Below are positions 1-64,000 of a stretch of DNA of 64,000 nucleotides, one piece after another. The notes under the pieces are model-generated. The model did not search any database. It was not told the DNA's origin and worked only from the letters and a program-made list of their open reading frames with translations. The DNA comes from Methylacidimicrobium sp. B4 (GTDB lineage Bacteria > Verrucomicrobiota > Verrucomicrobiia > Methylacidiphilales > Methylacidiphilaceae): NCBI RefSeq assembly GCF_017310545.1, contig NZ_CP066203.1:1054001-1118000 (forward strand). The letters are read 5' to 3'. The first letter of the stretch is position 1. Every line of letters begins with the position of its first letter. A program made the translations under genes and the position numbers.

Positions 1-144
1 GTCGAGCGCGGCAATCGGCTCGCCCCCTTCCCGGCCACGGACGATCCCGAAAAATTCGACGACTGCTCCCGAAGAGCCGTCCAAGGGGAAGGGGATCGAC
101 GGGCGCTCGATGGGCTCGTCGATCAGCGAAATCGAGATGCCCAC
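1..144 (-). CDS. moaE: Molybdopterin synthase catalytic subunit MoaE, partial (N-terminal 48 codons)
   Basis: The reading frame opens with GTG at 144 and runs off the left edge of the window. The translated start carries 'GAVVEFFGIVRGREGG', which matches the conserved MoaE stretch that precedes its active-site region. MoaE is the large subunit of molybdopterin synthase. It transfers sulfur carried on the MoaD C-terminal thiocarboxylate to precursor Z (cPMP). The start lies 3 nt after the stop codon of moaD, so the two subunits are probably translated from one message (moaA-moaD-moaE order). The rest of the gene is outside the window, so full length and catalytic residues cannot be checked. 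Confidence 0.85.
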   Translation of the reverse strand, partial: MGISISLIDEPIERPSIPFPLDGSSGAVVEFFGIVRGREGGEPIAALD

Positions 145-147
145 GAT

Positions 148-399
148 TCACCCCCCGCTTACCGGCGGAATCACCGCCAGCTCCTCGGCCTCCCCGATCG
201 GGCAGTCCCAGGAGCAATATTCGAGATCGAGGCTCACCCGGGCCCCAAGGATCTTTTCAAAAAATCCGGGAGAGATCCTTTCGAGGAGCTGGTGCGGCGT
301 CTCTTCGGGATCGACAACGATGGAGCGCTCCCGGAAGCCCAGGAGCTCCCTGGCCTGCGCAAAGAGCAGAAGGCGAACCGTTCTGGCCTCGCCACCCAT
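148..399 (-). CDS. moaD: Molybdopterin synthase sulfur carrier subunit MoaD
   Basis: This is an 83-residue ubiquitin-fold protein ending in Gly-Gly ('PPVSGG'). That is the hallmark C-terminus of MoaD, which is adenylated and thiocarboxylated before giving sulfur to precursor Z. 'RLLLFAQARELLG' near residues 8-20 is the typical first strand and helix of the family, and the length is normal. It sits directly between moaA (1 nt away) and moaE (3 nt away), forming a compact molybdenum cofactor operon. Such an operon serves enzymes such as formate dehydrogenase or nitrate reductase. No MoaC or MoaB is in the window, so the pathway must be completed elsewhere. Confidence 0.93.
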   Translation of the reverse strand: MGGEARTVRLLLFAQARELLGFRERSIVVDPEETPHQLLERISPGFFEKILGARVSLDLEYCSWDCPIGEAEELAVIPPVSGG

Positions 400-400
400 C

Positions 401-1381
401 TCATCCTCCCAAGGCGGTCATCGCTCGCTCGGGCTCGTAGTAGTCCCGGAAGGAGTGCTCGAGCGGCTTGCGCCGGAGTGTGTCGAGAAAGGCCGCTCGC
501 AGCCCCTCCCGGTCGATCGCCGGGCGCAGGAAGGGGCGCAGATCGACTTCCATCTGGTTCCCCAGGCAGGGGCGAAGCCTCCCATCGGCCGTCAGGCGCA
601 TCTTGTTGCACTGCTCGCAAAAGTGGAGGTCGCTCAGCGCGCCGATGAAGCCCACCGTCACTCCCCGCCTCTCCATCCGGAAGTAGCGCGCGGGACCGAA
701 GCCCAGGGACCCTTCGACCGGCTCGAGCCGGTCTTGGCTCTCCAGCTTCCGGCGCACCTCGGATGCGGGAAGGAAGTTCTCCGGCCGGAGCACTTCCCGG
801 GAAGTCACTGGCATGAGCTCGATGAACCGGAGAATGAGCTGCCGTTCTGCCGCAAAGGCGAGCAACGGGTCGATCTGGTCTTCGTTGCGATGGCGCAAGA
901 GGACCGTGTTGAGCTTGATCGACGGAAAGCCGAGCCGGCGGATGGCCTCGATTCCCTCGAGCACCGGGGCGAGATAGCCTCCGGTGATCTCGTAGTACCG
1001 CTTCGGGTCGAGTGCATCCAGGCTGATGTTGATTCCCGCAAGCCCCGCTTCCCGCAGCGGGACCGCCAAGCCCGCCAGACGAGTCCCGTTGGTCGAAAGC
1101 TTGACACTCCGGACACCCGGGGTGCGTACGATCTCGCGCACGAGATCGGGCACTCCTGGCCGGACCAGGGGCTCTCCGCCCGTGATGCGAAAATCGGTAA
1201 ACCCGAGATCGACGGCGACCGCCACGGTCGCAAGGATCTCCTCGTAGCTGAGAAGGTCCTCCTGTTGCCTCCAGCCGGAAAACTCCCGCGGGAAGCAGTA
1301 GAGACAGCGCTCGTTGCAGCGATCCGTCACCGAAATCCGCAAATAATGGACGGAACGCCGGAAGCTATCCTGAGAGCTCAC
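401..1381 (-). CDS. moaA: GTP 3',8-cyclase MoaA (radical SAM)
   Basis: This 326-residue protein catalyses the first step of molybdenum cofactor synthesis, the radical-SAM conversion of GTP to 3',8-cyclo-GTP. The radical SAM CxxxCxxC motif is at residues 22-29 ('CNERCLYC'), followed by 'TGGEPLVRPGV'. The second 4Fe-4S cluster ligands appear near residues 255-275 ('CEQCNKMRL' and then 'PCLG'). The protein ends in the conserved MoaA Gly-Gly tail ('MTALGG'). Length and architecture are standard. It is the first gene of moaA-moaD-moaE, with a 40-nt gap to the upstream DUF1844 gene. No molybdenum cofactor riboswitch-like leader is evident in that gap. Confidence 0.96.
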   Translation of the reverse strand: MSSQDSFRRSVHYLRISVTDRCNERCLYCFPREFSGWRQQEDLLSYEEILATVAVAVDLGFTDFRITGGEPLVRPGVPDLVREIVRTPGVRSVKLSTNGTRLAGLAVPLREAGLAGINISLDALDPKRYYEITGGYLAPVLEGIEAIRRLGFPSIKLNTVLLRHRNEDQIDPLLAFAAERQLILRFIELMPVTSREVLRPENFLPASEVRRKLESQDRLEPVEGSLGFGPARYFRMERRGVTVGFIGALSDLHFCEQCNKMRLTADGRLRPCLGNQMEVDLRPFLRPAIDREGLRAAFLDTLRRKPLEHSFRDYYEPERAMTALGG

Positions 1382-1421
1382 ACACCCCTTTCCTGTCGCA
1401 AAGGGTCGATTCGGTTTGGTT

Positions 1422-1841
1422 TCACCCGTAGCTCTTGAAAAACTTCCGCTTGTCTCCTTCGGTCGAGGGCTCTGGTTGCGAAGGCCCGATCACGGGGGCC
1501 TGCGCCGGCTCCGCCGCTCCGGCGCCAGCGGTCTCCGACGTGGAGCGCGGAGCGGACGACACTCTTCCACGGTTCCGGCTCGCCTCTACGTAGGCCAGCC
1601 GAAGCTCGGTAAGCGCACCCGTGAGAAACGCCTGCTCGTTCGGCTGGAGGTTCCCGCGCGTCTTCACTTCGAGCGCTTCCAAATGATCGATGAGCTCCCG
1701 TGCCTCTGGAAGCCGCGGCTCCATCGCCTCCATGCCCGGGAGTGGAATGCGTCCCAGCAGCATGAGCACATGCTCGATCTGCATCTGCAGGTGGCGCGCG
1801 AAACGGGCCTGAACTTCTGTATCCGAAAGAGAATCATGCAT
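1422..1841 (-). CDS. DUF1844 domain protein
   Basis: This small acidic protein of 139 residues is read from the ATG at 1841. An alternative in-frame start at 1910 would overlap the upstream peptidase gene and adds residues that do not resemble the family. Residues about 8-90 ('HLQMQIEHVLMLLGRIP', then 'EARELIDHLEALEVKTRGNL') match DUF1844, a short helical domain of unknown function. It is widespread in Verrucomicrobia, Planctomycetes and Acidobacteria. The remaining tail is Ala/Pro/Ser-rich and probably disordered. It lies 49 nt downstream of the M16 peptidase gene on the same strand. No catalytic motif is visible, and the function is unknown. Confidence 0.8.
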   Translation of the reverse strand: MHDSLSDTEVQARFARHLQMQIEHVLMLLGRIPLPGMEAMEPRLPEARELIDHLEALEVKTRGNLQPNEQAFLTGALTELRLAYVEASRNRGRVSSAPRSTSETAGAGAAEPAQAPVIGPSQPEPSTEGDKRKFFKSYG

Positions 1842-1890
1842 AGGCAACCAAACGTTCTTTTCGGGCGAGCCACAACCACTTTCTGCAAAC

Positions 1891-4485
1891 TTACGGACGA
1901 ACGACCCCAATCACATACCCCTGGCTTTGAAAATAGGTCCGAAGAACGCGGTTGACCTCGTCCAGGGACATCGCCTTCAAGCGGAGGAGCCTCCGCTCGT
2001 CGTAATCCCAGCCCAAGCCCAGAAGCTCGTGGAGCGCCGAGCTCGTCACCACCGAGGCGGGATTCTGCCAAGACATCGTCTCCTCGCTGATCAGCTTCGC
2101 TCGGGCTCGAACGAACTCTCCTTCCGAAAATCCTTCCTGGGCAAGCCGGAAGACCTCCTCCAGCAGCACCCGCTCGACCTCTTGCTCCTTGCCGGGAGCG
2201 GTCCCCGCATAGAAGTAGAAATATCCGGCCTGACGCCCGAGGAAGCGCGAAGCACTCACGAAGTAGGCCAATCCCAGCTCGTCACGCACGCGGACAAAGA
2301 GCCGGGTACCCAGATCCGACAGAGCCTCCCCCACCACCGCCAGAGGCAGTTGATCGGGATGGACCAGCTCCGGGATCGGGAAGGCGATCTCTACGATCGC
2401 TTGCTCCTTGCCGGGAGCCCGCTCTTCGGCCCGCACGGGCCGTGAGGGAAGAGGAGGCAGAGGAGGGAAGGAGAGCCCGGCCGCTTCTCCGAACCGGGAA
2501 GCGAGCTCCGGAACGACGAAGGGCTGCCACTCCCTCGGATCCACCGGCCCCGCTCCCGCGAGGATCAGCCGATTGGTCTGAAGCACCGTGGCGATGAAAT
2601 GTTCCACGTCGGCCACGCAGAGGGATGCCAGGCTCTCCTCCGTCCCCAGGATGGTGCCCCCATAGGGATGGGTTCCGTACAGAGTCCGCCGGACAAGGTT
2701 GCGAGCGAGGGAGAGCGGATCGTCCCGTTCGGCCTGGAGCAGCGAAAGCTGCTTCCGCTTTTCGATCGCCAGCTCCTCTTCACGGCAGGCGGGCTCAAGC
2801 AGCATCTCGAGGAAGAGCTTGAGCGCCGGAGCCCACTGGTCGCTCAAGACCTCCAGCGAAAGGCCGGCGGAATTATTTCCCGCATCGGCCGCGACCGAGC
2901 CGCCGAGCTCCTCCACCTCCCGGGCGATCGTGGCGGCCGTTCGGCTCCGGGTCCCCTTGAGGAGAAGCTGCGCAGCCAGGAAGCAGATGCCCTCCTTCCC
3001 CTTCGGCTCGGAGAGGAGCCCGCCGCCAAACGCGGCCCGGAAGAACTGGAGAGGGAGGTTGTTTTCCAGGGAAATCATCCGCAATCCACCGCCCACCTTC
3101 GTCAAGGAGGGGACCGCCTTTCCTCCGCGACCCGTTGCTGCGGACGATCTACGCGCCGGAAGCCGAAAGCCGACGGGAACCAGATCGACTCGATTCTCCT
3201 TGTGGGGCAAGAGATAGCGGCGGGCTACCCGCTGAACGTCCTCGCCACTCACTCCGAGCAGGAGACGCAAGAAGGTCTCCTTCAAGTAGGGATCCCGGGC
3301 CACGAGCCAGCCCGAGCCCACCGCTTCGGCCTTGCCCGCCATGGTCTTGAGCTCGGAGATCGATCGCGCGAGCGTCAACCGGCGCGCCAAGGTCAAGTCG
3401 GCTTCCGAGGGCGGCGCCTGCCCGATCGCGGCGACTTCCTCGCGAATCCGAGCCGCCAGGGCTTCCAACCGCTCGGGTGCACACCGCGCCTCCACACCGA
3501 ACGCCCCGACTTCGGGTCCAGCAAACGCAAACGTCTCCACCTCTTCGGCCAAGCTCTCGCTCTCGACCAGCTTTTGATGCAAGATCGAGCTCCGGGCCTC
3601 GCCCAGCAGCAAGGCGAGAACGCGAAGGGCGGCCGAATCCGGGTGGCCGAATCCGGGAACCGGATAGAGGATGGAAATCCGGGCTAGCTCGCTGGCAAAC
3701 GTCTTGCGCGCGTAGCGAGCGGCGACTTGCTGCGGCTCTGCAGGCAGCGGGAGATCCGTGAGGAATCGCCGAGGTTCGCTGCCCATGCACGATTCCGCGA
3801 CCGAGAAGACCTCCTCCGGCTCCACCGCACCGGAGGCGATGAGGAAGAGATTCTGGGGGACATAGCGCTCCCGATGATAGGCAACGACATCGTCACAGGT
3901 CAGGGCATTGAATAGATCGATCTGCCCAATGATCGGAAAGCGCATGGGATGCCGCAGGAAGGCGGTCTCGAAAGCTGCCTGGAAGAGCTGGGTCTCGGGA
4001 TCGTCCTCCACCATGGCGAACTCCCGTCGGATCACATCCTTTTCCCGATCGAACTCCTCCGGAGCAATCGCCGGATGGAGCACGGCGTCCGCGAGGATCG
4101 GCAGGGCCTGCCGCCAGGATTCGGCAGGAAGATCGATATGGTAGACGGTCCGCTCGTAGGTCGTGTAGGCATTGAAATGGCCGCCGAGGTCCTGGATCTC
4201 CTGGACCATCTGGACCCCGGTCCGCGTCGCCGTCCCTTTGAACAGAAGATGCTCCAGGAGATGAGAGATCCCCGAGCCGATCCACCGTCCCTCATGGAGG
4301 CTCCCGGTCGCACACCAGCACTGGAGGGAGACGACCGGCACGCGCAGGTCCCGATTGACCAGCACGGTGAGCCCGTTCGCCAGAGTCCTCTGCTCCACTG
4401 CTAGAAGCGAGAGCGGGAAGGGCCCAAGCTCGGAGGAAGGCTGGCCGGCGGCGGATCGCAGCGTGGAACTCATGGCGACTCTCAA
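1891..4485 (-). CDS. Two-domain M16 family zinc metallopeptidase
   Basis: This 864-residue protein consists of two fused M16 (pitrilysin/processing-peptidase-like) units. The N-terminal half carries the inverted zinc motif HLLEH at residues 75-79 and the distal acidic region 'REKDVIRREFAMVEDDPE' about 70 residues later, so this half should be catalytic. The C-terminal half (from about 450) keeps the fold signatures ('AGTAPGKEQEVERVL' near the end) but has no HxxEH and is presumably the inactive partner lobe. Many bacteria encode the two lobes as separate genes; here they are one polypeptide. No signal peptide is evident. An alternative start at 4473 is possible. The gene follows the Minf_1886 gene after about 54 nt. 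Confidence 0.92.
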   Translation of the reverse strand: MRVAMSSTLRSAAGQPSSELGPFPLSLLAVEQRTLANGLTVLVNRDLRVPVVSLQCWCATGSLHEGRWIGSGISHLLEHLLFKGTATRTGVQMVQEIQDLGGHFNAYTTYERTVYHIDLPAESWRQALPILADAVLHPAIAPEEFDREKDVIRREFAMVEDDPETQLFQAAFETAFLRHPMRFPIIGQIDLFNALTCDDVVAYHRERYVPQNLFLIASGAVEPEEVFSVAESCMGSEPRRFLTDLPLPAEPQQVAARYARKTFASELARISILYPVPGFGHPDSAALRVLALLLGEARSSILHQKLVESESLAEEVETFAFAGPEVGAFGVEARCAPERLEALAARIREEVAAIGQAPPSEADLTLARRLTLARSISELKTMAGKAEAVGSGWLVARDPYLKETFLRLLLGVSGEDVQRVARRYLLPHKENRVDLVPVGFRLPARRSSAATGRGGKAVPSLTKVGGGLRMISLENNLPLQFFRAAFGGGLLSEPKGKEGICFLAAQLLLKGTRSRTAATIAREVEELGGSVAADAGNNSAGLSLEVLSDQWAPALKLFLEMLLEPACREEELAIEKRKQLSLLQAERDDPLSLARNLVRRTLYGTHPYGGTILGTEESLASLCVADVEHFIATVLQTNRLILAGAGPVDPREWQPFVVPELASRFGEAAGLSFPPLPPLPSRPVRAEERAPGKEQAIVEIAFPIPELVHPDQLPLAVVGEALSDLGTRLFVRVRDELGLAYFVSASRFLGRQAGYFYFYAGTAPGKEQEVERVLLEEVFRLAQEGFSEGEFVRARAKLISEETMSWQNPASVVTSSALHELLGLGWDYDERRLLRLKAMSLDEVNRVLRTYFQSQGYVIGVVRP

Positions 4486-4539
4486 CGCGAGACCGGAGGC
4501 TGTCGGCAGGATCCTGCGACGCTCCGAGCCCGGCTTTCG

Positions 4540-5019
4540 CTATGCGGCCGGAGCCTTCTTCTTGGCGCGACCCGGCTTGCCAGCCTTTGCCTCGGTTTGC
4601 GCTACCTTCCGTTTGCGCGCCGATCGAACCGTTCCTACGGGACAGAAGGGCTTCACGAAGGCTGAAGTGAAGCTGAAGCCCTTTTTAAAATCTTTCCGGG
4701 TTCCCGCACTCGTCTGGCCCAAGACTCCGTAAGAAGCGAGCGAAAGGATCACGTCTCCCAGGTCGCTGCAGCTCCGGATCCCCCATTCGCTCAAGACCAG
4801 CTTGCTCATCGGTCCAAATTCCCGCAGCGCATGCGTGCGCAGCACATCCAGAAGCTCCTTGCCCGACGCGGCCACGGCGACTCTTCGCTTCCCCTTGCGC
4901 TTTCCTCCCTTCTCGCTCGAATGCAGGGCCTCGCGAACGAAATAGTATGCCTCATCGGCGTAGCGTCCGTCCCGCTCGCAAATCTCTTCGACAATGCTGG
5001 CAAAGTTCCGCTTGCGCAT
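4540..5019 (-). CDS. Minf_1886 family protein (Planctomycetes/Verrucomicrobia conserved)
   Basis: This 159-residue protein has the recognisable opening of the family ('FASIVEEICERDGRYADEAYYFV'-like, residues 6-28). The core follows ('SGKELLDVLRTHALREFG' and 'LSEWGIRSCSDLGDVI'). It then has a Lys/Arg/Ala-rich basic tail that is probably disordered or nucleic-acid binding. The family is restricted largely to Planctomycetes and Verrucomicrobia and has no established function. Its presence is one of the better taxonomic hints in the window. It starts 32 nt after the small membrane-protein gene and precedes the M16 peptidase gene on the same strand. Confidence 0.88.
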   Translation of the reverse strand: MRKRNFASIVEEICERDGRYADEAYYFVREALHSSEKGGKRKGKRRVAVAASGKELLDVLRTHALREFGPMSKLVLSEWGIRSCSDLGDVILSLASYGVLGQTSAGTRKDFKKGFSFTSAFVKPFCPVGTVRSARKRKVAQTEAKAGKPGRAKKKAPAA

Positions 5020-5051
5020 ATTCGTCAGTGTTCTCCCCTCCTCTCGAAAAT

Positions 5052-5306
5052 CTACGGATTCCGGGGAAGCCGTTCCGCGAGCCCTTGGCCGAGATCTTGG
5101 CCTCCGAAGGATTCACGCAAGAGCCTAACCATTCCGCCGAGCGTCAGCAAGACGAGCAGGAAAAGCACGAGTCCCTGCTCCCGACGGGTCAACCAGAGGT
5201 CTCGACTCTTCCACCAAGTGCGCAGACCGGCCACCTTGCTGCATATCTCTCCCGAACGCTCCCGCATTTCAAGCAGTTTTCCCGAATCGGTCGTGCGATC
5301 GTGCAC
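5052..5306 (-). CDS. Small single-pass membrane protein, unknown
   Basis: This 84-residue reading frame has one clear hydrophobic segment ('GLVLFLLVLLTLGGMVRLL', about residues 45-63). It is preceded by 'LTRREQ' and flanked by charged residues. The 'T-R-R-E-Q plus helix' pattern resembles the N-terminal anchor of ComEA-like competence proteins, but no helix-hairpin-helix domain follows. It could therefore be a truncated anchor or an unrelated small membrane protein. It is co-directional with, and 32 nt upstream of, the Minf_1886 gene. No strong Shine-Dalgarno sequence was noted. I cannot assign a function, and the gene call rests on coding position and the membrane segment only. Confidence 0.45.
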   Translation of the reverse strand: MHDRTTDSGKLLEMRERSGEICSKVAGLRTWWKSRDLWLTRREQGLVLFLLVLLTLGGMVRLLRESFGGQDLGQGLAERLPRNP

Positions 5307-5457
5307 TCGTCAGCACCTCGCGAGGCGACTCCGGCGGCGCAGAGTCGCCACTCGAGCCAAATCAAGCTCCCCAAAGACTTTCAAAGAAATGGCCCGCCGA
5401 GAGTGCTCCTCCGCTTTTTTCTTGATTTTCCCTTCCCTCACGCCGATAGGCGAGGCA

Positions 5458-6321
5458 ATGTCCACATTCCGCATCCTCGCTCCGGCCAAGCTGCTTTCCC
5501 CCTGGCTCCTCGACGCGCTGCGCGCCTCCGTCGGCACCGCCATTTCGGTCGAAGGCTACGCGAGGGAAGAGGAGAGCCGCGACTTGCTCTCCTCGGGTGC
5601 GTTCGATCTGGCAGCACTTCCCGACACGGCGATTTTCCCTCTCCTTCGAGCGAGCCTTCTCCTGCCGCTCCCAGAAGCCCTCTCCTCCCCGCTCCCGGCG
5701 GACCCTCAATTCCTCCACCACTATTTCGACTCGACCAACCAGCATGCCTGGCCCTTTGGCTTTACGCTGCTGGCGATCGGCGGTCCGGGGACCCCGACCG
5801 CGCTGCCAAGCCACTGGAAGGAGCTGGCGACGGGGGGAATTCCCTTTCGCCCGCCTCCTTCTCCCCTCTATTCCCGCTTTCTCTTCGCCGCTCTGGCACA
5901 CGGCTTTCCCCCTTCCCCCGCCGCTCTCGCCGACCAACGCGGTCCGACCGCCCCGCCCGGCCAGGAGAACGCCCGCGTCGAGATCGATTTCGCGCAACGG
6001 CTCGAGGCCCGGACGGGAGTTCCCGGCTGGATCGTCCACATCCCCTCCGAAGGCTCCTGGATCCGGCTCCTTCACTGGACCATCCCCCGAGGATGCGCTA
6101 GCGTCAAGGCGGCGGCGGCCGCGCTCCAAACGCTCTATCGCCCGGAAACCCTCGGCCGCTTGACCTCAGAAGCCCGGCTTGCGGCCACCGTGCGGGAAGC
6201 GCGCCAAGCGGTGCCCGCAGAGCTCCTCCGTAACCCCAACCTCTATCCTCCCGAGTCCCTCCTCGACCATTGCGTCTTCGCTCGGGTAGACTGGCTTTCC
6301 CCGTCGTCCCCCGCTCCCTGA
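5458..6321 (+). CDS. PotD-like extracellular solute-binding protein family
   Basis: This protein has 287 residues from ATG 5458. The pattern 'LLSSGAFDLAALPDTAIFPL...LLLPLPEALSS' resembles the part of PotD-type (spermidine/putrescine) binding proteins that reads 'gYDlvvpsdy...L.pLd'. The C-terminal 'RNPNLYPPESLLDHCVF' resembles the 'NPaiYPpeevl' ending of the same family. No ABC permease or ATPase of that system is adjacent. The start is uncertain. An in-frame ATG at 5389 would add a hydrophobic 'AFFLIFPSLTPIGEA' stretch that could be a weak signal peptide, as expected for a periplasmic protein. The gene precedes lpxK by 74 nt on the same strand. Family assignment is moderately certain; the ligand is unknown. 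Confidence 0.7.
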   Translation: MSTFRILAPAKLLSPWLLDALRASVGTAISVEGYAREEESRDLLSSGAFDLAALPDTAIFPLLRASLLLPLPEALSSPLPADPQFLHHYFDSTNQHAWPFGFTLLAIGGPGTPTALPSHWKELATGGIPFRPPPSPLYSRFLFAALAHGFPPSPAALADQRGPTAPPGQENARVEIDFAQRLEARTGVPGWIVHIPSEGSWIRLLHWTIPRGCASVKAAAAALQTLYRPETLGRLTSEARLAATVREARQAVPAELLRNPNLYPPESLLDHCVFARVDWLSPSSPAP

Positions 6322-6395
6322 GCCCCGTGGGCTCCCCGAAGACGGATCCGGGCGGAGCAAGGGGCGGAGGGGGAAGGAAAAGGAGATCAGCATCC

Positions 6396-7643
6396 ATGCC
6401 TCGCTGGACGGATCGCTTCGAGCGCTTCGCGGTCGACGTCATCCTGGAGCGCCGAGACGGGAAGCGGGCAGCGGTCCTCCGCTGGCTTCTTTTCCTTTTG
6501 TCCCTCCTCTACGGCCCGCTGGTTCGATTGCGGCTCTGGCTCTACAACCGGAATCTGGCCCACTCCCATTCCCTGGGCTGCTTGGTGATCAGCGTCGGGA
6601 ACCTCACGGTCGGGGGAACGGGGAAGACACCGGTGGTCGAAAAGCTTGCCCGGGAGCTCACTCGGGAGGGCCGGCGCGTCGCCGTCCTCAGCCGCGGATA
6701 CAAAAGCGCGTCGCGACCCCTTTGGGCTCGATGGCGAGCTTCCCGGGGTGAAACGCCGCAGCCCGGCCCGCGCGTCGTTTCCGACGGGCAGCGGGCCTTC
6801 CTCGGACCACTCTTGGCGGGCGACGAGCCTTACATGCTCGCCTCCAATCTGCAGGGGGTCGTCATCCTCACCGGAAAGGATCGCGTCCGTTCCGGGTTGG
6901 CTGCGATCCACCAATGGGGCGTGGATACGCTTCTTCTCGACGATGGCTTTCAATATCTTCCTCTGAAAGAACGGCTCGACATCGTCCTGGTCGACCGGGA
7001 AGCACCCTTCGGTAATCGCTTCTTGCTGCCGCGCGGCACGCTCCGGGAGCCGATGAGCCATATTCGCCGCGCGGACATCCTCCTCGTCACGAAGTGCGAC
7101 GGCTCTCCGCTTGCTGAGCTGAAGTCCGAGTTGCGGCGATACAACCGGCACGCTCCGATCGTCGAATGCGCCCACCTCCCGCGCTATCTCGCGCAGGTGA
7201 GCAGCGGGGAGAAGCGCTCCCTGAACTTCCTCCACGGCCTTCGCGTCGTTGCCCTTTCGGGCATCGCCCGCCCCGAGAGCTTCGAAAACGGACTGCGAAA
7301 GCTTGGCGCGGAGATCGTCTATTCCCGGAGGTTCGCCGACCACCACCGGTTTTCCGAGCATGAGCTTCTCCGGGTCCTGGATCGGGCAAAGGCCCGCTCC
7401 GCCGCAGCCATCGTCACGACGGAAAAGGACGCGGTCCGGCTTCCTTTCCTCAGCACGCCCCCTCCGGTCCCGATCTACTTCCTCCGCGTGGAGATCGAGT
7501 TCCTCCAAGGTGCGGAAGCTCTCCAGAGTCGGATTCGCGAGAAGATGCGGCAGCGACCGCCTTTTGCTCATGCTCCCTCCGGCCGCATTCGCTCCCTTGC
7601 GGAGGAGCCGACCGCCAACGGAGCCCACCCCGTCGTCCTGTGA
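6396..7643 (+). CDS. lpxK: Tetraacyldisaccharide 4'-kinase LpxK
   Basis: This inner-membrane kinase phosphorylates the 4' position of the lipid A disaccharide. The start at ATG 6396 is supported by GGAG about 10 nt upstream. An N-terminal membrane helix ('LRWLLFLLSLLYGPLVRLRL', about residues 28-47) is followed by the P-loop region 'SVGNLTVGGTGKTP'. 'VLSRGYK' and the acidic motif 'LLLDDGFQY' are both typical of LpxK. At 415 residues it is longer than most LpxK proteins (about 330), mainly because of a Pro/Arg-rich C-terminal extension. Its stop overlaps the GTG start of waaF (GTGA), implying translational coupling and joint production of lipid A and core. Confidence 0.94.
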   Translation: MPRWTDRFERFAVDVILERRDGKRAAVLRWLLFLLSLLYGPLVRLRLWLYNRNLAHSHSLGCLVISVGNLTVGGTGKTPVVEKLARELTREGRRVAVLSRGYKSASRPLWARWRASRGETPQPGPRVVSDGQRAFLGPLLAGDEPYMLASNLQGVVILTGKDRVRSGLAAIHQWGVDTLLLDDGFQYLPLKERLDIVLVDREAPFGNRFLLPRGTLREPMSHIRRADILLVTKCDGSPLAELKSELRRYNRHAPIVECAHLPRYLAQVSSGEKRSLNFLHGLRVVALSGIARPESFENGLRKLGAEIVYSRRFADHHRFSEHELLRVLDRAKARSAAAIVTTEKDAVRLPFLSTPPPVPIYFLRVEIEFLQGAEALQSRIREKMRQRPPFAHAPSGRIRSLAEEPTANGAHPVVL

Positions 7644-8629
7644 TTCCCTCCTCCCTCCTGGTCCGCTCTCCCAACTGGCTCGGAGACGCCGTCTTGAGCC
7701 TCCCCGCGGTCGCCAGCCTGAAGGCATGGCTGGGCCCACACCCTCTTGCTGTCGCTACGCCTCGGAAATTGAGCGCCCTCTGGCGTCTCTGCGCCTTCGT
7801 CGATCGCGTGGTCGAGATCGACCCGCCAAAGAGCGTTTGGCAGACCGCAAGACGACTGCGCGAAGGGGGATACGCGGCCGCCTTCCTGCTTCCGAACTCT
7901 CTGCGGTCGGCTCTCGAGGCGCGGTTCGCGGGGATTCCCACGGTGTGGGGCAAGGCGGGTTGGCCCCGCTCCGCCCTGTTGAGCCATCCTCGCCTGCCGG
8001 GAAACCCCGGAGAGCGCTACCCACAGCAGGCCGCGACCTACCTCGCCTTGGCGGAGGGGCTCGGGGCTTCTGGATCCCTGGCCATACCCGAGCTGCGCAT
8101 CCCCTCCTCCTGGCGTCAACCCCTGGAGCCGATCATCGCCTTCTGCCCGGGAGCGGAATTCGGTTCCGCGAAGCGATGGCCGGAGGACTTCTATGTCGCC
8201 TTGGCCCGGCGGCTGACCGAGACCACGGGCTACCCGGTGCGCCTTTACGGAGCGGCAGGGGACCGCGACGTCTGTCGGCGGATCGCCGCGGCCGTTCCCG
8301 GCACCGAAAGCCTCGCCGGTCAAACGACCCTGGAAGAGTTTCTCGCTTCCCTCGCCCGCTCCCGGCTCGTCGTCTGCAACGACAGTGGAGCCATGCACGT
8401 GGCGGCCCTTCTCGGGGTACCCGTCGTGGCCCTCTTTGGCTCGACCGATCCTCTGCGGACGGGTCCTCTGGGAAGCTCTGCCCGCATCCTTGCCCATCCG
8501 GTGCCCTGCGGACCGTGTTTTCGCCGCGCCTGCCCGCTGGATTTGGCCTGCCTGCGCCGGATCGATCCGGAGGCGGTCTTTTCGGCCTGCCGGGATCAAT
8601 TGGGCCTCTCCACAGCCCTCTCTTCGTGA
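7640..8629 (+). CDS. waaF: Lipopolysaccharide heptosyltransferase II (WaaF-type, GT9)
   Basis: This 329-residue GT9 family glycosyltransferase starts 'LLVRSPNWLGDAVLSLPAV', the signature N-terminus of WaaF. It carries 'CPGAEFGSAKRWPEDFY' mid-protein and the C-terminal nucleotide-sugar pocket 'VCNDSGAMHVAALLGVP'. It probably adds an L,D-heptose to the inner core in the cytoplasm. The GTG start at 7640 overlaps the lpxK stop by 4 nt. Its own stop overlaps the GTG start of murJ by 4 nt, so lpxK-waaF-murJ look translationally coupled. The distinction between heptosyltransferase I and II rests on the N-terminal motif and is fairly, not fully, secure. Confidence 0.9.
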   Translation: MIPSSLLVRSPNWLGDAVLSLPAVASLKAWLGPHPLAVATPRKLSALWRLCAFVDRVVEIDPPKSVWQTARRLREGGYAAAFLLPNSLRSALEARFAGIPTVWGKAGWPRSALLSHPRLPGNPGERYPQQAATYLALAEGLGASGSLAIPELRIPSSWRQPLEPIIAFCPGAEFGSAKRWPEDFYVALARRLTETTGYPVRLYGAAGDRDVCRRIAAAVPGTESLAGQTTLEEFLASLARSRLVVCNDSGAMHVAALLGVPVVALFGSTDPLRTGPLGSSARILAHPVPCGPCFRRACPLDLACLRRIDPEAVFSACRDQLGLSTALSS

Positions 8630-10347
8630 ACGCTCCGAACGATCCGCAGGCCCCCCCTCCGCCATCTCCGGCCCCGCCAGCTCCCCGGCGGGGATCCCGG
8701 GAGGGGAACGCCGCCACCCACCGGGCGGCTGGCATCGTCAGCCTCGCCGTCATGGGCTCCCGGATCTTCGGCCTGGTCCGCGAGCTTGTCTTTGCCGCGC
8801 TTTTCGGAGCGGGCAAGCTCCTCGACGCCTACCTCGCCGCCTTCCAGATCCCCAACCTTCTTCGCGATCTCTTCGCCGAAGGAGCGCTTTCGACCGCGTT
8901 TACGACCGTCTTTGCCAAGACTTGGGAAGAGCAGGGGAAGGCCAAGGCGTTTTCCCTGGCGAACCACCTGCTCGCGATCCTGATCCTCTTCCTTTCCGCG
9001 GTCTGCCTGGCCGGCATCGTCTTCGCCCCTCTCCTCGTCGAGATGACGAGCTTCGGCTTCCATGCGATTCCGGGAAAGTTCGAGCTCACGGTGCGGCTCA
9101 CCCGCATCCTCTTCCCTTTCATCCTCTTCGTAGCCCTGGCGGCGGTCGCCATGGGCATCTTGAACGCCGGACGGATCTTCGGCCTGCCCGCCTCCGCCTC
9201 GACCGCCTTCAACATCGTCTCGGTCGTGCTCGGCGTTTTCTTTGCCTACACCCTCGAACCGCAGCGCGACCTCCGCCATCCTTCTTTTGGGGAAGCCGCC
9301 GTCTACGGAGTCTGCTTCGGGGTGCTCCTCGGCGGCCTGGCTCAGCTCCTGATCCAGGTCCCGGCATTCCGCCGGATCGGCTACGACTGGCGATGGGATT
9401 TCGACCTCAAGGATCCGAAGCTGCGCGAAATCTGGCGCTTGATGATCCCCAGCATCATCGCCGGGGCGGCCGTCCAGGTCAACGTCTTGGTCAACGGCAT
9501 GTTTGCTTCGGAGATCAACGGCGGCCGTTCCTGGCTCAACTGCGCCTTCCGGCTCATGCAATTTCCCATCGGGGTCTTCGGGGTCGCGATCGCCACGGTG
9601 ACCCTGCCGACCGTCTCGCGTCAGCAAGCCCGGGCGGATCTCGACTCCTTTCGGCAGACGCTCCGCCACTCGCTTCGACTCGGCCTCTTTTACACGGTCC
9701 CCGCCGCCGTCGGTCTGGCCGTCCTCGCCGAGCCGCTGATCCGGCTCATCTACCAGCACGGACGGTTCAGCGGCTGGGATACTCACCAGACGGCCGCCGC
9801 ACTCGAAGCCTATACGCTCGGGCTGGCGGGCTACGCGGGGATCAAGATCCTGGCCCCCTGCTTCTACGCCCTCGACTCTCCTTCGATCCCGCTCCGGGTG
9901 AGCCTCTTTGGGATCGGCCTCAACCTCCTGCTCAACCTCCTGCTGGTCAAGGTCCTCTCCTTCGGCCACGTCGGGCTGGCTCTGACCACCTCTCTTGTCG
10001 CCCTTCTCAATTGCGCTCAGCTCTTCTTCGCCCTCGACCGGCGCGTCTTTCCCGGAGGGGTCCAAAGCTGGCTTTCTTTCCTCTGGCGGCTTGCGATCGC
10101 GTCCACCGCCTGCGCCCTTGCGGCTCACTGGGTCGCCGAGGTGGCAGGCCGGTCTCCTCTCCCGACCTTCCCCTTGGGCAGCACTCTCCTCGTCGCCGCC
10201 GCGGTGGCCGCCGGGGCGCTTACCTTCTTTCTTTTCGCCCGGGCCCTCGGCCTCGAGGAATGCCGCGAGGCGTTGGGCCTCCTCCGCCGGCTCCTTTCCC
10301 GACTGCAGCAAGGGCCGGGAGGCCGCCCGGCGGACGGCGCTCGCTAA
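8626..10347 (+). CDS. murJ: Lipid II flippase MurJ (MviN family)
   Basis: This 573-residue polytopic membrane protein flips lipid II across the inner membrane for peptidoglycan synthesis. The GTG start at 8626 gives a short Pro-rich cytoplasmic leader. It is followed by the MurJ hallmark 'SRIFGLVRELVFAALFGAG' and 'FQIPNLLRDLFAEGALSTAF'. About 13-14 hydrophobic segments follow, which is normal for the MOP superfamily. It overlaps the waaF stop by 4 nt (GTGA). Frame continues open far upstream of this start, but that part is antisense or out of frame to lpxK and waaF and is not coding. The last 20 residues are Gly/Arg-rich. Confidence 0.95.
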   Translation: MNAPNDPQAPPPPSPAPPAPRRGSREGNAATHRAAGIVSLAVMGSRIFGLVRELVFAALFGAGKLLDAYLAAFQIPNLLRDLFAEGALSTAFTTVFAKTWEEQGKAKAFSLANHLLAILILFLSAVCLAGIVFAPLLVEMTSFGFHAIPGKFELTVRLTRILFPFILFVALAAVAMGILNAGRIFGLPASASTAFNIVSVVLGVFFAYTLEPQRDLRHPSFGEAAVYGVCFGVLLGGLAQLLIQVPAFRRIGYDWRWDFDLKDPKLREIWRLMIPSIIAGAAVQVNVLVNGMFASEINGGRSWLNCAFRLMQFPIGVFGVAIATVTLPTVSRQQARADLDSFRQTLRHSLRLGLFYTVPAAVGLAVLAEPLIRLIYQHGRFSGWDTHQTAAALEAYTLGLAGYAGIKILAPCFYALDSPSIPLRVSLFGIGLNLLLNLLLVKVLSFGHVGLALTTSLVALLNCAQLFFALDRRVFPGGVQSWLSFLWRLAIASTACALAAHWVAEVAGRSPLPTFPLGSTLLVAAAVAAGALTFFLFARALGLEECREALGLLRRLLSRLQQGPGGRPADGAR

Positions 10348-10386
10348 TCGCTTGTCCCGAGCCGTGCTCTTCGTAAAGATTCGGTC

Positions 10387-11229
10387 GTGTCCCGATTCCT
10401 GGAGCTTCCCCTGACCGCCGGCGGGCCCAAGCTCCTGATCGGCCTCATTCACCTCAAGCCGCTGCCGGGAGCGCCCCGATACGACGGGCGGTTCGACTCT
10501 GTGGTGGAGAGCGCCCTGGCCGATGCCAGCGCCTGGCAAGCGGGCGGGGCGAGCGCGCTCTGCATCGAGAACTACGGCGACGTCCCGTTCTGGAAATCGG
10601 CCGTGCCGGCGGAGACGGTCGCCTCCATGGCCGCCGTCGGGACCGAAATCCGCCGGGCGAGCCGGCTCCCCCTCGGATTTAATGTGCTCCGGAACGATCC
10701 ACGCGCCGCGCTCGCCCTCTGCATCGCTTGCGGCGGAAGCTTTCTGCGGGTCAATGTCCTGAGCCACACGCTCGTCACCGACCAGGGGCTGCTCGAAGGA
10801 GAGGCCGCATTCCTCCTCCGCGACCGGTCCCGTTTCGGCGGTCCCATCCGGATTCTCGCCGACCTCCGCGTGAAGCATGCGGCACCCTTGGCTCCCCGCC
10901 CGCTCGAAGAGGAAGCCGTGGATCTGGTCGAACGATCGCTGGCCGACGCGGTCATCCTGACGGGGCCGCGAACCGGGAGCGAAGCCTCGGTGGCGGAGAT
11001 CGAAGGGATCCGAGGGGTCCTGCCCGACACTCCGATCCTGGTAGGAAGCGGAATCACAGCGAAGAACCTGCCGCGCTACCTTGCCGCAAGCGACGGGGTC
11101 CTGGTCGGAAGCTCCGTCAAGGAGCAGGGGATCGAATCCCCGGTCGACCAGGAGAAAGTCCAAAGGCTTTCGCGCCTTGTCTTCGGCGGCTCCTCACCCC
11201 GCCCGGCTGCGCCTCTCCGACCCGAATGA
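10387..11229 (+). CDS. btpA: BtpA/SgcQ family TIM-barrel protein
   Basis: This 280-residue protein opens 'LLIGLIHLKPLPGAPRYDG' and continues 'GGASALCIENYGDVPF' and 'LPLGFNVLRNDPRAALAL'. All three are signature blocks of the BtpA family. In cyanobacteria BtpA is needed for stable photosystem I reaction-centre proteins. Elsewhere (SgcQ-like) the role is unknown and probably enzymatic, given the TIM-barrel-like pattern ending 'ILVGSGITAKNLPRYL'. GTG at 10387 is the likely start. It follows murJ by 39 nt, and its stop overlaps the start of the L,D-transpeptidase gene by ATGA. A role in photosynthesis is not expected here. Confidence 0.85.
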   Translation: MSRFLELPLTAGGPKLLIGLIHLKPLPGAPRYDGRFDSVVESALADASAWQAGGASALCIENYGDVPFWKSAVPAETVASMAAVGTEIRRASRLPLGFNVLRNDPRAALALCIACGGSFLRVNVLSHTLVTDQGLLEGEAAFLLRDRSRFGGPIRILADLRVKHAAPLAPRPLEEEAVDLVERSLADAVILTGPRTGSEASVAEIEGIRGVLPDTPILVGSGITAKNLPRYLAASDGVLVGSSVKEQGIESPVDQEKVQRLSRLVFGGSSPRPAAPLRPE

Positions 11230-12041
11230 GCGTTCGATGGCCCCTTCCCCCCGCGAATGGGCTTCGCCCGCTCGCCGGCGCTGTGCTGATCCTCGCAATC
11301 GCGGTCGGAGGCTTCTGGCTCTGGAGGTCGTTGCTTCTCTGGCCATTTCACCTCGAGCAGCGCATCGTCGTCCTCGCCGCCACCGCCAATTCCTGGCAAG
11401 GCCAGCTTTCCTGCTGGAAGCGGGTTCTTCCGGGCGGCCGATGGCGACGGGAGGGAGCGCCGATTTCGGTCCTCCTCGGCCGCAACGGGGTCGCTTGGGG
11501 CATTGGCCTTCATCCGCCACAACCCGGGCTGCAGAAGGAGGAGGGGGATGGCCGCACCCCCGCGGGCCGATTTCGGATCGGGCTTGTCCTGGGTTCGGCT
11601 CCGTCCCTTCCCCCGGGGATCCGGTGGCCGCTCTACCACCAGAAATCGGAGCGGGACGCCTGGATCGAGAATCCCGAGCTCCCCCACTACAATCACCTCG
11701 TCACCATTCCCGCCGGGGAAGAGGTGCCCGAATGGTTCGAGGCAGAACGGCTGCGCGTCGAGGATCCGGTCCTCGAGTGGATGGTCTCCATCGAGCACAA
11801 CTACCCCGAAAGCCGCCCGGGGGCGGGTAGCGCAATCTTCCTCCATGGGCGATACGGGGCGCAGGCGCCGACGGCCGGATGCCTGGCGCTCAAAAAAAGG
11901 GATCTGTTGGATCTGCTCCGCTGGCTCGATCCTCGCGGCCGACCGGAGCTTGTGATCCTGACCCGCGAGGACTATCTGCGCCTCTGGTCATCCTGGGCTC
12001 TGCCCCGCCCCGAAACGATCGGGGCCGGGGAGATCCGCTGA
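11226..12041 (+). CDS. L,D-transpeptidase (YkuD/ErfK domain), membrane anchored
   Basis: This 271-residue protein has an N-terminal membrane anchor ('LAGAVLILAIAVGGFWLW', residues 15-32). A periplasmic YkuD domain follows. The catalytic block reads 'AIFLHGRYGAQAPTAGCLAL', in which the His of the HG pair and the Cys of (S/T)xGC are the expected active-site residues (Thr replaces the more usual Ser). 'DGRTPAGRFRIG' upstream is another family signature. Such enzymes form 3-3 cross-links or attach proteins to peptidoglycan. The spacing of motifs recalls the YafK-like subgroup. The start overlaps the btpA stop (ATGA). It is the last gene of the envelope operon and converges on nuoH 13 nt away. Confidence 0.87.
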   Translation: MSVRWPLPPANGLRPLAGAVLILAIAVGGFWLWRSLLLWPFHLEQRIVVLAATANSWQGQLSCWKRVLPGGRWRREGAPISVLLGRNGVAWGIGLHPPQPGLQKEEGDGRTPAGRFRIGLVLGSAPSLPPGIRWPLYHQKSERDAWIENPELPHYNHLVTIPAGEEVPEWFEAERLRVEDPVLEWMVSIEHNYPESRPGAGSAIFLHGRYGAQAPTAGCLALKKRDLLDLLRWLDPRGRPELVILTREDYLRLWSSWALPRPETIGAGEIR

Positions 12042-12054
12042 TCCCTGCCGAGCG

Positions 12055-13185
12055 TCAGATCGCCCCGCCGAAGAGCGCCATCAGGACGGCAACGACCACG
12101 ATGTTGGCCATGGAGATGGGCAGGAGGATCTTCCAGCCGAGCGTCATCACCTGGTCGTAGCGAAACCGCGGAAGGGTCCAGCGGATCCACATGAAGAAAA
12201 AGACGAGCATGCAGACCTTGGCCAGGAAGACAAGGGCCTGCAGAAGGAAGGTTCCGAGCGAGGAGGCTGTTCCTAGCCAACCGAAGGGAAGGCTCCAGCC
12301 CCCGAGGAAGAGCGTGACGAAAAGCCCGCTGGCAGAGATGAGCGCGGCATATTCCCCCAGGAAGAACATGCCGAAGCGCATGCCCCCATATTCGGTGTTG
12401 AAGCCTCCCACAAGCTCCTGCTCGCTCTCCGGGAGATCGAAGGGGGCCCGGTTGGTCTCTGCAAAGAGCGTCACGAGGAAGATCAAGGATGAGAGCAGGA
12501 GGGAGGGCCAGAAGAGCAGGAAATGCCAATCCAGCTGCTTCCCCACCAAGGGCAGGAGGAACCAGCCCCGCTCGATTTGAAACTCGACGATCTTGGGGAG
12601 GCTCAGCGCCCCGGAAATCAGGAAGATCGGAATGGCGGAGAACCCGAGCGCGACTTCATAGGAGATCATCTGGGCGCTCGACCGGATCCCTCCGAGGAAC
12701 GCGTACTTCGAGTTGGACGACCAGCCGGCGAGGACGATTCCATAGACCGCCAGCGAGGTGATCGCGAAGAGGAGGAGCGCTCCGATTCCCACGTTAGCGA
12801 TCACCCCGGGCTGCGGGATGTCGACGGAGAGCCCGGGAAAGCGGATCGGATCGACTCCGGCAAAGGGGATCACGCAAACGGTCAGGAGAGCCGGAAGAAA
12901 GGAGAGAATGGGCGCGAGGTTGTAGTAAAAGCCCCGTACGTGCCCGGGAACGAACTGTTCCTTGAGCATCAGCTTGAAGGCGTCGGCAAGCGGCTGTCCA
13001 AGCCCTCCCAGGCGCGCCTTGAGAAAGGGAAGGCCGACACGGTTCGGCCCGATCCGGTCCTGCATGGCCGCACTCACCTTCCTTTCCGCCAGAACGGCGT
13101 AGGCGACGAGCCCCAAGAGGACAGCAACGACCAGAAGAATCTTGATGAGGGTGCTGACGAGAAAAACGGTGAGTGGAGTGACCAT
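12055..13185 (-). CDS. nuoH: NADH-quinone oxidoreductase subunit H (NuoH)
   Basis: This 376-residue, roughly eight-helix membrane protein carries NuoH blocks: 'ERKVSAAMQDRIGPNRVG', 'GGIRSSAQMISYEVALG' and 'ETNRAPFDLPESEQELVGGF'. NuoH forms part of the quinone-binding chamber linking the peripheral arm to the membrane arm of complex I. It is the last gene of nuoBCDEFGH and is followed by a convergent gene on the other strand after 13 nt. The usual downstream nuoI-N genes are therefore not attached to this operon. The gap to nuoG is 10 nt. Confidence 0.96.
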   Translation of the reverse strand: MVTPLTVFLVSTLIKILLVVAVLLGLVAYAVLAERKVSAAMQDRIGPNRVGLPFLKARLGGLGQPLADAFKLMLKEQFVPGHVRGFYYNLAPILSFLPALLTVCVIPFAGVDPIRFPGLSVDIPQPGVIANVGIGALLLFAITSLAVYGIVLAGWSSNSKYAFLGGIRSSAQMISYEVALGFSAIPIFLISGALSLPKIVEFQIERGWFLLPLVGKQLDWHFLLFWPSLLLSSLIFLVTLFAETNRAPFDLPESEQELVGGFNTEYGGMRFGMFFLGEYAALISASGLFVTLFLGGWSLPFGWLGTASSLGTFLLQALVFLAKVCMLVFFFMWIRWTLPRFRYDQVMTLGWKILLPISMANIVVVAVLMALFGGAI

Positions 13186-13195
13186 GTCGAATTTC

Positions 13196-14881
13196 CTAGC
13201 GTGCTTCCGCCGGAAGCGGCTGCCCTTGATCCCCGAGACCAGCCCAGGTCAGGCCATGGAAGGCGGGGATCGTCGCCGCCATCTTCGCAAAAATCTCTGG
13301 GCTGCTTTGACCCGGTTCCTCTCCCCCCAAGGCAAGAAGGAGCTTTCGCAGAATCCAGGCATCTTCCCGAGAGCGACCGGGTGAGGCAATCGCGCGTTCG
13401 AGTCGCTGGACACGGCCGGCACGGTTCACCATCGATCCGTTCTTCTCCGCAAACGACGCCCCCGGAAGAACCCAGTGGGCCTTTTCGCAGGTCTTGTCCA
13501 CGAGAATTCCTTGCCAGACAAGGACGGAGAGCCTGCCCAGCAGATCTTCCGGCAGGCCGGCAGCGACCGCGTCCTCCTGAAGGCAGAAGAGACCGCTCAC
13601 TCGTCCTTCCTCGATCCGTTGCCGCAGAAGTGAAAGCTTCTCGCCATCGGCCCCGATTCCCAAGATCCGGGCGCCCCGGCTGTTGGGATTGAGGTCGTCG
13701 CTTCGGAGCAGACCATCGGCCTGCCCCTTTCGGGGGACGACCTCGGTGAGGATCGCAGGCTCTCCGCCCAGGAGATCCCTCAGGCTTCGGACTAGGAAGA
13801 GCTCCTCGTTGGTCAGGCGGGCGGAGACGAGGAAGGCGACCGAGGAGGGCTCAAGCTTGCGCAGGGCCTCAGCGACCTGGCCCAAGAGAAGAGCCCATTC
13901 TCCCGGAAACAATCCGTTCTCGTCTCGCCTCGCGGGCTCGAGGACTCGGTGCTTGCTATGAATGGGATGAAACCCGAGTCGCCCCTGATCGCACATCCAA
14001 TGGGAGTTGACCGCCTCGTTGATGCGCGGGGTGAGGCGATAGACGATTCCCTCCCGGCTTCCCACCGTTACGTTGCAGCCGGTCGCGCAGTCGACGCAGA
14101 TGCTCTTGGTCTCCTTGAGGAACCAGACACGCATCTGGAACCGGAAGTCCTTCGTCGTGAGGGCCCCGACGGGGCAGATATCCGCCGTGTTGAGCGAGTA
14201 GTTGCTCGTGAAGCGCTTCTCCGGGTGAATCGAAAGCCGGTTGTATCCCCCGCGCTCGGTGATGCCCAGGCAGTCATCGCCCGCGAGCTCCCGGGCAAAG
14301 CGGATGCACCGCGTGCAGAGGATGCACCGTTCGTCGTCGAGAAGAATGCGGGGTCCGATGTCAACCCGCTTCGGCTTCCGGACTTTCTCCTCCACGAACC
14401 GGCTCCGGCCCTTCCCGTAATCGAAGGCAAACTCCTGGAGCTTGCACTCCCCGGCTTGGTCGCAGATCGGGCAGTCCAAGGGATGGTTGGCCAGCAGGAA
14501 CTCCATGACCCCTTTCTGGCACGATTCGACCAGGGTGGAGCTCGTCCGGATGCCGAGGCCCGGGAAGGCGGTCGTCGCGCAGGCGATCTGCGGACGCGGC
14601 ATCCACTGAAGCTCCGGGTGCCCCTCGCCATCGACGATCGGCTTCCGGTCGGGGCCGAGCTTGGGCATGCCCATCTCGAAGAGGCACATCCGGCAATTGC
14701 CCGAAATCGAGAGCTTGGGGTGGTAACAGTAATGAGGAATCAACTTGCCGAAGCGGCGAGCCACCTCGATCACGTTCAAGCCCGCGGGGACTTCCACCCA
14801 CTCTCCATCCAGATGAACGTGCACCATCCGGGCGTCGCCCGGTGGCAAATCATGGTCGAAAGGATTTTTAATCAAGGCCAT
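13196..14881 (-). CDS. nuoG: NADH-quinone oxidoreductase subunit G (NuoG), short form
   Basis: This 561-residue iron-sulfur subunit is much shorter than the roughly 900 residues of E. coli NuoG. The N-terminal third is complete. It has the 2Fe-2S ligands ('HYCYHPKLSISGNCRMC'), the region 'CPICDQAGECKLQ', and the cluster-binding 'CILCTRCIRFAREL'. A further 4Fe-4S block follows ('CVDCATGCNVTVGS'). The molybdopterin-oxidoreductase-like C-terminal part is abbreviated to about 260 residues, ending soon after 'GASFAEKNGSMVNRAGRVQ'. Short NuoG proteins are known in several phyla, so this is probably functional. It is spaced 25 nt from nuoF and 10 nt from nuoH. Confidence 0.93.
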   Translation of the reverse strand: MALIKNPFDHDLPPGDARMVHVHLDGEWVEVPAGLNVIEVARRFGKLIPHYCYHPKLSISGNCRMCLFEMGMPKLGPDRKPIVDGEGHPELQWMPRPQIACATTAFPGLGIRTSSTLVESCQKGVMEFLLANHPLDCPICDQAGECKLQEFAFDYGKGRSRFVEEKVRKPKRVDIGPRILLDDERCILCTRCIRFARELAGDDCLGITERGGYNRLSIHPEKRFTSNYSLNTADICPVGALTTKDFRFQMRVWFLKETKSICVDCATGCNVTVGSREGIVYRLTPRINEAVNSHWMCDQGRLGFHPIHSKHRVLEPARRDENGLFPGEWALLLGQVAEALRKLEPSSVAFLVSARLTNEELFLVRSLRDLLGGEPAILTEVVPRKGQADGLLRSDDLNPNSRGARILGIGADGEKLSLLRQRIEEGRVSGLFCLQEDAVAAGLPEDLLGRLSVLVWQGILVDKTCEKAHWVLPGASFAEKNGSMVNRAGRVQRLERAIASPGRSREDAWILRKLLLALGGEEPGQSSPEIFAKMAATIPAFHGLTWAGLGDQGQPLPAEAR

Positions 14882-14906
14882 GGGGTATTCTCGCTAGGAC
14901 GCTGAC

Positions 14907-16289
14907 TCAATGGGTGGCCTGCAGCCGACCCTGCTCTTCCTTGGCCACCGCCTTGCTCTCGAACTCTTCCCGGAACTTGGCGACGAAGCTCTCCACCGGC
15001 CAGGAACAGGCCTCGCCAAAGGCGCAGATCGTCCGCCCGGCGATCTGGCCGGCCAGATCGAGCAAAAGCTGCGGATCTTCGGGCCTCCCCTGCCCTCCGG
15101 TCATCCGATCGAGGACCTTGCGCATCCAGAGAGCGCCTTCCCGGCACGGCGTGCACTGCCCACACGACTCATGGGCGTAGAAGGCGGAGAGATTGTCGAG
15201 GCATTCCACCATGTCGCGGGTATGATCCATGACGATGATCCCGCCCGAGCCTGACATCGACCCGGAGGCCGCAATCGTATCGAAGTCCAGAGGAAGATCC
15301 TCGAGCCGCATCTCGACCTCTTCCATCGCTCCTGCGGCGTTCTTGCGGCGGATGCGATAGACCTCCCCGGCGCGCAGCACCTTCGCCGACGATCCTCCAG
15401 GAATCAGCGCCTTGAGACGGTTGCCGTTGCGAATGCCTCCACAAACGTCGTAGAGCAGCTCGCCCATCGTGATCGCCCCCCCGTCGTATTCAAAGTACCC
15501 GGGGCGGCAGACGTCCCCGCTCACGCACCAGATGCGCGTGCCCGTATTGTTCGGGGTTCCGATCTTGGCGTACGCCGCGCCTCCCATCTCCACGATGTGC
15601 TTCACGTTACAGAGAGTCTCGACGTTGTTGACGATCGTCGGACAGAGGTAGAGACCCAACGCCGCCGGAAAGTACGGCGGCTTGATGCGCGGATAGGCTC
15701 GCTTTCCCTCGAGCGACTCGATCAGGCCCGTCTCCTCTCCGCAGATGTAGGCCCCCGCGCCGCGAAAGACGAAGATATCGAGGTCGTACCCGCTGCCGAG
15801 GATGTTTGCGCCCAAGAAATTCTTGGCGCGAGCCTCCGCCAGCGCTCGCTCCAGGATTCTGGCCCCCCGGGCCATCTCTCCGCGAATGTAGATATAGGCC
15901 AAGTGGGCGTGATTGGCGAAGCTCGAGATGATCATCCCTTCAATCAGCTGGTGAGGATCCTTGTAGAGGATCTGACGATCCTTGAAGGTCCCAGGCTCGG
16001 ACTCGTCCGCGTTGCAGAGCAGATAGACCGGCTTTCGATTCTTCGCATGATCGATGAAGCCCCACTTGGTTCCTGTCGGGAAGCCCGCTCCTCCTCTTCC
16101 CCGAAGGCCGGAGGCCTTGACCTCGGCCACGATGGCCGCCGGGTCCATGGCAAGCGCCTTGCGCAGCTGTTGGTAGCCCCCATGCTGGAGGTAGCAATCG
16201 ATGTCCGGGGTGTAGCCGGGCAGGTCTGCATAGCGGAGGATGATCCGATGCTCGCGTGTTGGGTTGGGTACCGCTCCGTCTTGAGCCAT
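14907..16289 (-). CDS. nuoF: NADH-quinone oxidoreductase subunit F (NuoF)
   Basis: This 460-residue NADH-binding, FMN-containing subunit is the electron entry point of complex I. The FMN/NADH glycine-rich block 'GRGGAGFPTGTKWGF' and 'CNADESEPGTFKDRQ' are intact. The N3 4Fe-4S ligands appear as 'ESCGQCTPCREG' near residue 370, with a fourth Cys downstream ('CAFGEACSWPV'). The length is slightly above the family norm owing to both termini. It follows nuoE by 10 nt. Together with nuoE and nuoG it provides the complete NADH dehydrogenase module, which argues that this complex I oxidises NADH rather than ferredoxin or F420. Confidence 0.96.
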   Translation of the reverse strand: MAQDGAVPNPTREHRIILRYADLPGYTPDIDCYLQHGGYQQLRKALAMDPAAIVAEVKASGLRGRGGAGFPTGTKWGFIDHAKNRKPVYLLCNADESEPGTFKDRQILYKDPHQLIEGMIISSFANHAHLAYIYIRGEMARGARILERALAEARAKNFLGANILGSGYDLDIFVFRGAGAYICGEETGLIESLEGKRAYPRIKPPYFPAALGLYLCPTIVNNVETLCNVKHIVEMGGAAYAKIGTPNNTGTRIWCVSGDVCRPGYFEYDGGAITMGELLYDVCGGIRNGNRLKALIPGGSSAKVLRAGEVYRIRRKNAAGAMEEVEMRLEDLPLDFDTIAASGSMSGSGGIIVMDHTRDMVECLDNLSAFYAHESCGQCTPCREGALWMRKVLDRMTGGQGRPEDPQLLLDLAGQIAGRTICAFGEACSWPVESFVAKFREEFESKAVAKEEQGRLQATH

Positions 16290-16299
16290 TTGGACCTTT

Positions 16300-16845
16300 C
16301 TAGGCGCCCTGCGCCGCCTCTTTCTCTCGGCTCTCGGCCAGGATGCGCTCTACGGTGTCGATCGTCGCCCGCTCGAACTCTTCTTCGTCCACCATCATGG
16401 CGGGGGCGCTCCCGCAGGCCGCAAGGCACTCCACGAATTCAACCGAGTAGGAGCCATCCGGGCTCACGTAGATCCCATGGCCCGCGGCAACGGTCGCCCC
16501 ACATCGGGCCCGGATCTGCGCAAAGAGCTCGTGGCTCCCCGCCAGGGCACAGGAAAGCGTGCGACAGACCTTGAAGTTGATCCTCCCGCTCGGCCGCACA
16601 TGGAGCATGGGGTAAAACGTGACCAGCTCCAGGATATGGATCGGCTTGAGGCCCAGCTTCGTCGAGATCCACTCGACCGCCCGTTCGCTCAGAAAGCCGA
16701 ACTCTTCCTGCCAGAGGTGAAGCAGGGGGAGGGAGGCGCTCCGCCGAGAAGCGGGGTACTGTCCAATGATCTCCTCCGCCTTCCGCTCAAATTCGGGGCC
16801 CAGGACTTCCTCGCCGGGAAGCAGGGGTTGTTCAGGTGCTACCAT
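16300..16845 (-). CDS. nuoE: NADH-quinone oxidoreductase subunit E (NuoE)
   Basis: This 181-residue thioredoxin-fold subunit binds the N1a 2Fe-2S cluster. The four ligand cysteines are visible as 'CRTLSCAL' (Cys pair spaced by four residues) and 'VECLAACGSAP', the standard NuoE arrangement. The N-terminal helical region 'HLWQEEFGFLSERAVEWIS' is typical. It lies between nuoD (19 nt upstream) and nuoF (10 nt downstream). Nothing unusual is seen. Confidence 0.95.
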   Translation of the reverse strand: MVAPEQPLLPGEEVLGPEFERKAEEIIGQYPASRRSASLPLLHLWQEEFGFLSERAVEWISTKLGLKPIHILELVTFYPMLHVRPSGRINFKVCRTLSCALAGSHELFAQIRARCGATVAAGHGIYVSPDGSYSVEFVECLAACGSAPAMMVDEEEFERATIDTVERILAESREKEAAQGA

Positions 16846-16864
16846 GCCAGATCATCCTTCCGCG

Positions 16865-18100
16865 CTATCGATCGCACTCGCCCATGACGAAATCGAGGCT
16901 GCCCAGGATTGCGACCACGTCTGCAATGAGATGCCCGGGGAGAAGCTTCGGCAAGATGCTCAGGTTCATGAAGCTCGGAGCACGGATCTTCAGCCGGTGG
17001 GGAGCTCCGCCCCCTTTGCTGAGGATATAGAACCCAAGCTCCCCCTTCGGATTCTCGGCCCCGAAGTAGACCTCTCCCGGCGGGGCGGTGATCCCCTCGG
17101 TAACGATCATGAAATGCTGGATCAGCTCCTCCATCTTGGTGAGGACGGCCGACTTCGCCGGATCGTAGCTTCGAACATCATCGACGAAGATCGGCCCATC
17201 GGGGATCCGCGAGAGGGCCTGCTGCAGAATGCGCCGGCTCTGACGCATCTCCTCCACCCGAATGACGAAGCGATCGTAACAGTCACCTCCGCTCCCGACG
17301 ACCGCCTCGAAGTCGTACTGCTCGTACCCGAGATACGGAAGCTTCTTCCGTAGATCGATCTCTACCCCGGAGGCCCGCAGATTGGGTCCGGAGAGCCCGT
17401 AATCCAAGGCGTCCTCCGCCGATACGACTCCGACGTCCTTCGTCCGATCCACAAAGATCCGGTTCCGACAGAGAAGCTTGTCGATCTCGTCGACCTTCGC
17501 GCCGAACTGCTCGACGAAAGCCATCGCCCGTCCCACCCACCCTTGGGGCAGATCACGCGCCACGCCCCCGACCCGGGTGTAGGTGGTCGTAAATCGGGCG
17601 CCGGTGAGCTCCTCGATCAGCGCGTAGATCTTTTCCCTCTCGGTGAAGGTATAGAGGAAGACAGAAATCGCCCCGCAGTCCATGGCGAAGGCGCCCAAGC
17701 CGAGAAGGTGGGAGGAAATGCGCGCCAGCTCGCAGCAGATCACCCGGATCGCTTGACAGCGCGGCGGGACGGCCCAACCCATCAGCTTTTCGACCGCACA
17801 GGCGTAGGCGACGTTGTTCGCCAAGGGAGCCAGATAGTCGAGACGATCGGTGTAGGGAACGAACTGGTTGTACTGCATGTTCTCGGCGATCTTTTCGTCG
17901 CCTCGATGCAGGTATCCGATCACGGGATCCGCTTTCACCACGGTCTCCCCGTCCAGCTCGAGCAGGATCTGCAGCACGCCGTGCGTGCTCGGGTGAGAGG
18001 GACCCAGGTTGACGACGAGGCGCTCCCCGGCGGGCGCATCCGACAGGTCCTCGCCTCCGAGTGAAACCCTCTGCGTCAGAAGCTCGGCGGGACCCGTCAT
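16865..18100 (-). CDS. nuoD: NADH-quinone oxidoreductase subunit D (NuoD)
   Basis: This 411-residue 49-kDa subunit is related to the large subunit of NiFe hydrogenases but lacks the metal-binding cysteines, as expected. Diagnostic blocks are 'NLGPSHPSTHGVLQILLELDG', which lines the quinone site (its His pair included), 'GYLHRGDEKIAENM', and the C-terminal 'VVAILGSLDFVMGECDR'. The ATG at 18100 overlaps the nuoC stop codon by 4 nt, suggesting coupled translation of C and D. Those two proteins are fused in some bacteria. Confidence 0.96.
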   Translation of the reverse strand: MTGPAELLTQRVSLGGEDLSDAPAGERLVVNLGPSHPSTHGVLQILLELDGETVVKADPVIGYLHRGDEKIAENMQYNQFVPYTDRLDYLAPLANNVAYACAVEKLMGWAVPPRCQAIRVICCELARISSHLLGLGAFAMDCGAISVFLYTFTEREKIYALIEELTGARFTTTYTRVGGVARDLPQGWVGRAMAFVEQFGAKVDEIDKLLCRNRIFVDRTKDVGVVSAEDALDYGLSGPNLRASGVEIDLRKKLPYLGYEQYDFEAVVGSGGDCYDRFVIRVEEMRQSRRILQQALSRIPDGPIFVDDVRSYDPAKSAVLTKMEELIQHFMIVTEGITAPPGEVYFGAENPKGELGFYILSKGGGAPHRLKIRAPSFMNLSILPKLLPGHLIADVVAILGSLDFVMGECDR

Positions 18101-18684
18101 AACGTCTCCTCGGGAAGTTCATCCGCGGGATGCGCGCGCGGCTCCCGTTCTCCGCTCTCCTGGGCCGACTGCGTCACGTAAGGTCCGCCGTCCATGGGAG
18201 CTGGACGGCTGAAGGCGACCCCACCGGCATCGCTCTCCCTCCCTTCCAGAGGGAAATCCTTTCGCAAGGGATGGAAGGGATAGCCTTCCCACATCAGGAT
18301 CCGGCGAAGATCGGGGTGGCCAGCAAACCGGATTCCCATCATGTCGAATGCCTCGCGCTCTTGCCAATCCGCGGTGGCATAGACCCCCGCGAGCGAAGGC
18401 ACGGTCGGCTCCTCGCCTCCCACCCGCCCCTTTAGCCGCAAGAAATCCCCAGAAGAGTCCGCAAAAAAGTGATAGACCATCTCGAACCGCGGCTCCTCCC
18501 CCCAGTGGTCGACCGCCGTCAGATCGACGAGCGTTCGGTAGCCCATCTGCTTGAGCAGCTTGGCCGCTTCCACAATCTCCGAAAGATCGAGCCGCACCGT
18601 CGTCTCGCCGCGAAACTCGTCGATCCCTTGAATCCGGCTCCCAAGGCCTGTCCGTAGCCTGTCGACCGCTTCCGCTTTCGTCAT
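18097..18684 (-). CDS. nuoC: NADH-quinone oxidoreductase subunit C (NuoC)
   Basis: This protein has 195 residues when read from ATG 18684, which is preceded by a GGGA-type ribosome site. A GTG at 18729 would add 15 residues but lies closer to the upstream nuoB stop. The family block 'WQEREAFDMMGIRFAGHPDLRRILMWEGY' region is present around residues 115-145, followed by 'PLRKDFPLEG'. NuoC (30-kDa subunit) connects NuoD to the NuoG/I part of the peripheral arm. The C-terminal extension after 'PLEG' is Arg/Ala/Glu-rich. Confidence 0.93.
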   Translation of the reverse strand: MTKAEAVDRLRTGLGSRIQGIDEFRGETTVRLDLSEIVEAAKLLKQMGYRTLVDLTAVDHWGEEPRFEMVYHFFADSSGDFLRLKGRVGGEEPTVPSLAGVYATADWQEREAFDMMGIRFAGHPDLRRILMWEGYPFHPLRKDFPLEGRESDAGGVAFSRPAPMDGGPYVTQSAQESGEREPRAHPADELPEETL

Positions 18685-18741
18685 TGTCTGAATTCCCAAC
18701 CGTCCGCCTCCCGATCCTCGCTCAACCACCGGACAGCCCGG

Positions 18742-19251
18742 TCAGGCCACCTGCTTCAAGCGACGAAGGGAGGGGTCGCCGTCGATCTTCGCCTGGATGC
18801 GCAAGAGCCCGTCGAGCAGGGCCTCCGGCCGCGGAGGGCAACCGGAGATATAGACGTCGACCGGCAGGAGTTGGTCGATGCCCTGGAGGACCGCATAGCT
18901 GCGATACATTCCTCCGCTCGAGGCGCAGGCGCCCATCGCGATCACCCACTTCGGTTCCGCCATCTGATCGTAAATTCTCTTTACCGCATATGCCATCTTG
19001 TAGGTCACCGTCCCCGCCACGACCATCAGATCCGCCTGCCGTGGAGAAAAGCGCATCACCTCGGCGCCAAAGCGGGCGATGTCGAAGCGCGAGCAGGAGG
19101 CGGCCATGAGCTCGATGGCACAGCAAGCCAAGCCCATCGGCATCGGCCAGATCGAGTTCTTCCGCATCCAGTTGATGGCGGAATCCACGGTCGTCAGGAC
19201 GACGTCCCCCTCAACCTTAGAGTTGTAGCTCAGTTCTTGCATCTGGGCCAT
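18742..19251 (-). CDS. nuoB: NADH-quinone oxidoreductase subunit B (NuoB)
   Basis: This protein has 169 residues from ATG 19251. A TTG at 19290 would extend it by 13 residues. It carries the N2 cluster cysteines: the tandem pair in '[11 protein letters not shown]', one in '[10 protein letters not shown]' and one in '[13 protein letters not shown]'. This terminal 4Fe-4S cluster passes electrons to quinone. It is the first gene of this nuo operon. NuoA normally precedes NuoB, but the upstream sequence holds only about 110 nt of intergenic DNA and then a divergent phosphatase pseudogene. Confidence 0.95.
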
Positions 19252-19363
19252 ACGAGCCAATCTAACGGGGAGCGGTTTCGCGGCAAGCAAAAAGGTCCGC
19301 GAGGGAGGATCGATCTCTTCGTTTTGTCGACAACGGCTTTGCTGCTAGCTTTTCCAGGAGAAG

Positions 19364-19723
19364 ATGTATGCTCATCCCCTTTTCATCTGCACGGCCAACT
19401 ACTATGGGAGCCCTTTTTGCGGAAGCGGTGCTCCACTACCACGCTCTCGCCCGCCGGCTCTCGTGGCGGGCCCTCTCGCGCGAGCTCGCCGTAGGCCCCA
19501 CCCCGTTGCCCCTCTCTCCCTTTGCCGCGGCTCGTCTGCAAGAGCTCGGGATTCCGCTTTCCCATACGGGCCGATCTCCACTCCGGCTTTCGGAAGCGGA
19601 CTTGGCTCAATCCGCCCACGCGATCGCGCTGCAAGAGCGAGAACATCGCCCGATGATCGAGCGTCTCTTTCCGGGGTGGGTCGAGCGGGTCCAGTTTTGG
19701 GATGTCGACGACGTCGATCGCCT
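19364..19723 (+). pseudogene. Low-molecular-weight protein-tyrosine-phosphatase-like gene, 5' fragment (frameshifted, IS-truncated)
   Basis: Reading from ATG 19364 gives 'LFICTANYYGSPF', the phosphatase P-loop of the Cys-x5-Arg type. The sequence then leaves frame at a run of five T (about 19412-19416). The continuation is in the +1 frame (open from ATG 19368) as 'FAEAVLHYHALARRLSWRAL' and on to 'RVQFWDVDDVD'. Removing one T restores a single family-like protein. The catalytic Arg position holds Gly. The 3' end is cut by the IS607-type insertion; the last family-like residues are near 19720. The missing C-terminus lies on the far side of the IS at 21839-21907. AGGAG at 19356-19360 precedes the starts. 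Confidence 0.8.
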
Positions 19724-19754
19724 GCCGTTCCTAAAACCATAGACAACCATCCCA

Positions 19755-21308
19755 CTACCAGGGAAGGTCGTCGATGACGTCGGCCGAACAGTTCTGCCGA
19801 CGGTTCGCGTGCCGGGATTGCGCCGGCAATGCCCAGGTTGCGCCCAATGCCCGCGTTTCCGGGAGCAAAGGCGCGGGCGGCTCTCGCAAGCCTCCCGACC
19901 GGGCATGCGCTGCATGCGCCGCTTTGAGCCTCCTCCGAACCTCCGACCAGAACGACCACACATGCTTCGCCCGATTCCTCGCGGGTAGGGCAAAGGTGAG
20001 GTGGCCGCCATTGCGGGCTGGCGCAATGGCCTCCCGCACGGCCGGACGCTCGGAGAGGCCCAAGCCTCTCCTGGCCACGGCATAGGCCGCGCCCTGGTGA
20101 GAACCGATGCCATGACGACGCGCGTGATTCACCGCGCCGATCACGGAAGTATAGGCCGGATCGACTTCGATCCCCTCGACTCCGGCTCGAAAACACCCCA
20201 CCTTGAGCAGGGAAATGGTCTTGGAGTAGCCAAACGACGAGATCTTCCTGGCGGCGGATGGACTTGCCACCTCAAGCTCAGCCCTCCTTTTCTTGAGATC
20301 CAGCCGCTCAAGGACCAGGGGAAGACCACGCTCCCGGGCCATCTCCACAATCATCCTCGCCGCGTCGCCGATGATCGCCTTGGCTTGATCTTCGGTCTTG
20401 CCGTAGAGGTTGAGATCCACCCGAAGGGCCCGCCGCAGGTTGCCGAACCGGTCCGTCTCCGCCACGGCCAGATGGTCGTGGTTGATGTCGATCCCAAGCG
20501 CTCCCGCCAGACGGCTTGTCGCAACGGGAACGGGCTTGGCCGGGACGCTCGCGAAGACCCGCCAGCCCTTCCGATCCCTCACAAAGCGGTAGCTTACCGC
20601 CACTCCCTCCCGCTTCCGGACAGGCTTGCCCGTCTTGGTTTGCGAGAAGACAACCCGGCTCGCGGCAAGCGCCTGAAGGATCTCCTCCTGGCCATAGGCG
20701 AATCGCACGCCGGGAATGACCAGAAGCTTGCCATCCGAGGCCAGCGCATCGGGAAGACGCAGGCGCAGCGTGAGACTGCCGTCGTCCTCGGCCGAAGCCC
20801 GGCAGGACTGGTTGCCCGCGGTCTCGTCCTTCGATCCGATCACGAAGAACTGGCCGCTCCGCGCCGCCTGCCAATCCTTTTTCCACTCCGCATGGCTGGC
20901 GTAGCCGTTCTCCTCAAGGGCAAGCTGCTTGCGGAAGAGGCGGCGGGAGCCGAAGCAGAGGCGGACGCGACCCGAGTCCCGGTCGGCGATCCGTGCCGCA
21001 AGCCTGGCGCGAAGGCTTCCAAGCCGCCGCTTCTTCTGGTGCAGCTTCTCGGAGCCCGGCTCCCTCGCCTCGAGAATGCGGACGACGCTTTCGGCTCTCT
21101 GGATGCGGGACTCGGCCTCGACGATCCACTCCGGAAGCCGCTCCCGGATCGAGGCGATCTTGCCCTCGAGACCCACGCGAATCGCGTGGAACTGCCGGGC
21201 GGTGATCCCAAAGCGCCGCAGGAACTCACACTTGAGATCGCCCATCGGAATCCCCACCCGCATCCTGGCAAAGAGGGCCCGCTTGGGCTCGCCCGTAGAG
21301 ATTTGCAT
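19755..21308 (-). CDS. tnpB: TnpB-like RuvC nuclease of the IS607-type element (copy 1)
   Basis: This 517-residue TnpB-family protein has the RuvC-I block 'LGIDINHDHLAVAETDRFGN' with the first catalytic Asp. The RuvC-II block is 'LVLERLDLKKRRAE' with the Glu. A later block, 'IEVDPAYTSVIGAVNHARRH', sits where classical TnpB has its Cys4 zinc finger, but no CxxC pair is present. The usual third Asp position reads 'HQGAAYAVARRG'. The gene proper should begin at the ATGAGTGA overlap with tnpA (about 21384). 'FTCQTRLRLAPEQVAALD' is in another frame there, so the first 35 or so residues are separated by a +1 shift. The main frame is open to its stop near the right end. TnpB proteins are RNA-guided nucleases in characterised cases; activity here is unknown. 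Confidence 0.85.
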   Translation of the reverse strand: MQISTGEPKRALFARMRVGIPMGDLKCEFLRRFGITARQFHAIRVGLEGKIASIRERLPEWIVEAESRIQRAESVVRILEAREPGSEKLHQKKRRLGSLRARLAARIADRDSGRVRLCFGSRRLFRKQLALEENGYASHAEWKKDWQAARSGQFFVIGSKDETAGNQSCRASAEDDGSLTLRLRLPDALASDGKLLVIPGVRFAYGQEEILQALAASRVVFSQTKTGKPVRKREGVAVSYRFVRDRKGWRVFASVPAKPVPVATSRLAGALGIDINHDHLAVAETDRFGNLRRALRVDLNLYGKTEDQAKAIIGDAARMIVEMARERGLPLVLERLDLKKRRAELEVASPSAARKISSFGYSKTISLLKVGCFRAGVEGIEVDPAYTSVIGAVNHARRHGIGSHQGAAYAVARRGLGLSERPAVREAIAPARNGGHLTFALPARNRAKHVWSFWSEVRRRLKAAHAAHARSGGLREPPAPLLPETRALGATWALPAQSRHANRRQNCSADVIDDLPW

Positions 21309-21376
21309 AGCCGTCCAGAGCCGCGACCTGCTCTGGCGCCAGCCTCAAGCGCGTCTGGCAGGTGAAGAGCGCAGGG

Positions 21377-21778
21377 TCACTCATGGAGAGCCTCGAGCGC
21401 CTTTTTCGCCCGCATCAACCGGTCCCGATGCTCGAGCAGAATGACGCCGACCTTTGGATCGCGCAAGAGCCGCAAGAGCCCCTTGCGATGGCCGGTCATC
21501 CCAGAGCCAACCTCCTTGAGCGCATCGACGATCGGCAACCGCTTGGCGAGCGCCCACTCCGCCAGCCGCGCCAACTGCCTGTCCAGATCGGCCTTCTGGT
21601 CGGCGCTGGAGACGCGCGCGTAAAGGGCAACTCCGCCGGGCTGCCTCTCCTCCGCATGCACGATCACCGTCCCGGTCGGCAGCTGCTCGACCGGTACCGG
21701 CATCTTCCCGTCCTTCCCCATCCGCCAAGCCGTCTTGGAGCCAATCCCCTGCCGCCTCGCCCAGACGCTCAGGTTCAT
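21377..21778 (-). CDS. tnpA: IS607-type serine recombinase TnpA, internally shortened (copy 1)
   Basis: This 133-residue protein begins with a MerR-like helix-turn-helix ('VWARRQGIGSKTAWRMGKDG'). The serine recombinase start follows ('VALYARVSSADQKADLDRQL', catalytic Ser in 'RVSSADQ'). Full-length IS607 TnpA is about 190-210 residues. Here the sequence goes from 'LEHRDRLMR' straight to 'AKKALEALHE', which resembles the extreme C-terminus of the family. An in-frame deletion of roughly 60 residues from the recombinase core is therefore inferred. The stop codon overlaps the tnpB start (ATGAGTGA). The same shortening is present in copy 2. Loss of core residues suggests it cannot act alone. Confidence 0.8.
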   Translation of the reverse strand: MNLSVWARRQGIGSKTAWRMGKDGKMPVPVEQLPTGTVIVHAEERQPGGVALYARVSSADQKADLDRQLARLAEWALAKRLPIVDALKEVGSGMTGHRKGLLRLLRDPKVGVILLEHRDRLMRAKKALEALHE

Positions 21779-21838
21779 GGGAAAAGAATGCCATGCAACG
21801 TGAGTTATGTCTATTGATTAGTCAACTGTTGGCAACCC

Positions 21839-21907
21839 TCATCCTTGGCACTGCCGAAGATCGAGAGCCGCGTGAGGCTTTTGCTCGAAGAGCTGGCGGC
21901 AACCTGA
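21839..21907 (+). pseudogene. Low-molecular-weight phosphatase gene, 3' fragment beyond the IS
   Basis: Immediately outside the left end of IS copy 1, the plus strand reads 'LALPKIESRVRLLLEELAAT' followed by TGA at 21905-21907. This amphipathic 'PKIE..V..LLEEL' helix is the typical C-terminal end of low-molecular-weight phosphatases. It continues the protein that is cut off at 'FWDVDDVD' on the other side of the element. The two fragments therefore show the pre-insertion gene and fix the insertion site. The about 100 nt between this stop and hisC contain no further gene. Confidence 0.7.
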
Positions 21908-22011
21908 CCGCCTCGGCCCCTCTGGATGGCGGGCACGCGGGGCGCAGGAGCGCCGAACGGCTTGCCTGACGGTGGACAAACCTTTAGCTTGGGCGTGACC
22001 AGCGTGTAACC

Positions 22012-23142
22012 GTGACTACCCTCGAAGACCTCGTCAACCCGGGAATTCGTTCCCTGACGCCTTACGAGCCCGGCAAGCCCATCGAGGAGCTCGCCCGCGA
22101 GCAAGGCCTGGCGCCCGAAGAGATCTGCAAGCTCGCCTCGAATGAAAATCCCCTGGGCCCCTCGCCCCTAGCCCTCCGGGCGATCCGAGAGGCGTTGCCC
22201 CAGGTCCATCTTTATCCGGATGGCGCCGGGCGGCTCCTTCGGGAGGCCATCGCCCGGCACCACGACCTCTCGGTGGAAAACGTCGTCCTGGGCAACGGAT
22301 CCAATGAAATCATCGAGCTGCTCTTTCATGTCTTTGTCCTCCCGCGATCCCACGAGATCCTCTGCTCCCGCCATGCTTTCGCCGTCTATCGGCTGATGGC
22401 CCAGCTCTTCGACACCCCTTGCCGGGAAACTCCCGATCCGGAGTTCCGCCACGATTTGGTCGCCATGCGAAAGGCGATCGGGCCGAACACCCGGTTGATT
22501 TTCGTGACGAGCCCGAACAATCCCACCGGAACGCGCATCCCCAACCACGAGCTCAAGGCGTTCATCGAGGCGGTCCCCCGCCATGCGGTCGTGGCGCTCG
22601 ACGAGGCCTATGTCGACTTCCTCGACGATCCTCCTCCGAGCCTCTCCTGGGTGCGGGAGGGGAGAAACGTGGTGCTGCTGCGCACCTTTTCCAAGATGCA
22701 GGGCCTGGCCGGCCTCCGCATCGGCTACGGCCTGGCACCCGCTCCGATTGCCTCCTGGCTGCAGCGCGCCCGCCAGCCCTTCAATACCAATCTGCTGGCG
22801 CAAGCCGCGGCGATCGCCGCGCTCGAAGACCGGGACCACACGGAGAAGACCCGGCGAATCGTAGGGGCGGGTCGCGCGCGCCTGGAGGAGTCGTTCGGGC
22901 AGCAAGGCCTCGAGTTCGTTCCCTCGTCCGGCAACTTTGTCATGGTCCGGGTCGGCGACGGCGATGCCCTCTTCCACTGCCTGCTCCGTCGCGGATGGAT
23001 TGTCCGCCCCTTGCGTAGCTACGGCCTGGCTGAGTGGGTGCGAGTCAGCGTCGGCACGCCCGAAGAGGTGACGGAGTTTCTGGAGATCTTTCCGGCCGCT
23101 CTGAGCGAGACCAGACGAGCGTTGGCGCCCTCAGAAGCATGA
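22012..23142 (+). CDS. hisC: Histidinol-phosphate aminotransferase HisC
   Basis: This 376-residue PLP enzyme of aminotransferase class I/II converts imidazole acetol-phosphate to L-histidinol phosphate. Signature blocks are 'KLASNENPLGPSPLA' near residue 43, 'YPDGAGRLLREAIA', 'SPNNPTGTRIPNHEL' and the PLP-lysine block 'RTFSKMQGLAGLRIGYG'. GTG at 22012 is the first usable start and gives the family N-terminus. It overlaps tyrA by ATGA. A HisC beside prephenate dehydrogenase is a recurrent arrangement in which the enzyme can also transaminate aromatic precursors, so it may serve tyrosine/phenylalanine synthesis too. That dual role is inference. Confidence 0.94.
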   Translation: MTTLEDLVNPGIRSLTPYEPGKPIEELAREQGLAPEEICKLASNENPLGPSPLALRAIREALPQVHLYPDGAGRLLREAIARHHDLSVENVVLGNGSNEIIELLFHVFVLPRSHEILCSRHAFAVYRLMAQLFDTPCRETPDPEFRHDLVAMRKAIGPNTRLIFVTSPNNPTGTRIPNHELKAFIEAVPRHAVVALDEAYVDFLDDPPPSLSWVREGRNVVLLRTFSKMQGLAGLRIGYGLAPAPIASWLQRARQPFNTNLLAQAAAIAALEDRDHTEKTRRIVGAGRARLEESFGQQGLEFVPSSGNFVMVRVGDGDALFHCLLRRGWIVRPLRSYGLAEWVRVSVGTPEEVTEFLEIFPAALSETRRALAPSEA

Positions 23143-23999
23143 ACCGCACCTTCCCGATTGGCCGCTTGGCCGTGCTCGGCACCGGCCTCATCGGCGGATC
23201 GGTCGCCCGCGCGGCGCGGAGGCTCCGGCTCTGCCGGGAGCTCGCGCTCTATAGCCTCGGCTTGGAGAAGGAAGCGGTGCGGGCGGCGGGCATCGCCGAC
23301 CGGGTTTCGGAAGATCCGGTGGCCGTGGTCCGAGAGGCCGAGCTCATCGTCGTCGCCCTGCCCATGGCCGCCATGTCCTCGATCCTCCACGCCGTCCGGG
23401 ATGCCCTCGACCCCGCGGCGGTCGTGACCGACACGGCGAGTGTAAAGCTCCCGGCCATGCGCCTTCTGCAAGAAAGCCTGGAGGGACGGGCCCGATGGGT
23501 CGGCAGCCATCCGATGAGCGGAGGGGAGCGGTCGGGGTTCGCCTATTCCCGGCCGGATCTATTCGAGGGGGCGGTGTCGATCCTGACTCCTCCGGAAGAT
23601 CCCGACGAGGAGGCGGTTGCCTTGGTCGAAGCGTTCTGGCTCGCCTTGGGCTGCCGCACCCTCCGGCTCCCGGCTTCGGAGCACGACCGGCGGGTCGCGG
23701 CGGTCAGCCATCTGCCCCATCTGCTGGCGGCCGCCCTGGTGCGGTCGGTGGATGATCGAGCTTGGGAGGTGGCCGGCTCCGGCTTCCGCGACGTCACGCG
23801 AATCGCCGCCGCTTCCCCGGAGATGTGGAACGAGATCCTGGTGGCGAACCGGGAGAACGTCCTGCTCGCTCTCCGCTGCTTCCTCAACGATCTCCAGGAT
23901 GCGACCAGAAGCCTGGAAGCCGGATCCGGCGCGGCTGTAAAGAAGCTGCTGACGGAAGCCTCGCAACGAAGGCTCGCCTTCGACCAACGCCTCCCATGA
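23139..23999 (+). CDS. tyrA: Prephenate dehydrogenase TyrA
   Basis: This 286-residue NAD(P)-dependent enzyme converts prephenate to 4-hydroxyphenylpyruvate in tyrosine synthesis. The Rossmann motif 'VLGTGLIGGSVARAARRL' lies at residues 9-26. 'DTASVKLPAM' and the substrate block 'WVGSHPMSGGERSGF' follow, and the second helical domain has 'SEHDRRVAAVSHLPH', all standard. There is no chorismate mutase or ACT domain. ATG 23139 overlaps the hisC stop. Its own stop overlaps the start of the permease gene (ATGA). Confidence 0.94.
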   Translation: MNRTFPIGRLAVLGTGLIGGSVARAARRLRLCRELALYSLGLEKEAVRAAGIADRVSEDPVAVVREAELIVVALPMAAMSSILHAVRDALDPAAVVTDTASVKLPAMRLLQESLEGRARWVGSHPMSGGERSGFAYSRPDLFEGAVSILTPPEDPDEEAVALVEAFWLALGCRTLRLPASEHDRRVAAVSHLPHLLAAALVRSVDDRAWEVAGSGFRDVTRIAAASPEMWNEILVANRENVLLALRCFLNDLQDATRSLEAGSGAAVKKLLTEASQRRLAFDQRLP

Positions 24000-25288
24000 C
24001 CCGACCCGCTGCTCCTCCGGATGCGCCTTCCGGCACGATGCCCCGCTCCCTGCCCGGGTTCCTCGCCCTGCGCTACCTGCGACCCCGGCGGAGCTTTGTT
24101 TCGGTCATCACGCTCCTCTCCCTGCTCGGCGTGACTCTCGGGGTTCTCGTGCTGGTGGTCGTCCTCGCGGTCATGGCGGGATTCGAGCGGGAGCTGCAGG
24201 AAAAGATCATCGGCTTCAACGCCCATCTGGTCGTTTCCAACGGAGACGTGCTGCGCCAGCCGGATCGCGAAGTCTCCCAACTGCTCAAGGAGCGGGGCGT
24301 CGAGGGCGCGGCTCCATTTGTCAGCGGCCCGGTCCTCGCCGAGTATGCAGACCGGATCACGACCCCGATCCTTCGCGGGATCGATCCTCAAGCCGAGCTC
24401 GCCGTGATTCCCCTGCGCCGATACCTCGTCGCCGGGAAATACAACCTGCAGGCGGATCATGTGCTCGTGGGGGACGAATGGGCCAAGCGAAATGGCGCGA
24501 CCGTGGGGGACAAGGTCGTCATCTACGCCCCACGCCATCTTCAGGCGCTTCGCGATTCCGCAAGCTCGAGCAAGAAGTCGCTCCCGCTTCCGACCGAGCT
24601 GGAGATCTCGGGGATCTTCCGGACGGGGCTCTTCGAATATGATTCGACCTTTTTCCTGACCTCCCTTCAGAACGCCCAATATCTCTACAGCCTCGGCCGC
24701 GGCGTTCACGGGATCGCCTTGCGTGTCAAGGATCCCATGGCCGCCGACCGCCTCAAGGCCCGACTCAACACCTCGTTTGCCCCTCCCATGGAGGCGATCA
24801 CCTGGATGGACCAGAACCGTCCCCTCTTCACCGCGATCGCAGTGGAGAAAGGGACGATGGCGGTGATCCTCTTCTTCATCATCCTGGTCGCCGCCTTCGG
24901 GCTCTGCAGCACCCTCATCACGATCACGGCGCAGAAGCGGCGGGAGATCGGCCTTCTGAAGGCCCTCGGCGCCACCGACAGCCAAGTGCTCGGGATCTTC
25001 ATCTTCCACGGGCTCATCGTCGGTCTCCTGGGCACCGCGATCGGATTGCTCCTTGCCGCGCTCACCCTGCCGAATTTGAACCTTTTGCGGGACCTGATCG
25101 GTCGGATGCTGGGCATCGACCTCTTTTCCGCGGATGTCTACCACTTCGCCACGATCCCGGTGGTCATCGATCCGCTGCAGATCGCGGGGATCGCCCTCAC
25201 GGCGGTTCTCCTTTGCGTCTGCGCCGCATGGATTCCCGCGTGGAATGCCGCCAGGCTTTTGCCGGCAAACGCGTTGCGCTATGAATGA
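23996..25288 (+). CDS. lolC: LolC/LolE-type lipoprotein-releasing ABC transporter permease
   Basis: This 430-residue inner-membrane permease starts 'FLALRYLRPRRSFVSVITLLSLLGVTLGV', the LolC/E signature. It has one N-terminal helix, a large periplasmic domain (about residues 60-280) and three C-terminal helices ending 'IPAWNAARLLPANALRYE', as in the MacB_PCD/FtsX architecture. It works with LolD to extract outer-membrane lipoproteins from the inner membrane. Only one permease gene is present, so the complex is probably a homodimer (LolF-like) rather than LolC plus LolE. ATGA overlap with tyrA and 8-nt overlap with lolD indicate coupling. Confidence 0.92.
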   Translation: MTRPAAPPDAPSGTMPRSLPGFLALRYLRPRRSFVSVITLLSLLGVTLGVLVLVVVLAVMAGFERELQEKIIGFNAHLVVSNGDVLRQPDREVSQLLKERGVEGAAPFVSGPVLAEYADRITTPILRGIDPQAELAVIPLRRYLVAGKYNLQADHVLVGDEWAKRNGATVGDKVVIYAPRHLQALRDSASSSKKSLPLPTELEISGIFRTGLFEYDSTFFLTSLQNAQYLYSLGRGVHGIALRVKDPMAADRLKARLNTSFAPPMEAITWMDQNRPLFTAIAVEKGTMAVILFFIILVAAFGLCSTLITITAQKRREIGLLKALGATDSQVLGIFIFHGLIVGLLGTAIGLLLAALTLPNLNLLRDLIGRMLGIDLFSADVYHFATIPVVIDPLQIAGIALTAVLLCVCAAWIPAWNAARLLPANALRYE

Positions 25289-26126
25289 AACGGAGCGGCT
25301 CGAGAAGGGGGATCCTCCCTCGGTCCTCGCCGCGGAAGCACTCTACAAGCGCTTCCGCGCCGGGTCGGCTTCCGTTCCGGTGCTCAGCGGTGCGGGCATG
25401 ATTTTCCGCGAAGGGCTCTGCTACACCATTCAGGGGGTTTCCGGATCGGGGAAGACAACCCTGCTCCACGTGCTGGCAGGGCTCGAGGCTCCCGACTCCG
25501 GGCGGGTGCTGTATCGGAATCAGGATATCTCCCGCTTCTCCCGCAAGCGGCTCGCCGCCTGGCGCGGCCGCGCGGTCGGCCTGGTCTTTCAGGCCTACCA
25601 TCTGCTGCCGGAGCTGACGGCCTTGGAGAATGTGAACCTGCCGGCCATGCTCTTCGGCGAGCGGGATGCCAGGCCGGGCTGGGCGCTTCTGGAGGCCGTC
25701 GGCATGGTTCACCGCTGCCACCATCGACCTTGGGAGCTTTCGGGCGGAGAGCAGCAGCGCGTGGCTATCGCACGCGCCCTCCGGAACGATCCCGAAATCC
25801 TGATCGCCGACGAGCCGACGGGCAATTTGGACGAGGGGACCGGCCAGGAAGTGATCGACCTCCTTCTCGATCTCCAGAGAAGCCGGGGCAAGACTCTGGT
25901 CCTGGCCACCCATGATTCCCGGTTGGCCCGGATGGGGGATCGGCAGCTGGTCCTGACCGGGGGCAAGCTCGAACCTTCCGATCAGCCATTGGTCCGCCCA
26001 ACCTCGACGTCCGACCCCTCGAGCTCCGCCGGGGAACCGAGCCCCGCACCGGAATCCCAATCGTTTTTGCGAGGGAGCGAGAATCCGAGCTTGCTTCCCT
26101 GGCCGGGATCGGGAAAGAAGCTTTGA
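25281..26126 (+). CDS. lolD: LolD-type ABC transporter ATP-binding protein
   Basis: This 281-residue ATPase has Walker A 'GVSGSGKTTLLHVLAGLE', Q-loop 'VFQAYHLLPELTALENV', ABC signature 'ELSGGEQQRVAIARAL' and Walker B 'ILIADEPTGNLDEGTG', all in normal order. It powers the adjacent LolC/E-type permease in lipoprotein release. The core ends near residue 235. A Ser/Pro-rich tail of about 45 residues is extra compared with most LolD proteins and looks disordered. ATG 25281 overlaps the permease stop by 8 nt (ATGAATGA). Confidence 0.93.
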   Translation: MNETERLEKGDPPSVLAAEALYKRFRAGSASVPVLSGAGMIFREGLCYTIQGVSGSGKTTLLHVLAGLEAPDSGRVLYRNQDISRFSRKRLAAWRGRAVGLVFQAYHLLPELTALENVNLPAMLFGERDARPGWALLEAVGMVHRCHHRPWELSGGEQQRVAIARALRNDPEILIADEPTGNLDEGTGQEVIDLLLDLQRSRGKTLVLATHDSRLARMGDRQLVLTGGKLEPSDQPLVRPTSTSDPSSSAGEPSPAPESQSFLRGSENPSLLPWPGSGKKL

Positions 26127-26164
26127 CTCCGCTCGGGCGGCGGAGCGGGCGGCAAGGAAGGTCG

Positions 26165-27094
26165 ATGAAGGGGCAACAAGGAAAGAAGATCTTTTTGGAC
26201 GGCACGTTCGTCGACGAAGCCGACGCCAAGGTGTCCGTGTTTGACCATGGCCTGCTGTATGGAGACGGGGTCTTCGAAGGGATCCGGGCCTACGGCGGCC
26301 GTGTCTTCCGCCTCGAGGAGCATCTGGAACGCCTCTTCGACTCCGCGCGCGCAATCCGGCTGCAGATCCCCTTGAGCCTGGAAGAGCTCACGAACGCGGT
26401 CCTCGAGTCTTGCCGGAAGAATTCCCTATGGGACGGCTACATTCGCCTGGTGGTCACGCGGGGCAAGGGCGACCTGGGACTCAACCCGGCCTCCTGCCCG
26501 AAGCCGACGCTCTTCATCATCGCAGACGCCATCCGCCTCTATCCGGCTTCGGTCTATGAGCGAGGCCTGCGCCTTCATACCGCGGCAGTCCGCCGGGTCT
26601 CTCCGACCGCTCTCGACCCGGCGATCAAATCCCTCAATTACCTCAACAACATCTTGGCCAAGATGGAAGCGGGAGCCACTGGCGCCGACGAGGCGCTGCT
26701 TCTCAACGAAGCGGGGTATGTCGCGGAATGCTCCGGAGATAACGTTTTCGTGGTGAAGCGCGGGGAGCTTGCGACCCCTCCCGTTTCGGCGGGAGCTCTC
26801 TCGGGAATCACCCGGCGAGAAATTCTCCGCATCGCCCGAGACGAGGGAATCGATGTCGTCGAACGCAACATGACCCGCTATGACCTCTTTGTTGCCGACG
26901 AGGTCTTCCTCACCGGAACAGCGGCGGAAATCGTCCCCGTGATCGAGATCGATGGAAGGACGATCGGAACGGGGAAGCCCGGGTCTCTGACGCAAGAGCT
27001 CTTGCTCCGCTTTCGTGCATTGACCCGAAGCAGTGGCCCCCTTATTTATAGTGCGGGGGAGCCAGCGGCCGCCCAAGCCGCGCAGCAGCAATGA
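26165..27094 (+). CDS. ilvE: Branched-chain amino acid aminotransferase IlvE (class IV)
   Basis: This 309-residue class IV PLP aminotransferase carries 'VSVFDHGLLYGDGVFEGIRAYGGRVFRLEEHL' in overlapping blocks near the N-terminus. The PLP lysine is in 'DPAIKSLNYLNNILAK', and 'GYVAECSGDNVFVV' and 'FLTGTAAEIVPV' follow. It performs the last step in Leu/Ile/Val synthesis. D-amino-acid and aminodeoxychorismate lyase members share the fold, but the motif spelling fits IlvE best. ATG 26165 was chosen because of the 'ggaagg' upstream and the normal N-terminus. The stop overlaps the start of mcsA (ATGA). Confidence 0.92.
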   Translation: MKGQQGKKIFLDGTFVDEADAKVSVFDHGLLYGDGVFEGIRAYGGRVFRLEEHLERLFDSARAIRLQIPLSLEELTNAVLESCRKNSLWDGYIRLVVTRGKGDLGLNPASCPKPTLFIIADAIRLYPASVYERGLRLHTAAVRRVSPTALDPAIKSLNYLNNILAKMEAGATGADEALLLNEAGYVAECSGDNVFVVKRGELATPPVSAGALSGITRREILRIARDEGIDVVERNMTRYDLFVADEVFLTGTAAEIVPVIEIDGRTIGTGKPGSLTQELLLRFRALTRSSGPLIYSAGEPAAAQAAQQQ

Positions 27095-27579
27095 AGTGCC
27101 ATTTCTGCGGAGAACCGGCGACCGTACATCTGACGCAGATTGTCGGCGGCAAGGTTCAAAAAGTGCATCTTTGCGAGAAGTGCGCCAAGGAGAAGGGCGT
27201 ATCGGATCCTTCCGTCTTTTCGCTCGCCGACATCCTCTTGGGCGGGGCGCCGGAAGGAGAGCGGGTCCTCTCTAAGAACGAACCGACCTGTCCGCAATGC
27301 GGCTTTACCCAATCGGACTTCAAGAAGACGGGACGGCTCGGCTGTGCCCACTGCTACGAGGTCTTCTCGGAAATCGTCGATTCGATGCTTCGAGACATGC
27401 ACAAGGGCGTGATTCATAAAGGGAAGATGCCCGCCAAGTTCTTACGCCATCAGTTTTACCAGAGGCGGCTGGAGGATTTGCAAGAAAGCCTGCGCAAGGC
27501 GGTAAATGAGGAGCGTTACGAAGAAGCCGCTCTTCTTCGCGACGAGATCGCGCAACTCGAAACGCAGCTGAACGGCTGA
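27091..27579 (+). CDS. mcsA: McsA-like zinc-binding protein with UVR motif
   Basis: This 162-residue protein contains four CxxC-type pairs ('CHFCGEP', 'CEKCAKEKG', 'CPQCGFT', 'CAHCYEVF'). They are followed by a C-terminal UvrB/UvrC motif ('DLQESLRKAVNEERYEEAALLRDEI'-like, last 40 residues). This is the architecture of McsA, the zinc-binding activator of the McsB protein-arginine kinase that marks proteins for ClpCP. Neither mcsB nor clpC is adjacent. Here the gene is coupled to ilvE by an ATGA overlap. The partner kinase must be sought elsewhere in the genome. Confidence 0.88.
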   Translation: MKCHFCGEPATVHLTQIVGGKVQKVHLCEKCAKEKGVSDPSVFSLADILLGGAPEGERVLSKNEPTCPQCGFTQSDFKKTGRLGCAHCYEVFSEIVDSMLRDMHKGVIHKGKMPAKFLRHQFYQRRLEDLQESLRKAVNEERYEEAALLRDEIAQLETQLNG

Positions 27580-27660
27580 GGGGCTCGACCGGGCCGGCAC
27601 GCTCCCGGCACGGAAAGTGCGGACGGATTGCCTGTCTCGGTCGGGCAGCCAGCCCTTCGG

Positions 27661-27670
27661 AAAGGAGGTG
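27661..27670 (+). promoter_or_regulatory. Strong Shine-Dalgarno site deciding the gnd start
   Basis: AAAGGAGGTG lies 3-12 nt upstream of ATG 27674. It is one of the few near-perfect ribosome sites in the window. It fixes the gnd start at 27674 rather than an upstream in-frame codon at 27617, and suggests efficient translation. Confidence 0.7.
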
Positions 27671-27673
27671 GAG

Positions 27674-29083
27674 ATGAATGCTTCGATCGGAGTCATCGGC
27701 TTGGGAGTCATGGGAAGAAATCTCGCGCAGAATCTCGCCGCGCATGGGTTCCCGGTCGCCGGCCTCGACCGGGACGCCCAGAAGGCCTCGGCTCTGGTCC
27801 GCGAGGGCCAAGGAGCCGAGGTGCAGGGATTTACGGACCCCGATCGCTTCCTCGACGCCCTCGCCCGGCCACGGGCGATCATCCTCCTGGTCCCCGCAGG
27901 CGCCCCGGTCGATGCCGTCATCGGGGAGCTCAAGGCCAAGCTCGCCCCGACCGATACGCTGGTGGACGCGGGGAATAGCCATTTCTGTGACACCGAGCGG
28001 CGCCAGCAAGAGCTGGAAGCCGCCGGCATCCTTTTGATCGGCATGGGGACCTCCGGAGGGGAGTTTGGTGCCCGTCACGGTCCGAGCCTCATGGGCGGGG
28101 GAGCGAAGGAGGCTTGGTCACGAGTCTCAGGTGCCTTCGAAGCGATCGCCGCCCGTGTCGGGTCCGACCCGTGCGCAGCCTACCTTGGTCCCAAAGGGGC
28201 TGGTCACTACGTCAAGATGGTCCACAACGGGATCGAATACGGCCTGATGCAATCGATTGCCGACAGCTATGCGCTTCTGAAGCATCTGGGGGCATCCACC
28301 GACGAGGAGCTGGCCGATCTCTACAGCAAGTGGAACGAGGGGGAGATTGAGGGGTATCTTTTGGAAATCACCGGCCAGATCTTCCGCCGGCGGGATGAGA
28401 GAACGGGCAAGCCCCTCGTCGATCTCGTCCTCGATGTCGCGCGGCAGAAAGGCACGGGAGCCTGGACCTCCGAAGAGGGCATGCATCTGGGCGTCCCGAT
28501 CCCCACGATCGACGCCGGGGTAAGCTTCCGCAATCTTTCGGCACTTCAGGAAGAGCGTCTGGCAGCAGAGCGCCTCTTTCCCGCCCCTCCGGCGGCTCCG
28601 AACCTGGATCGGGATCTGCTGGCCTCTCATCTCGAGCAGGCTTTGTTCCTGGCCATGGCGCTGGTCTACGCCCAAGGAATGTCGCTCCTCCAGCGCGCCT
28701 CCTCAGCCTACTCCTACGGGTTACCCCTCGAAACCGTGGCCCGCATCTGGCGGGGCGGATGCATCATTCGCTCCCGTTTCCTCGAGGAGCTGCGTCAGGT
28801 ATTCGGGAGAAATCCGGGGCTTGCCAATCCGCTGCTCGACGCCGAGCTTGCGGCCAAGCTGCGGCCGGCGGAGAAGGCGCTACGCGAGGTATGCGGATGG
28901 GCGGCCCAATCGGGCGTCCCCGCCCCGGCCCTCCAGTCCGCTCTCTGGTATTGGGATGCCTACCGGGCCGGCTCGCTCGCCTCGAACTTGATCCAGCTCC
29001 AGCGCGACTACTTCGGAGCGCATACCTACGAGCGGGTCGATCTGCCCGGCAGCTTCCACACGGAGTGGGAGGAGAGGGGATAG
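27674..29083 (+). CDS. gnd: 6-phosphogluconate dehydrogenase (decarboxylating)
   Basis: This 469-residue enzyme oxidatively decarboxylates 6-phosphogluconate to ribulose 5-phosphate. It has the N-terminal Rossmann motif 'IGVIGLGVMGRNLAQNLAAHG', 'LVDAGNSHFCDTERR', the substrate block 'GTSGGEFGARHGPSLMGGG' and the catalytic 'GAGHYVKMVHNGIEYGLMQ'. The full length places it in the long (classical, NADP-type) subgroup. The C-terminus is normal. It starts 94 nt after mcsA, so it may have its own promoter. It is followed by rpiB, the next pentose-phosphate step. Confidence 0.96.
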   Translation: MNASIGVIGLGVMGRNLAQNLAAHGFPVAGLDRDAQKASALVREGQGAEVQGFTDPDRFLDALARPRAIILLVPAGAPVDAVIGELKAKLAPTDTLVDAGNSHFCDTERRQQELEAAGILLIGMGTSGGEFGARHGPSLMGGGAKEAWSRVSGAFEAIAARVGSDPCAAYLGPKGAGHYVKMVHNGIEYGLMQSIADSYALLKHLGASTDEELADLYSKWNEGEIEGYLLEITGQIFRRRDERTGKPLVDLVLDVARQKGTGAWTSEEGMHLGVPIPTIDAGVSFRNLSALQEERLAAERLFPAPPAAPNLDRDLLASHLEQALFLAMALVYAQGMSLLQRASSAYSYGLPLETVARIWRGGCIIRSRFLEELRQVFGRNPGLANPLLDAELAAKLRPAEKALREVCGWAAQSGVPAPALQSALWYWDAYRAGSLASNLIQLQRDYFGAHTYERVDLPGSFHTEWEERG

Positions 29084-29179
29084 CCGACGGGGAAGCGTAT
29101 TTTCTTCCCTGCTGACGATGGTCGGAGAGAAAAGAGCCTTTATCGCCGTTGCCGATCGGGCTAGAAAGAGGATCCCCGT

Positions 29180-29620
29180 ATGAAAATTGCCCTCGGATCG
29201 GATCACGCCGGCTTCGCCTACAAGGAGAAGATCAAGGAGTTCCTCAAGAGCCTCGGCCACGAGGTGATCGACTGCGGCACCCACTCTCCGGAGCCCGTCG
29301 ACTACCCTGACTACATCCGTCCGGCGGCGGTGCTCGTCGCCGAAGGGAAAGCCGAACGAGGGATCGTCCTGGGGGGCTCGGGGAACGGCGAGGCGATGGT
29401 CGCCAACAAGGTGCGGGGGATCCGATGTGCCTACTGCTTCAACGAGGAGTCGGCCCGTCTCGGCCGCGCCCACAATGATGCCAATGTCATTTCCCTGGGG
29501 GAGCGGCTGGTTCCCGAGGAGACCGCTCTCAAGATCGTTCGGATCTTCTTGGCGACCCCCTTCGAAGGCGGTCGCCATCTTCCGCGGATTCGCAAGATGA
29601 TGGCTGGCGAGCAGGTTTAG
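29180..29620 (+). CDS. rpiB: Ribose 5-phosphate isomerase B
   Basis: This 146-residue RpiB/LacA/LacB-family isomerase interconverts ribulose 5-phosphate and ribose 5-phosphate. '[16 protein letters not shown]' opens the protein. '[31 protein letters not shown]' (in overlapping blocks around residues 72-100) holds the anion-hole glycines and the catalytic region. '[15 protein letters not shown]' follows. The glycine loop reads GSGNGEAM where many RpiB have GSGIGMSI. It lies 96 nt after gnd on the same strand, consistent with a pentose-phosphate pair. Confidence 0.93.
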
Positions 29621-29792
29621 GGTCCGTTGCTCGCCTCGGCTCTCCTGCGGCTCCTTCAGGGGCGACCGGCCAGGTCGGAATTTGTCTTTGGATGGGAAGC
29701 CGATCCGAATTTGCTTTTGCACCCCTGGACTTTTATCCTGCCGATGGCCTGAGCCGCGGCGAACGCAGCGTTGGACCGCGCCCGAGGAAATA

Positions 29793-31775
29793 ATGGAAGC
29801 AACACCTGAGCCTGCCGCATGCACGCAGCCGGCCGCCTGCGCGGAAACGGGACCCGTTTTCCCTCCGCCCGATGGCTTCTCGGCCCGCGCGCACATCGGG
29901 ACTTTCGACGACTACCGGCGGCTTTACCGCGAATCGATCGAGTCTCCGGAGACGTTCTGGGCGAGGATGTCGACGGAGCTCGACTGGTCAGAGCCCTGGA
30001 AGGAGCTGCTCTCCTGGGACCTGCCCTATGCGCGCTGGTTCGTGGGAGGAAGGATCAACGCCAGCTATAACTGCCTCGATCGCCACCTGTCCGGGCCCCG
30101 AAGCCACAAGGCGGCCATCGTCTGGGAGGGTGAGCCGGGCGAGGTAAGGACTCTCACCTACCGCCAGCTCCATCGCGAGGTCTGTCGATGGGCCAATCTG
30201 CTCTCCCGGTGCGGCGTCGTCGCCGGGGACCGGGTCGTGATCTATCTGCCGCTGATTCCGGAGGCGGTGATTGCCATGCTCGCGTGCGCACGCCTCGGCG
30301 CGGTGCATAGCGTCGTCTTCGGTGGCTTCAGCGCCAAGTCGATGCGGGATCGCATCCTCGATTGCGGAGCAAAGATCGTCATTACGGCCGACGGGGGATA
30401 CCGGCGCGGGAAGATCGTTCCGCTCAAGGAACGGGTCAACGAAGCCTTGGTAGATCTCGCTCAGGTCGAGCGGGTGCTCGTCGTCCGCAGGACGGGGGAA
30501 CCCGTTCCGATGACGCCGGGGCGCGACCTCTGGATCGAGGAAGGGATGAAGGATGTCGATGCCCGGTGCGAGGCCCGGTCCCTCGACAGCGAGCATCCGC
30601 TCTACATTCTCTATACGAGCGGAACCACCGGGAAGCCCAAGGGGATCCTGCACACGACCGGAGGCTATCTTCTCGGCTGTGCTCTGACGACCAAGTACCT
30701 CTTCGACATCCGGGATGAGGATCTCTTCTGGTGCACGGCGGACATCGGCTGGGTGACCGGCCATAGCTACGTGGTCTACGGCCCACTGGCGATCGGGGCA
30801 TCGGTCTTCCTTTACGAAGGGGCACCCGACTTCCCTCACCCGGACCGCTTCTGGAGGATGGTCGAGCGACACCAGATCAATATTCTCTACACCGCCCCGA
30901 CTGCGATCCGCTCCTTCATGCGTTGCGGCGATCCGTGGGTCGACCCCTGGGATCTCTCTTCGCTCCGTCTCTTGGGATCGGTCGGCGAGCCGATCAACCC
31001 GGAGGCTTGGACCTGGTATCACCAGAAGATCGGTCGAGCCCGCTGCCCCATCGTCGACACCTGGTGGCAAACCGAGACGGGATCGGTCATGATCGCTCCC
31101 CTTCCCGGAGCGACCCCCTGCAAGCCGGGCTCGGCCACTCTTCCTTTCTTCGGCGTCGACCCCGCGGTGGTCGACGATCAGGGGAATCCCGTTCCGCCCG
31201 GCGCACACGGGAAGCTGGTGATTCGCCGCCCCTGGCCCTCGATGCTCCGCGGCATCTACGGCAACCCGGATAGTTATCGGAGCCTCTACTGGAGCCAGAT
31301 TCCCGGGGTCTATTTCACCGGGGATGGCGCACGCCAGGACGCGGACGGGTATTTCTGGATCACGGGCCGGATCGACGACGTTCTCAACGTCGCCGGGCAT
31401 CGCGTGGGCACCGCCGAGGTCGAAAGCGCCCTCGTGAGCCACCCCAAGGTCGCAGAGGCGGCGGTGGTCGGCGAACCCGATCCGGAACGAGGGGAAGCGC
31501 TCGTCGCTTTCGTGACGCTCCGGCAAGGTGAACGGGGCTCGGAGCGGCTCAAGAATGAGTTGCGCCTTCACGTCGTGAAGGAGATCGGCGCGATCGCCCG
31601 CCCCAAGGAGATCCACTTTACCGCAGCCCTTCCCAAGACACGTAGCGGCAAGATCTTGCGCCGGCTGCTCAAGGAGCTCGTCCGGAGCGGACGGATCCAG
31701 GGAGATACGACGACCCTCGAAGATCCCGCCACCATCGCCGCCCTGTCCAGGGAAGTCGGCCAATCGACCGATTAG
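29793..31775 (+). CDS. acs: Acetyl-CoA synthetase (AMP-forming)
   Basis: This 660-residue ANL-superfamily enzyme activates acetate to acetyl-CoA. The N-terminal acetyl-CoA synthetase domain ('[20 protein letters not shown]') is followed by P-loop '[20 protein letters not shown]', the adenylate block '[13 protein letters not shown]', and '[20 protein letters not shown]'. The C-terminal catalytic/acetylatable lysine is in '[12 protein letters not shown]'. ATG 29793 has GAGG upstream. An in-frame codon at 29682 would add a 37-residue leader with no family match. The 172 nt before it may hold its promoter. Confidence 0.95.
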
Positions 31776-31786
31776 CCGGCAGACGG

Positions 31787-32614
31787 TCAGGGGGCGGATG
31801 CGTCGGTTCCCTTGGCCTCCCTTGCCGACCCCCGCCTTCTGCTCCCCCGATGGGGCGTGCAGATGCCCCGGCGGGAGGCGCGGATAAAGTCAATCATCCG
31901 GCGTACGTCCTCGGCGGGCCAGCGCCTCTCCATCTCGTCGAGGGCCTGGGAGACATTGCGGCCGCTCTGGTACAGCAGCCGGTAGGCGGCTTCCAGGCGG
32001 CGGCGCGCCTCCTCGGAGAACCCGGCTCTGCGCAGCCCGACCCGGTTGACGCCGGCAACCTCGTTTTCGTCCACCGCCATCAGAAACGGTGGAATATCCA
32101 TCCCGATCCGGATCCCTCCGCGGACCATCACGAGCTCTCCAATCCTCACATGCTGATGAAACACCGAGCCCCCTCCGAGAAAGGCGCGATCCCCCACCTG
32201 GACGTATCCGGCAAGAAGGACATGGTTCACGAGGATCGCCCGATTGCCGACGAGGCAGTTATGGCCGACGTGGCACCCCACCATCAGGTAATTGCCGTCG
32301 CCGATCCGCGTCTCGCTCTCGGGCTTGGCCCCGCGGTGGATGGTGACATGCTCACGGATGAGGTTCCCCTCCCCGAGAACCACGCGGGATGGAGCCCCGG
32401 TCCAGGAGAGATCCTGGGGTTCGCCACCGACGATCGCCCCATAGCCGATCTGGTTTCCCGCTCCCATTCGCGTGCCCGCGGCGATCACCGCATGAGCGCG
32501 GACCTCGCAGCGATCTCCGACGATCGCCCCTTCCTCGATGATCGCCCCGGGTCCCACCCGCACTTCTCGTCCCAGCTCCGCCTTGGGGCTGACCATGGCC
32601 GTCGGATGAATCAT
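31787..32614 (-). CDS. lpxA: UDP-N-acetylglucosamine O-acyltransferase LpxA
   Basis: This 275-residue left-handed beta-helix acyltransferase catalyses the first step of lipid A synthesis. Hexapeptide repeats fill residues 1-185. The catalytic His corresponds to 'CHVGHNCLVGNRAILVN'. 'EGNLIREHVTIHRGAK' is an LpxA-specific block, and the C-terminal helical domain ('NRVGLRRAGFSEEARRRLEAAY') is standard. The last 20 residues are Arg/Ser-rich. The start overlaps the radC stop by 4 nt. Together with lpxK at 6.4 kb it shows that the organism makes lipid A. Confidence 0.95.
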   Translation of the reverse strand: MIHPTAMVSPKAELGREVRVGPGAIIEEGAIVGDRCEVRAHAVIAAGTRMGAGNQIGYGAIVGGEPQDLSWTGAPSRVVLGEGNLIREHVTIHRGAKPESETRIGDGNYLMVGCHVGHNCLVGNRAILVNHVLLAGYVQVGDRAFLGGGSVFHQHVRIGELVMVRGGIRIGMDIPPFLMAVDENEVAGVNRVGLRRAGFSEEARRRLEAAYRLLYQSGRNVSQALDEMERRWPAEDVRRMIDFIRASRRGICTPHRGSRRRGSAREAKGTDASAP

Positions 32615-33303
32615 CCCTCTCCTCGTTCCCGAAAGCTGTAGTAGAGGGGCTCTCCCTGACGCCAGCCCCCGAGGATCAGATGGTCGACCACCTCGATTCC
32701 CAAGATTGCCCCAGCCCGCTTCATCTCCCGGCTGATGGCGATGTCTTCCGCCGAAGGGGTGGGGTCGCCGGAGGGGTGGTTATGGGCGAAGAGCACCGAG
32801 TGGGCTTTGTGCGCGATCGCGGCACGGAAGGCTTCCCGAGGGTGGTAGAGACTTTCGTTGAGCGTTCCTCGGGTCACTTCCTCGATGGCGAGGACCCTTC
32901 CTTTGACGTCCAGGAGGACCGCCAGGAGCATCTCGACCGGCAAGAGCCGCATTCGCGCTCCCAGGAACTCCACCGCGTCCTTCGGCCGTTCGATCCTCCG
33001 GCCGAGGAGCTCCTCCTGAGCCGATCGAGCGCCCAAGGCGAAGGCCGCCGCGAGCCGTGCGGCCTTGGTCGGGCCCACTCCCTTGCACCGGGCGAGCTCC
33101 GCCAGGGAAGCCCTTCCGAGGGCCTGAAGGCTTCCGAACCGCGTGACCAACTCTTCTCCCAGCCCGACGGCCGAAAGCCCGCTCCTACCACTCCCCAGAA
33201 GAATCGCCAGCAACTCCGAATCCTTGAGGCCGCTCGGTCCTCCCGCCGCCATTCTCTCGAGGGGGCGCTCCGCCGGTAGCATCTCTCGAATCCGCCGAGC
33301 CAC
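32611..33303 (-). CDS. radC: RadC family JAB/MPN-domain protein
   Basis: This protein has 230 residues if GTG 33303 is used, giving 'VARRIREMLPAERPLERMA', which fits the RadC N-terminus. ATG 33282 is an alternative. A helix-hairpin-helix region ('LARCKGVGPTKAARLAAAF') is followed by the JAMM metalloprotease-like motif 'FAHNHPSGDPTPSAEDI'. RadC proteins are named for a repair phenotype later attributed to another gene; the molecular function is not settled. The first 119 nt overlap the 3' end of hflX in another frame, which is unusual. Confidence 0.9.
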   Translation of the reverse strand: MARRIREMLPAERPLERMAAGGPSGLKDSELLAILLGSGRSGLSAVGLGEELVTRFGSLQALGRASLAELARCKGVGPTKAARLAAAFALGARSAQEELLGRRIERPKDAVEFLGARMRLLPVEMLLAVLLDVKGRVLAIEEVTRGTLNESLYHPREAFRAAIAHKAHSVLFAHNHPSGDPTPSAEDIAISREMKRAGAILGIEVVDHLILGGWRQGEPLYYSFRERGEG

Positions 33304-34570
33304 GTTCGGGGACGATATAGGGGGCGAGCGCGGCTTGCAAGAAAGGCGGAACCCAAGCCTGCACGTAAACGCCGTCGGGGCGGTAGCGAACGTCGACCGG
33401 CTCTCCCTCTCGATGGAGCCGTGCCAGAAGATCTCCCCGCTCGACCGGCAAGCGGAAGCGGAAAAAGAGCGCTCGTGCCCGCGACCACGCCTCGACCCGG
33501 GAGAGAAGCTCCCGGATCCCCGACCCGTCCCGAGCCGAAACGCCGAGGCTTCCGGGGTACCGCTGGAGGAGGCGGTTGAGCGGAGCCGGACCCTGCAACC
33601 GATCGATCTTGTTCCAGACGAGAAGCACCGGCTTCCGAAGCACATCGAGCTCCTCCAGGACGCGGCGGACGTCCGCAATCCGCTCCTCAGCCTTGGGATC
33701 GGAGACGTCGACAAGATGGATGAGAAGGTCGGCTTGCTTGACCTCCTCCAAGGTCGCCCGGAAGGAATCGATCAAGTCATGGGGCAGCTTGCGGATGAAG
33801 CCGACGGTATCGGTCAGGAAGGCCCGCTGCTTGCCACTCAGCGGCAAAAGGCGAATCGTCGGATCGAGCGTAGCGAAGAGCTTGTCCTCGACCAGCACCT
33901 CTGACCGGGTCAGCCGATTGAAGAGGGTCGACTTGCCGGAATTGGTGTATCCGACCAGGCAGAAGGTGGGCCAGGAGCAGCGATGCCTCCCTTCCCGCTG
34001 CACCGACCGGGAGCGCCGCACCGCCTCGAGCTCGCGGTGCAAGCGTGCGATCCGCTGCTGGACTCGTCGCCGGTCGACCTCGAGCTGGGTCTCTCCGGGG
34101 CCGCGGGTGCCGATGCCCCCCGACTGCCGCGAGAGGTGGCTCCACAGCCTCGTGAGCCGCGGAAGCAGGTAGAGGAGCTGCGCCAGCTCGATTTGGATCT
34201 TTCCCTCCCGCGTCTTGGCTCGCTGCGCAAAAATATCGAGAATGAGCTGGGTCCGATCCAGCACCTTCCGGGAAAAGACGTTCGCCAGGTTCCGGCTCTG
34301 GGCCGGGGTCAGCTCGTCATCAAAAATAACCGAATGGATCCCATCCTCCTGGCACTTTCTCGATAGATCCTGGGCCTTGCCCCTCCCGATGTAATAAGGA
34401 GAGGTCGGCGTCTGGAGCCGCTGAATGGCGTGGGAGGCAACCGCCGCCCCAGCACTTCGCACAAGCTCTCCCAGCTCCTCGAGAGACTCCGTGACTTCGG
34501 GCTCGTTCTGGTTCGGAAGCTCCAGTCCGACAAGAAGGGTCTTCTCCGTGGAGCGATCAGTGGTTCTCAT
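33185..34570 (-). CDS. hflX: GTPase HflX
   Basis: This 461-residue ribosome-associated GTPase includes the HflX N-terminal domain ('YYIGRGKAQDL', 'DDELTPAQSRNL', 'LDRTQLILDIFAQRAKTREG') and the linker 'GIGTRGPGETQLEVDRR'. The G domain has G1 'LVGYTNSGKSTLFNRLT', G3 'DTVGFI' and G4 'LVWNKIDRL'. HflX splits stalled 70S ribosomes under stress. The family-like part ends around 'ALAPYIVPERGS'. The last 35 or so residues (Gly/Arg-rich) read through the start of radC in another frame, so the true stop may have been lost. hflX and miaA are often neighbours, as here. Confidence 0.93.
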   Translation of the reverse strand: MRTTDRSTEKTLLVGLELPNQNEPEVTESLEELGELVRSAGAAVASHAIQRLQTPTSPYYIGRGKAQDLSRKCQEDGIHSVIFDDELTPAQSRNLANVFSRKVLDRTQLILDIFAQRAKTREGKIQIELAQLLYLLPRLTRLWSHLSRQSGGIGTRGPGETQLEVDRRRVQQRIARLHRELEAVRRSRSVQREGRHRCSWPTFCLVGYTNSGKSTLFNRLTRSEVLVEDKLFATLDPTIRLLPLSGKQRAFLTDTVGFIRKLPHDLIDSFRATLEEVKQADLLIHLVDVSDPKAEERIADVRRVLEELDVLRKPVLLVWNKIDRLQGPAPLNRLLQRYPGSLGVSARDGSGIRELLSRVEAWSRARALFFRFRLPVERGDLLARLHREGEPVDVRYRPDGVYVQAWVPPFLQAALAPYIVPERGSADSRDATGGAPPRENGGGRTERPQGFGVAGDSSGEW

Positions 34571-34600
34571 CCGGCAAGAAGAACCGTCGCGGTCGCAGCG

Positions 34601-35539
34601 CTACTTTTCGGCCCGGAGAAGCCAAGGAAGAGAAGCATGCCCTTCGAGTACCAGATGATGATGAATGCTAGGCTCTTTTCGAAACCAAGTCAACTGCTTC
34701 CTCGCATACCGGTAAGTGTCCCGGGTGATCTCCTCCGCGAGCCCCGTCTGACTGCCGCCCTGAACCAGGAATCGTGCAATCTGGGCGTAGCCGATGGCGG
34801 GGCAACGGAAGAGCACCTCCGGCCCCGCCTCGCTCAGCCGGTCGGCTACCTCCTCGACCCATCCCGAAGCGAGCATCGAGCCGACGCGTAAGGCGATCCT
34901 CTTCCGCAACACCCCCTCCGCTCTCTCCAGCCAAAGCGTACGAAATCGACGCAGCACGGGTCTGGTCGTCCGCTTCTGCCACTCCAAAAGAGAGATTCCG
35001 CTGACTTCCTTGACCTCGATCGCTCGAATGAGACGCCTCGGGTTCCGGCGGTCGATGCGGGCAAAGGCTTCCGGGTCGGTGGCAGCGAGACGCTTGGCCA
35101 GCTCCGGGACCGAGAGCATCCCAAGCTCTTGCCGAAGCGCGGCATCTCCCGGAGGGGCCTCGCAGAGCCCTCCCACCAGGCTCCGGTAATAGAGACCCGT
35201 TCCCCCGACCACGACCGCCGGGCGTCCCTGGAGCCGGCAACCTTCCAGGAAGGCCTGCGCATGTTCCCGATAGTGCGCCACCGAAAAGGCGGCCCGCCAA
35301 TCCACCAGGTCGATCCCTCCATAGGAAAAACGATCGCGCTCCTCCCGGGAAGGCTTCGCTGTCCCTCGATCGAGGCCGCGATAGACCTGCATCGAGTCCA
35401 TGGAGAGGAGACAAGCTCCGCATCGCTCCGCAATCGCATGCGCGAGCTCGGTTTTTCCCACCCCCGTCGAGCCGACGACGAAAAGGGGCTCGCCGGGCTC
35501 GACCTGGTCGATCCCTCTCCCTATCTCTTGAGCATGCAC
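34601..35539 (-). CDS. miaA: tRNA dimethylallyltransferase MiaA
   Basis: This 312-residue enzyme adds the dimethylallyl group to A37 of tRNAs reading UNN codons. P-loop 'FVVGSTGVGKTELAHAIAE' lies near residues 20-38. 'SMDSMQVYRGLDRGTAKPS' binds the substrate, and 'VVGGTGLYYRSLV' and the 'NPRRLIRAIEV' block follow. No upstream ATG fits; GTG 35539 is the nearest start that includes the whole P-loop region. That start overlaps the first codons of the divergent TSUP-type gene by 6 nt, so one of the two starts may be mis-set. hflX lies 30 nt downstream. Confidence 0.92.
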   Translation of the reverse strand: MHAQEIGRGIDQVEPGEPLFVVGSTGVGKTELAHAIAERCGACLLSMDSMQVYRGLDRGTAKPSREERDRFSYGGIDLVDWRAAFSVAHYREHAQAFLEGCRLQGRPAVVVGGTGLYYRSLVGGLCEAPPGDAALRQELGMLSVPELAKRLAATDPEAFARIDRRNPRRLIRAIEVKEVSGISLLEWQKRTTRPVLRRFRTLWLERAEGVLRKRIALRVGSMLASGWVEEVADRLSEAGPEVLFRCPAIGYAQIARFLVQGGSQTGLAEEITRDTYRYARKQLTWFRKEPSIHHHLVLEGHASLPWLLRAEK

Positions 35540-35884
35540 CTTCTGGGACTCGTTCTTCTCGGTCTGCTCGCCGGCTTTGCCAGCGGCTGCTTCGGCATCG
35601 GCGGAGGCAGCATCCTCGTTCCCGTTCTGATCCTCTCCTTTGCTGTACCCTATCACATCGCCGTAGGGACTTCCCTCGCGCTCATCCTGCCGATCGCCCT
35701 GGCGGGCAGCCTCGCCAACTGGACCCTCAAGCAGATCGACTGGAGCCTCTTTACGGTGATCGCGCTTGCGGGAGCCGCCGGTGCCGCCCTCGGCTCCCTC
35801 TTCATTCAAGCGATTCCGGCGGTCTATGCGAAACGAGCGTTCGCGGTCTTCCTCCTCTACGCCGCTTACCGTCTCTGGCGTTAG
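35534..35884 (+). CDS. TauE/SafE (TSUP) family transporter, half-size
   Basis: This 116-residue membrane protein has about four hydrophobic segments. The family signature 'GFASGCFGIGGGSILVPVLIL' region is at residues 15-35, and 'AVGTSLALILPIALAGS' follows. Full TSUP proteins have two such repeats (about 250 residues). A single repeat would need to dimerise or pair with another half. Sulfite, sulfoacetate or other organic anions are typical substrates in this family; none can be assigned here. No good ribosome site precedes ATG 35534. It converges with the unknown gene ending at 35885 with no gap. Confidence 0.75.
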   Translation: MHLLGLVLLGLLAGFASGCFGIGGGSILVPVLILSFAVPYHIAVGTSLALILPIALAGSLANWTLKQIDWSLFTVIALAGAAGAALGSLFIQAIPAVYAKRAFAVFLLYAAYRLWR

Positions 35885-36655
35885 CTACCGGTACCAAGCC
35901 TGCCACTCGACCCGGAGCTTGGGGAAGGAGTGCATCCGCTCCTCGCCCACGTCCTGAAAACGCCACCAGATTTCGGTTCCGCGGCTTCGATACCCCAGCG
36001 GCGCGACCTGGAAGACCCGATTGAAAAAGCTCTGATAGGGAAGCGCAGGCGTTCCGGGGCTCTCCCCGAATCCGGGCGAGGCTTGGTACTGGGTGTACAT
36101 CTGCCCGAGATCGACCACGATCCACCAATCCTCCAGCGGCGGTTGATAGCCCAGGAAGCCCCAGGTATCCTCGAAGACATCCACCTTTCTCTCTGGATCG
36201 TGGCGCACCACCTGCTCGATGTACTCGTAGGTCACGCGAACGCTCTCTCCCTCGTCAAAATGGATGGTGTAGCTGTCCTGCGCCCCCAACCCCGGAAAGG
36301 CTCTCCTCTCGAAAGGGATCGGGACCTGATTGCGCCAGACTCGAAAGCGGATGTTCGGATACTCCGGCCGCTCCCCGTGCGCCATCGGCACTCGCTGGGA
36401 AGGGCCCCAGTTGCGAAATTGAAGGTAGACCGCGCAACGCACGTAGGGCTGGAGCGGCCCTTGGCCCGAGCGCGATTTTGCCAGGAAGAGCGTGTAATAC
36501 TGACGAGCCCAAACGAGCTGGATCGGCAGCTCGAAGTTCCGAGCCGTCGATGGCCGGGAAAAGCCGCCAATCCCAAAGCCCACGAACAGGGCAAGAACAG
36601 AAGCCTGGAACGGGGCGGCTCGGAGCCGGGGGTTGCGTGTGGCGTCGGTCGGCAA
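35885..36655 (-). CDS. Membrane-anchored or exported protein, unknown
   Basis: This 256-residue protein starts at TTG 36655, which is supported by GGAGG 5 nt upstream. An N-terminal hydrophobic stretch ('SVLALFVGFGIGGF', about residues 19-32) could be a signal peptide or anchor. The remainder is rich in aromatic residues and Arg ('FRNWGPSQRVP', 'WGFLGYQPPLEDWWIVVDLG', 'TEIWWRFQDVGEE'), suggesting a beta-rich extracytoplasmic domain. I recognise no family. It is the only gene on this strand here, facing the TSUP gene on one side and divergent from dapL on the other. Confidence 0.7.
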   Translation of the reverse strand: MPTDATRNPRLRAAPFQASVLALFVGFGIGGFSRPSTARNFELPIQLVWARQYYTLFLAKSRSGQGPLQPYVRCAVYLQFRNWGPSQRVPMAHGERPEYPNIRFRVWRNQVPIPFERRAFPGLGAQDSYTIHFDEGESVRVTYEYIEQVVRHDPERKVDVFEDTWGFLGYQPPLEDWWIVVDLGQMYTQYQASPGFGESPGTPALPYQSFFNRVFQVAPLGYRSRGTEIWWRFQDVGEERMHSFPKLRVEWQAWYR

Positions 36656-36850
36656 GGAATCCTCCGCCAGAGAACGTAGCAGCCTGTGCGCAAGAATCCC
36701 AATCCAGCGCTCGGAAAAGATGGACCCGATCGCTCTTCAGCACGGGTTGGAGGTGATCCGGCCTCCGGCGACGGAGCCAGCGAGGGACGATTGCCTTTAT
36801 CCGCCTCGCACCGTAAAAGAATGGGAAAGGAGAGACCTATCCGGAAGCTT

Positions 36851-38092
36851 ATGGATCACTTTCCCGCCACCTCGTTCGCGCAGCGGATCGGAGGCGCACG
36901 GTTCGGACAAGAGACAGAAATCTACAAGTTCGAGAAGATCAAGAGGGCCAAGCGGGCAGCGCGCGAGAAGCATCCGGAGGTCGAGCTGCTCGATCTCGGC
37001 GTCGGAGAGCCGGACGAGATGGCTCCGGCCGAGATCGTCGAGCGGCTCAGCGAAGAGGCACGGAAGCCGGAAAATCGGGGCTACGCCGACAACGGGGGCC
37101 CGCGGCTCAAGGAAGCGGCCGCTCGCTATCTCGAGCGGGTGTGCGGGGTCCGTGCCGATCCCGAGACGGAGATCTGCCATTCGATCGGCTCCAAGGCGGC
37201 CCTCTCCATCTTGCCCGCCTGCTTCATCGACCCGGGCGACATCGTCCTGATGACGGTTCCGGGCTATCCCGTCTTCGGCACGCATGCGCAATACTATGGG
37301 GGCCGGGTTTACCCTCTCCCTCTTCTGGAGAACCACTCCTTCTTGCCCGACCTCGCATCGGTGCCCGCCGATCTGCTGTCGCGCACCAAGGCGCTCGTGC
37401 TCAACTACCCGAACAACCCGACGGGAGCGACGGCGACGCGCTCTTTCTTTGAAGAGGTCGTCGGATTCGCCCATCGCCACCGGATCGTCGTGATTCATGA
37501 CTTCGCCTATGCAGGCCTGGTCTTCCGTGGATCGCCTTTGAGCTTCCTCTCCGTCCCGGGAGCCAAGGAGGTCGGGCTCGAGCTCCATTCGGCGAGCAAG
37601 AACCTCAACATGACCGGCTGGCGATGCGGCTTCGTCGCCGGCGACGCGCGGCTCGTTCGCGCCTACGCTTCCGTCAAGGACCACACGGATTCGGGGCAAT
37701 TCCTGGCGATTCAGCACGCCTTCGCCTATGGACTGGACCATCCGGAAATCACCCAGCGGATCGCGCAAAAGTATGCGCGGCGGATGGACCTGCTCGCGGA
37801 AGCCTTGAGGCGGTTGGGCTGCCCGGTCCGCAAGCCGGACGCCTCGTTTTTCCTCTACGCGCCCGCTCCCCGATCGGCGATGACAGCCCAAGGAGAGATC
37901 GCCTTCCCGACGGCAGAGAAGGCGGCAGAGTGGCTGATCACCGAGCGGCAGATCTCCACCGTTCCGTGGGATGACGCCGGCCCCTACCTACGCTGGAGCG
38001 TGACCTTTTCCGCTCAAGGAGAAGAAGAGGAGCGGCGGGTGATCGCCGAGCTCGAAAAGCGGTTGGCCGACACCCGCTTGCAATGGAAGTAG
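36851..38092 (+). CDS. dapL: LL-diaminopimelate aminotransferase DapL
   Basis: This 413-residue PLP class I/II aminotransferase converts tetrahydrodipicolinate directly to LL-diaminopimelate, a one-step bypass of the succinylase route. 'DLGVGEPDEMAPAEIVE' and 'ENRGYADNGGPRLKEAAARY' are close to the DapL pattern. 'NYPNNPTGATATRSFFEEVV' and the PLP lysine block 'SASKNLNMTGWRCGF' are intact. ATG 36851 gives the usual length; the frame stays open upstream to 36686 without family similarity. DapL is typical of Chlamydiae/Verrucomicrobia and plants. Related aminotransferases cannot be fully excluded. The end overlaps the helicase gene by 10 nt. Confidence 0.86.
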   Translation: MDHFPATSFAQRIGGARFGQETEIYKFEKIKRAKRAAREKHPEVELLDLGVGEPDEMAPAEIVERLSEEARKPENRGYADNGGPRLKEAAARYLERVCGVRADPETEICHSIGSKAALSILPACFIDPGDIVLMTVPGYPVFGTHAQYYGGRVYPLPLLENHSFLPDLASVPADLLSRTKALVLNYPNNPTGATATRSFFEEVVGFAHRHRIVVIHDFAYAGLVFRGSPLSFLSVPGAKEVGLELHSASKNLNMTGWRCGFVAGDARLVRAYASVKDHTDSGQFLAIQHAFAYGLDHPEITQRIAQKYARRMDLLAEALRRLGCPVRKPDASFFLYAPAPRSAMTAQGEIAFPTAEKAAEWLITERQISTVPWDDAGPYLRWSVTFSAQGEEEERRVIAELEKRLADTRLQWK

Positions 38093-40131
38093 ACCCTCCC
38101 GCATTCGACTCGGAACGAAACGGTCGCTGCTCCCCGCCGACCTCCGGTTCGCCCCGCTCGCTTGCGGAGCAGGCCGAAGAGTTCTTCTCGCCGCGCGGTC
38201 CGCTCTCTACCGGCCGCCACTTCGAATTTCGCCCCCAGCAGCAGCGCATGGCTCGGGCCGTCGCCGAAGCGCTGGAAGAACGGGCTGTTTTGGCGGTCGA
38301 AGCGGGCACAGGCACCGGCAAAAGCCTCGCCTATCTCTTCCCCGCGCTGCGCTGCGCACGCGAGCTGGGGCAGCGCGGAATCGTCTCTACCCACACCCTC
38401 AACCTGCAGGCGCAGCTCTTCGGCCGAGACCTGCCCCTTCTCGTCCGGACCCTGCCCGACCCATTCACCGCCGTCCTGCTTAAAGGAAGGAGGAACTACC
38501 TCTGCCCGCGGCGAATCGATCAGGCGCTCCGCTACGGAGGAGACCTTTTCGCTTTCCGGGAGGCTGACGAGATCGCGCGGATCGCCCAGTGGTCCTTCGA
38601 GACCGGGACCGGCTGCTGGGAGGAGCTCGACCCTCCCCCGGAGCCGGCTCTCTGGAGCCGGCTCTGCTCGGAGCCCCAGCTCTGCACCGCAAGGAGCTGC
38701 CAAGACAATCCCCGCTGCTTCTATCAGCGGCTTCGGGACCGGAGCTCCGAGGCCGACCTCACCATCGTCAACCACGCGCTCTTCTTCTCGCTGCTCGCCG
38801 GAGGTCTCGGCTCCGATCCGAGCGAGGACCTCGCGTTCGCCAAGGATTTCGTGATCTTCGACGAGGCCCATCAGGTGGAGACGGTCGCCGCCCGGCACCT
38901 CGGCCTCTCCCTCTCCGAGGGCCAGACGAGGTCCTTTCTCCACCGGCTCCACCACCCGCGAACCGGGCGCGGGCTCCTCTCCTTGCTGCGGGCAGGGAAC
39001 GCGATCCGAAAGACCAAGGAGGTTCTCGCCCTTCTCTCCTCTCTCTTCGAGGGCTTGCGTGCCGCCGCGAGCGGCGCCAAGGGCCGGGAGTTCCGGATCC
39101 TCCGGCCCGATTTCGTTTCGAACGTCCTGGACACGCCCTTGGGAGAGCTTGCCGAGGCGATTGCGGACGCGGCTTCGGAAGCGGACGATCGCGACCTCGA
39201 GCGCGAGATGGAAGACCACGCACGCAAGACAGCCGGCCTGCGGGCCTCTTTTTCCGCTTTCTTGGGGCAAACCCTTCCCGATCACGTCTACTGGATCGAG
39301 ACCCAGGAGCACGGGTCTCCCGAGGGGATGCGGCTCGAGGCGGTGCCCCTGTCGGTCGCCCCGCTTCTTGAACGCCTGCTCTATCCGGGAGAGCGCGCCC
39401 TCGTCTTCACCAGCGCGACGCTTACGATCGGAGGCGGGTTTCACTACTTCCAAAAGAGACTGGGGCTGCGCGAGCCGCGGACCCTTCTCCTCGATTCTTC
39501 CTTCGACTATGCGCGCCAGATGAAGGTTTACGTGCCGCGCCGCATCCCCGACCCGTCGGCGAGCGCCGGCTACGAAGCGGCGCTGGAGGCGTGGATCCGG
39601 TATTTTACGACCCAAAGCCGTGGATCGGCATTCGTCCTCTTCACGAACCGGAGAATGCTCCTCGACATGGCATCGCGGCTGGCCCCGTTCTTCCAGGAAA
39701 AGGGCTTCCCGCTTCTCGTCCAGGACGGAATCGTCGACCGCCACCGGCTCCTGGATCGCTTCCGCTCCTCTCCGGGTGCCGTCCTCTTCGGGGCGGACAG
39801 CTTCTGGCAAGGCGTCGATGTCCCGGGCGAGGCCCTCTCCTGCGTGATCCTCACGCGCCTCCCCTTCAGCTCGCCCGACCACCCGCTGGCGCAGGCGCGA
39901 GCGGAGCGGCTCCAGGCAGCCGGGGGAGACCCGTTCCTTTCCTATTTTCTCCCCGAAGCACTCTTGAAATTTCGTCAAGGGATCGGGCGACTCATCCGGA
40001 GCCGGGAAGATCGGGGTATGGTTGCGATTCTCGATTCCCGCATCCTCACCAAGCGCTATGGCCGATCGTTCTTCGGGGTTCTTCCCGATTGCCCGATTGA
40101 GATCCTCGACCAGGAGCCTCCGATCGCCTAA
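38083..40131 (+). CDS. DinG-type ATP-dependent DNA helicase (XPD-like, Fe-S)
   Basis: This 682-residue superfamily 2 helicase has Walker A 'EAGTGTGKS' at residues 73-81 and motif Ia 'STHTLNLQAQL'. A Cys-rich segment follows ('LCPRRIDQ', 'QLCTARSCQDNPRCFYQ') fitting the 4Fe-4S cluster of XPD/DinG, and the DEAH box is 'VIFDEAHQVE'. The C-terminal RecA domain has 'LVFTSATLTIG', 'FGADSFWQGVDVPGEALS' and 'GRLIRSREDRG'. DinG/YoaA helicases unwind 5'-3' and resolve R-loops or forks. The start ATG 38083 overlaps dapL by 10 nt. Confidence 0.92.
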   Translation: MEVDPPAFDSERNGRCSPPTSGSPRSLAEQAEEFFSPRGPLSTGRHFEFRPQQQRMARAVAEALEERAVLAVEAGTGTGKSLAYLFPALRCARELGQRGIVSTHTLNLQAQLFGRDLPLLVRTLPDPFTAVLLKGRRNYLCPRRIDQALRYGGDLFAFREADEIARIAQWSFETGTGCWEELDPPPEPALWSRLCSEPQLCTARSCQDNPRCFYQRLRDRSSEADLTIVNHALFFSLLAGGLGSDPSEDLAFAKDFVIFDEAHQVETVAARHLGLSLSEGQTRSFLHRLHHPRTGRGLLSLLRAGNAIRKTKEVLALLSSLFEGLRAAASGAKGREFRILRPDFVSNVLDTPLGELAEAIADAASEADDRDLEREMEDHARKTAGLRASFSAFLGQTLPDHVYWIETQEHGSPEGMRLEAVPLSVAPLLERLLYPGERALVFTSATLTIGGGFHYFQKRLGLREPRTLLLDSSFDYARQMKVYVPRRIPDPSASAGYEAALEAWIRYFTTQSRGSAFVLFTNRRMLLDMASRLAPFFQEKGFPLLVQDGIVDRHRLLDRFRSSPGAVLFGADSFWQGVDVPGEALSCVILTRLPFSSPDHPLAQARAERLQAAGGDPFLSYFLPEALLKFRQGIGRLIRSREDRGMVAILDSRILTKRYGRSFFGVLPDCPIEILDQEPPIA

Positions 40132-40155
40132 AGTAGAAATTCCCTATCCCGCCCG

Positions 40156-40911
40156 ATGCAGCAACTGACGCTGGAGCCCCCGTATCCCCCGCGAGTGGTC
40201 TTCGAGAACGAGGACTTCCTCGTCATCGACAAGCCCCCGTTCCTGCTCTCGCATCCGACCCGCCGGAACGACCGGCCGAGCGTGCTCGGCTGGCTCGGCA
40301 AGGAACGGGACGGGGCATCGTTCTTCCTGGCCAATCGACTCGATCGGGAAACCAGCGGCTTGGTGCTGGTCGGCAAGGATGCCGCGTCGGCCTCGGCACT
40401 CGGCCGTCTCATGGAAAAGAGGCTGATCGAAAAGGAGTACCTGGCGATTGTCTGGGGAAAGCTCACCTGCGAGCTTCTCGAGATCGACGCCCCGCTGGGT
40501 TACCTGGGAATCTCCGAGGAGAATCCCGTTGCAATCCGCCAGGGGATCCGACCGGAAGGGGCGCAAGCGGTCACGGTCGTGCGCCCGCTCCGCTCGGGAG
40601 GAGAATTCAGCCTGCTTCGCGCGTATCCGAAGACCGGTCGCCTGCACCAGATCCGGGTTCATCTTTCGATCATCCGCCATCCGATCGTCGGCGACAAGAT
40701 CTACGGACCCGATCCGAATTTCTTTCTCCGGTTTGCGGCTCAAGGCTGGGGCCCTGACCTCGCCGAGCACCTCTGCCTGCCTCGCCACGCCCTCCACGCC
40801 TCCCTCCTCCGCTTTCGCTGGCAAGGAAAGGAGCTGGAGGCTGTCGCCCCTCTTCCCCCCGACCTGAGCGGCTTCCTTCAGCAGCGCGGAATCGTCCCCC
40901 CTCTGGCCTAA
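40156..40911 (+). CDS. RluA-family pseudouridine synthase
   Basis: This 251-residue protein has the RluA catalytic block 'ANRLDRETSGLVLVGKD' (catalytic Asp63), preceded by 'DFLVIDKPPFLLSHPT'. The family C-terminal signatures 'YPKTGRLHQIRVHLSIIRHPIVGD' (in part) and 'LHASLLRF' follow. There is no S4 domain. The rRNA or tRNA target cannot be told from sequence; the size fits RluA/TruC-like members. It begins 24 nt after the helicase gene and is the last gene before IS copy 2. Confidence 0.9.
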   Translation: MQQLTLEPPYPPRVVFENEDFLVIDKPPFLLSHPTRRNDRPSVLGWLGKERDGASFFLANRLDRETSGLVLVGKDAASASALGRLMEKRLIEKEYLAIVWGKLTCELLEIDAPLGYLGISEENPVAIRQGIRPEGAQAVTVVRPLRSGGEFSLLRAYPKTGRLHQIRVHLSIIRHPIVGDKIYGPDPNFFLRFAAQGWGPDLAEHLCLPRHALHASLLRFRWQGKELEAVAPLPPDLSGFLQQRGIVPPLA

Positions 40912-40989
40912 AATGGGCTGAAGAGCTAGGGGTTGCTAATAGTTGACTAAGCCATAGACATAACTCACGTTACATGGCCTTCTTTTCCC

Positions 40990-41391
40990 ATGAAGCCGAG
41001 CATCTGGGCGAGGCGGCAGGGGATTGGCTCCAAGACGGCTTGGCGGATGGGGAAGGATGGAAAGATGCCGGCGCCGGCCGAGCAGCTGCCGACCGGGACG
41101 GTGATCGTGCATGCGGAGGAGAGGCAGCCCGGCGGAGTTGCCCTCTACGCGCGCGTCTCCAGCGCCGACCAGAAGGCCGATCTGGACAGGCAGCTGGCGC
41201 GGCTGACGGAGTGGGCGCTTGCCCAGCGGTTGCCGATCGTCGATGCGGTCAAGGAGGTTGGCTCTGGGATGAACGGCCATCGCAAGGGGCTCTTGCGGCT
41301 CTTGCGGGATCCGAAGGTCGGCGTCATTCCGGTCGAGCATCGGGACCGGTTGATGCGGGCGAAAAAGGCGCTGGAGGCTCTCCATGAGTGA
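40990..41391 (+). CDS. tnpA: IS607-type serine recombinase TnpA, internally shortened (copy 2)
   Basis: This 133-residue protein is nearly identical to the copy 1 protein. It has the MerR-like HTH ('IWARRQGIGSKTAWRMGKDG') and the recombinase N-terminus with 'YARVSSADQKADLDRQL'. The junction 'VEHRDRLMR-AKKALEALHE' skips the middle and C-terminal half of a normal recombinase. The same abrupt join in both copies means the change predates their duplication. Its stop overlaps the tnpB start region as ATGAGTGA at 41384. A complete TnpA elsewhere would be needed if this form is inactive. Confidence 0.8.
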   Translation: MKPSIWARRQGIGSKTAWRMGKDGKMPAPAEQLPTGTVIVHAEERQPGGVALYARVSSADQKADLDRQLARLTEWALAQRLPIVDAVKEVGSGMNGHRKGLLRLLRDPKVGVIPVEHRDRLMRAKKALEALHE

Positions 41392-41459
41392 CCCTGCGCT
41401 CTTCACCTGCCAGACGCGCTTGAGGCTGGCGCCAGAGCAGGTCGCGGCCCTGGACGCCT

Positions 41460-43039
41460 ATGCGGATCACTACGGGCGAGCCCAAGCGGACACTCTTTGC
41501 CAGGATGCGGGGGGGGATTCCGATGGGCGATCTCAAGTGTGAGTTCCTGCGGCGCTTTGGGATCACCGCCCGGCAGTTCCACGCGATTCGCGTGGGTCTC
41601 GAGGGCAAGATCGCCTCGATCCGGGAGCGGCTTCCGGAGTGGATCGTCGAGGCCGAGGCCCGCATCCAGAGAGCCGAAAGGGTCATCCGCATTCTCTCGG
41701 CGAGGGAGCCGGGCTCCGAGAAGCTTCATCAGAAGAAGCGGCGGCTTGGGAACCTTCGCGCCAGGCTTGCGGCACGGATCGCCGACCGGGACTCGGGTCG
41801 CGTCCGCCTCTGCTTCGGCTCCCGCCGCCTCTTCCGCAAGCAGTTTGCCCTCGAGGAGAACGGCTACGCCAGCCATGCGGAGTGGAAAAAGGATTGGCAA
41901 TCCGCACGGAGCGCCCAGTTCTTCGTGATCGGCTCGAAGGACGAGACCGCGGGCAACCAGTCCTGCCAGGCTTCGGCCGAGGACGACGGCAGTCTCACGC
42001 TGCGTCTGCGTCTTCCCGACGCACTGGCCTCGGATGGCAAGCTTCTGGTCATTCCCGACGTGCGATTCGCCTATGGCCAGGAGGAGATCCTTCAGGCGCT
42101 TGCCGCGAGCCGGGTTGTCTTCTCGCAAACCAAGACGGGCAAGCCTGTCCGGAAGCGGGAGGGAGTGGCGGTAAGCTACCGCTTTCTGAGGGATCGGAAG
42201 GGCTGGCGGGTCTTCGCGAGCGTCCCGGCCAGGCCCGTTCCCATTGCGACGAGCCGTCTGGCGGGAGCGCTTGGGATCGACATCAACCACGACCATCTGG
42301 CCGTGGCGGTGACGGACCGGTTCGGCAACCTGCGGCGGGCCCTTCGGGTGGATCTCAACCTCTACGGCAAGACCGAAGATCAAGCCAAGGCGATCATCGG
42401 CGACGCGGCGAGGATGATTGTGGAGATGGCCCGGGAGCGTGGTCTTCCCCTGGTCCTTGAGCGGCTGGATCTCAAGAAAAGGAGGGCTGAGCTTGAGGTG
42501 GCAAGTCCATCCGCCGCCAGGAAGATCTCGTCGTTTGGCTACTCCAAGACCATCGCCATGCTCAAGGCGGGGTGTTTTCGAGCCGGAGTCGAGGGGATCG
42601 AAGTCGATCCGGCCTATACTTCCGTGATGGGTGCCATGAACCACGCGCGTCATCACGGTATGAGGTCTCACCAGGGCGCGGCCTATGCCGTGGCCAGGAG
42701 AGGCTTGGGCCTCTCCCAAGCGTCCGACCGTGCGGGAGGCCGCCCGCGCCGGCCCGCAATGGCGGCCACCTCACCTTTGCCCTACCCGCGAGGAATCGGG
42801 CGAAGCCTGTGTGGTCGTTCTGGTCGGAGGTTCGGAGGAGGCTCAAAGCGGCGCAGGCAGCGCATGCCGGGTCGGGAGGCTTGCGAGAGCCGCCCGCGCC
42901 TTTGCTCCCGGAAACGCGGGCATTGGGCGCCACCTGGGCATTGCCGGCGCAATCCCGGCACGCGAACCGTCGGCAGAACGGTTCGGCCGACGTCATCGAC
43001 GACCTTCCCTGGTGGTGGGATGGTGGTCTATGGTTCTAG
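41460..43039 (+). pseudogene. tnpB: TnpB-like gene of IS607-type element (copy 2), frameshifted
   Basis: The body matches copy 1 TnpB through 'LGIDINHDHLAVAVTDRFGN', 'LERLDLKKRRAE' and 'HQGAAYAVARRGLGLS'. It then leaves frame. Compared with copy 1, one extra base lies near 42717 and another near 42748. The true C-terminus ('ARNGGHLTFALPARNRAKPV') continues in a different frame and ends at 43039. The open frame instead runs past the element end to 43379, antisense to dnaJ. As in copy 1, the proper N-terminus (ATG 41384, 'FTCQTRLRLAPEQVAALD') is one frame away and joins at a CCC run near 41483. No zinc-finger cysteines are present. Confidence 0.8.
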
Positions 43040-43054
43040 GAACGGCGGCCGCGG

Positions 43055-44212
43055 TCACTCCCCGCTAAAGAACCGCTTGGCGCGTTCGAGAAAGCCTTCC
43101 TGCTGCGGATGGGTATCGGGCGCACAGCTCGCCGCAAAGGCCTCGAGCTTTTCACGCTGCTCCGCATTGAGGCGCGTGGGCACCTCGACCGCTACCCGGA
43201 CCAGTAGATCGCCGATCCCTCGACCATGCACATCGGCGACGCCGCGCCCGCGCAGACGGAAGACCTGGCCGCTCTGCGTTCCCGCGGGAATCTTGAGCGT
43301 CGCCTTCCCGACCAGGCAGGGAACGGTTGCCTCCCCACCGAGTGCTGCCTGCACGAAGCTGATCGGCATGTCGCAATAGAGATCATTTCCCTGCCTTTCG
43401 AAGACCTCGTGCCGCCGCACATGCACAACCACGTAGAGATCGCCTGCGGGTCCTCCGGCGGACCCTCGCTCTCCGTAGCCCGCCAGACGAAGCCGATAAC
43501 CGTCGTCGATGCCGGCGGGAATCTTGATGCTCATCTCCGCGGTCTGTTTCACCCTCCCTTCTCCCCGACAGGAGGCGCAGGGCCGTTCGACGACCGCACC
43601 GGTCCCCTGGCACCGCGGACAGGTCTGCGCGACGGTCAGGAAGCCGCGCGTCACGCGCACCTGGCCCTGCCCATGACAGGTGGGACAAGCCTTCCTCGAA
43701 GAGCCCGGGGCAACGCCGCTCCCTCCGCAAGCCGAGCAGACATCGAGCTTGGGGAAGGCGATCTGCTTTTCGCAGCCCAAGGCCGCCTCCTCGAAGTCGA
43801 TTTCGAGATCGCAACGGAGATCGGCACCCCTTTCCTGGCGGGAACGCTTGTTCCCTCCCACGCCGAAGGCTTCCTCAAACAGGCTCCCAAAGACGCCTTC
43901 GCCGAAGAGACCGGAACCACCGAAGACCTCCTTGAAAATCTCGAAGGGATCATGAAAGCCAGCACTGGTCGCTCCTCCCTGCGCCTCAAAGGCTGCAGGC
44001 CCGTAGCGGTCATATGCCGCTCGTCTTTCGGGATCGCTGAGCGCCTCGTAGGCCTTGCTCAACTCCTTGAACTTCTCCTCCGCAGCCCGATCTCCCGCGT
44101 TTCGATCGGGATGATACTTCAAGGCCAGCTTGCGGTAGGCCTTCTTGATCTCCTCGGCGCTGGCCCCTTTCGCGACTCCGAGAATCTCGTAATAATCCCG
44201 GGAAGAGGTCAT
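43055..44212 (-). CDS. dnaJ: Molecular chaperone DnaJ
   Basis: This 385-residue type I Hsp40 has a J-domain with the HPD motif ('[13 protein letters not shown]', near residue 34) and a Gly/Phe-rich linker. The zinc domain has four CxxCxGxG-like repeats ('CSACGGSG', 'CPTCHGQG', 'CPRCQGTG', 'CASCRGEG'). A C-terminal substrate domain follows ('[20 protein letters not shown]'). It delivers substrates to DnaK and stimulates its ATPase. Its start overlaps the grpE stop by 4 nt. dnaK itself is not in the window. The stop codon lies about 10 nt from the end of IS copy 2. Confidence 0.96.
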
Positions 44213-44802
44213 GGTTCCGGTGTGCGAGTTTCTTCCCCTTCTTCCCGACCGTCCGCGCCGGAGGAAGGCTTTCGGGCGACGTAGACCAGGGCGGGCCGGA
44301 GCAGGCGGCCTTTGTAAAGATAGCCATTTCGCTTCTGCGTGGCGACGGTCCCCTCCTCGATCTCCTCCGTGTCGACAAAGCCGACCGCCTCATGCCGATG
44401 GGGATCGAATGGCTGGCCGACCGCCTCGACCGCCTCCACGCCCTCTTCTCGAAGGAGGGTTTGGAGCTGCGACAAGATCATCTTCATCCCCTGAGCGATC
44501 GACGGGCCGTCGGTCGCGTTCTGTGCCGCTTCCACCCCCAGATAAAAGTTGTCGATGACGGGAAGAAGCGTCTGAAGAAACGTCGTGTTCGCCAACCGGA
44601 TCGCCTCCTCTTTCTCCTTGGCCATCCTCTTCCGCGCATTCTCCCATTCCGCCAGCGATCGCAACAGGCGGTCCTGCATCTCGTCCGCCTCCTGCGATCG
44701 CCGCCGCCACTGATCGATCCTCTCCTGGCTAACCACCGAAAAAGCGGGGGTATCCTCCGCGGGCGGTTCCGAGGAGAAGGTCCTTCCAGGATGTACGGTC
44801 AT
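44209..44802 (-). CDS. grpE: Nucleotide exchange factor GrpE
   Basis: This 197-residue GrpE has the long coiled-coil N-terminal part ('[35 protein letters not shown]' region). '[19 protein letters not shown]' and the beta-wing end '[42 protein letters not shown]' follow in consecutive blocks. It exchanges ADP on DnaK. It is coupled to dnaJ by ATGA and starts 15 nt after the phosphatase stop. It is therefore probably in one transcript with the STAS and phosphatase genes. Confidence 0.95.
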
Positions 44803-44817
44803 AACAAAATCCTTACC

Positions 44818-46080
44818 TTAGCTTCGGACTCGCTCAAGCGCAACAAGCGTCACGTCGTCGGCCAGACCTCCCGGAGAGCGGAAGGAAGCCAGCTCTTGAC
44901 AGAGGACCTCCAGGGAGGCCTGCGCGCCGAGCGTCCCCGTCCTGCCGAGCGTCGCGGTGAGTCTCCCCTTGTCGAACATCGCCCCGCACGGAGCCACCGC
45001 ATCGGTCATCCCGTCGGTGTAGAAGAGCAAGAGATCCCCCGGCTCCAACACCAGGGACACGTCCGCAAGGGCCGCGTCGAAGCTTTCGCCCGAATCGATC
45101 CCCAGGCAAAACCCTGGGGCGTCGAGCTCGACGACGCCGGAGGCCTGCCGCAGGAGAGGTTGCTCCTGCCCCGCTCGGGCCAGTCGAATCTCCCGAGTCT
45201 CCGTATCGATCACCGCGTAGAGCATGGCCACAAGACTCCGCTCGACAAGGTCTCCGTGAAGCAGGCGGTTCACCCGGCACAAGACTTCTGACGGAGAAAG
45301 CGAAGCCGCGACCTGAGAGCGCACGGCGACTCGGCACATCCCTCCGACCAAGGCGGCAGCAATGCCCTTTCCGGCTACATCTCCCACGAGGATGCCGCAG
45401 GCATGGGGGGTGATGGGCAACAGGTCGCAAAAGTCTCCGCTCAACTCCCCCGCCGACAGGTGAACGGCGGCTACACGGAAGCCGGGCAAGGCCGGAGCCG
45501 TTCGGGGAAAAAGGGAGGCTTGAAAGAGGCCTGCGGCGAGCAGTTCGGCCTCCAGGAGGCGACTCCTTCGATCAGCGACGCGGGGGAGCGACCGCCTTGT
45601 CAGCCGCAGAGCCGCTTCCGCGACCGCGAGAGCGGCGCTCTGCACGGCGGGGGGAACCACCCCCTTCGGCTCGAGGCGGACCGCCAGGAAGCCCCTCCCG
45701 CTCAGCGGAAGGAGGGTCCAGGATCCGTCTTCCTCGATCGCCGGCGATCCATCGCCCTCTCCCCCTCTCTTCCCGTACCGCTCGATGATCCTCTGCAGCT
45801 CGGTCGATCGCTCCCCCGGTCCCCAGAATGTCCCGATCTCTCCTCCCTCGCCTCCGGAGAGCAAGGCGATGGCCGAGGCTTTGAGAAGCGCTGCCAAGCG
45901 CTCTAACAAGCTATAGATTAGCGACGACGGATCGGCTCCGGTCTCGAGCGCGCTTCCTAATTCTGCAATCAGAAGCAGAGACTCGTGAGAAGAACTGAGG
46001 GGATTGGCTCGTACCGTTTCCACACGTTCTCCTGCCTGCGGCAAAGTACTTCCCGTCCCTCGCGCAAAGCCGGGTCGCAC
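44818..46080 (-). CDS. SpoIIE/RsbU-type PP2C serine phosphatase with GAF-like sensor region
   Basis: This 420-residue protein has an N-terminal region (about 30-170) resembling a degenerate GAF domain ('SLIYSLLERLAALLKASAIALL'). A PPM/SpoIIE phosphatase domain follows. Metal-binding acids are in 'SGDFCDLLPI' and 'GILVGDVAGKGIAAAL', and the second pair is in 'LLLFYTDGMTDAV' and 'GLADDVTLVALE'. Such enzymes dephosphorylate STAS anti-sigma-factor antagonists in partner-switching cascades. A STAS protein is encoded 151 nt upstream on the same strand. No anti-sigma kinase is in the window. The start at 46080 is not strongly supported. Confidence 0.88.
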   Translation of the reverse strand: MRPGFARGTGSTLPQAGERVETVRANPLSSSHESLLLIAELGSALETGADPSSLIYSLLERLAALLKASAIALLSGGEGGEIGTFWGPGERSTELQRIIERYGKRGGEGDGSPAIEEDGSWTLLPLSGRGFLAVRLEPKGVVPPAVQSAALAVAEAALRLTRRSLPRVADRRSRLLEAELLAAGLFQASLFPRTAPALPGFRVAAVHLSAGELSGDFCDLLPITPHACGILVGDVAGKGIAAALVGGMCRVAVRSQVAASLSPSEVLCRVNRLLHGDLVERSLVAMLYAVIDTETREIRLARAGQEQPLLRQASGVVELDAPGFCLGIDSGESFDAALADVSLVLEPGDLLLFYTDGMTDAVAPCGAMFDKGRLTATLGRTGTLGAQASLEVLCQELASFRSPGGLADDVTLVALERVRS

Positions 46081-46231
46081 TTCGGCCAGGCGTTCTCCCG
46101 CGGCGTGCCAAGCAACCCGGCTCCCTCCGTGAGGCCTTCCCTCCTCACCACTCCGGTGGAAGATCGGCGTACCTGCCTCGCATCCCAGCCCTTCGCTGCG
46201 TCGCGGTCACGCAATCGCTGAGGCATGTCAA

Positions 46232-46741
46232 CTAACTGGATTCCGGGCGGTTCCTGCGACCGACTTCGGCGCTCAGATAGGAAACCAGGTCCTGGAACTT
46301 CGGTGCATTCTTTGGATCACACTCCAGGAGAGTCTGATGAGCCTGAAGAAGCAGCTCGCCGGTCGTCTCCCGGTGCGGCGCACCCGACTCCAAGGGTCGA
46401 AGATCGCCCGCGTCGTAGGGCGTGAGATGCTCTACGCACTCGAAGAGTCGATCCAACCCCAAGGTTCGAATCGACTCCGCCACCCGACGGCTGCTTCCGG
46501 CGACTTGAAAAGTACCGCCGGTCTTTCTCAGCTTCAGCGCTGGACCCGCCAGCGTGCCAAGAAAGGTGCTGTCGAGATAGGTGCACTCCGTCAGATCGAC
46601 CAGGAACCTCTCGCTTCCACATTGAATGAAATTCTCGCAATATTGACGAAGAGAGAACGAATGCTCGAACGAGCCAGCACCGATGACCTTGAGCACCGCA
46701 ACTCCATGGCAATTTCCTGCCAGAACAACTCCAGTCCTCAC
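46232..46741 (-). CDS. STAS-domain anti-sigma-factor antagonist
   Basis: This protein has 169 residues. Residues about 10-105 form a STAS domain with the key loop 'LVDLTECTYLDSTFLGTLAG'. The Ser after the Asp is the likely phosphorylation site, as in SpoIIAA/RsbV. A C-terminal extension of about 60 residues ('GELLLQAHQTLLECDPKNAPKFQDLVSYL') is helical and not part of a minimal STAS protein. It probably binds a serine kinase/anti-sigma factor when dephosphorylated by the neighbouring SpoIIE-type phosphatase. It lies upstream of phosphatase, grpE and dnaJ on the same strand. Confidence 0.88.
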   Translation of the reverse strand: MRTGVVLAGNCHGVAVLKVIGAGSFEHSFSLRQYCENFIQCGSERFLVDLTECTYLDSTFLGTLAGPALKLRKTGGTFQVAGSSRRVAESIRTLGLDRLFECVEHLTPYDAGDLRPLESGAPHRETTGELLLQAHQTLLECDPKNAPKFQDLVSYLSAEVGRRNRPESS

Positions 46742-46897
46742 TCGATCACACTATGTGCTTCCGGCGGCAAGTCAACCCGGCCGCGCCTTGGATTCCCTTT
46801 TGCTCTTCCACGGAAGCCGGCAGTTTACCCTCGTTGCCAAGACAGAAGCGAGGAATTCCTCGGCGACCGCTTCCTTTGTTGGTAAAGGAGTCTCCGG

Positions 46898-47698
46898 ATG
46901 AGTCGAACGACCGCTCCCCTCCTGCGGGCGCTGGTGTTGGGTTCGGGCACCTCGCAGGGAGTGCCGATGATCGGTTGCCGATGCCCGGTCTGTCTTTCTC
47001 CCGACCCCCGGGATCGCCGCACCCGCGCGTCGCTCTACGTCGACGAGGGAGCCCTTCCCTTTCTCATCGACACGGCCACCGATCTGCGCGCGCAATGCCT
47101 CCGGGAAGGAATCACCGACGTCGGTGCGGTCCTCTACACCCACCATCACGCCGATCACGTTCTCGGCCTCGACGATTTGCGCCGTTTCTGCGAGCTCCGC
47201 CGGGAACGCCTTCCCATTTACGGCCCGGCTGCCACTCTGCAGATTCTCAGCCGGATGTTTCCCTACGCTTTTGACCCTAAGGCGGAGGCGGCCGCCTACG
47301 TCCGCCTCTTGCCTCACCCGGTAGAGGGTCCCTTTCCTCTCGGCAGCTTCCTCGTGACTCCCTTGCCCGTCCCCCACGGTCACGTCACCACCTTCGGCTA
47401 CCTGCTCGAACGCGCCGGGCGCAAGCTCCTCGCCTACCTGAGCGACTGCCAGGCCGTTCCGGAGAACATCCTCTCGGCGATCCGCTCGGTCGAAGTCCTG
47501 ATCATCGACGGGCTCCGGGACGAGCCCCATCCCACGCACCTGACGGCGCAGCAGGCGGTCAAGATCGCGGCGCATGCCGAGGCGCGGCAGACCTACCTGA
47601 CCCATCTGACGCACCATAAGAGCCACCGGGATCGGGAAGCCGCTCTTCCGAGCGGCGTTGGAGTCGCTTTCGATGGCCTGACGATTATCTTGGATTAA
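46898..47698 (+). CDS. MBL-fold metal-dependent hydrolase (PhnP-like)
   Basis: This 266-residue metallo-beta-lactamase-fold protein has the metal motif THHHADH at residues 81-87 (HxHxDH), 'PHGHVTTFGYLLE', 'SDCQAVPENIL' and 'LTHLTHHKSHRD'. The N-terminal 'GSGTSQGVPMIGCRCPVC' is typical of the PhnP-like phosphodiesterase group that binds an extra zinc. The substrate is unknown; cyclic phosphodiesters are the known substrate class for PhnP. AAAGGAG precedes ATG 46898. tatD follows after 2 nt, suggesting an operon of hydrolases. Confidence 0.9.
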   Translation: MSRTTAPLLRALVLGSGTSQGVPMIGCRCPVCLSPDPRDRRTRASLYVDEGALPFLIDTATDLRAQCLREGITDVGAVLYTHHHADHVLGLDDLRRFCELRRERLPIYGPAATLQILSRMFPYAFDPKAEAAAYVRLLPHPVEGPFPLGSFLVTPLPVPHGHVTTFGYLLERAGRKLLAYLSDCQAVPENILSAIRSVEVLIIDGLRDEPHPTHLTAQQAVKIAAHAEARQTYLTHLTHHKSHRDREAALPSGVGVAFDGLTIILD

Positions 47699-47700
47699 CC

Positions 47701-48489
47701 ATGTGGATCGATACCCACGCCCATCTCGATTTCCCGGAGTTCTCGAAGGATCGGGAAGAGGTCATCGCCCGAGCGCAAGCGGAGGGGATCGACCGCATCC
47801 TCATCGTCGCGACCGACCTCGGATCGAGCCGCGCCTCGCTCGCCCTGGCACAGGAGCACCCGACGCTGGCCTGCACTGTGGGCATCCACCCGAAGAGCGC
47901 CCATGAAGCTCCACCCGATTTCCTCGAGGAGCTCCAAGACATTGTCTCGCGCAAGGAGGTGGCCGCCATTGGGGAAATCGGCCTCGACTACCACCGCCTT
48001 CCCTCCGATCCAGAAGCGGCGGAACGCGAAAAGGAGAGCCAGCGACGGATCTTCCGAGCCCAACTCGCCCTGGCTAGAAGAAGAGAGCTCCCCGTGGTCA
48101 TCCATCAGCGATCCGCGTGGGAGGAGACCCTTGCGCTTCTCGAGGAAACGGGCAATGCGGTCCCTTGTGTCTTCCACTGCTTCGGAGAAGGTCCGGAACG
48201 GCAGCAGGAATTGATCCAGCGCGGCCACTTCGTCTCCTTCACCGGAATCGTCACCTTTTCCAACGCACCGCTAGCCCACGCGAGCGCCCGAGCGGTGCCG
48301 ACCGACCGGTTCTTCGTCGAGACCGACTGCCCCTTCCTGGCCCCCGTCCCCTATCGGGGCAGGCGGTGCGAGCCCTGGCACGTCCGCCTGGTAGGTGAAG
48401 AGATCGCCCGTCTGCGCGGGCTGCCCTCGTCGGCCGTGGCCGAGATGAGCTCGCGCAATGCGCGAGCCTTTTTCCGATTAACCGATTGA
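47701..48489 (+). CDS. tatD: TatD family metal-dependent DNase
   Basis: This 262-residue TIM-barrel hydrolase carries the metal ligands 'WIDTHAHLDFPEFS' (HxH, residues 2-15), 'AAIGEIGLDYHR' (Glu), 'PVVIHQRSAWEETL' (His), 'CVFHCFGEG' (His) and 'FFVETDCPFLAPVPYRGRRCEP' (Asp). This is the complete set for TatD nucleases, which have 3'-5' exonuclease activity. It starts 2 nt after the MBL-hydrolase stop and precedes ilvD by 35 nt. Nothing unusual is seen. Confidence 0.94.
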   Translation: MWIDTHAHLDFPEFSKDREEVIARAQAEGIDRILIVATDLGSSRASLALAQEHPTLACTVGIHPKSAHEAPPDFLEELQDIVSRKEVAAIGEIGLDYHRLPSDPEAAEREKESQRRIFRAQLALARRRELPVVIHQRSAWEETLALLEETGNAVPCVFHCFGEGPERQQELIQRGHFVSFTGIVTFSNAPLAHASARAVPTDRFFVETDCPFLAPVPYRGRRCEPWHVRLVGEEIARLRGLPSSAVAEMSSRNARAFFRLTD

Positions 48490-48524
48490 CACGGGACTCC
48501 ACGACCTCCCAGAAAGGAACTCCC

Positions 48525-50282
48525 ATGGAAACGACGACCGAAGCATCATCCGCCTCCCAAGGGCCATCGTCCGGCTGCCACCGGGCCTACTCGCGCCAGA
48601 TCTTCGACGGAGCCTCGCGGGCACCAAACCGCTCGATGCTCTACCCGTTGGGATTCCGGAAAGAGGAGTTCGGGCAGAAGGATCTGATCGGAATCGCATC
48701 GACCTGGAGCCAGGTCACCCCCTGCAACATGCACATCGACGCGCTAGCTCGGGAAGCGGCATCGGGTGCGGAGGAAGCGGGCACCAAGGCGCTCATCTTC
48801 AATACGATCACCGTTTCCGACGGGATTTCGATGGGCACCGAGGGGATGAAGTACTCCCTGGTCTCGCGGGAAGTGATCGCCGACTCGGTCGAGACGGTCG
48901 CGGCAGCGGAGGGGATGGACGGATTGGTGGCGATCGGCGGCTGCGACAAGAACATGCCGGGCTGCCTGATCGCTCTGGCGCGGCTCAACCGCCCTGGCGT
49001 CTTCGTCTACGGCGGGAGCATCCTCCCCGGCTGCTTTCACGGGAAGAAGATCGACATTGTCTCGGTCTTCGAAGCGGTGGGCGCGGAAGCCAAGGGCGCT
49101 TTGTCCCCGGAAGATCTGGCCGGCATCGAAAGCCATGCGATTCCCGGCCCCGGCTCCTGCGGAGGGATGTATACGGCCAATACGATGGCCTGCGCGATCG
49201 AGGCGCTCGGGATGAGCCTTCCGGGAAGCTCGACCGAGCTCGCGATCTCCAAGGAAAAGCAGGCGGGCTGTCGAGCGGCAGGAAGAGCGGTCGCGCAGCT
49301 GATCGATCGCGGCATCCGCCCCCGCGACATCCTGACCCGGAAGGCCTTTGAAAACGCGATCACGGTCGTGATGGCGCTCGGCGGATCGACCAACGCGGTA
49401 CTCCATCTCCTGGCCATCGCCCATGCGGCCGAGGTCGAGCTCAGCCTGGACGATTTCCAGCGCATCGGCAAGCGCGTGCCGGTTCTCGCCGATCTCAAGC
49501 CGAGCGGGCGGTTCGCGGTCGCCGAATGGTCGGCGATCGGGGGCCTGCCCCCTCTTTTGCGGAGGCTCTTGGAGAAAGGGCTCCTGCACGGAGAGTGCCT
49601 GACCGTGACCGGAACGACCCTCGCGGAAAATCTCGAAGGGAGCGCCGACTATCCCGCCGGGCAGGAGATCATCTTCCCGTTTGAGAAGCCGATCAAGCCC
49701 GATGGCCACATCGTCATCCTCCGCGGGAATCTCGCTCCGCTCGGCGCGGTGGCCAAGCTGACGGGGAAGGAGGGTCTCCGCTTCACCGGAAGCGCACGCG
49801 TCTTCGACTCGGAGGAAGCGGCCTTGGCGCGCATTCTGGATGGATCGATCGTCCAGGGGGACGTCATCGTCATCCGGTACGAAGGCCCCAAGGGAGGACC
49901 CGGGATGCGGGAGATGCTCTCCCCGACCTCGGCTGTCATGGGCCGTGGCCTCGGCAAGGATGTCGCCCTGATCACCGACGGGCGTTTCTCGGGGGGAAGC
50001 CACGGCTTTGTCGTGGGGCATATCTGCCCGGAAGCCGCAGTCGGCGGACCGCTGGCCGTGGTGCAAGACGGCGATCGAATCACCATCGATGCCGAAGCCG
50101 AGGAGATCCGGCTCGAGCTCTCGGCCCAGGAGATCGCGCGCCGCCGGGAGAGCTGGACTCCTCCCCAGGCCCGCTACCAGCGAGGGGTCCTTGCCAAGTA
50201 CCGTTCCCAGGTTGGCTCCGCCCATCTCGGAGCGGTGACCGATGGAGAAGGCTTGCTCCGGGAGCGGCACTCACCCGGATGA
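48525..50282 (+). CDS. ilvD: Dihydroxy-acid dehydratase IlvD
   Basis: This 585-residue Fe-S dehydratase makes the 2-keto acids of valine and isoleucine synthesis. ATG 48525 follows AAAGGAA. Conserved Fe-S and active-site blocks are 'VTPCNMHIDALA', 'AIGGCDKNMPGCLIALARLNRP' (in part), 'GPGSCGGMYTANTMACAIEALG' and the C-terminal 'ALITDGRFSGGSHGFVVGHICPEA'. The length is in the normal range. IlvE lies 22 kb away on the same strand. An in-frame codon at 48486 is less well supported. Confidence 0.95.
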   Translation: METTTEASSASQGPSSGCHRAYSRQIFDGASRAPNRSMLYPLGFRKEEFGQKDLIGIASTWSQVTPCNMHIDALAREAASGAEEAGTKALIFNTITVSDGISMGTEGMKYSLVSREVIADSVETVAAAEGMDGLVAIGGCDKNMPGCLIALARLNRPGVFVYGGSILPGCFHGKKIDIVSVFEAVGAEAKGALSPEDLAGIESHAIPGPGSCGGMYTANTMACAIEALGMSLPGSSTELAISKEKQAGCRAAGRAVAQLIDRGIRPRDILTRKAFENAITVVMALGGSTNAVLHLLAIAHAAEVELSLDDFQRIGKRVPVLADLKPSGRFAVAEWSAIGGLPPLLRRLLEKGLLHGECLTVTGTTLAENLEGSADYPAGQEIIFPFEKPIKPDGHIVILRGNLAPLGAVAKLTGKEGLRFTGSARVFDSEEAALARILDGSIVQGDVIVIRYEGPKGGPGMREMLSPTSAVMGRGLGKDVALITDGRFSGGSHGFVVGHICPEAAVGGPLAVVQDGDRITIDAEAEEIRLELSAQEIARRRESWTPPQARYQRGVLAKYRSQVGSAHLGAVTDGEGLLRERHSPG

Positions 50283-50286
50283 ACGC

Positions 50287-50682
50287 TCATCCCGCGGCTT
50301 CCTTCGTGCGCTGCCCGGTCTCATCGTACCGGCGCCGGGCGTGTTGGATGGCGTCGCGATGTTCCAGCGCCCATTCCTCCAAGGCCTGTACCGGCTTGAG
50401 GAGGGTTCGGCCGAGGGCGGTCAATTCGTAATCGACGCGCGGGGGGATCGTTGGCTCGACGGTCCGCTTCACCAGACCGTCTCGCTCGAGACCCCGCAGG
50501 GTCAGCGTAAGCATGCGCTGCGAAATGCCCTCGATCGCCCGTCGAAGCTCGCTGAAGCGTTTCGACCGGTCGCGCAGGAGAACAACGACCAAAATACTCC
50601 ATTTGTCCCCCACTCGGTTCAGCACCTCGCGCACGGCGGGGCAACTCTCCGCGTGAGGCATGCCTTTGGGACTACCTCCCAT
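50287..50682 (-). CDS. HxlR-type winged-helix transcriptional regulator
   Basis: This protein has 131 residues from ATG 50682 (GGAG just upstream). The frame is open further upstream to 51048, but that part lacks family similarity and runs antisense to the nitroreductase gene. '[21 protein letters not shown]' with its conserved Cys, and '[31 protein letters not shown]' (recognition region), are standard HxlR. The Cys suggests a possible redox or electrophile sensor, as in HypR/QorR-like members. It is divergent from the nitroreductase gene, its most probable target, and converges on ilvD. Confidence 0.9.
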
Positions 50683-50961
50683 ATCTCCCTCGCTTTCTCC
50701 TGCCGCTGGCAAGGCGAGCCCGCCCGCTCTGCCTCCGCTTGCTTTTCGCTCCTTGCCGTCTCTTGACAACCAGAGAGCAGAAAGAGCCGGTACCCCGCCT
50801 CGCCTCGCGCCTCCGAGGATTCCGCTGCATAGACAAAATCTGCCAGATGCGCCGGCCCAGTCACAGGAATGTGCCTTCTTGCGCGCGTTTCCTCCCGTTC
50901 CTATTCTAAACGCGGTTACAAAAAAGAACGCAACCAGCAACGATTCAAAAGAAGACATCGC
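50683..50961. promoter_or_regulatory. Divergent intergenic region between HxlR regulator and nitroreductase
   Basis: The 279 nt between the two divergent starts contain no credible gene. The part nearest the nitroreductase (about 50905-50955) is conspicuously A-rich for this genome. It is the likely location of promoters and of an HxlR operator. I could not pick out a clear palindrome or sigma-70 boxes by eye. Confidence 0.4.
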
Positions 50962-51579
50962 ATGATCCATAGCCTGACTACCGCCTCGACGCTCAAGAGA
51001 ATTTCCAACGAAGCCCTGGATCAACTCTTCCGCAAGGCGCGCACCCATTCGGCCTGGCTTCCGACCCCCGTTCCCGTCGAAGAACTCCAGGAGATCTACG
51101 CTCTGACTCGACTCGGCCCCACGAGCGCGAACGGCTCCCCGGCCCGGTTTGTGTTCCTCACGACATCCGCGGCCAAGGAGCGCCTGCTGCCGGCGCTAAC
51201 GCCGGGGAACGTGGAGAAGGCGCGCTCCGCCCCCGTTAACGTGATCATCGCCTGGGACGTCGAGTTCTACGAGAAGCTCCCCACGCTCTTCCCTCACGCG
51301 GACGCGCGTTCGTGGTTCGTCGGGAATCCCGCGCTCGTCGAGGAAACCGCCTTCCGGAACAGCTCTCTTGCCGGGGCCTATTTCATCCTTGCCGCGCGGG
51401 CCATGGGCCTGGACTGCGGTCCGATGTCGGGATTTGACGCCTCGAAAGTCAATGCGGAGTTCTTCCCCGATGGCCGATGGAAGGCGAACTTCCTCTGCAA
51501 TCTCGGCCATGGAGATTCTCGCGGGCTCTTTCCCCGCAGCCCTCGCCTGGAGTTTGAGGAAGCCTGCCTCGTGCTATGA
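50962..51579 (+). CDS. Nitroreductase family protein (RutE/malonic-semialdehyde-reductase-like)
   Basis: This 205-residue FMN-dependent nitroreductase-fold protein has '[40 protein letters not shown]' in consecutive blocks. It continues with '[39 protein letters not shown]' in parts and ends '[19 protein letters not shown]'. This is the pattern of the RutE/YdfG-like 'malonic semialdehyde reductase' subgroup. No pyrimidine (rut) genes are nearby. The divergent HxlR regulator suggests stress- or electrophile-induced expression. ATG 50962 gives the family N-terminus. Confidence 0.9.
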
Positions 51580-51589
51580 GCGCCGGGAC

Positions 51590-51706
51590 CGGAATCTTCC
51601 CCTCGGCCATCCGAATGCCGCCTAGCCCGGGGAGAATAGTACGGAGAAAGAGGGCAGGGCCGTTAATGGCCGAGCCGTTTGCGCACGGGATAAAATTCGG
51701 CCTCAA
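51590..51706 (-). pseudogene. Relic of a third copy of the tandem exported-protein gene (signal-peptide part only)
   Basis: On the minus strand 'NFIPCANGSAINGPALFLRT' and '[15 protein letters not shown]' match, residue by residue, the region around the start and signal peptide of the neighbouring gene 51663-52655 ('NFLPCAGGSAINGPALFLLT', 'AMAQEKSPSAPP'). The similarity stops at the convergent nitroreductase gene, so only the first 35 or so codons of a third copy survive. It overlaps the 3' end of the intact neighbour, just as that gene's start overlaps the next copy. Confidence 0.7.
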
Positions 51707-52655
51707 TCCGGGTGTCGAGCGCTTCCATCCCGCGCACCATCCGATCGTCCTTCAAGGCATCGGCGAGGAAGACGAGCGCATCACGCGTATTACGGTAGGG
51801 GCTGGACGGCAATACCGACACCCTTGCCATCTGGGCAAAGGTGGGATAGGCGTTAGGCCCTTCGACAAACTCGGCGAGCTCTTCCCAAAACCAACTCGGC
51901 ATCCGCGAGAGCTTCCACTGCCCGTCCTCTAAGACAAAAAGCAATCCAAACGTCTTCAAGAACTCGGCCGCTGACCATGGGGAATCCAAGACCTGATGGA
52001 GCTTTTGGGACCCCCATTGGGTGAAGAGAACATAGTATTCGTTAATGGATTCGGTCAGTGGGGGGCGTCGTTTGAAATCCGAGTGCTCCAGGTCATGGAG
52101 CTCGTAGACGGCCTCGCGCTGGACCGGGGTGAGCTCTGCAAGGAAAATCGCCAAGCGGAAGGTCTCCTGTGTTTGGAGAAGTTCCCACTCTTCTGCCTCG
52201 GGGAGACCTAGGTCTCGGCAGACAGCCTCCACCCTCCATTGGGCTAGGGGCTCGAGGATCGCCTGGGGGAGCTGGGCGAACTCGCGGGAGAGCTTGTCTG
52301 TATGCTCGTGGATCTCGGCCTTTCCGGTATCGGTAAAGCGATCGGGCAGCGGCGTCGACCAGCGGCAAGCGAGCATCATGGCACAGGCTCCTTCCGGCAT
52401 CTTGAGGGCTTCGGCAAAGAGCTTGGGGTCGACCTTCTTGAGGAAGGAGATGGTTTGGGGCATCCGAAGCCCTCGGAGCTCTTCGATCACCGCTTGAGCC
52501 TCGGGAGTCGGCGGGGCAGAGGGCGATTTCTCCTGGGCCATGGCACTACCGGCTAACCCGAGCAGAAGGGTAAGGAGAAAGAGGGCAGGGCCGTTAATGG
52601 CGGACCCTCCTGCGCACGGGAGAAAATTCGGCGTCGATCTGCTCCCTAAGCTCAT
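51663..52655 (-). CDS. Exported protein of unknown function, tandem paralog A
   Basis: This 330-residue protein has a probable signal peptide ('ALFLLTLLLGLAGSAMA' ending near residue 40). The mature part begins 'QEKSPSAPPTPEAQAVIEEL'. Recognisable features shared with paralog B are 'TISFLKKVDPKLFAEALK', 'ELTPVQREAVYELHDLEHS', the Trp-rich 'GQWKLSRMPSWFWEELAEF' and 'RDALVFLADALKDDRM'. It is mainly helical, with no catalytic motif and no family I know. The start is unusual. The ATG equivalent to that of paralog B is absent, and the first usable start (52655) lies inside the end of paralog B, giving a 62-nt overlap. Confidence 0.72.
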   Translation of the reverse strand: MSLGSRSTPNFLPCAGGSAINGPALFLLTLLLGLAGSAMAQEKSPSAPPTPEAQAVIEELRGLRMPQTISFLKKVDPKLFAEALKMPEGACAMMLACRWSTPLPDRFTDTGKAEIHEHTDKLSREFAQLPQAILEPLAQWRVEAVCRDLGLPEAEEWELLQTQETFRLAIFLAELTPVQREAVYELHDLEHSDFKRRPPLTESINEYYVLFTQWGSQKLHQVLDSPWSAAEFLKTFGLLFVLEDGQWKLSRMPSWFWEELAEFVEGPNAYPTFAQMARVSVLPSSPYRNTRDALVFLADALKDDRMVRGMEALDTRIEAEFYPVRKRLGH

Positions 52656-53535
52656 CGAGCCTCCGCGTCATCCGATCGTCCTTCAAGGCATCGGCGAGGA
52701 AGACGAGCGCATCGCTGGCTCTACGGTAGGGGCCTGGCAACATTGACTCCCTTGCCATCCGGGCAAAGGTGGGATAGGCGTTAGGCCCTTCGACAAACTC
52801 GGCGAGCGCTTCCCAAAACCAGCTCGGCATCCGCGAGAGCTTCCAGTGCCGGTGTTCCTCGACAAAAACCCATCCAAGCGCCTTGAGGAACTCGGCCGCC
52901 GACCAGGGAGCCTCCAAAACCTGATGGAGCTTTTGAGGACCCCATTGGGTGAAAAGCGCATATTGTTCCTTTAGGATTCCAGGGATTCGGATATCCCGTT
53001 TGAAAATTGAGAAGTCGAGGTCATGGAGCTCGTAGACGGCCTCGCGCTGAACCGGGGTGAGCTTTCCAAGGAAAAACCCCGAGCGGAGCGCATCCTCCGT
53101 ATAGAGAATCTGGTCCTGTTCATCCTCGGGAAGGCTGGAAAATTCTGGGCAGCTTGTCATCCGCCAATAGGCGAGGGGATCGAAGATCGACCGGGGAACT
53201 TGAGCAAACTCTCGGGAGAGCTTGTCGATATATTCCCGAACCCTCGCCTTCCCCTCGTCGGTGCTGCTATCCGGGAGAGGAGTCGACCAGCGGGAGGCGA
53301 GGTCCATCGCCCATCGCCCTTCGGGCGTCTTGAGGGCTTCAGCAAAGAGCTTGGGATCGACCTTCTTGAGGAAGGAGATCGTTTCGGGCATTCGGAGGCT
53401 TTGGAGCTCCTCAATCACCGCTTGAACCTCGGGAGTCGGCGGGGAAGAGGGCGATTTCTCCTGGGCCATGGCACTACCGGCTAACCCGAGGAGAAGGGTA
53501 AGGAGAAAGAGGAGATGGGGAAAGATTCCTTGCAT
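52594..53535 (-). CDS. Exported protein of unknown function, tandem paralog B
   Basis: This protein has 313 residues from ATG 53535, with AGGA about 7 nt upstream. An in-frame start at 53589 would overlap the preceding gene. The signal peptide is 'HLLFLLTLLLGLAGSAMA', with cleavage likely after AMA. The mature part is paralogous to gene A along its length: 'ISFLKKVDPKLFAEALKTPE', 'KLTPVQREAVYELHDLDFS', 'WKLSRMPSWFWEALAEFVEG'. The middle differs most ('MTSCPEFSSLPEDEQDQILY' here). The function is unknown. It starts 13 nt after the TraB/ChaN-like gene and is probably co-transcribed with it. Confidence 0.75.
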   Translation of the reverse strand: MQGIFPHLLFLLTLLLGLAGSAMAQEKSPSSPPTPEVQAVIEELQSLRMPETISFLKKVDPKLFAEALKTPEGRWAMDLASRWSTPLPDSSTDEGKARVREYIDKLSREFAQVPRSIFDPLAYWRMTSCPEFSSLPEDEQDQILYTEDALRSGFFLGKLTPVQREAVYELHDLDFSIFKRDIRIPGILKEQYALFTQWGPQKLHQVLEAPWSAAEFLKALGWVFVEEHRHWKLSRMPSWFWEALAEFVEGPNAYPTFARMARESMLPGPYRRASDALVFLADALKDDRMTRRLDELREQIDAEFSPVRRRVRH

Positions 53536-53548
53536 GGCTTTTCCTGAG

Positions 53549-54466
53549 TTAGGGGTCTTTCTCGTACCACGGCTGGTCGGAGAGTCCATTTCTCATAGCC
53601 TCTTCCCGCCTCCACCTCTTTGCCTCCTCTTGCTTCCACCAGAGCCAGAGTGCCCGGACCAAGGTCCGCACTGCCGGCTGCTTCCGGTCATCGACGGCCC
53701 GAAACGGGTCCTGGGCATTACCCTTGCGCATCTCGGCGTTGAGCTCCTCTAAGCTCTTCCCGTCAAGCCCGTAGGCGGCCGATTCGGCCAGCCGTCCCTC
53801 TGGGCTTAGCTCGCCTGGGGCAATGGCAATCACACGGAGGCCATCCCTTTCGAACATGTCGTTGAGCCGGCCCTCGCCAAAGCCTACGTGGTCCTCTCCC
53901 GCGATGATGGCAAAGGGGCCGCGGCTATGCTCGGCCACCTGCTTCATCGACTCGTTGCGGTCATGCATCCCACGTGGATCCATTAAGTAGTCCAGGATCT
54001 GGTCGGAAGTGGGATTCTCAGTCACAAGCTTGCCGGTCGTTTTGTCTAGCCCCACGTTGCGGGGAAGGTCACCCGCCAGCACGGCAAACCCCATTCGATT
54101 TGCAGCGAGCCACATCCGGGCCATCCGCATCTCAGCTTGATAGAAGGCGACTCGGGCATCGGTCAGGTTAGGGTCGGCCCTTTGCGCCTCTCTCGGGTTG
54201 GCGTCGACCGCCTGAAGCTCGTGGGCTAGCCGAGCGACCACTTTCGCCCTTTTCGCCGGCTCCATTCCAACCATCTCGAGGATGAACGCCTCAAGCGCGT
54301 CGGCCATGTTCGCATAGGTCGGATTCTCGAGGTAGCGGTTGAGCCTCGCCTGCTGGTCCTTGGGATACTCGATGATCAGGGTTTGTACGCCATGCCGCCG
54401 GAGCAATTCGAGAAACTCCTTCTCCCGCTGGATCATGGCGGGATCAAAATGCCACTCGCCCAGCAC
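53549..54466 (-). CDS. TraB/ChaN-like domain protein, probably the C-terminal part of a frameshifted exported protein
   Basis: This frame of 305 residues is read from GTG 54466. It begins immediately with 'LGEWHFDPAMIQREKEFLEL', resembling the first strand of TraB/ChaN/erythromycin-esterase-like domains, in which a G-E-x-H motif is catalytic or metal binding. A later 'IIAGEDHVGFGEGRLNDMF' recalls the second conserved His region of the same fold. A domain that begins at its first strand, with no leader, is odd. The upstream frame provides a signal peptide and linker and overlaps by 34 nt. Adding one G to the GGGG run near 54482 would fuse both into one protein of about 550 residues. The family assignment is tentative. 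Confidence 0.6.
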   Translation of the reverse strand: MLGEWHFDPAMIQREKEFLELLRRHGVQTLIIEYPKDQQARLNRYLENPTYANMADALEAFILEMVGMEPAKRAKVVARLAHELQAVDANPREAQRADPNLTDARVAFYQAEMRMARMWLAANRMGFAVLAGDLPRNVGLDKTTGKLVTENPTSDQILDYLMDPRGMHDRNESMKQVAEHSRGPFAIIAGEDHVGFGEGRLNDMFERDGLRVIAIAPGELSPEGRLAESAAYGLDGKSLEELNAEMRKGNAQDPFRAVDDRKQPAVRTLVRALWLWWKQEEAKRWRREEAMRNGLSDQPWYEKDP

Positions 54467-55146
54467 ATATCCCGAATTCCCCAGAGATTGACCAAGGCCG
54501 CGACCTCCATCGGATCGATCCCGTTGGCGATCTCGTTGTGCAACTGGTTGAGCAGGCTGGCGATCTGCTCAATTGCGTTCTTCGGGGGAGTGGTCGCCGG
54601 CTGGCCCGCTTGGGCTTCGGGGTTGCGATCCCCCATGGGACGTGCCCAGGCGGGCCGGTCGGAGAAGTCGCTTGGCGGCTCGCGCGAGGCCGCCTTGAGT
54701 TGCGCGGCCTGGGATTGGAGGAGCTCGCTTCGGGTCGGCCAGCGGGCCTTCGGGAGGTTCGGGGGATCGGTGTCGCTCTGTGTGCTCTCTTGCGAGGCGC
54801 CGCCGTCACTGCCCGCCATTCCGGGAGGGCTCGGGCTTGGGGTAGCTGGCTCTTGTGGCGCGGCTTGTGGCTGCGCCGGAAGCGGAGGACAGGCGTTGCA
54901 GGGGTCGGTCGGCGAAGGGGAGGATGGATCGGTGGAGCCGCCCGGCAGGACCGAGCTCATGGTGCCCGCTCCGCTCGGCGCCGCTGGTGCCTCCCCTTGT
55001 TGGGCCGAGCCGTCTGGCTCCGGCAGCGCGCTCTGGGCAAGCGAGGGAATCGGGGTGCAGGGAAGGATCAGGCAGAGGAGGAAAAGGATGCCTACGGCCC
55101 GCGTGAAGGCCTGGGAACAGTTGAGCCTTTTCGACACCCCTTCCAC
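54433..55146 (-). CDS. Proline-rich exported protein, probably the N-terminal part of the same frameshifted gene
   Basis: This frame of 237 residues is read from GTG 55146 (GGGGAG upstream). It has a signal peptide ('AVGILFLLCLILPCTPIPSLAQ'-like, about residues 18-38). A long low-complexity Pro/Ser/Gly/Ala stretch (about 40-125) follows, then a more ordered end 'NAIEQIASLLNQLHNEIANG'. The stop comes 34 nt after the start of the TraB/ChaN-like frame. It has no domain of its own that I recognise. It reads best as leader plus linker of the downstream domain, separated by a one-base loss in a G run. Confidence 0.55.
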   Translation of the reverse strand: MEGVSKRLNCSQAFTRAVGILFLLCLILPCTPIPSLAQSALPEPDGSAQQGEAPAAPSGAGTMSSVLPGGSTDPSSPSPTDPCNACPPLPAQPQAAPQEPATPSPSPPGMAGSDGGASQESTQSDTDPPNLPKARWPTRSELLQSQAAQLKAASREPPSDFSDRPAWARPMGDRNPEAQAGQPATTPPKNAIEQIASLLNQLHNEIANGIDPMEVAALVNLWGIRDMCWASGILIPP

Positions 55147-56103
55147 GATTCGCTCCCCACATCCTCTGTTAGGCGATCGGGGCCTCGCGCGCACCCGGTC
55201 CTCGACAAGAAGTTTTGGTCCGGCCGGCTTGCGCCAAAAGAGCCACTTGTCGAACGGACGCCGCCTGTTCTGCCGCCGAGCGAAGGCGAGCTTACGAAGC
55301 GGGATTGCCTGAATCCCTCAAGCGGCTGGGCTGCTGGAAGAAGGAGGCGGAATGGGGGACGGTCGATCCGGTGCCCGGGCTCCCCTCCTCTCTGCCTGCG
55401 CCAAGACGATTGCAGTGCGTAATAGCGCTTCTTGGCTTCTTTTGGCGAGGGGTTGCCGTGATCGAAGTCCACCCCACCGACGCTCCCCGGATCGATGCGG
55501 TGAACTCCATGCGGGCGGCCATCGTCACGATCCGTAACGGGGCTATCTCACGCTCCCGCAACCCGCAAGGAATCGGGCGAAGCCTGTCGGTTCCTTCTGG
55601 TCAACCGTCTGCGAAAGAGGGAACGCGGCGCATGCGGAGCGTGCCGGACGGGAGGCTGGCGAGAGCCGCCCGCGCCTTTGCTTCCGGAAACGAGAGCATG
55701 GGTCGCTAGATCAGCGTCGCCGGTGGAACACCGGCAGATGAACTGCCGGCAATGCTCTTTGGCGGACGAGCGGGACGGTCTCCCTCGGGAGATCAAGCGT
55801 TATCTCTAGTTCCAGGGACGGAAAAAAAGGTCCCCGTGCTGCCGTGTGGAAATGAGGCCTTTCGACCACTTTGCAGGCAAGTGGGAGCCTTGCCGCGTGC
55901 CTCCGTCTTCCAGCGAAGGCCTGGCGTCGGCAGCGCGTGCAATGCCGGCTCCCGTAATCGAACTTATCGGAGGAAAGGCGCGCATTCCAAGCACGAGCAG
56001 CATAGGGAAATTCTTCGCAAGCTCTCCGTGCAAAACTGCTTCCGCAGCCCGCTCGCTCCCGGGCTACTCCCGCTTTCGTCAAAGAACCCACCGGCCGCTC
56101 GAC
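55147..56103. other. 957-nt region without an intact gene
   Basis: The longest gene-free stretch in the window lies between the start of the exported-protein cluster and the 3' end of pheT. Open frames here are short, conflict with each other and match nothing I know. The middle part (about 55450-55760) is a decayed IS607-type tnpB piece. No tRNA-like cloverleaf or obvious terminator was recognised. A promoter for the exported-protein cluster should lie near 55150-55250. Confidence 0.6.
55450..55760 (+). mobile_element. Degenerate remnant of the IS607-type element (tnpB 3' part)
   Basis: Scattered but collinear similarity to the end of tnpB is visible. 'gatcgaagtc' and the bases after it (about 55459) correspond to the 'IEVDPAYTS' region. 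'gaatcgggcgaagcctgt' (about 55570) and 'gagagccgcccgcgcctttg' (about 55663) match copy 2 nearly exactly around 42792 and 42885. The segment between is internally deleted and no open frame survives. It lies in the same orientation as copy 2. Its ends cannot be set exactly. Confidence 0.55.
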
Positions 56104-58404
56104 TCAGGTCTCCCGGAGCGACCAGCCTCGAGATCGCAGGGCGTTCTTGACGGTCTCCATCCACCCGTTGACCTCTTTGTCCGTTAGGGTGCGATCGGAG
56201 GCCCGGAAAGTCAAGGCGTAGGCGAGCGACTTGGTTCCAGCCGGCAGTCGAGCCCCCGAGGGATCCCGAAAGAGGTCGAACAACCGCAGCCCTTCCAGGC
56301 ATGGCGGCCGGGTCGCCTCGATCAGGCGACGGATTTCGGAATGGGTCACGGCCTCGTCGACGACGACGGCGATGTCCCGCCGAACCGGAGGATAGATCGG
56401 CAACGGCCGGAAGACGGTCCTGGCCCATTCCTGCCCAAGCCAGTGCTCGAGATCGTATTCCAGGAGCACGATCTCCGCATCGATCTCGTGCTTGGCAGCC
56501 TCCTCCCGGGAGATGCGCTCCAGTCGAAGTCGCGCCTCTTTGGGGAAGGAAAAGGACTCCTCCAGAAAATCCGCCAGTCCCTTGACGTCGTAAAAGTCGA
56601 GGGTACGCTCCCGCGTCAACCAATGAGGCTCCCCTGCCTCTCCGGCCGCGAGCACCGCAAGGCGTTCCCGCTCCTCGACCCGTCCCTCGCACCGATGGAC
56701 GACCCGGCCAAGCTCGAAGAGGCGGAGGCTCCGATTGCCCTTCGCCCAATTGGCACGGGCGGTCGCAAGCAGGCCCGATCCGAGATCGGAGCGGAGAAAG
56801 CGAAACTCACTACTCGCGGGGTTCGACAGCTCGACTCCAACCCCTTCCGGATCGCCCGCGACAAAGGGCAAGCAGAGGCACTCCTGCCATCCTCGCGCCG
56901 CCAGCGCGCTTCGCACCGCTTCCCGACGATCCCATCGCTTGTCGTCCCGACTCTTCTCCGTCCATCCGACGGAAACCCGAGAAGGCACCTCGGCTAGGCC
57001 GCGCATTCGAACGATCTCCTCCACCAGGTCGGCTTCTCCTTCCAGGTCGGCCCGATGACTGGGGACCTGCCAGAGCCAGCCAGAGTCGTTCTTTTCGACC
57101 AGCTCCAGCCCCAGACCGCTCAAAATCGCCTCGATCTCGTCGGACGGGGGAAGCTCTCCGCATAACCGCTCCACCGTTCGTCTTTGTAGCCAAATTGGCG
57201 TTTGCGGGAAGGGTAGCGCACCAAAAGTCGATGTTCCGACGAGCCTGCCACCCGCCAGCTCCAAGAGCAGACGGATCGCTCTTTCCCGCGCAAGCCAGGC
57301 CACACCGGGATCCACCCTCCTCTCGAATCGATAGGAGGCTTCGGTCGAAACCGAATGCCGGCGGCCTGCGGCCCGGATCTCGGTCGGACGGAACCAGGCA
57401 CACTCCAGGAGAACGCGCGTCGTCTTCTCCGATACGGCCGAGCGCCGGCCCCCGATGACCCCGGCCAAGGCCTCCGGCCCCCGTCGGCTCGCGATCACCA
57501 GGTCCGCCGGATCGAGGGCCATCTCCTGATCGCCCAGAGTGAGGAACCGCTCGCCTGGAGCCGCGCGCCGGACCGCGATCTCGCAATCCGGGAAGGCGTC
57601 CGCATCGAAGGCATGCAGGGGCTCCCCTAGCTCGAAGAGCACGAAGTTGGTGATGTCGACCACCACATTCACGGGCCGGACGCCCGAACCCCGCAGCCGC
57701 TCCTGCAACCACGACGGGCTCGGCTGGATCTCCATTCCTTCGAGCAAGGCGGGGGCATACCAGGGCGCCCCGTCGGGCGCGCCCAAGACGACCCTCCCCG
57801 GGAAGGGATCAAAGGAGGAAGAAGCATTGCCCTGGGGGAAGGGGAGCAGGCGACCGCAGCCCAAAGCGGCCAGCTCCCGCGCGATCCCTCGATAGGAGAG
57901 GAGATCGGGCCGATTGGGAGTCACCTCGACGATCCACTCGATGTCGGTCGGGAGAATCGATGCGAGGGGAGTCCCGAGATCGCTCCCGGCGGGGAGCAGC
58001 AGGATCCCTTCCGATCTCCCCTCCTCCAGCCCCAGCTCCTCGGCCGAGCAGAGCATCCCCTCCGACTCCTCCCCTCGAATCCGTCTCCGCGCGATCTCGA
58101 GCCCTCCAGGAAGCACAGCTCCGATGAGGGCGAGAGCGACCCGATCCCCCCGGTCGAAGTTGGACGCGCCGCAGACGATGCCAAGCTCTTTATCGGGAAT
58201 CCGGACGCGAACGAGCCGAAGCCGGTCGGCACCCGGATGTGGACGCCAATCGACAACCTCGGCCGCTACGATCCTCGGGTCTTCCGGTCCTCGTCGCCTC
58301 CACTGCGTGACCTCCAGGCCGCTCATCGTCAAGCGGTCGACGGCCTCCTCGACCGAAACCGTAACTTCGCAATATTGGTTCAGCCATTGCCAGGAAAGTT
58401 TCAT
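56104..58404 (-). CDS. pheT: Phenylalanyl-tRNA synthetase beta subunit
   Basis: This 766-residue PheT contains 'MKLSWQWLNQYCEVTVSVEEAVDRLTMSGLEV' (N-terminal, in parts) and the tRNA-binding EMAP-like domain ('GADRLRLVRVRIPDKELGIVCGASNFDRGD' region). The editing B3/B4 domain has 'NRPDLLSYRGIARELAALG'. The B5 domain, the catalytic-core-like B6/B7 and the C-terminal FDX-ACB domain ('FRPLPIYPPVRRDIAVVV' ... 'LTDKEVNGWMETVKNAL') follow. The size is usual. pheS is not next to it, unlike in most genomes. The gene instead follows trmB with an ATGA overlap. Confidence 0.96.
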   Translation of the reverse strand: MKLSWQWLNQYCEVTVSVEEAVDRLTMSGLEVTQWRRRGPEDPRIVAAEVVDWRPHPGADRLRLVRVRIPDKELGIVCGASNFDRGDRVALALIGAVLPGGLEIARRRIRGEESEGMLCSAEELGLEEGRSEGILLLPAGSDLGTPLASILPTDIEWIVEVTPNRPDLLSYRGIARELAALGCGRLLPFPQGNASSSFDPFPGRVVLGAPDGAPWYAPALLEGMEIQPSPSWLQERLRGSGVRPVNVVVDITNFVLFELGEPLHAFDADAFPDCEIAVRRAAPGERFLTLGDQEMALDPADLVIASRRGPEALAGVIGGRRSAVSEKTTRVLLECAWFRPTEIRAAGRRHSVSTEASYRFERRVDPGVAWLARERAIRLLLELAGGRLVGTSTFGALPFPQTPIWLQRRTVERLCGELPPSDEIEAILSGLGLELVEKNDSGWLWQVPSHRADLEGEADLVEEIVRMRGLAEVPSRVSVGWTEKSRDDKRWDRREAVRSALAARGWQECLCLPFVAGDPEGVGVELSNPASSEFRFLRSDLGSGLLATARANWAKGNRSLRLFELGRVVHRCEGRVEERERLAVLAAGEAGEPHWLTRERTLDFYDVKGLADFLEESFSFPKEARLRLERISREEAAKHEIDAEIVLLEYDLEHWLGQEWARTVFRPLPIYPPVRRDIAVVVDEAVTHSEIRRLIEATRPPCLEGLRLFDLFRDPSGARLPAGTKSLAYALTFRASDRTLTDKEVNGWMETVKNALRSRGWSLRET

Positions 58405-59048
58405 GATCCGCCTCGCATCCCGCTAGTCGCCCCTTCCGCTTTCCGCCACACGGCTCCATACAGCGGATGTTCCTTGCTCCGAAAGATGGTCTCGAAATGG
58501 CTCGCCGGAAACCCGCCCGGGTCTCCCCTCCGCTCCAATCCGGGAAGGAGGGAGGCGGCCCGCTCGACGACCGCGGCATAGCCGGCATCGTCGGTCAGGA
58601 AACGGAAGAAGCCGCCCGGCTCCAACGCCCGAAGGATCGCGGCCAGAATGCCAGCCCGTAGCGTGCGACGGCCCTGGTGGCGCCGCTTGGGCCAGGGATC
58701 GGGAAAGAGCACGTGAATTTCCCGGCAGGAAGCCGGAGGGGACCAGAAGAGCAAGAGATCATCCCATCCGAACCAGAGCGCCTTCAGGTTGGGAAGACGG
58801 CGAAGCTCCGCGGCGCGCTCGATCTGCCGCACCCGTTGGAGCTTCCGTTCGACCGCCAATACGTTCCATTCCGGATGGAGCTCGGCGTAGGTGGCAGCAA
58901 AGCGGCCGTTTCCCGCTCCCAGATCGCAGACGATCGGCGCCCGACGCAAAAACAGCCCTTCCCAGCCCCCCGGCCGAACGAGGCGTTTTGTCTCGTCCGC
59001 TTCCCGCGTCCGGAGCGCCGGCAACATCATGCTCAGAGAGTCACACAT
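58401..59048 (-). CDS. trmB: tRNA (guanine-N7)-methyltransferase TrmB
   Basis: This 215-residue SAM-dependent methyltransferase modifies G46 of tRNA. Motif I is 'VCDLGAGNGRFAATYAELHP' (about residues 40-59). 'VLAVERKLQRV' and the TrmB signature 'IHVLFPDPWPKRRHQGRR' follow, then the C-terminal 'FRFLTDDAGYA'. The position usually occupied by KxRH is KRRH, as expected. It overlaps the dUTPase gene by 8 nt upstream and pheT by 4 nt downstream, making a tRNA-related operon. Confidence 0.94.
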   Translation of the reverse strand: MCDSLSMMLPALRTREADETKRLVRPGGWEGLFLRRAPIVCDLGAGNGRFAATYAELHPEWNVLAVERKLQRVRQIERAAELRRLPNLKALWFGWDDLLLFWSPPASCREIHVLFPDPWPKRRHQGRRTLRAGILAAILRALEPGGFFRFLTDDAGYAAVVERAASLLPGLERRGDPGGFPASHFETIFRSKEHPLYGAVWRKAEGATSGMRGGS

Positions 59049-59421
59049 GCCGGCTGTCGTCCGGGTCCTTCTGCCGATAGCCGCTGGCGATCCTCCCCTG
59101 GTTGACCTCGTGCTTCTTCCGATAGGCGAGGAAGAGGTCGTCTGCGCTCATCCCGAGCACCTGTGCCGCAGAGACCAGGAAGTGAAAGAGATCGACGAGC
59201 TCCACGCGAGCATTCTGAAAATCCCGTTTCTGGTAACGTGCCCACCACTTCCAGGGCACGCTGTCCGTCAGCTCCGCGATTTCCTGGCTCATGGCTCGCG
59301 CATAGTTGAGCAGCCACCGCTCCCTTCCCTCGTCGTCGAGCGAAGCGGTTTCAATTCCGATTTGACGATTGAGGCTCTCCTGCAGGGCAAAAATCGCCTC
59401 GAGCTTGTCTCCGTGATTCAC
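59041..59421 (-). CDS. Dimeric all-alpha dUTPase-like pyrophosphatase (dUTPase_2 family)
   Basis: This 126-residue all-alpha NTP pyrophosphatase has the metal-binding ExxE and ExxD helices in 'SQEIAELTDSVPWKWWARYQ' and 'NARVELVDLFHFLVSAAQVLG'. The C-terminal 'YRKKHEVNQGRIASGYRQKDPDDSRHV' pattern belongs to the dimeric dUTPase (MazG-like) family. It hydrolyses dUTP/dUDP to keep uracil out of DNA. The protein is shorter than phage/trypanosome members but fits the bacterial group. It overlaps trmB by 8 nt. Confidence 0.87.
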   Translation of the reverse strand: MNHGDKLEAIFALQESLNRQIGIETASLDDEGRERWLLNYARAMSQEIAELTDSVPWKWWARYQKRDFQNARVELVDLFHFLVSAAQVLGMSADDLFLAYRKKHEVNQGRIASGYRQKDPDDSRHV

Positions 59422-59499
59422 GCCGATCTCCCTTCCGTCCCCGCCCTTCCCGAAGCGGAAGGGCAGCAGGCGAAGAGAAAGGAAGCACTCTCCGCTCGT

Positions 59500-59901
59500 T
59501 CAATCGAGAAAATATCGCTCCTCTTCCTCGTTCGGCCTCCGGCAGGTCGCTCCCTTCCCGGATAAGCGATAGCGGCGAGCCGCCACAAGATCGTAGAATC
59601 GATCGAGCCAAGGCTCAGGGAGGACGCCGAGCAGGGTCGCCAGCCAGCGGAACCGCGGCAGCTGCCGCAATACCCGAACGACCGCCCTCCCGCGCAGGAG
59701 CACTTCGCGTCTTCCCTCCTCCTCCCATACGACAACCACCGATTCAGATCCGGCCAACGGTCCGCTCCTCTCGGCTTCCCGACGGAACCGAGCTCCCTGG
59801 AGCGGCGCGAATCGGAACACCCGCTTGCGATCGTGGCGCAACACGAACCAGACAAAGCGGTTGCACAGGCCGCAGCCTCCGTCGAAAAAAATGATTCCCA
59901 T
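59500..59901 (-). CDS. DCC-family thiol-disulfide oxidoreductase-like protein (DUF393)
   Basis: This 133-residue protein has the family's N-terminal 'IFFDGGCGLCNRFVWFVLRHD' with the DxxCxLC motif at residues 7-13 (Cys10 and Cys13), 'FRFAPLQGARFRREA', and the C-terminal 'YDLVAARRYRLSGKG'. Members are predicted thioredoxin-like oxidoreductases; the biological role is not established. It lies 78 nt upstream of the dUTPase gene on the same strand and divergent from the LexA-type gene. Confidence 0.9.
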   Translation of the reverse strand: MGIIFFDGGCGLCNRFVWFVLRHDRKRVFRFAPLQGARFRREAERSGPLAGSESVVVVWEEEGRREVLLRGRAVVRVLRQLPRFRWLATLLGVLPEPWLDRFYDLVAARRYRLSGKGATCRRPNEEEERYFLD

Positions 59902-60043
59902 CTCTGCGCGGACAATCCGTCCCTACACCACTCTGGCCTCCCCCTCCCGCTCGTCCAAGGGGAAAGGGCGCTCCAGAAGGGGTTGCGCTCCTCCCCTCGG
60001 GAAAACAGTTGACAAGCCTTACTCGGCCTTCCACTGATGTGTT

Positions 60044-60652
60044 ATGCTCGTGGATAAGCAAGGTTCGCGGACGCGCATCCTCCGCTTCATCGAGTCGTAT
60101 CTCCAGCGCCATCACCGGCCGCCGACGGTTCGAGAAATCCAGCACGGATGCGGCTTCCGCAGCCCGCGAGCCGTCTCCTACCAGCTCGAGCGCCTCGAGG
60201 CGATGGGATCGATCTCCCGGCAGAAGAACTCCCGGGGAATCCTGTTGCGGAAACAGGTGGAAGAGGGATTCCCCATTCCGTTCTTCCCTTCCATTCCGGC
60301 CGGTTCGCCGATCCTCGCCCAGGAGCCGAAGGCGGAGACACTGCGGCTCACTCCGGAATCCCTGGGAGTTTCCGACCGTGCCGCCTGCTTCGCGGTGCGC
60401 GTCCACGGTTCGAGCATGATCGGGGCGGGCATTCTCGACGGAGATCTGGCGTTGATCGAAAGGAAGCCCGCTCGGGAGGGTCAGGTTGTCGCAGCGCTCA
60501 TCGACGGAGAATGCACGCTCAAGCGGCTGATTCTCGATCCGACGCACGGCTGCGTGCTTCGTTCGGAGAATCCCGCCTTCGCCGATTTGCGCCCCGCACG
60601 CGACCTTTCCGTCCAGGGCGTGTTGGTCGCGATCGTACGCAAAGTGGGGTAG
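60044..60652 (+). CDS. lexA: LexA-type transcriptional repressor (S24 self-cleaving)
   Basis: This 202-residue protein has an N-terminal winged helix ('RPPTVREIQHGCGFRSPRAVSYQLERLEAMGSI' region) and a C-terminal S24 latent protease. The autocleavage site Ala86-Gly87 is in 'SIPAGSPI', the catalytic Ser is near residue 124 in 'VHGSSMIGAGI', and Lys160 is in 'DGECTLKRL'. All are in LexA positions, so SOS-type RecA-dependent cleavage is likely. TTGACA at 60009-60014 could be a -35 box. I could not identify an operator palindrome with confidence. GTG at 60050 is an alternative start. Confidence 0.9.
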   Translation: MLVDKQGSRTRILRFIESYLQRHHRPPTVREIQHGCGFRSPRAVSYQLERLEAMGSISRQKNSRGILLRKQVEEGFPIPFFPSIPAGSPILAQEPKAETLRLTPESLGVSDRAACFAVRVHGSSMIGAGILDGDLALIERKPAREGQVVAALIDGECTLKRLILDPTHGCVLRSENPAFADLRPARDLSVQGVLVAIVRKVG

Positions 60653-60838
60653 GGTTGGGCTGGAAGCAAACCGCGATGCCAATGCCGATGCTCTTTCTTT
60701 CCGCAGTTGCGGCTTGCCAGGGAGCCCCTCTCCTCCGTTTCCTAATCCGAGCGGTTTGGCTGGACGGCGCGGGCCGGACGGCGTAATCCGCCAGGACGAT
60801 CGGCCACAAGGGAACTCGATCGAGTTTCGTTTCTTCGC

Positions 60839-61591
60839 GTGCACCCTTCTCTCTCCATCGTGCTGCCCCTCTTCAATGAAGCGGGAATTGCCACTGCGGT
60901 CGCCGCTCGGGTCACGAGCTTTGCCGAATACCACCCCGATTACGAGTTCCTCCTGGTCGACGACGGCTCCGTTGACGCCACGCCAACCATTCTCTCCGAG
61001 TTCCTTGCGAAGCGGAGGCTCCCCAATGTCCGACTTCTTCGCTATGCGTGCAATCGCGGGAAAGGGCACGCGATCCTCTTCGGATTCCGAGAAGCCCGCG
61101 GAGCCTCTTTCTGCTTCACCGATGGCGACCTCGCCTACCCGCTCGACGATCTCGACCGGATCGTCGCGGAGCTCCGAAGATCCGATGTCGTGATCGGCTC
61201 CCGCTCCCCCTGCCGCGCCTCTCAGGGTGCGCCGAATCTCAGCCGCCGCTTCCTCGGCGTCGCCTACAATCGGCTCACCCGTTTCCTCCTGGGCCTTCCC
61301 TACGCGGACACCCAAGCCGGCTTGAAAGGATTCCGCCGGGAGCCGGCCGAACGGCTCTTTTCTCTTCTCCATTCCACCGGCTTCTCCTTTGACGTCGAGC
61401 TCCTTTTTTTGGCAAGGAAGCTGGGATTGCGAATTTGCGAAATGCCCGTGCAGCCGGTGAGGGAACATTCCTACAAGACCGGCAAGGTAAAGCTCCTGCG
61501 CGACTCCGCAGCGATGCTGGCGGATCTCTGCAGGATCCGGCTGCGGGATTGGATGGGGCTTTACCATGAGCGCCGCACGCGCACTCCTTAG
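60839..61591 (+). CDS. Family 2 glycosyltransferase (dolichyl-phosphate-glucosyltransferase-like)
   Basis: This 250-residue GT2 enzyme starts at GTG 60839 with 'LSIVLPLFNEAGIATAVAARV'. The nucleotide-binding acid is in 'EFLLVDDGSVDATPTIL', the DxD-like motif is 'FCFTDGDLAYPLDDLD', and 'LPYADTQAGLKGFRREPAERLF' follows. The latter block is typical of polyprenyl-/dolichyl-phosphate sugar transferases (DPG/DPM type). It probably loads a hexose onto a lipid carrier for envelope glycan synthesis. It overlaps the deacetylase gene by 26 nt, so the three genes 60839-63514 look like one operon. Confidence 0.88.
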   Translation: MHPSLSIVLPLFNEAGIATAVAARVTSFAEYHPDYEFLLVDDGSVDATPTILSEFLAKRRLPNVRLLRYACNRGKGHAILFGFREARGASFCFTDGDLAYPLDDLDRIVAELRRSDVVIGSRSPCRASQGAPNLSRRFLGVAYNRLTRFLLGLPYADTQAGLKGFRREPAERLFSLLHSTGFSFDVELLFLARKLGLRICEMPVQPVREHSYKTGKVKLLRDSAAMLADLCRIRLRDWMGLYHERRTRTP

Positions 61592-62345
61592 CTTCGACCT
61601 CGAGGAGTTCGATATCCCCATGGAATTCGGGCGGACACTGCCCGAGGGAGAGCAGATCGAAGTGGCTCTCGTCGGGCTCCGTCGATTGATGCCGCTTTTA
61701 GCGGATCGCAAGATCGTCTCCACGTTTTTCTCGACCGCCTTCTTCGCGATGAAGGCCCCGGAGGAGGTTCGAGCGCTGGGACTGACCCAGGAGATCGCCT
61801 CCCATGGATTCGCGCACACCGGTTTTACGCCATCCGATCCCGATCGCTCGAAACGGGTGCTGGAGGAGATTACGGGCAAGCGGGTCTATGGCTATCGAAG
61901 CCCGCGCTTCCGCCCCGTAGCGGACCAGCTCCTGCAGAACGCCGGTTACCTCTATAACTCTTCGGAGAACCCGACCTTCCTGCCGGGGCGCTACTGCCGC
62001 TTCTTCGCCCCGCGCAAGGCCTACCGGAAGGGCGAGCTCCTCCAGATCCCGGTTTCGGTCTCTCCCTGGATTCGCTTTCCGTTCTTCTGGCTGGCATTCA
62101 AGAACACGCCGGCGCCTCTCTTCCGGGCGGCCGCCGCCTGGACTCTGGCGGAATCGGGCTATCTCCACCTCGTCTTTCATCCTTGGGAGTTCGCGGATCT
62201 GGGCGGCTATGGCCTACCCCGCTGGATCTCTTCCCCCTGCGGAGGGGAGCTGCTCGACCGGTTCGCTTCGTTCCTCGACTGGCTCGGGGCGAGAGCCCGG
62301 TTCACGACCCTTGCGGACTTTGCCACCGCCTTCCTCGTGCGATGA
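61566..62345 (+). CDS. Polysaccharide deacetylase (NodB-homology)
   Basis: This 259-residue NodB-type deacetylase has its first metal/catalytic acid pair in 'LLSFDLEEFDIPMEFG'. The metal His pair is in 'IASHGFAHTGF' (HxxxH), followed by 'YGYRSPRFRPVADQLLQNAGY' and the C-terminal 'HLVFHPWEFADLGGYG'. The arrangement is that of the PuuE/PgdA-like exopolysaccharide deacetylases (as in XrtA-linked members). The likely substrate is an N-acetylated lipid-linked or extracellular glycan made with the flanking glycosyltransferases. The stop overlaps the next start (ATGA). Confidence 0.88.
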   Translation: MSAARALLSFDLEEFDIPMEFGRTLPEGEQIEVALVGLRRLMPLLADRKIVSTFFSTAFFAMKAPEEVRALGLTQEIASHGFAHTGFTPSDPDRSKRVLEEITGKRVYGYRSPRFRPVADQLLQNAGYLYNSSENPTFLPGRYCRFFAPRKAYRKGELLQIPVSVSPWIRFPFFWLAFKNTPAPLFRAAAAWTLAESGYLHLVFHPWEFADLGGYGLPRWISSPCGGELLDRFASFLDWLGARARFTTLADFATAFLVR

Positions 62346-63514
62346 AACCCAGCTCCCGGGAAAACCCCCTCACGCGCGCCGGACTCCTCCTCTGGCTCGG
62401 CTATCTCGTTCTCCTCTCCCTGGTGGTCGCTCACGCACCCGAGCATGCGGTGACCCCCACCTATGCCGAGGCAAGCCGATCCTGGTGGGAGCATCGGAAC
62501 CTCTACAACCTGCAGAGCGTACATGGATTCCTCTACCTGCCTCAATCGGCGATCCTCTATACCCCCTTTGCGCTCCTTCCTCCGGTACCCAGGGAGATTC
62601 TCTGGCGGGCCGTGAATCTCGCCATCGTCGCCAGCGCCCTCGCCCGCCTGGCCCGCTTCCTCCCCCGCCCGACCCGCTCCTTCATCCTCCTGAGCCTCCT
62701 TACGATCCCCGCCTCCCTCGCCTCCGCCCGCAACGGCCAAACCAACCTGCCCCTGGCGGGTGCCATGATCCATGGCTTCCTCGAAGCCTCGAACGCCCGG
62801 GAGAATCGGGCCGCTGCCTGGTTTCTCCTGGGCTTGGCCTACAAGCCGGTCTCGATCGTCCCCTACTTATTGGCGGGAGCCCTCTACCCACGCCTCCGCC
62901 GGTCGCTGATCCTCGGGACTCTTCTCCTTCTGGCACTGCCCTGGCTCTTCGGATCCGCCGGGTTCGTCTTCGACCAGTATCAGCAATTCTGGCAGAAGTT
63001 TCTCCTCTCCGGCCAGCCCGACGAGCCGATCTTCTCGGACCTCTCGGGCCTGCTGAATGCGGTAGGGATCTCCCTCCCTTCGGCTTGGCTCTTTGCCTGC
63101 CGCGCGCTCGCGGCCCCGCTGACGCTCCTGCTCGGCCGGGTCGCCCTCCGGCGCGATCCGACCCGCGGGGCCCTCTGGCTCGACGGCTTCGCCGCAGCCT
63201 ACTTGATGCTCTTCAATCCAAGGACGGAGGCCAATTCCTACATCCTCCTCGCCCCGGCAACGGCCTTTTTCGCGCTGGGGGAGCTCTCGCTCGGCCAGCG
63301 AGCGAGCGCGGCGTGCCTCATGGGGATTACGCTCGGGCTGGGCTCTTCGAGCTACGGACCCATTCACGGCTGGACCCATCTCTGGTTCCAGCCTCTCCTC
63401 GCCCTGCTCTTCTTCGGTTACCTCGCCTTTCGCTGCCTTCGTCCGATGCCCGCGGCCGATCCGGCGACGCCGTCCTCCTTCGGCACCCGCAGGGACGAGG
63501 AGTCCGTGGGCTAA
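62342..63514 (+). CDS. GT87-type (DUF2029) membrane glycosyltransferase
   Basis: This 390-residue protein has about ten hydrophobic segments. An N-terminal helix ('AGLLLWLGYLVLLSLVVAH') is followed by a periplasmic loop with 'YAEASRSWWEHRNLYN' and 'YTPFALL'. 'ARNGQTNLPLAGAM' follows, which recalls the GT87 pattern ('P.f..l..GQ.n.ll'). GT87 enzymes (for example alpha-mannosyltransferases) use polyprenyl-phosphate sugars, which fits the GT2 gene two positions upstream. ATG 62342 overlaps the deacetylase stop. Frame is open further upstream but is antisense-like and not coding. The stop overlaps that of the convergent retropepsin-like gene by 4 nt. Confidence 0.82.
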   Translation: MKPSSRENPLTRAGLLLWLGYLVLLSLVVAHAPEHAVTPTYAEASRSWWEHRNLYNLQSVHGFLYLPQSAILYTPFALLPPVPREILWRAVNLAIVASALARLARFLPRPTRSFILLSLLTIPASLASARNGQTNLPLAGAMIHGFLEASNARENRAAAWFLLGLAYKPVSIVPYLLAGALYPRLRRSLILGTLLLLALPWLFGSAGFVFDQYQQFWQKFLLSGQPDEPIFSDLSGLLNAVGISLPSAWLFACRALAAPLTLLLGRVALRRDPTRGALWLDGFAAAYLMLFNPRTEANSYILLAPATAFFALGELSLGQRASAACLMGITLGLGSSSYGPIHGWTHLWFQPLLALLFFGYLAFRCLRPMPAADPATPSSFGTRRDEESVG

Positions 63515-64000
63515 GTTTCGCGCTCTGGCATCGCCAGGCGGACGCGCATCCGGGAGAAATCGATCGTCACCCGGAAGCGCCGACAAAAACCGCTTCCAAG
63601 AAAGCCCCCCAAGGGGAGACCTTCTCCCTGCTCGATCCGCTGGGGAAACGGGGCGATGACGCCCGAGAGATGGTGCGCCGAGAAGCCCGCGAACCGGACC
63701 TCGGGAAGGAGGATCGGCGAGGCGAGGTAGCGCCCTCCCACCCCGAAATAGCGATCTCCCCGACTCGATGGCGTGAGGCCGAGTCGGCGCGCCGCCCGCC
63801 GGCTGAGCGCAAGCGCGGTCTCGGCCGCGCCCGTGTCGAGGAAGACCAAGAGCCTCTCCCGCGAGGCCACTTCCATGGGAACTACGAGGAGCCCGCCCGG
63901 GGTCAGCCGCAGAGGTACTTCAGCGGCCCGGACGCCGGCGCTGGCCGGAGCGCTCCGGCCCGTCCCGCTCCTCTCCGCTTTCTGCAAGGAGAGACGCCGC
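63511..64000 (-). CDS. Retropepsin-like aspartic protease domain protein, 5' end outside window
   Basis: The frame is open to the right edge of the window. A TTG at 63987 could be a start, but the gene probably begins beyond it. 'RLLVFLDTGAAETALALSRRA' carries the aspartic protease DTGA motif. 'YFGVGGRYLASPILLPEVRF' and the C-terminal 'FLGSGFCRRFRVTIDFSRM' follow. This is the pattern of bacterial single-domain retropepsin-like proteins (gag-asp/PDZ-type), which may act as homodimers. No signal peptide can be seen in the available part. The substrate is unknown. Confidence 0.78.
   Translation of the reverse strand, partial: RRLSLQKAERSGTGRSAPASAGVRAAEVPLRLTPGGLLVVPMEVASRERLLVFLDTGAAETALALSRRAARRLGLTPSSRGDRYFGVGGRYLASPILLPEVRFAGFSAHHLSGVIAPFPQRIEQGEGLPLGGFLGSGFCRRFRVTIDFSRMRVRLAMPERET

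What the first reader, a model, noticed from the sequence alone, without database searches (positions are those of the whole stretch)
51590..55146. Candidate undescribed system: a cluster of exported proteins with tandem paralogs and a GE-x-H domain protein
All genes run in one direction with overlaps or gaps under 15 nt. All have or belong to a signal-peptide protein, and none matches a family I know except a tentative TraB/ChaN-like domain. The paralogs keep a Trp-rich motif ('KLSRMPSWFWE') and differ most in the middle, as expected of binding partners or of proteins under diversifying selection. IS remnants and relic copies mark it as the most plastic part of the window.
Basis: inference. 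Interest (0 to 1): 0.5.

Follow-up and report, generated by a model that had tools for sequence, protein, structure and literature searches.

The report
Mobile exported toxin and immunity cassette
This stretch of an acid-loving methane-eating bacterium looks like a movable set of genes for an exported toxin and its protective partner proteins, used in contests between bacteria; here the toxin gene is broken but the protectors are kept.

Summary
The cluster is real: an exported EreA/ChaN-fold (TIKI-fold) protein, split by a frameshift in this copy, then two tandem exported all-helical paralogs (P1, P2). The pair recurs across one genus (Methylacidimicrobium); all 12 P clusters whose upstream DNA was held begin with a ChaN-like "head", and P was not found outside the genus in the genomes searched. 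The window head's leader is also joined to two unrelated C-terminal domains: one with papain/NlpC-like motifs, followed by a different exported paralog array, and one matching a solved PT-VENN toxin (E 1.7e-5), followed by non-exported CPCC-like proteins. Heads are mosaic: two share 97% of leader nucleotides but only 63-73% afterwards, and one locus's orphan C-terminal piece is 94% identical to another locus's head. Position-1 P type matches head type in 4 of 4 loci compared. The insert is absent from this site in sister strain LP2A. I read it as a Sec-exported polymorphic toxin-immunity system resembling Neisseria MafB/MafI, with a new leader, an EreA/ChaN-fold toxin domain and a new exported immunity family. 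Toxicity, protection and delivery are untested; no T6SS sheath or secretin was found in this genome.

The parts
51596..55823 (.). whole insert: toxin-immunity cassette plus repeat remnant, absent from this site in LP2A
   Evidence: Window flanks ending at 51595 and starting at 55824 have 183 bp between them in G001 (C2:269123/269307); ilvD-side and pheT-side matches are 105-318 bp apart in G002, G004, G006 and 4.5 kb apart, without P or ChaN-like match, in G005
54433..55194 (-). leader half of the ChaN-like head: signal peptide, P/A-rich linker, CNACPPLP, NLPKARWPT...RPAWA motif (motif about 54613-54789)
   Evidence: shared with other head classes
53549..54466 (-). EreA/ChaN-fold domain half, GEWHFD; separated from the leader by a frameshift, so this copy is probably inactive
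   Evidence: fold taken from the intact paralog L052
52594..53535 (-). P1, exported all-helical protein, proposed immunity protein (longer start possible at 53589)
51663..52655 (-). P2, second exported paralog, proposed immunity protein; 94% identical to the LP2A copy
51597..51706 (-). relic of the start of a third P copy, cut at the left edge of the insert
   Evidence: ORF 51449-51706 begins MRPNFIPCANGSAINGPALF; longer stub in LP2A
55506..55821 (.). dispersed multi-copy repeat at the right end of the insert
   Evidence: no Pfam match
55827..56011 (-). 6S RNA gene in the flank; its 3' end abuts the insert
   Evidence: RF00013, 52.7 bits, gathering score 46.4

Best explanation
The cluster is one module of a genus-specific, Sec-exported polymorphic toxin-immunity system. 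Full-length heads carry a signal peptide and a leader, followed by an exchangeable C-terminal toxin domain, here an EreA/ChaN (TIKI)-fold hydrolase that probably cuts a target in the periplasm or envelope of neighbouring cells. The tandem exported P proteins are periplasmic immunity proteins that bind and block it; arrays keep several P types, so a cell resists more than its own toxin. Recombination swaps leaders and C-terminal parts between loci and shuffles P copies. In this copy the head is frameshifted, so P1 and P2 probably act as immunity without a working local toxin. Shown: gene order, shared leader, predicted fold, mosaics, change of site. Inferred: toxicity, immunity, target, delivery.
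For: (1) In 12 of 12 P clusters whose upstream DNA was held, a ChaN-like head lies directly upstream. (2) The window leader is shared with heads of other C-terminal classes: vs NlpC-like head L096 E 1.6e-17, L098 2.8e-9, L095 3.1e-8, PT-VENN-like leader 8e-5; 0 of 260 shuffled sequences below 1e-2. A profile of NlpC-like heads finds the window leader at 1.3e-26 and a G006 ChaN head (L075 type) at 1.2e-9; the L052 leader matches the LP2A ortholog of the window leader at 2e-6. (3) Each class is followed by its own partner family. The PT-VENN-like domain matches 8ey4 (E 1.7e-5) and its partners have CPCC-like motifs and no visible signal peptide; partners of the other two classes are exported. 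(4) Orphan C-terminal pieces lie in arrays of all three classes: six ChaN loci, one NlpC-like locus (L098), one PT-VENN-like locus. (5) Heads L051/L052: leader 97% nt, later parts 73% and 63%; L051/L053: leader 80%, later parts 91% and 98%; L052 C-third vs the L051 orphan 94%. (6) P at position 1 is type A behind A heads (L051, L053) and type B behind B heads (L052, L055). (7) Fold: HopBA1 Z 13.2, ChaN 13.0, EreC 12.8, RRSP 11.1, PMT 10.8, next unrelated 7.4; the two Glu and two His essential in RRSP (PMC6254334 passages) have invariant counterparts E174, H176, E203, H364 (my assignment). (8) PHI below all 1000 permutations in each of three sets. (9) Nearly empty sites both ways between G000 and LP2A.
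Against: No toxicity or protection was tested. No delivery machine was identified: VipB in 0 of 13 genomes, secretin in 1 of 13 and not in this one. Only 2 of 7 ChaN heads compared (window, L075) match another class's leader directly at E 0.01 or better; L051-L053 link only through the window type, and L056 and L073 show neither short leader motif. Both PT-VENN-like heads are interrupted: in one the leader and domain are in different frames; in the other one ORF holds the leader motif's end (E 4.5e-7) and the domain, but the signal-peptide part is in another frame. Orphan ChaN pieces hold only about the last third of the domain; the four of the main type share one TAG, so probably one origin, and each follows a B-type P rather than preceding an immunity gene of its own. 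Two ChaN heads have no P nearby (G004 C103; a truncated G001 copy). The NlpC-like label rests on motifs only. The 4-of-4 type match is a small sample and three of the four loci are paralogs in one genome.
Confidence: 0.67

Rival explanations
1. A housekeeping exported EreA/ChaN-fold enzyme (ester, peptide or haem handling) with P proteins as accessory subunits, inhibitors or substrates; no conflict role.
For: Fold relatives include the haem-binding ChaN and the esterase EreC; both partners are exported; most ChaN heads do not match the other classes' leaders directly.
Against: Does not explain the window leader on unrelated C-terminal domains with other partner arrays, the C-terminal exchange, orphan pieces, change of site or absence from the 6 other same-family genomes.
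Confidence: 0.17
2. A decaying, recombining gene family with no present function at this locus; tandem copies are recombination debris.
For: The head is frameshifted here and, at other places, in LP2A; dN/dS 1.02 in its last 129 residues; one of ten P matches of G000 is broken by a stop; relic P copy and repeat.
Against: P2 has dN/dS 0.38 against LP2A (18 and 14 changes), but the head's other parts are similar (0.30-0.46), so this does not single out P; three other heads of this genome are open and align throughout; 9 P copies of this genome are open with median pairwise dN/dS 0.37.
Confidence: 0.1
3. Surface antigens or anti-phage proteins varied by gene conversion among tandem copies.
For: Mosaic arrays; exported proteins.
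Against: No PADLOC match for P1; no match of P in phage or plasmid records or viral contigs; P type goes with head type at position 1.
Confidence: 0.06

Closest known systems
MafB/MafI of Neisseria (PMC4287609, PMC3482391, PMC7738311; passages only)
   Same: Signal peptide, genus-restricted N-terminal region, variable C-terminal toxin, immunity genes downstream, C-terminal cassettes in the locus (some without a start codon), islands with IS pieces
   Different: The leader is P/A-rich and modelled with low confidence (probably disordered); no DUF1020 match; a MafA-like lipoprotein was not searched for; P arrays are exported; main-type orphan ChaN pieces follow, not precede, a P gene
EreA/ChaN (TIKI) fold enzymes: EreC, ChaN, BcR135, HopBA1, RRSP, PMT C2 domain
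   Same: Core fold (Z 10.5-13.2) and the invariant Glu/His set
   Different: Long linker after a signal peptide; beside an exported partner array; no substrate known
CDI/PT-VENN toxins
   Same: A sister class in the genus has a C-terminal domain matching PDB 8ey4
   Different: Heads read here are 342-547 residues long, without a filamentous CdiA body

Membership tests
Polymorphic toxin system | One N-terminal region joined to different C-terminal domains | tested here: met
   Window-type leader with three C-terminal classes; direct match for 2 of 7 ChaN heads compared
Polymorphic toxin system | Specific partner gene directly downstream | tested here: met
   ChaN then P in 12 of 12 P clusters with upstream DNA held; 6 of 6 aligned NlpC-like heads and the PT-VENN-like locus with their own partner families; function untested
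Polymorphic toxin system | C-terminal exchange with orphan cassettes | tested here: met
   Mosaic heads; orphan o51 94% identical to head L052
Polymorphic toxin system | Toxic C-terminal domain neutralised by its partner | not testable with these tools
   Needs expression
MafB | DUF1020 (MafB-N) after the signal peptide | tested here: not met
   No such Pfam match in the heads scanned
MafB | MafA lipoprotein gene upstream | not tested
   An exported protein with a weak GspD-N0-like match lies upstream at 3 loci (L095, L097, L099); MafA itself was not searched
EreA/ChaN (TIKI) fold | Core fold | tested here: met
   Z 10.5-13.2 against 7.4 for the next group; Pfam PF04187 only below cut-off (best 0.0026, 4 of 9)
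EreA/ChaN (TIKI) fold | Two Glu and two His of the active site | tested here: met
   Invariant in 9 of 9 rows of A2; pairing with RRSP residues is my assignment
T6SS effector | T6SS sheath in the genome | tested here: not met
   VipB in 0 of 13 family genomes; control rang in E. coli

The most novel reading that the evidence does not exclude
A Sec-exported polymorphic toxin system confined to acidophilic verrucomicrobial methanotrophs, in which an EreA/ChaN-fold enzyme is an antibacterial toxin acting outside the cytoplasm, countered by a new all-helical periplasmic immunity family whose tandem arrays are re-assorted by gene conversion to cover several toxin types.
Probability: 0.45. Interest if true: 0.75.

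Novelty: new variant of a known kind. Interest (0 to 1): 0.62.

Why it matters
It would put warfare between close relatives into methanotrophs of extreme acid soils, add the EreA/ChaN fold to the enzymes used between bacteria, and give sister toxin classes whose partner's location (exported or not) predicts where each toxin acts. My paper searches found nothing on it: one search listed 4 papers with the genus name and 'toxin', none on its toxins by title or abstract; two searches found none; one search listed 8 of 41 papers, none holding 'TIKI'; one search listed 20 of 96 papers naming the genus. Only the open PMC library was searched.

Tried and rejected
P against Pfam, NCBIfam, PADLOC and PDB sequences: nothing above cut-off or at a convincing E. 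Foldseek for P against PDB and BFVD: 0 matches at E 0.001; the structural second look gave Z up to 6.0, within the range of common helical arrangements, so a new fold is not claimed. P in plasmids, phages and viral contigs: none. T6SS and secretin as delivery: not found here. Positive selection on P: not supported. NlpC/P60 label by profile: not confirmed. Rfam in the insert: only the flanking 6S RNA. TAG as a recoded codon: considered because stops recur in relics, not pursued. Paper searches that returned nothing.

Full report
What is there. Window 51.6-55.2 kb holds a minus-strand cluster: a leader half (55194-54433), an EreA/ChaN-like half in another frame (54466-53549) and two exported paralogs, P1 and P2. 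The window lies at G000:C1:1054001-1118000 of a 2.37 Mb genome. Named relatives are Methylacidimicrobium species, strain LP2A and the STB_62 MAG, so I place it in Methylacidimicrobium by inference.

Distribution. P occurs in 7 of 60 genomes searched: all 7 of the genus, 0 of 6 in other genera of the family and 0 of 47 elsewhere in the order. G000 has 10 P matches in four clusters; G005 has 13 matches, fragments included, in two clusters. In 12 of 12 clusters whose upstream DNA was held, a ChaN-like head lies directly upstream: window, L051, L052, L053, L054/L070, L055/L071, L056, L057, L058, L059/L073, L075 and L007 (where the contig begins inside the head). One P fragment in G004 lies at a contig end and cannot be judged. 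Two heads have no P near them: G004 C103, and a truncated G001 copy.

The head domain. The model of the intact L052 head (mean pLDDT 72; residues 1-150 below 50) has a confident C-terminal domain. It matches EreA/ChaN-fold structures with Z 10.5-13.2 (HopBA1, ChaN, BcR135, EreC, RRSP, PMT), the next group reaching 7.4; Foldseek's best E was 4e-4. Pfam's ChaN family is reached only below its cut-off. E174, H176, E203 and H364 (L052 numbering) are invariant in 9 of 9 rows. RRSP needs two His and two Glu (H3902, H4030, E3900, E3930; PMC6254334, passages), and Ere enzymes use His50, Glu78, His289 and Glu47 (PMC7979712, passages). The head is therefore probably an active hydrolase; its substrate is unknown.

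The P family. P1 is predicted all-helical with good confidence (pLDDT 84, pTM 0.81), without a convincing match. Among 9 open copies in G000 the median pairwise dN/dS is 0.37; among 8 young copies in G005 it is 0.84. Recombination between copies is strong: the PHI statistic was below all 1000 permutations in each of three sets.

The key finding: one leader, several C-terminal domains. Searching with the window's leader half also found proteins without a ChaN-like domain. Their shared part includes a (S/N)-D-T-D-P-P-N-L-x-K-A-R-W-P-T ... RPAWA ... GD motif. Heads with papain/NlpC-like motifs (Cys, GH-x-G and ST invariant in 6 of 6) occur in L095, L096, L097, L098, L101 and L102, each followed by members of an exported family unrelated to P, five in tandem in L095. 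In L099 a C-terminal domain matches PT-VENN toxin 8ey4 (E 1.7e-5); it is followed by proteins with CPCC-like motifs (PF14206 E 9e-4 and a rubredoxin-like family E 2e-4, both below cut-off) and no visible signal peptide. In these proteins a copy of the C-terminal domain is itself fused between two CPCC units. Both PT-VENN-like heads are interrupted: in one, leader and domain are in different frames; in the other, one ORF holds the end of the leader motif (E 4.5e-7) and the domain, its signal-peptide part being in another frame.

How strong the leader link is. Cross-class matches run from E 1.6e-17 to 2e-3, against 0 of 260 shuffled sequences below 1e-2. Of 7 ChaN heads compared, the window's and L075's match another class directly; L052's leader matches the LP2A ortholog of the window leader (2e-6) and, with L051 and L053, carries CxxCPPLP and N-V-R-K-A-P-W; L056 and L073 show neither motif. 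The 59-residue leader profile gives E 1e-7 or better in 5 of 7 genus genomes, 0.002 in G002 and 0.018 in G006 (the last probably chance), and none at 0.1 in 6 others of the family. The whole NlpC-like head profile hits 7 of 7 genus genomes and 0 of 6 others, and 2 of a 288-genome phylum sample, both of the genus.

Exchange. Heads L051 and L052 are identical over about 360 nt of the leader but fall to 73% and then 63% in the C-terminal domain, whereas L051 and L053 are 80% in the leader and 91-98% after it. The last third of head L052 is 94% identical to an orphan piece in the L051 array, while heads L051 and L052 are 63% identical there. Orthologous NlpC-like heads show the same contrast: leader 93%, C-terminus 73% protein identity. 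P proteins fall into types by their last 115 residues; the P behind each head is type A for the A heads (L051, L053) and type B for the B heads (L052, L055), 4 of 4, while the window and LP2A form a third type. Arrays of A heads also carry type B P copies, as expected for stored immunity to other toxins. Against a simple reading, all four main orphans follow a B-type P, share a TAG at the same place and hold only about the last third of the domain. Orphan pieces behind P also occur in L075 and L007.

Mobility. The window flanks have 183 bp between them in LP2A, where the cassette (85-95% identical) lies elsewhere; the LP2A site is in turn nearly empty in G000 (984 bp between flanks). At this locus the ilvD and pheT sides are 105-318 bp apart in G002, G004 and G006; in G005 they are 4.5 kb apart, with no P or ChaN-like match there. 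The insert's right end carries a dispersed repeat and abuts the 3' end of a 6S RNA gene.

This copy. The head is frameshifted here and, differently, in LP2A. Against LP2A its last 129 residues show dN/dS 1.02, its other parts 0.30-0.46, and P2 0.38, all on few changes; so decay is visible only in the head's end, and P2 is not clearly better kept than the rest. P1 and P2 may be immunity genes outliving their toxin.

Comparison. Zhang et al. 2012 (PMC3482391, passages) describe Sec/T2SS-exported polymorphic toxins with lineage-specific domains after the signal peptide, MafB being the best example. The MafB paper of 2015 (PMC4287609, passages) describes mafB-CT cassettes, some without a start codon, with mafI genes. 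The present system works like these but is not MafB: DUF1020 was not found. Delivery is open: no VipB in 13 genomes, and a secretin only in G002. Toxicity, immunity and the target remain inferred.

Noticed in passing
L099 6675-7589, 7921-8835, 10587-11501: Proteins made of CPCC unit, toxin C-terminal-like domain and CPCC unit in one frame, repeated with 97-99% identity: an immunity-toxin-immunity fusion array.
   Followed up: partly
L095 6831-5902, L097 6362-5436, L099 3978-4706: Exported protein with a weak GspD-N0-like match just upstream of heads at three loci; possible exporter or anchor.
   Followed up: partly
window 55827-56011: 6S RNA gene whose 3' end abuts the insert; possible integration site.
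   Followed up: partly
window 55506-55821: Dispersed repeat: 15 matches in G000 including itself and partial ones, about 14 in G001 and 16 in G005 among the matches listed. G005 copies read like the end of a transposon protein by eye, unconfirmed.
   Followed up: partly
window 50287-51579: HxlR regulator and nitroreductase genes beside the insert are kept at this site in LP2A, but the matches of G002, G004, G005 and G006 at this site stop before them.
   Followed up: no
L098 3437-4117, L100 626-1300, L101 2681-3352: A conserved protein family of about 227 residues near NlpC-like heads in three genomes.
   Followed up: no
heads in window, L054, L099: Frameshifts recur in several heads; real decay, phase variation or assembly error is not decided.
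   Followed up: no
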